From: Bacillota bacterium
GTDB lineage: Bacteria > Bacillota > Clostridia > Oscillospirales > CAG-272
NCBI GenBank assembly: GCA_021199825.1
Contig: JAJQHI010000151.1
Span: 1-11,326, forward strand
Reading direction: 5' to 3'
DNA: 11,326 bases
A program made the position numbers and the translations under genes. The notes beneath the pieces are model-generated. The model was not told the DNA's origin. It was given only the letters and a program-made list of their open reading frames with translations, and did not search any database. Below, one piece after another: positions 1 through 11,326 of this stretch (positions are counted from its first letter, which is position 1; every line of letters begins with the position of its first letter).

Positions 1-1754
1 ATGTCGTTCATGCGTCTGCCGTCCTCACTCTCCGTGAGTACGGTGGGAGTCCCCTTATCCTTGAGACGCTCGAAATTTACTTTCAGGTCCTCAATTCCGC
101 TCACGCGGCGGAAAAGCGCCTCAACCTTGTCGTCGTGCGCAGCCTCGCCCTCAGCCTTGAGAGCGTCCGCAATGCCCGAGTCGACGCGGGAGAATTTGCA
201 TTTTTGCTCCCTTTCGAGCAGCGAGATGAACTGCGTATCGATGACGGAGCCTAAGAATATAACGGCAATCCCCGCCTTTGTGTAACTGTCGATATAATGC
301 GCCTCGGCAACCTTATCGTTGCAGTAATACGCGACCTTTTCGGGCTTCGGTGCCTCGGATATTTCTTCGGAATTATCGCCTGACTCATCCGAAGAGGCAG
401 CGTCAGCAGCCTTTTCCTCCGACTCCTCCTCTTCCTTTGATGAGGTGCCGAAATACTCGTCCGTCGTCACATATCTGCCGTCAGTGAGCGGCAAAAGAAT
501 CGAATCCTTGACTCTCTCATAGAATTTCGAGTCGCGAATGCATCCGTATTCGACGAAAATCTTGATGTCGTCCCAAAGACCCTCGTATTTCTCGCGCTCA
601 TTTTCGAACATACCGTTGAGCTTGTCCGCAACCTTTTTAACTATATGCTGCGAGACCTTTTTTACGTATGTTGAATTCTGCAAATAGCTTCTCGACACGT
701 TGAGCGGGAGCTCAGGGCAGTCAAGCACACCGCGGAGCATGAGCAAAAACTCAGGTATAACCTCCTTGATGTTGTCGGCGACAAACACCTGGTTATAGTA
801 AAGCTTTATCTTGCCCTCAAGGTTTTCATACTGCTCGTTGAGCTTCGGGAAATAGAGAATTCCCTTGAAGTTGAGCGGATAATCAGCCGATATGTGTATC
901 CAGAAAAGCGGATCTCTCCAATCTCCGAACACCTTGTGATAGAATTCCTTGTACTCCTCATCCGTGCATTCTGACGGATTCTTCTGCCAAAGGGGTGTCA
1001 CATCGTTTATGGGCTTTTCCGCCTCAGGCGTCTGCTTATCCTCGGAATCCTCCTCGTCCGCCGTCTCAGGCTTCTCTTCAGGCTCAGGCTTCTCGCCGTC
1101 GTCAAAGAAAATCGGCACGGGCATAAACGAGCAGTATTTGTCAAGCACCTCGCGCAGCTTGTATCCGGACAGATATTCCTCGCCGTCGGAGCTTATATGC
1201 ATTATTACTGATGTTCCGCGGCCAAGGGCAAGCTCATCCTCCGAAGGCTCGGAGATTTCATATTCACCCGCCTCGGAGCAGACCCACTTGACAGCGGGCG
1301 CGTCAGTATAAGATTTAGTTATTATTTCAACAGTGTCGCTTACCATAAACGACGAATAAAAGCCTAATCCAAAATGCCCAATAATGCCGTTATCAGCGCC
1401 GTTTTCGCCCTCTCCCTCGTATTTCTGAATAAAGTCAAGCGCGCCAGAGAGCGCAATTGAGCAGATATATTTTTGGAGCTCCTCCTCCGTCATTCCGATG
1501 CCGTTGTCGCGCACCGTTAGGGTCTTTGCCTCTTTATCAAGTATTACATCGATTCTGTACCCCGCAGGGTCAATCTCATACGGCAGCTCGCCAAGAGAAT
1601 CAAGCCTCTTCAGCTTTGTCACCGCGTCACAGGCGTTTGATACTATCTCGCGCAAAAATATTTCTTTTTCTGAATAGAGCCATTTCTTGATTATCGGGAA
1701 TATGTGTTCCGTCTCAACTGAAATGCCTCCGCGTTTGCTTTCATTCTCAGCCAT
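1..1754 (-). CDS. htpG: Molecular chaperone HtpG (bacterial Hsp90), C-terminus cut by window edge
   Basis: HtpG is the cytosolic ATP-dependent Hsp90 dimer that helps clients fold under stress. The leftward frame is open from the ATG at 1752-1754 to the window edge (584 codons visible), so the last part of the dimerisation domain is missing. The N-terminal GHKL ATPase domain is clear: EIFLREIVSNACDA (Glu36/Asn40 region), DNGIGM (Asp83) and GHFGLGFYSSF (about 127-137). The middle domain has the catalytic-arginine loop LNVSRSYLQ (Arg355). An acidic Glu/Pro-rich linker lies at about 221-248, where Hsp90s often have a charged linker. A second acidic Ser/Glu-rich insert at about 437-473 is less usual. 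The start is fixed by MAENESKRGGISVETEH and a GAAGGTG ribosome binding site. The gene is probably monocistronic, with two promoter candidates upstream. Identification is very secure. Confidence 0.96.
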   Translation of the reverse strand, partial: MAENESKRGGISVETEHIFPIIKKWLYSEKEIFLREIVSNACDAVTKLKRLDSLGELPYEIDPAGYRIDVILDKEAKTLTVRDNGIGMTEEELQKYICSIALSGALDFIQKYEGEGENGADNGIIGHFGLGFYSSFMVSDTVEIITKSYTDAPAVKWVCSEAGEYEISEPSEDELALGRGTSVIMHISSDGEEYLSGYKLREVLDKYCSFMPVPIFFDDGEKPEPEEKPETADEEDSEDKQTPEAEKPINDVTPLWQKNPSECTDEEYKEFYHKVFGDWRDPLFWIHISADYPLNFKGILYFPKLNEQYENLEGKIKLYYNQVFVADNIKEVIPEFLLMLRGVLDCPELPLNVSRSYLQNSTYVKKVSQHIVKKVADKLNGMFENEREKYEGLWDDIKIFVEYGCIRDSKFYERVKDSILLPLTDGRYVTTDEYFGTSSKEEEESEEKAADAASSDESGDNSEEISEAPKPEKVAYYCNDKVAEAHYIDSYTKAGIAVIFLGSVIDTQFISLLEREQKCKFSRVDSGIADALKAEGEAAHDDKVEALFRRVSGIEDLKVNFERLKDKGTPTVLTESEDGRRMND

Positions 1755-1776
1755 TTGAAAAACACCTTCTTCTAAA

Positions 1777-1805
1777 ATAATAAATAGTATGCGTCAAGTC
1801 GTCAA
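1777..1805 (-). promoter_or_regulatory. Possible proximal htpG promoter (P2)
   Basis: On the minus strand, TTGACG (1800-1805) and TATTAT (1777-1782) are 17 nt apart. A start near 1770 would leave only about 16 nt of leader before htpG, just enough for its ribosome binding site. An 8-nt near-repeat, CGTCAAGT/CGTCAAAT (1792-1807 on the + strand), overlaps the -35. It has only 8-nt spacing, so it does not fit a CtsR operator. This is weaker than the distal promoter and may be a chance match in AT-rich sequence. Confidence 0.4.
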
Positions 1806-1836
1806 ATTGCCCGATTTAGATTCGCACCCACATTAT

Positions 1837-1865
1837 ATTATACCCCCAGCCCCCTTGATTGTCAA
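1837..1865 (-). promoter_or_regulatory. Consensus sigma-A promoter of htpG (P1)
   Basis: On the minus strand a perfect TTGACA (1860-1865) and a perfect TATAAT (1837-1842) are separated by exactly 17 nt. Transcription would start near 1830, giving a leader of about 75 nt before htpG. I see no CIRCE inverted repeat (TTAGCACTC-N9-GAGTGCTAA), so HrcA control is not supported by the sequence. Confidence 0.85.
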
Positions 1866-1882
1866 CCTCTAAAATTGAAATT

Positions 1883-1998
1883 GGGGCAATCGGAGCTCTG
1901 CTCCAAGCCCCGCTTAAGGGGGACTTTTCGAGAAAAGTCCCCCTTAAGAATCCTCCCAAAAGCTTTTAAAAGGGGAGCTATGACAGGCTGGGATGAGG
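1883..1998 (-). repeat. Dispersed palindromic element, copy A (reverse orientation)
   Basis: Read on the minus strand, it starts with the leader CCTCATCCCAGCCTGTCATA (1979-1998). It continues through a CCCCTTTTAAAAGCTTTTGGG block into a perfect 16-bp hairpin: CTTAAGGGGGACTTTT at 1913-1928 pairs with 1933-1948, with a 4-nt loop. It ends in a nested hairpin in which GGGGC (1883-1887) and GGAGC (1892-1896) pair with GCTCC (1900-1904) and GCCCC (1907-1911). The same order of parts occurs in copies B (2070-2174) and C (6581-6681). It lies upstream of the htpG promoter and has no coding potential. Confidence 0.85.
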
Positions 1999-2016
1999 TA
2001 AAGCGCTAAGTCGAAG

Positions 2017-2051
2017 AAAAAGCATCACATTTTGCAATGTGGTGCTTTTTT
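2017..2051 (-). terminator. Bidirectional rho-independent terminator
   Basis: A 15-bp stem (2017-2031 with 2036-2050) has a TTGC loop. It is flanked by an A-run on the left and a T-run (2046-2051) on the right, so both strands can form a hairpin followed by U residues. The core pairs GCATCACATT with AATGTGGTGC, with one G-U wobble on the + strand and one mismatch on the minus strand. It most likely ends the leftward flavoprotein/ferredoxin transcript, since no rightward gene precedes it. Confidence 0.8.
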
Positions 2052-2069
2052 AATTGATTTGCCGCTCTG

Positions 2070-2174
2070 CCTCATCAAGGACAATCCTATTTCCCCTTTT
2101 AAAAAGTTTTGGGGTTTCCAAAGGGGGATTTTTCAAAATCCCCCTTTGGCGTGGTTTGGAGCGGAGCTCCAAAA
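2070..2174 (+). repeat. Dispersed palindromic element, copy B
   Basis: The leader CCTCATC (2070-2076) is followed by CCCCTTTTAAAAAGTTTTGGGG. Next comes a perfect 15-bp hairpin, CCAAAGGGGGATTTT (2118-2132) with its complement at 2135-2149. It ends in an 8-bp hairpin TTTGGAGC-GGA-GCTCCAAA (2155-2173). The layout matches copies A and C, with different but still complementary stem bases. Its end is only 3 nt from the stop codon of the ferredoxin gene. It is oriented head to head with copy A across the terminator at 2017-2051. Confidence 0.85.
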
Positions 2175-2176
2175 GC

Positions 2177-2464
2177 CTACACGCTTCTCTCAAAATCCGT
2201 TTCGTTGTATATCGGGTGATGCAGCGAAATCGCGCCCGTCGGGCACTCCATCACGCACCTGCCGCAGTACCAGCACTCACCCGGATAAAGCACAGCCGGA
2301 TGCTTCCCGCGCTCACCGCTCGGCATCATCACGTCTGATTGGCATACAGCCGTGCATCTGCCGCAGCCGATGCAGAGCCTGTCGTCAAATCTCAGCGGTC
2401 GGACGCTGCACCCGACAGCCTCAGCCTTCGGCACAAACTTGTTTTTCAGATTCTCGCCCCTCAT
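2177..2464 (-). CDS. Two-[4Fe-4S] ferredoxin subunit, partner of the upstream flavoprotein
   Basis: A 95-residue ferredoxin-like electron-transfer protein. It has two CxxCxxCxxxC motifs, C31/C34/C37/C41 and C64/C67/C70/C74 (the second followed by PTGAI), enough for two [4Fe-4S] clusters. The first motif lacks the usual proline after its last cysteine. A roughly 22-residue loop between motifs recalls the AprB/8Fe ferredoxin class. Its ATG overlaps the TGA of the flavoprotein gene (ATGA at 2461-2464). That implies translational coupling and a stoichiometric complex in which it passes electrons to or from the FAD. An SD-like GGAGG lies inside the end of the upstream gene. The stop is TAG, directly before repeat B. 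The fold and clusters are sure; the redox partner and substrate are unknown. Confidence 0.9.
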   Translation of the reverse strand: MRGENLKNKFVPKAEAVGCSVRPLRFDDRLCIGCGRCTAVCQSDVMMPSGERGKHPAVLYPGECWYCGRCVMECPTGAISLHHPIYNETDFERSV

Positions 2465-4383
2465 TTCGCCGCCTCCTCGCTGTGCTTTTCATATTCCTGC
2501 TCAAGCTCACCCCAGTATCCGTGCTCAAGCGTCCGCGTTATGGGCTTCCCACCCTCTCCGCGCTTTGTCACAATAAATAAATTCTCCGCCTCTGTTCTTG
2601 CGGGGTCGGCATCCGAGCGCTCAAATGAGAGCGGCGCGCTGTCAGCCCTTCGCGCCAAGCATGAATAAAGTATCAGCTCGCATACGTCGAGTATGTCTGA
2701 CACCTCATGCGCCCGCATAAGCTCATGCGGGTTTCTGCATGAAATCCGCGGATACATCCTGCGCCTGTATTCGTCAACCGCGGCAAGCCCCTCATAAAGC
2801 AAACGGTCTGACTTCACAGCACCGCATGTGCGCTGCATCATCTTCGATACGGCACGGTTCAGCTCGCGCCAGTCCATGCCGCCGTCCGAATAAAGCGGCG
2901 CGTATATCCTCTCCGCCTCACTCCTGATAAAGCTCTCGCTTTCGTTTGACGCAGCCCTTTCGTTTTCACGCGCATATTTCGCGGCGTGACGCCCCGCGTA
3001 ATGCCCCGTCGCCGCGGCAAATCCCGCGCAGTCCGAGGAATAAAGCTGATCGCCCGCGGCGAAAAGCCCGCCTATGTTTGTCATCAGCTCCCAGTCGTTC
3101 AGCACACCTCCCGGCGCGCCAAAAAGCTGACGCTCGTTGTCCGAAAACGCAGCTGATTTCCAGCCCGTGCCGTATACGCGCAGCCTGTCACGCGACGGAT
3201 CAAACCCGCGGCGCGTCAGGGCGTCATAAACGGGAATTTTAGTCTTTCCCTCCTCGCCTACCATCATGCCGAATATGACACTCCGCTCATATTCGGGCAT
3301 ACGCGACAGATCAGCGTAAAACGGCGGCTTGTAGCCCATCTTTTCCGCCAAATCAAAGCTCAGTGTCTCCGGTCCGCGGTATTCGTATTTCGCCTCGTCG
3401 ATAATTCCTCCCTTGAGGAAGAAATCCTGTCCCGCCGCCGGACGATAGCGTCCGTCAACGCTCTTTATTTCGTTCCCGTCGCGGTCAAGATACGGCAGCT
3501 CGCGCCCCTCACTGTCCACAATAGTCGCCGCGTACCATGTGTTGTGGTTGTTGCCCGCGGAATACGTCGGAAAGCTCCGCCCCGCCGCAGAATACTCGGC
3601 GCGAACCGATTTTTCCATCATCGTGAATTCAACGCCCGCGCGCCATCCCATCGCGTGACCCGTGCCCACGCACTGTAAAGGACGGAACTCCGAAAGCCCC
3701 GGCACATCGGGGTCAAAGAGCCATATCCTTGAAGGGCGCGACATCGCGAGCACAACGGCGCCCGCGTATACGGCGTGAAGCTCCCCTGTATGTATATTCA
3801 TAAGCACCGCGCCAGCTACCCTCTCCCCGTCGTCTGACATGATGAGGGAGACCGCCTCCGTATATTCAAAAAGCGCAGCTCCGAGTGAGAGCGCGCGGCG
3901 CCGAAGCGCGGGCTTGAAGCCCGAACCCCATACGCGGATTGTATATCTGTTGTCGTAATCATACGCAAACATCAGCTTCGTTTCGTCGTCGCGGAAGGGC
4001 GCGCCCACAAATTCATCGTTCGTATCGCGTATTTTCGCGCCCGCCGCCTCAAGGTCGAGAAGCCTGTCCCACCCCTCGCGGCATTCAATGTAGTGCGCAA
4101 TTGCGTTGCTGTACCCGTCCTGCTCGTGTATGAGAGCGCGCGCCATCACACCGGGCGATACGCGGCAGCACGGATTCGTGCACGCCATCTCCCAGTGGTC
4201 AACACCTGAGCCTGCGGCGCCTGAGCCCGCGATATTCGCCTTGTCAACAAGAATCACGTCAGCACCCGCCTCAGCGGCTCCCACCGCGGCGTGCGCGCCC
4301 GCCATGCCTCCGCCCAGCACAAGCACGTCGCAGGTGACGTGCGAAATTTCACCTATCTTATTTTCATATTGCCATTTGTACAT
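2461..4383 (-). CDS. FAD-dependent oxidoreductase, fumarate reductase/AprA-like flavoprotein
   Basis: A 640-residue flavoprotein of the succinate dehydrogenase/fumarate reductase flavoprotein superfamily. The N-terminal Rossmann segment CDVLVLGGGMAGAHAA (about 19-33, G24/G26/G29) ends in the ribose-binding acid at Asp47 (VILVDK). It is followed by SGAAGSGVDHW, the flavin-binding loop. The C-terminal FAD motif GGLFAAGDQLYSSDCAGF lies in the later half, and a helical tail of about 150 residues follows, as in fumarate reductase/AprA proteins. There is no signal peptide or membrane segment, so a cytosolic enzyme is expected. It is followed by an overlapping two-cluster ferredoxin gene, as in AprA/AprB arrangements, but nothing nearby (no sat, no dsr, no quinone-linked membrane subunit) points to sulfate or fumarate respiration. 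The substrate cannot be assigned. The start is supported by GGGGGA about 8 nt upstream. Confidence 0.88.
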   Translation of the reverse strand: MYKWQYENKIGEISHVTCDVLVLGGGMAGAHAAVGAAEAGADVILVDKANIAGSGAAGSGVDHWEMACTNPCCRVSPGVMARALIHEQDGYSNAIAHYIECREGWDRLLDLEAAGAKIRDTNDEFVGAPFRDDETKLMFAYDYDNRYTIRVWGSGFKPALRRRALSLGAALFEYTEAVSLIMSDDGERVAGAVLMNIHTGELHAVYAGAVVLAMSRPSRIWLFDPDVPGLSEFRPLQCVGTGHAMGWRAGVEFTMMEKSVRAEYSAAGRSFPTYSAGNNHNTWYAATIVDSEGRELPYLDRDGNEIKSVDGRYRPAAGQDFFLKGGIIDEAKYEYRGPETLSFDLAEKMGYKPPFYADLSRMPEYERSVIFGMMVGEEGKTKIPVYDALTRRGFDPSRDRLRVYGTGWKSAAFSDNERQLFGAPGGVLNDWELMTNIGGLFAAGDQLYSSDCAGFAAATGHYAGRHAAKYARENERAASNESESFIRSEAERIYAPLYSDGGMDWRELNRAVSKMMQRTCGAVKSDRLLYEGLAAVDEYRRRMYPRISCRNPHELMRAHEVSDILDVCELILYSCLARRADSAPLSFERSDADPARTEAENLFIVTKRGEGGKPITRTLEHGYWGELEQEYEKHSEEAAK

Positions 4384-4418
4384 ATTGGATTCCCCCGAAA
4401 AACGCTTGGTTTAGTCTA

Positions 4419-4447
4419 ATTATACATCGCTCACACTGAAATTTCAA
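4419..4447 (-). promoter_or_regulatory. Sigma-A promoter of the flavoprotein-ferredoxin operon
   Basis: On the minus strand, TTGAAA (4442-4447) and a perfect TATAAT (4419-4424) are separated by 17 nt. Transcription would start about 30 nt before the flavoprotein ATG. The promoter lies directly after the terminator of the preceding lipoprotein unit, so the two units are probably independent. Confidence 0.8.
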
Positions 4448-4457
4448 CACATAAACA

Positions 4458-4479
4458 GTCCCCCGCGGGTGCGGGGGAC
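4458..4479 (-). terminator. Probable terminator of the lipoprotein unit
   Basis: A GC-rich perfect 9-bp stem, GTCCCCCGC (4458-4466) with GCGGGGGAC (4471-4479), and a 4-nt loop. It lies about 25 nt after the stop of the leftward lipoprotein gene. The U-run on the minus strand is poor (TGTTTATG), so termination may be partial. Confidence 0.6.
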
Positions 4480-4503
4480 TTGCGTCATTTTTATTTTGCG
4501 CGC

Positions 4504-5634
4504 TTACGCTTCAATGTAAACGGTGATGACGGCTTCATATCCCGCAAACGATATAATCCAGTCCTCGCATTCGGCAAAGTCATCCGCGCTTTCAAACGTC
4601 AGCTGCACCATCGGAGAATATTTGGCGATATACGAGGTATATCCCGCCGCAGATTCTGAAATCCCGTATTCGCTGACAAATGGGGATGTCACCGCAGATA
4701 TCGCCTCCTTGACCGCCTCGCGGTAAGCAGCCCGGGCAGCGTCCACCTCCTCGTCTGTCGAGTTGATGTTCAGGCTGGATTTGTCCATTTCGGGCATATC
4801 GGCGGGCGTTTCAAGAACAACAAGCACCAGCACACCGCCATCGGATACACCGGACACAGCACTCACGTCCTCATCGTCAAGTGAGAGCGACGCGGAAATG
4901 CCGTCTCCGCTCTCACAGTAAACGATTTTCGACGATGCCTCCCCGTCTGTGTTCTCCTCCGTCACTGCCGCGCCTTCATTCGCACCGGTGATGTTCCACT
5001 CGACTTCAAGCTCACCGAGCTCGTACCCTTCAATGTCAGCCTTGGATACCTCAGCGGTGACGTACCAATAAACTTCGTCAGCAGTACTGGTGCCGCCTCT
5101 CACTTCGTTTATTTGCACAACGGGTACAATCGAGGAATCTTTGATGACAATATGCGTCATGCCTTCGATATCCGTCGAGCTTGCACCATAGACCTCGACG
5201 ACAACAAGCGAGCTTTCATCGAAGAAGCTTTCCTCATATTCAAGTCCGACGCTTGAGCTTATCTCCGACCATTCTTCGCAAGAGGAAATAATTGTCGTAT
5301 ATGTTTTCTGCGAAAATTCTCCCCCGTCAGATTTTGAAACAGTATAATTGCCGTTCGCAATAGACTCGGTGTTGTTGTGGGTTATAACCATTCCATCGTA
5401 TTTGACCGCTTCATATTCCGAGTAAGCGTCTTCAGCCGTCACTTCTTCCTCGTCCGTCTCAGCCGCATCCTCCGCAGTGCTTTCTCCGCTTTCCGCACCG
5501 TCCGTGCTTACGCTGTCTGTGTCCGCACTGCTGTCAGCAGCAGTGTTCACCGTACCGCCGTCCGCGCCGTCCGCGCATGAAAAGATCGAAAAGCACATAA
5601 CCGCACAGATGATAAACGCAAAAATCCTTTTCAT
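4504..5634 (-). CDS. Putative secreted lipoprotein of unknown function
   Basis: A 376-residue predicted lipoprotein. I chose the ATG at 5632-5634 over one 22 codons upstream because a strong GAGGAGG lies about 7 nt before it and it exposes a normal signal peptide. That peptide has Lys-Arg, then a hydrophobic core, then IFSC with Cys20 as the probable lipidation site. Residues 21-75 form a Ser/Thr/Asp/Glu-rich linker. A globular region (about 85-215) has the pattern of clostridial lipoprotein domains with 'EEW...YEESFFDESSLVVVEV', loosely like the PrcB C-terminal family; this similarity is from memory and weak. A further region (about 245-376) with a charged helix and a beta-rich end is unrecognised. 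It lies 74 nt downstream of the interrupted lipoprotein and probably shares its promoter. The function is unknown. Confidence 0.8.
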   Translation of the reverse strand: MKRIFAFIICAVMCFSIFSCADGADGGTVNTAADSSADTDSVSTDGAESGESTAEDAAETDEEEVTAEDAYSEYEAVKYDGMVITHNNTESIANGNYTVSKSDGGEFSQKTYTTIISSCEEWSEISSSVGLEYEESFFDESSLVVVEVYGASSTDIEGMTHIVIKDSSIVPVVQINEVRGGTSTADEVYWYVTAEVSKADIEGYELGELEVEWNITGANEGAAVTEENTDGEASSKIVYCESGDGISASLSLDDEDVSAVSGVSDGGVLVLVVLETPADMPEMDKSSLNINSTDEEVDAARAAYREAVKEAISAVTSPFVSEYGISESAAGYTSYIAKYSPMVQLTFESADDFAECEDWIISFAGYEAVITVYIEA

Positions 5635-5708
5635 GTTAGTATCCTCCTCAATTTTTTCAATTGTAAACTGTCTCGCCGCTCCGTTTTTCAACCTCGTCAA
5701 GCGCTCTT

Positions 5709-6290
5709 CTAATCCAACACACTGCCAACCGTAAACGCGGCGGAGGCGTACATAACATCAGAGCTGCCCCTCGTACCGCATTTAACAACCACCATGTAAC
5801 TGCCCGATTCAAGCTCTCCGTACCAATCGGAAAGAAGCAATTGAACGTCATCATTTGAGCTTTCCGCTCCTACCTGATAAGTAAATTCGCCGCATATGCA
5901 GTCGTCCAAAACATCAAGCCTTTCGAAACCCCCGTTCACCGATTTATAAAGAATCATATTATCGTATCCGTTTCCGACGTTAAGGCTTGAGGAATAGCCG
6001 TTTTCAATTGAGAGAATAATTATGTCCGTATCTGATGCAATATTCTCCGTCACGATTCCAAGCGTTATATTTTCGTCAAACTATATACTTGAAAAATCAT
6101 CAAGGTCAGCGCTCACCGTTTCCGATGTAATATCCCCGTCACTGACCGGATTTGAGGATTCGTTTTCGGCGCTTTCAGCGCTTTCCGTGCCGCCGATAAC
6201 CGTCTCGTTGTCTGCATTGTTGTCCCTCACGCATCCAAACGCGCACAACACCATCGCAGCGCATAGAATGAAAATCGATAGTTTCCTCAT
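5709..6290 (-). pseudogene. Lipoprotein with Ig-like domain, interrupted by in-frame TAG
   Basis: One continuous leftward frame of 193 codons is split by a single TAG at 6081-6083 (codon 70). The first part has a strong GGAGGAG ribosome binding site, a lipoprotein signal (MRKLSIFILC...AFGC, Cys20) and an Asn/Glu/Ser-rich linker. The part after the TAG (codons 71-193) is a beta-rich domain. Its 'LSIENGY...YKSVNGGFERLD...WYGELESGSYMVVV' pattern resembles bacterial Ig-like domains of the Big_14 type, where a YG-L-x-G-x-Y signature is common. The frame is unbroken on both sides, so a recent nonsense mutation, read-through or a sequencing error are all possible. An internal GTG at 6051-6053 has only a weak upstream SD and would give a product with no signal peptide. 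The real stop is also TAG (5709-5711). Confidence 0.75.
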
Positions 6291-6323
6291 GTCAACTCCT
6301 CCTTTGAGTTTTCCCTTGCTTAT

Positions 6324-6353
6324 ATTTTACACCATATCTTCCGTTCATGTCAA
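6324..6353 (-). promoter_or_regulatory. Sigma-A promoter of the lipoprotein unit
   Basis: On the minus strand, a perfect TTGACA (6348-6353) and TAAAAT (6324-6329) are 18 nt apart. Transcription would start roughly 27 nt before the first lipoprotein ATG (6288-6290), leaving room for AAAGGAGGAG. The promoter is strong by consensus, so the interrupted gene is probably still transcribed. Confidence 0.75.
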
Positions 6354-6365
6354 GCGAGCTTAATG

Positions 6366-6530
6366 GTCTTCTCACCCTATTAGTCGATATGACATTGAGC
6401 TTTCGCAAAAAGCGAAACCTCAAGCCCGGCACAAATGCGCTGCATTTGTGCTTTTTCGCGTTTTTTTCAGCGCACTCAAGCTCATTCTCACCTGTTCACC
6501 TTATTAGTCTGTTTTTTTTCGAAAAAGTCT
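6366..6530. repeat. Hairpin-rich intergenic block with repeated TATTAGTC motif
   Basis: No gene is visible here. The motif TTCTCACC followed by TATTAGTC occurs at about 6368-6385 and again, with a 7-nt insertion, at about 6485-6509. Each copy is followed by a short palindrome: TTTCGC-AAAAA-GCGAAA (6401-6417) after the first, and TTTTTCGAAAAA (6515-6526) after the second. Between them lies the hairpin at 6429-6456. The block separates the divergent lipoprotein and U32 units. Its function is unknown. Confidence 0.5.
6429..6456 (+). terminator. Terminator-like hairpin pointing right, no gene upstream
   Basis: A perfect 10-bp stem, GCACAAATGC (6429-6438) with GCATTTGTGC (6442-6451), a GCT loop and TTTTT (6452-6456). 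On the + strand this is a textbook rho-independent terminator, but the only nearby gene to the left is transcribed the other way. It could stop antisense transcripts, end a small RNA, or be part of a repeat. Confidence 0.6.
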
Positions 6531-6580
6531 CACCCAAAATCGAAATTTCTCAAAAAAACTTTTTATGAACACCCACCTCC

Positions 6581-6681
6581 CCTCATCCCAGCCTTTCATA
6601 TACCCCTTCCCAAAAGTTTTTGAAGGTGCAGGGGGTATTTTTTTAAAAATACCCCCTGCCGGTGTTCGGGGCGGAGCCCCG
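6581..6681 (+). repeat. Dispersed palindromic element, copy C
   Basis: It begins with CCTCATCCCAGCCTTTCATA (6581-6600), nearly identical to the copy A leader. CCCCTTCCCAAAAGTTTTTG follows, then a 15-bp hairpin, GCAGGGGGTATTTTT (6628-6642) with its perfect complement at 6645-6659. It ends in CGGGGC-GGA-GCCCCG (6667-6681). The layout and spacing match copies A and B. It sits about 55 nt upstream of the U32 gene promoter, with the heptamer tract between. Confidence 0.85.
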
Positions 6682-6689
6682 ATAACTCT

Positions 6690-6731
6690 CCACTCCTCAC
6701 TGACCACTAACCACTAATCACTGACCACTAA
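6690..6731 (+). repeat. 7-nt tandem repeat, six units
   Basis: Six consecutive heptamers in register: CCACTCC, TCACTGA, CCACTAA, CCACTAA, TCACTGA, CCACTAA. They share the core YCACT. The tract lies between palindromic copy C and the -35 of the U32 gene promoter. It is non-coding and resembles short tandemly repeated heptamers known from other bacteria; its length may vary between strains. Confidence 0.75.
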
Positions 6732-6737
6732 TCCCTC

Positions 6738-6766
6738 TTGCGCTTCGTGAAGTTCTGTGCTACAAT
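6738..6766 (+). promoter_or_regulatory. Promoter of the U32 protein-uppP unit
   Basis: TTGCGC (6738-6743) and TACAAT (6761-6766) are 17 nt apart, with a TGN extended -10 (TGCTACAAT). The start of transcription would fall near 6773, about 23 nt before the TTG start codon. Confidence 0.7.
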
Positions 6767-6781
6767 AAAGCCGTCACGACG

Positions 6782-6789
6782 GGAGGTGA
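6782..6789 (+). promoter_or_regulatory. Ribosome binding site that fixes a TTG start
   Basis: GGAGGTGA is a full match to the anti-Shine-Dalgarno. It lies 6 nt before TTG at 6796-6798. The next in-frame ATG (6805-6807) would be 15 nt away, which is too far, so TTG is the preferred start. Confidence 0.8.
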
Positions 6790-6795
6790 GATAAC

Positions 6796-8067
6796 TTGAG
6801 TGATATGAAAAAGCCGGAGCTTTTGTCCCCCGCGGGGGATTTTGAAAAGCTGCGCACAGTGTTCGCGTACGGCGCCGACGCCGCGTATCTTGCGGGCGGA
6901 CAATTCGGAATGCGCTCCGCTGCGGGCAACTTCACGGATGAGGAAATCGAAAAAGCGGCGGAATACGCGCATAAGCTTGGAAAGCGAGTGTACGTCACAC
7001 TCAATACAATGCCCCATACAAAGGAATATCCCGCCCTTCGCGAGTTCGTCTCGTTTCTTGGCAGGGTCGGCGTTGATGCCGTCATCGTCTCCGATATAGG
7101 CGTGCTTTCAGCCGTAAAGGATACTTCTCCCGACCTGCCCGTTCATATATCAACTCAGGCAAGCGCCGTCTCTGCGGCGTCGTGCCGAATGTGGCACTCG
7201 CTCGGCGCCAAACGAATCGTTTTGGCGCGTGAGCTCACCCTTTCTGAGATTCGCGAGATTCGCGATAATACGCCCCCTGACCTTGAGCTTGAGGCGTTCG
7301 TGCACGGATCGATGTGCATAGCGTACAGCGGACGCTGCCTCCTTTCAAATTACTTTGCGGGGAGAGGCGCGAATCAGGGTCAGTGCGCGCAGCCCTGCCG
7401 CTGGAATTATAAAATGAAGCACTCCTTCATCTCAGGGGACGTCACAGAGGAAAAGCGGGGAAATACCGAAATTCCCATAGAGGAGCATCCGGAGGGCACC
7501 TTCGTGCTCAGCTCGCGTGACCTTTGCATGATTGACCATATACCAGAGCTTGCCGCGGCGGGAATTGACAGCTTCAAAATCGAGGGACGCGTGAAAAGCG
7601 CTTATTACGGCGCCGTCACGTCAAACGCGTACAGAATCGCCATAGACAGCTATTTTAACAGCCCCGAAACATATCAAAGCGACCCGCGCCTTTATTATGA
7701 GCTTGAAAGCGTCTCGCACAGGGAATACTCAACGGGATTCTTCTTTGCCTCTCCGAATGAGGGCGCAAATACAACAGCCGCGGGCGGATATATCCGCGAC
7801 AGAGCTTATATCGCCGTCGTTCTGTCGTATGACGAGGACACGGGACGCGCGACCTTCCGCCAAAAAAATAAAATCTCCGAGGGCGAACCGGCTGAGGTCG
7901 TCTCGCCCGGTGTGACGGGCGTCAGAATTATCCCGCGGGACTTTCGCGATGAGGCGGGCGAGCCGATTTCCTCCACCCCGCACCCCTCCATGATATGGTC
8001 CGCATCCGTACCGTTCCCGCTTCACGCGGGAGATATTCTCCGCGGCGCGGGCAGCGACATATTATAA
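6796..8067 (+). CDS. U32 family protein, probable tRNA 5-hydroxyuridine synthesis (TrhP/YrrO-like)
   Basis: A 423-residue U32-family protein ('peptidase U32', formerly collagenase-like). Characterised relatives TrhP (YegQ; YrrN/YrrO in Bacillus) make 5-hydroxyuridine at tRNA position 34 from prephenate. The N-terminal PELLSPAGDFEKLRTVFAYGADAAYLAG (about 7-34) starts a TIM-barrel-like fold. The U32 signature EAFVHGSMCIAYSGRC is followed by QGQCAQPCRW and SSRDLCM. Cys174, Cys181, Cys197 (or 201) and Cys244 are the likely ligands of the [4Fe-4S] cluster known in this family. Length agrees with YrrO (about 420). The tail (about 335-423) is the usual beta-rich C-terminal domain. Translation starts at TTG. 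uppP follows after 36 nt, probably in one transcript. Family membership is certain; the tRNA role is inferred from relatives. Confidence 0.88.
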   Translation: MSDMKKPELLSPAGDFEKLRTVFAYGADAAYLAGGQFGMRSAAGNFTDEEIEKAAEYAHKLGKRVYVTLNTMPHTKEYPALREFVSFLGRVGVDAVIVSDIGVLSAVKDTSPDLPVHISTQASAVSAASCRMWHSLGAKRIVLARELTLSEIREIRDNTPPDLELEAFVHGSMCIAYSGRCLLSNYFAGRGANQGQCAQPCRWNYKMKHSFISGDVTEEKRGNTEIPIEEHPEGTFVLSSRDLCMIDHIPELAAAGIDSFKIEGRVKSAYYGAVTSNAYRIAIDSYFNSPETYQSDPRLYYELESVSHREYSTGFFFASPNEGANTTAAGGYIRDRAYIAVVLSYDEDTGRATFRQKNKISEGEPAEVVSPGVTGVRIIPRDFRDEAGEPISSTPHPSMIWSASVPFPLHAGDILRGAGSDIL

Positions 8068-8103
8068 TATAAATACATAATACACATATAAAAGGAGCGT
8101 TTT

Positions 8104-8934
8104 ATGCTTGAGATTCTGAAAGCCATATTTTTTGGCATAGTGCAGGGGATAACCGAATGGCTCCCCATATCGAGTACGGGACATATGATTCTGCTTGATG
8201 AGTTCATTCATCTCGATGTCTCAGAGGACTTCATGGAGCTATTTGAGGTGCTCATACAGTTAGGCTCAATTATAGCCGTCATAGTCGTCTACTTCACAAA
8301 GCTCAATCCGTTTTCGACAAAGAAAACGCCCGCGGAGAAAAAATCCACATGGCATATGTGGGTGTGTGTCGTCGCAGGCGTTATCCCCTCAGCCGTCGCC
8401 GGAATTCTGCTCGACGACTGGTTCACGGAGCATTTCTATAACTGGTACACGGTCGCCGCGACGCTCATCATATACGGCGTCGCCTTCATCGTTATCGAAT
8501 ACATAAACCGCGGCCGCAAATATAAAATCACGTCCCCTGAGGACATAGACATCAAAACAGCCGTTTTGATAGGCTGCTTTCAGGTGCTCGCCATCATCCC
8601 CGGCACGTCGCGCTCCGGCTCAACCATAATCGGCGCGATGCTCCTCGGAACCTCACGCACCGCGGCGGCGGAATTTTCATTCTTCATGGCAATCCCCACA
8701 ATGCTCGGCGCGTCTCTTCTGAAGGGCGTCAAAATCATTGCCATCGACGGGCTTGAGGTCACATCAAACGAATGGCTGCTCTTGGCGGTCGCATCCGTTG
8801 TCGCGTTCGTCGTATCGCTTGCCGTGATAAAATTCCTCGTCGGCTTCGTCAGACGCCATACCTTCTCATCCTTCGGCGTGTACAGAATCATTCTCGGCGC
8901 CGCCGTCATCGTTTATTTCGCGCTTTTCGCGTGA
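8104..8934 (+). CDS. uppP: Undecaprenyl-diphosphatase UppP (BacA)
   Basis: An integral membrane phosphatase that dephosphorylates undecaprenyl diphosphate to recycle the lipid carrier for peptidoglycan and other cell-wall polymers. Its loss or gain affects bacitracin sensitivity. The 276 residues match the usual 265-280. Motif 1 is GIVQGITEWLPISSTGH (about 11-27, Glu18, Ser24, His27). The first Glu of the E. coli motif (Glu17) is Gln14 here, a variant often seen in Firmicutes. Motif 2 is PGTSRSGSTI (Arg170). Several hydrophobic helices span the rest. AAGGAG lies about 7 nt before the ATG. It sits 36 nt behind the U32 gene with no terminator between, so co-transcription is likely. Confidence 0.96.
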   Translation: MLEILKAIFFGIVQGITEWLPISSTGHMILLDEFIHLDVSEDFMELFEVLIQLGSIIAVIVVYFTKLNPFSTKKTPAEKKSTWHMWVCVVAGVIPSAVAGILLDDWFTEHFYNWYTVAATLIIYGVAFIVIEYINRGRKYKITSPEDIDIKTAVLIGCFQVLAIIPGTSRSGSTIIGAMLLGTSRTAAAEFSFFMAIPTMLGASLLKGVKIIAIDGLEVTSNEWLLLAVASVVAFVVSLAVIKFLVGFVRRHTFSSFGVYRIILGAAVIVYFALFA

Positions 8935-9078
8935 GGGGAAAATTTTTTCGTGGATTTTACCCGTCAGCCCGCACGTCTGCCTTCTTTGTTCCGTGGAAGC
9001 TCACGCTGCTCTTTTGACGCGGTTCCTTCACGCATGATGACCAATAGTTGATATTTTATCTTCATATTCTTTCGTTTT

Positions 9079-9118
9079 TGCGCGGCAATGTGGGTTTTGC
9101 GCTCCATATTGCCGCGCA
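9079..9118 (+). terminator. Probable terminator after uppP
   Basis: An 11-bp perfect stem, TGCGCGGCAAT (9079-9089) with ATTGCCGCGCA (9108-9118), extends inward with G-U and G-C pairs. It is followed by a weak T-run (TTCTTTC). It lies between uppP and pgk, about 145 nt after the uppP stop. The rest of 8935-9161 shows no gene, only AT-rich sequence. Confidence 0.6.
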
Positions 9119-9161
9119 TTCTTTCACGGTTAAAAGAAAATTACGCATATTATATTTTTTG

Positions 9162-9190
9162 TTGCCGTCCGCTCCTTTTTGTGATACAAT
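9162..9190 (+). promoter_or_regulatory. Promoter of the pgk-tpiA operon
   Basis: TTGCCG (9162-9167) and TACAAT (9185-9190) are 17 nt apart, with an extended -10 (TGATACAAT). The leader to the pgk ATG would be about 38 nt and contains AAAGGAG. The -10 block TGTGNTACAATAA is the same as in front of the U32 gene. Confidence 0.75.
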
Positions 9191-9234
9191 AATATGTGTG
9201 TGACACAGAATAATTTATATCAAAGGAGCTTTTT

Positions 9235-10536
9235 ATGGCTAAGTACAACAAGAAAACAATCGAGGACATCGACGTATCCGGCAAGAGAGTTCTGGCTCGC
9301 TGCGACTTCAACGTTCCTATGCAGGGCGGCGAAATAACGGACGACAAGCGCATTGTGGGCGCGATGCCGACGATAAAATATCTCTCGGATCACGGCGCTA
9401 AGGTGATTCTCTGCTCACATCTCGGCAGACCTCACAGCGTATTGAGCGCAAAAATCAAGCTCGACAAAAAGGAAAAGGCTAAGGTTGAGGCTCTTCCCGA
9501 AGAGGAAAGAGCGGCAGCTGAGGCAGCTCTTCTCGAAAAGGCAAAGGGCGACGTTACAAAGCTCTCCCTCGCGCCTGTGGCGGAGCGCATCTCACAGTAT
9601 TTAGGCAAGCCCGTTGTTATGGCATCCGACGTTATCGGACCTGACGCGAAGGCTAAGGCTGCGGCTCTCTCCGACGGCGACGTTATGCTTCTTGAAAACG
9701 TACGCTTCCACGCTGAGGAGGAAAAGAACGACCCCGAATTCGCGAAGGAGCTCGCATCCCTTGCAGATATTTATGTAAACGACGCATTCGGCACGGCTCA
9801 CCGCGCACACGCGTCAACAGCAGGCGTTGCCGATTATCTTCCCGCAGTGTGCGGATACCTCATCCAGAAGGAAATCTCCGTCATGGGCGGCGCGCTTGAG
9901 AATCCGAAGCGCCCCTTCGTCGCTATTCTCGGCGGCGCTAAGGTTTCCGACAAAATCGGCGTTATCAACAACCTCATCGAAAAGGTTGATATGCTCATCA
10001 TCGGCGGCGGAATGGCGTACACCTTCTTCCGTTCACGCGGTCTTTCAATCGGCGACTCCCTCTGCGAGGAGGACAAACTCGACGTGGCTAAGGCTGTCGT
10101 TGAGAAGGCGCATCAGCACGGCGTAAAGTTCCTGCTCCCCGTTGACAATATCATCGGACGCGAGTATGACAAGGACACCGTTCACATGCGCATGTACTCA
10201 AACGCAATCCCCGACGGCTGGATGGGTCTTGACATCGGCGAAAAGACGCAGGAGCTCTTCTCAAAGTCCATCATGGGCGCGGGCACTGTAGGCTGGAACG
10301 GACCTATGGGCGTTTCCGAATGGGAAAACTTCGCGTCGGGCACTGAGGCTGTGGCTAAGGCTGTGGCTGAGTCAGGTGCCGTATCCATCATCGGCGGCGG
10401 CGACTCCGCGGCTGCTGTTGAAAAGCTCGGATACGCTGACAAGATGACTCACATCTCAACGGGCGGCGGCGCGTCGCTTGAATTCCTTGAGGGAATCGAG
10501 CTTCCCGGCATTGCCTGCCTCATGGACAAGGAATAA
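9235..10536 (+). CDS. pgk: Phosphoglycerate kinase, with charged insertion
   Basis: Catalyses the substrate-level phosphorylation of glycolysis, 1,3-bisphosphoglycerate + ADP to 3-phosphoglycerate + ATP, in the cytosol. Conserved parts appear in order: RCDFNVP (22-28), SHLGRP (61-66), SLAPVAERI (about 111-119), [26 protein letters not shown], and the C-terminal nucleotide-binding region with [13 protein letters not shown] and [13 protein letters not shown]. It has 433 residues against about 395 in most bacteria. The excess is an Ala/Lys/Glu-rich segment at about 67-108, right after the substrate loop SHLGRP. Catalytic motifs are intact, so the enzyme should be active. AAAGGAG lies 5 nt before the ATG. 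It heads an operon with tpiA, 17 nt downstream. Confidence 0.98.
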
Positions 10537-10553
10537 TCGGAGGAACATCATAT

Positions 10554-11321
10554 ATGAATAAAGCAACAAGAGCCGCTGTTATAGCGGGCAACTGGAAGAT
10601 GAACAAGACGCCCTCCGAGGCGTCGGTGCTCGTATCCGCTATAGCGGAGCGCGCAGCAGGCAAGGACGGCTGCCGTGTCGTTCTCTGCGTTCCCTATGTG
10701 GACATCCCCGCGGCGGTTGAGGCTGCCCGCGGCACAAACGTAAAAATCGGCGCCGAGAACGTACACTTCAAGGAGTCGGGCGCGTATACGGGTGAGATTT
10801 CGGCAGCAATGCTCGTTGAGTGCGGCGTTGAATACGTCATCGTCGGACACAGTGAACGCCGCCAGTACTTCGGCGAGACGAACGAAACGGTAAATCTTCG
10901 CGCGAAGGCAGGTCTTGCGGCAGGACTGAAGGTCATCATCTGCGTCGGCGAGGTGCTTGAGGAGCGCCAGTCGGGAATCACCTCCGAGATTGTCTCAATG
11001 CAGACAAAGCTCGCGCTCGCGGGAATCACGCCCGAAGAGCTTGAAAACGTCATCATCGCGTATGAGCCCGTATGGGCAATCGGCACGGGACTCACCGCAA
11101 CGCCCGAACAGGCTGACGAGGTATGCGGAATCATCCGCTCTGTCGTTGCGGGACTTTACGGCGAGGACAAGGCTATGGCTCTCACCGTTCAGTACGGCGG
11201 CTCAATGAACGACAAAAACGCGGCTGAGCTTCTCTCCAAGGTCAACGTTGACGGCGGACTTATCGGCGGCGCGTCGCTCAAGCCTGACGCGTTTGGCAGT
11301 ATAATTGACGCGGCTCAGTAA
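10554..11321 (+). CDS. tpiA: Triosephosphate isomerase
   Basis: Interconverts dihydroxyacetone phosphate and glyceraldehyde 3-phosphate, as a cytosolic TIM-barrel dimer. 255 residues is a complete, normal length. Active-site residues are all visible: Asn13/Lys15 in AGNWKMN, the electrophile His99 in VGHSERR, and the catalytic base Glu171 in AYEPVWAIGTG, followed by the mobile loop 6. The phosphate-binding YGGSMN and GGASLKPDAF segments are near the C-terminus. The usual GAQN is GAEN here (GAENVHFKESGAYTGE), a conservative change. GGAGGA lies about 9 nt before the ATG, 17 nt after the pgk stop, so the two are co-transcribed. The stop TAA is at 11319-11321. Confidence 0.98.
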   Translation: MNKATRAAVIAGNWKMNKTPSEASVLVSAIAERAAGKDGCRVVLCVPYVDIPAAVEAARGTNVKIGAENVHFKESGAYTGEISAAMLVECGVEYVIVGHSERRQYFGETNETVNLRAKAGLAAGLKVIICVGEVLEERQSGITSEIVSMQTKLALAGITPEELENVIIAYEPVWAIGTGLTATPEQADEVCGIIRSVVAGLYGEDKAMALTVQYGGSMNDKNAAELLSKVNVDGGLIGGASLKPDAFGSIIDAAQ

Positions 11322-11326
11322 TATTC

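Follow-up and report, generated by a model that had tools for sequence, protein, structure and literature searches.

Covariation between the two strands of a stem is commonly treated as proof of selection on RNA structure. The window, the whole stretch of 11,326 nt analysed here, is contig 191 of a draft genome (1.15 Mb, 61.6% complete). A first-pass annotation of it noted three copies of a palindromic element whose stems differ but stay paired, and took this to point to selection on secondary structure or to a hairpin-processing mobilisation of the REP/MITE kind. The locus thus raises the question of whether the paired changes reflect the needs of an RNA or the way in which the DNA itself is copied and dispersed.

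A two-arm element and a solo arm in the window

The three copies were confirmed at 1883-1998 (reverse), 2070-2174 and 6581-6681, and the CCTCATC leader, the AAAAG.TTTT block, the long stem and the short stem were verified in all of them. They are not three separate copies, however, as the first two are not independent. Between them runs a 67-nt inverted repeat (1955-2021 / 2047-2113, 72% complementary), and the segment 1883-2176 folds as a single cross-shaped structure at -167.3 kcal/mol. Because they form a near-palindromic inverted repeat, facing each other and joined by a centre, copies 1 and 2 are treated as the inverted arms of one two-arm element, and copy 3 as a solo arm. RNA folding z-scores in arm orientation were -4.76, -3.68 and -4.31 for copies 1, 2 and 3, respectively, and for each copy none of 200 shuffles folded as well as the real arm.

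The complete element (1883-2176, assigned to neither strand) was delimited by the inverted repeat and the fold and comprises copies 1 and 2 plus the centre. At the outer end of its left arm, on the minus strand, lies a short GC hairpin GGAGC/GCTCC (1892-1904; sequence and fold), followed by a long hairpin with complementary arms of 17 nt (1913-1948), located by an inverted-repeat scan and the fold. Further inwards are the CCCC..AAAAG.TTTT..GGG block (1954-1977), defined from the inverted repeat and copy comparison, and a CCTCATCCCAGCC leader (1978-1998), which comparison with other copies in the same genome places in arm type A. The centre (1999-2069, likewise without strand) contains a TAAAGCGCTAAGTCGAAG stem and, at 2016-2051, a terminator-like hairpin, as indicated by the fold and a terminator scan. 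The right arm, on the plus strand, has a CCTCATC leader of arm type B with a AAAAAGTTTT block (2070-2117; copy comparison), a long hairpin CCAAAGGGGGATTTT/AAAATCCCCCTTTGG (2118-2149) and a short hairpin TTTGGAGC/GCTCCAAA (2155-2173), the two hairpins being recognised from sequence and fold. The solo arm (6581-6683, plus strand) carries a type A leader, a long hairpin at 6628-6659 and a short hairpin at 6667-6681.

On its outer side the right short hairpin lies 3 nt away from the stop codon (2177-2179, minus strand) that closes a ferredoxin-like gene. Close beyond the left arm, a sigma-70 promoter matching the consensus at 12/12 positions lies upstream of htpG (1837-1865, minus strand); the scan of the window found two promoter-like sites, with 0.5 expected from shuffles. 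Since its ends abut both features, the element fills the intergenic gap between the stop codon and the htpG promoter. A T run was seen by eye on both strands of the centre hairpin, which the terminator scan flagged on the plus strand only; it is the one terminator-like site in the window, compared with 0.9 in shuffled sequence. With 3 mismatches allowed, the centre pattern occurs at 12 places of its own genome, as against 2 places for a reversed control, and the exact centre motif had no match across the named genome collection. No part of the window matched any of 4227 Rfam families at the gathering score, so that a known Rfam RNA is not supported there.

Family anatomy, distribution and turnover

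Arm 3, used as a query against its own genome, gave 37 matches, counting both strands and the arm itself. Other places are reached with E values as low as 2.4e-23 and copy 1 with 2.0e-4, which puts the copies beyond chance. The repeated unit is an arm of about 80-110 nt, in which a AAAGTTTTTG block is followed by a long hairpin, mostly of 14-17 bp, and a short GC hairpin. In the full element two such arms stand head-to-head about a centre with the short hairpins outermost, giving the order short hairpin, long hairpin, CAAAAACTTT block, centre, AAAGTTTTTG block, long hairpin, short hairpin. The layout is repeated in the own genome on contigs C55, C19, C25, C100, C108, C141 and C11, where two leader types occur, one on either side of the centre. 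A grammar-based finder gave 35 arm candidates in the loci examined from this genome, with both hairpins recognised in 20. The finder asks for a T-rich core and for stems of 11 or more pairs with no more than 2 mismatches, which biases it towards paired stems; this bias enters the results below on own-genome arms, per-genome stems, named-locus stems, orthologous sites, loops and the 43-sequence alignment, and leaves the 68-match set free.

Adjacent arms no more than 300 bp apart were compared in 1.84 Mb from five genomes of another genus of the family (g18). They were head-to-head in 44 of 47 cases, with one '++', two '--' and no tail-to-tail pair, and the spacing between the long hairpins of the 44 pairs had a median of 59.5 nt (48-64 nt in 28/44). 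Because neighbouring arms are nearly all head-to-head, the doublet is the unit, as in REPINs. The inverted arms correspond to terminal inverted repeats of the MITE kind, although the stem sequence differs between the arms of one element.

A covariance model built from 20 own-genome arms and applied at E ≤ 0.01, a search of the kind that the first-pass annotation had proposed, showed that many more copies exist. Matches were obtained in 30 of 58 genomes, the own genome included: 11/11 in the genus (again with the own genome), 14/24 in other genera of the family and 5/23 among further genomes of the order. In the collection of named genomes, at least 117 stretches matched the pattern of invariant core plus short hairpin. 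All 80 matches listed among these are titled Clostridia, Clostridiales or Oscillospiraceae, and 49 of those titles mention deer, sheep, goat, yak, reindeer or rabbit ('Lapin', as read). One of 299 genomes matched in a phylum sample in which just 13 candidates were scored per genome, and it was the own genome. The window element had no match in phages or plasmids, nor the arm pattern in viral contigs; these negatives are weak, as the element is lineage-specific and the exact pattern matches only 9/189 loci. No account recognisable as this palindrome family of Clostridia was met in the literature searched.

Placement relative to genes was determined with a codon-based gene caller on large contigs of two relatives (G027 and G024) and on the named loci. 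None of the 127 full arms placed lies inside a predicted gene. The outer end of the arm faces a stop codon in 81 cases and a start codon in 46. A stop codon is no more than 20 nt from the arm end in 47/127, as against 5.0% of 4380 random intergenic points, and no more than 10 nt away in 36/127; among the 46 arms listed within 20 nt, the short hairpin starts 3-6 nt past the stop codon in 26. One of the 36 arms nearest a stop apparently overlaps the gene by 41 nt. An arm was present in 17/62 convergent, 75/295 co-directional and 3/81 divergent intergenic gaps of 100 bp or more, figures of which only the comparison between classes is meaningful because the named loci were selected for holding an arm. 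In two genomes, sampled in part, some 16% of the predicted genes have an arm within 500 bp.

Comparison of species of genus g18 gave 35 element pairs common to orthologous sites and 21 comparisons in which one species has an element and no arm was detected in the other. Twelve filled/empty alignments were inspected and seven were judged clean absences (G354:C3 number 10; G354:C7 numbers 2 and 6; G357:C55 numbers 0 and 1; G357:C32 numbers 0 and 1). Among the remainder, the 'empty' site G354:C7 number 7 carries a similar, degraded hairpin, G354:C7 number 8 has kept the leader and short hairpin and is missing the long hairpin, G357:C120 number 1 retains another arm, and two alignments were not readable as filled or empty. 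No target-site duplication was recognised in the 12 alignments, in which the ends are blurred by divergence; the relatives are too divergent (flanks mostly 70-90% identical) for the element ends to be fixed. Dispersal, together with presence and absence at matching sites, suggests that the elements are or have been mobile.

The REP transposase family PF01797 (RAYT, Y1) had no match in the 11 genomes of the own genome's genus and none in the arm-rich genomes G022, G024 and G027. RAYT/IS200-type mobilisation within the genus was rejected on the absence from 11/11 genomes. PF01797 matches were present in 23/58 genomes, some of which have arms, and six Y1 loci of relatives yielded a single weak covariance-model match (E 0.0098). 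In two relatives (1.69 Mb), 2 and 13 repeated gene families were found among 576 and 788 genes; no mobiliser was evident among these 15 families, and those of at least three members had no arms within 500 bp. Repeated genes such as transposases are often lost from draft assemblies, so a missing transposase in these drafts is weak evidence. In one two-member family, of about 440 residues, both members are flanked on either side by arms no more than 500 bp away, and in another this holds for one member. The REP/MITE-like interpretation holds in part: a dispersed palindromic family with strong paired variation exists, but a linked transposase was not found (PF01797 0/11).

Paired change in the long stems

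As three copies are too few for a covariation argument, paired change was re-tested on 68 unique matches found by invariant core, spacing and short hairpin, with no base of the variable stem specified. Duplicates and matches with less than 30 nt upstream were removed; the 68 are not fully independent, since several come from the same genome. Across nine variable pairs adjacent to the core, 573/612 pairs were Watson-Crick, the rest comprising 12 G·U, 10 A·C and 17 pairs of other kinds, and all nine were Watson-Crick in 50 matches. When the left strand of one copy was combined with the right strand of another, Watson-Crick pairs fell to 34-70% per position, which bears out the observation that the stems differ yet stay paired. 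In an alignment of 43 sequences, taken from 45 listed stems with two omitted for a differently placed short hairpin, the covariation score was 0.502, compared with 0.173 for shuffles and at most 0.152 for slid versions; the score exceeded all 500 shuffles, in an alignment selected for 15-bp stems and so biased towards pairing, as the 68-match set is not. Further copies and covariation beyond shuffles are both present, and a lack of either would have told against the first-pass annotation. The pattern was the same among the distinct stems of single genomes, of which there were 29 in the own genome (14-pair stems), 39 in G027 and 17 in G024.

A selected RNA strand is expected to tolerate G·U. 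Selection on one RNA strand is not indicated by the 68-match set, in which A·C (10) is as scarce as G·U (12). Among distinct stems, the counts of G·U and A·C were level in the own genome (4 to 4) and in G027 (5 to 5), and stood at 9 to 1 in G024 and at 9 to 4 in the 69 stems of the named loci. Overall the counts give little support for selection on one RNA strand, G024 excepted; G024 and the named loci lean to RNA because G·U exceeds A·C.

The course of change was followed at orthologous sites of genus g18 in 39 comparable arm pairs, some sites recurring in several genome pairs; four more were set aside for a differing loop register. Over 582 base pairs, we counted 100 both-sided changes that kept the pair, 10 both-sided changes with a non-Watson-Crick partner and 17 one-sided changes, the last being a lower bound because the arm finder under-counts broken stems. 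Paired changes numbered none in 11 arm pairs, one or two in 9 and three to seven in 19. In the clearest case (G027:C30:25870 and G354:C2:11399), five pairs differ and the leader is almost unchanged. Leader identity was 0.68-0.69 next to changed stems, 0.85 next to unchanged stems and 0.61 between random arms, and replacement of the whole arm competes with change in place because the leaders of changed arms are only 0.68-0.69 identical. Stem and spacer tend to travel together as types common to several genomes. Homogenisation of stems specific to single genomes was not supported, as exact-match rates were alike within genomes (0.33 and 0.36) and between them (0.34 and 0.27).

The loops were compared as well. 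In sets not selected by loop, the central dinucleotide is TC in 175/249 arms, and 9 of 11 double changes of this dinucleotide gave GA, its exact reverse complement. An inverted loop was present in 13/381 arms of a wider set. In seven of the 13 the orientation is set by a recognised short hairpin; of the remaining six, at least one is a questionable arm. Copying through the tip of a hairpin inverts the loop; the footprint would look the same had recombination flipped the hairpin. Multi-base compensatory change and loop inversion have been described as products of template switching (PMC8794818). The loop inversions and the multi-pair changes at orthologous sites fit DNA-level copying between hairpin arms. 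As first stated, the claim that paired change points to selection on secondary structure is not supported, since symmetric wobble, loop inversions and multi-pair changes fit copying of the DNA.

Readings of the family and known systems

We consider it probable that the elements form a non-coding, REPIN-like palindromic family of uncultured Clostridia, in which the REP transposase is absent and which is placed like REPs behind genes. On this reading the elements would spread as non-autonomous DNA units by way of single-stranded hairpins, processed by some enzyme, and solo arms would be leftovers of losses and arm decay. Each stem would stay perfect through template switching inside the hairpin, whereby a change on one strand is copied into its partner, and through exchange of hairpins between copies. 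Selection against broken hairpins may act besides, to whatever extent. On mRNA the elements probably behave as 3'-end hairpins, in the manner of E. coli REPs near stop codons, a role suggested by their position, and the centre in the window may also terminate transcription. Judged from comparison of the sequences, arm-to-arm copying appears to be the best fit for the strand symmetry, the multi-pair changes and the loop inversions. A bolder version, which we hold to be less likely than not, sees the elements as self-correcting palindromes: long stems would be rewritten whole from the other arm of the hairpin or from another copy, and pairing could thereby outlast full turnover of the sequence without selection of each change; dispersal may be due to a hairpin-processing enzyme other than a REP (Y1) transposase.

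The arms could instead be structured 3'-UTR or terminator RNAs, the stems being kept by compensatory mutation for a need of the mRNA such as 3'-end protection or the termination of translation or transcription. Such a role agrees with the start of the short hairpins 3-6 nt past the stop in 26/46 arms listed within 20 nt, with the scarcity of arms in divergent gaps (3/81), with the strong covariation, and with the excess of G·U over A·C in G024 (9 to 1) and, weakly, in the named loci (9 to 4); stalling of ribosomes has been reported for REPs located no more than 15 nt from a stop codon (PMC12306157). We nevertheless regard it as a somewhat unlikely explanation, in view of the rare and strand-symmetric wobble (G·U 12, A·C 10) of the stem-blind 68-match set, the frequent change of several pairs together at orthologous sites, and a terminator-like site that in the window is confined to the centre and is no commoner than in shuffles.

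Two further explanations concern the DNA alone. Ectopic recombination might shuffle a fixed set of old hairpin types among sites with no new paired mutation. The recurrence of stem types across genomes, each with its own spacer, and the 19/39 orthologous arm pairs that differ by three to seven pairs would be expected of it, but 9/39 differ by just one or two paired changes, and the distinct stems counted, 29 of 14 pairs in the own genome besides 39 in G027, exceed a small fixed set, so that recombination by itself seems unlikely. Classical MITEs, deletion derivatives of DNA transposons whose outer ends are acted on by a DDE transposase, would share the inverted arms, the scattered intergenic copies and the filled and empty sites. 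They are a quite improbable source, given that no target-site duplication was recognised in the 12 alignments, though divergence limits that reading, and that repeated families of at least three members had no arms within 500 bp, a weak point as drafts lose transposases. The elements have a bearing beyond this locus: in an abundant natural family, covariation is very strong and the least biased set lacks the G·U asymmetry that one RNA strand would be expected to show, and such a family would allow a direct test of how often template switching mimics selection.

The nearest known systems were compared through their publications. REPINs (Bertels and Rainey 2011, PMC3116915) are alike in having inverted palindromic repeats around a spacer, an extragenic location and an over-represented doublet, and also in their singlets as likely remnants, their tandem clusters and the compensatory hairpin changes noted in them. 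They differ in that REPINs accompany RAYT transposases whereas PF01797 is absent in 11/11 genomes of the genus here, and in that each Clostridia arm has two hairpins, one mostly of 14-17 bp. The REPIN-like layout is extended here to Clostridia where no match was obtained for the enzyme believed to mobilise repeats of this kind.

GTAG- and CGTC-tagged REPs (PMC3733652) likewise lie downstream of genes and show alternative complementary stem residues among sub-families, and CGTC REPs are described as seemingly without a dedicated transposase, a likeness to the Clostridia family. Unlike that family, their stems are of 5-13 bp with frequent G-T pairs (PMC3733652). GTAG or CTAC was present within 6 nt outside the short hairpin in 3/193 arms and CGTC or GACG in 0/193, and none of the four was found in the other places examined around arms. 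The words 'Firmicutes' and 'Clostridi' are absent from the text of PMC3733652. The Clostridia family is accordingly REP-like in layout and placement, yet with no REP transposase and no GTAG/CGTC tags it is not filed as a member of the REPs.

E. coli REPs (PMC12306157) resemble it in that some are found no further than 15 nt from a stop codon, a position for which ribosome stalling is reported; their share is about 11% (446/4,072), compared with 47/127 Clostridia arms within 20 nt. The same source tabulates REPs in Bacillus subtilis, Acetivibrio clariflavus and Fervidicola ferrireducens, which are likened to the family by description only. Clop-1 of Clostridium perfringens (PMC2267715) is a further case of intergenic stem-loop repeats in Clostridia, and candidate RNAs of the human microbiome (PMC8040213) include 250 that are palindromic, 20 of them maybe REPs or another class; both were compared by description, and overlap with the present family is possible. 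For the paired change itself the closest parallel is that of template-switch hairpins (Monttinen and Loytynoja 2022, PMC8794818), whose footprints are multi-base compensatory change and loop inversion. Those footprints were described in RNA genes by ancestral reconstruction, whereas the case made here for Clostridia comes from comparisons of intergenic repeats.

Genes of the window

The lipoprotein-like gene on the minus strand (5709-6290) is interrupted by a single in-frame TAG, at its position 70, and is otherwise open throughout; the interruption may reflect a pseudogene, a sequencing error or recoding. The flavoprotein/ferredoxin pair (2177-4383, minus strand) matched fumarate reductase, adenylylsulfate reductase and ferredoxin as its top models, all far below the curated cut-offs.

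Sequences adjoining the arms

A degenerate 7-nt repeat (CACTGAC CACTAAC CACTAAT ...) comes directly after the solo arm, at 6684-6732. A near-identical tail lies beyond the outer end of another arm of the same draft genome (locus L003, plus strand), and shorter starts resembling it also follow the arm in loci L006 and L007. One arm also adjoins a shared 180-bp sequence (L094:1-180) at each of two contig ends, C233 (locus L094) and C108 of the own genome (locus L022), the two copies being 94% identical. The fact that two arms adjoin the same sequence there points to a longer repeat at which the assembly was interrupted.

An apparent rearrangement, additional hairpins and tandem arrays

In the arm at L022:1448-1550 (C108), the short hairpin precedes the long hairpin. 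Compared with the leader of this arm, its hairpin part seems to be turned around, which would be the expected product of recombination between inverted stems. Among the 40 listed element centres from G354 and G027, two genomes of genus g18, five contained an additional related hairpin (GACCTTTG..CAAATTTG..CAAAGGTC) and one contained a terminator-like hairpin; we read these extra hairpins as putative cargo carried in the centre. Loci L090 and L084 held three-unit tandem arrays, with one arm in each unit of about 170-200 bp, and these arrays resemble the ordered clusters known for REPINs.
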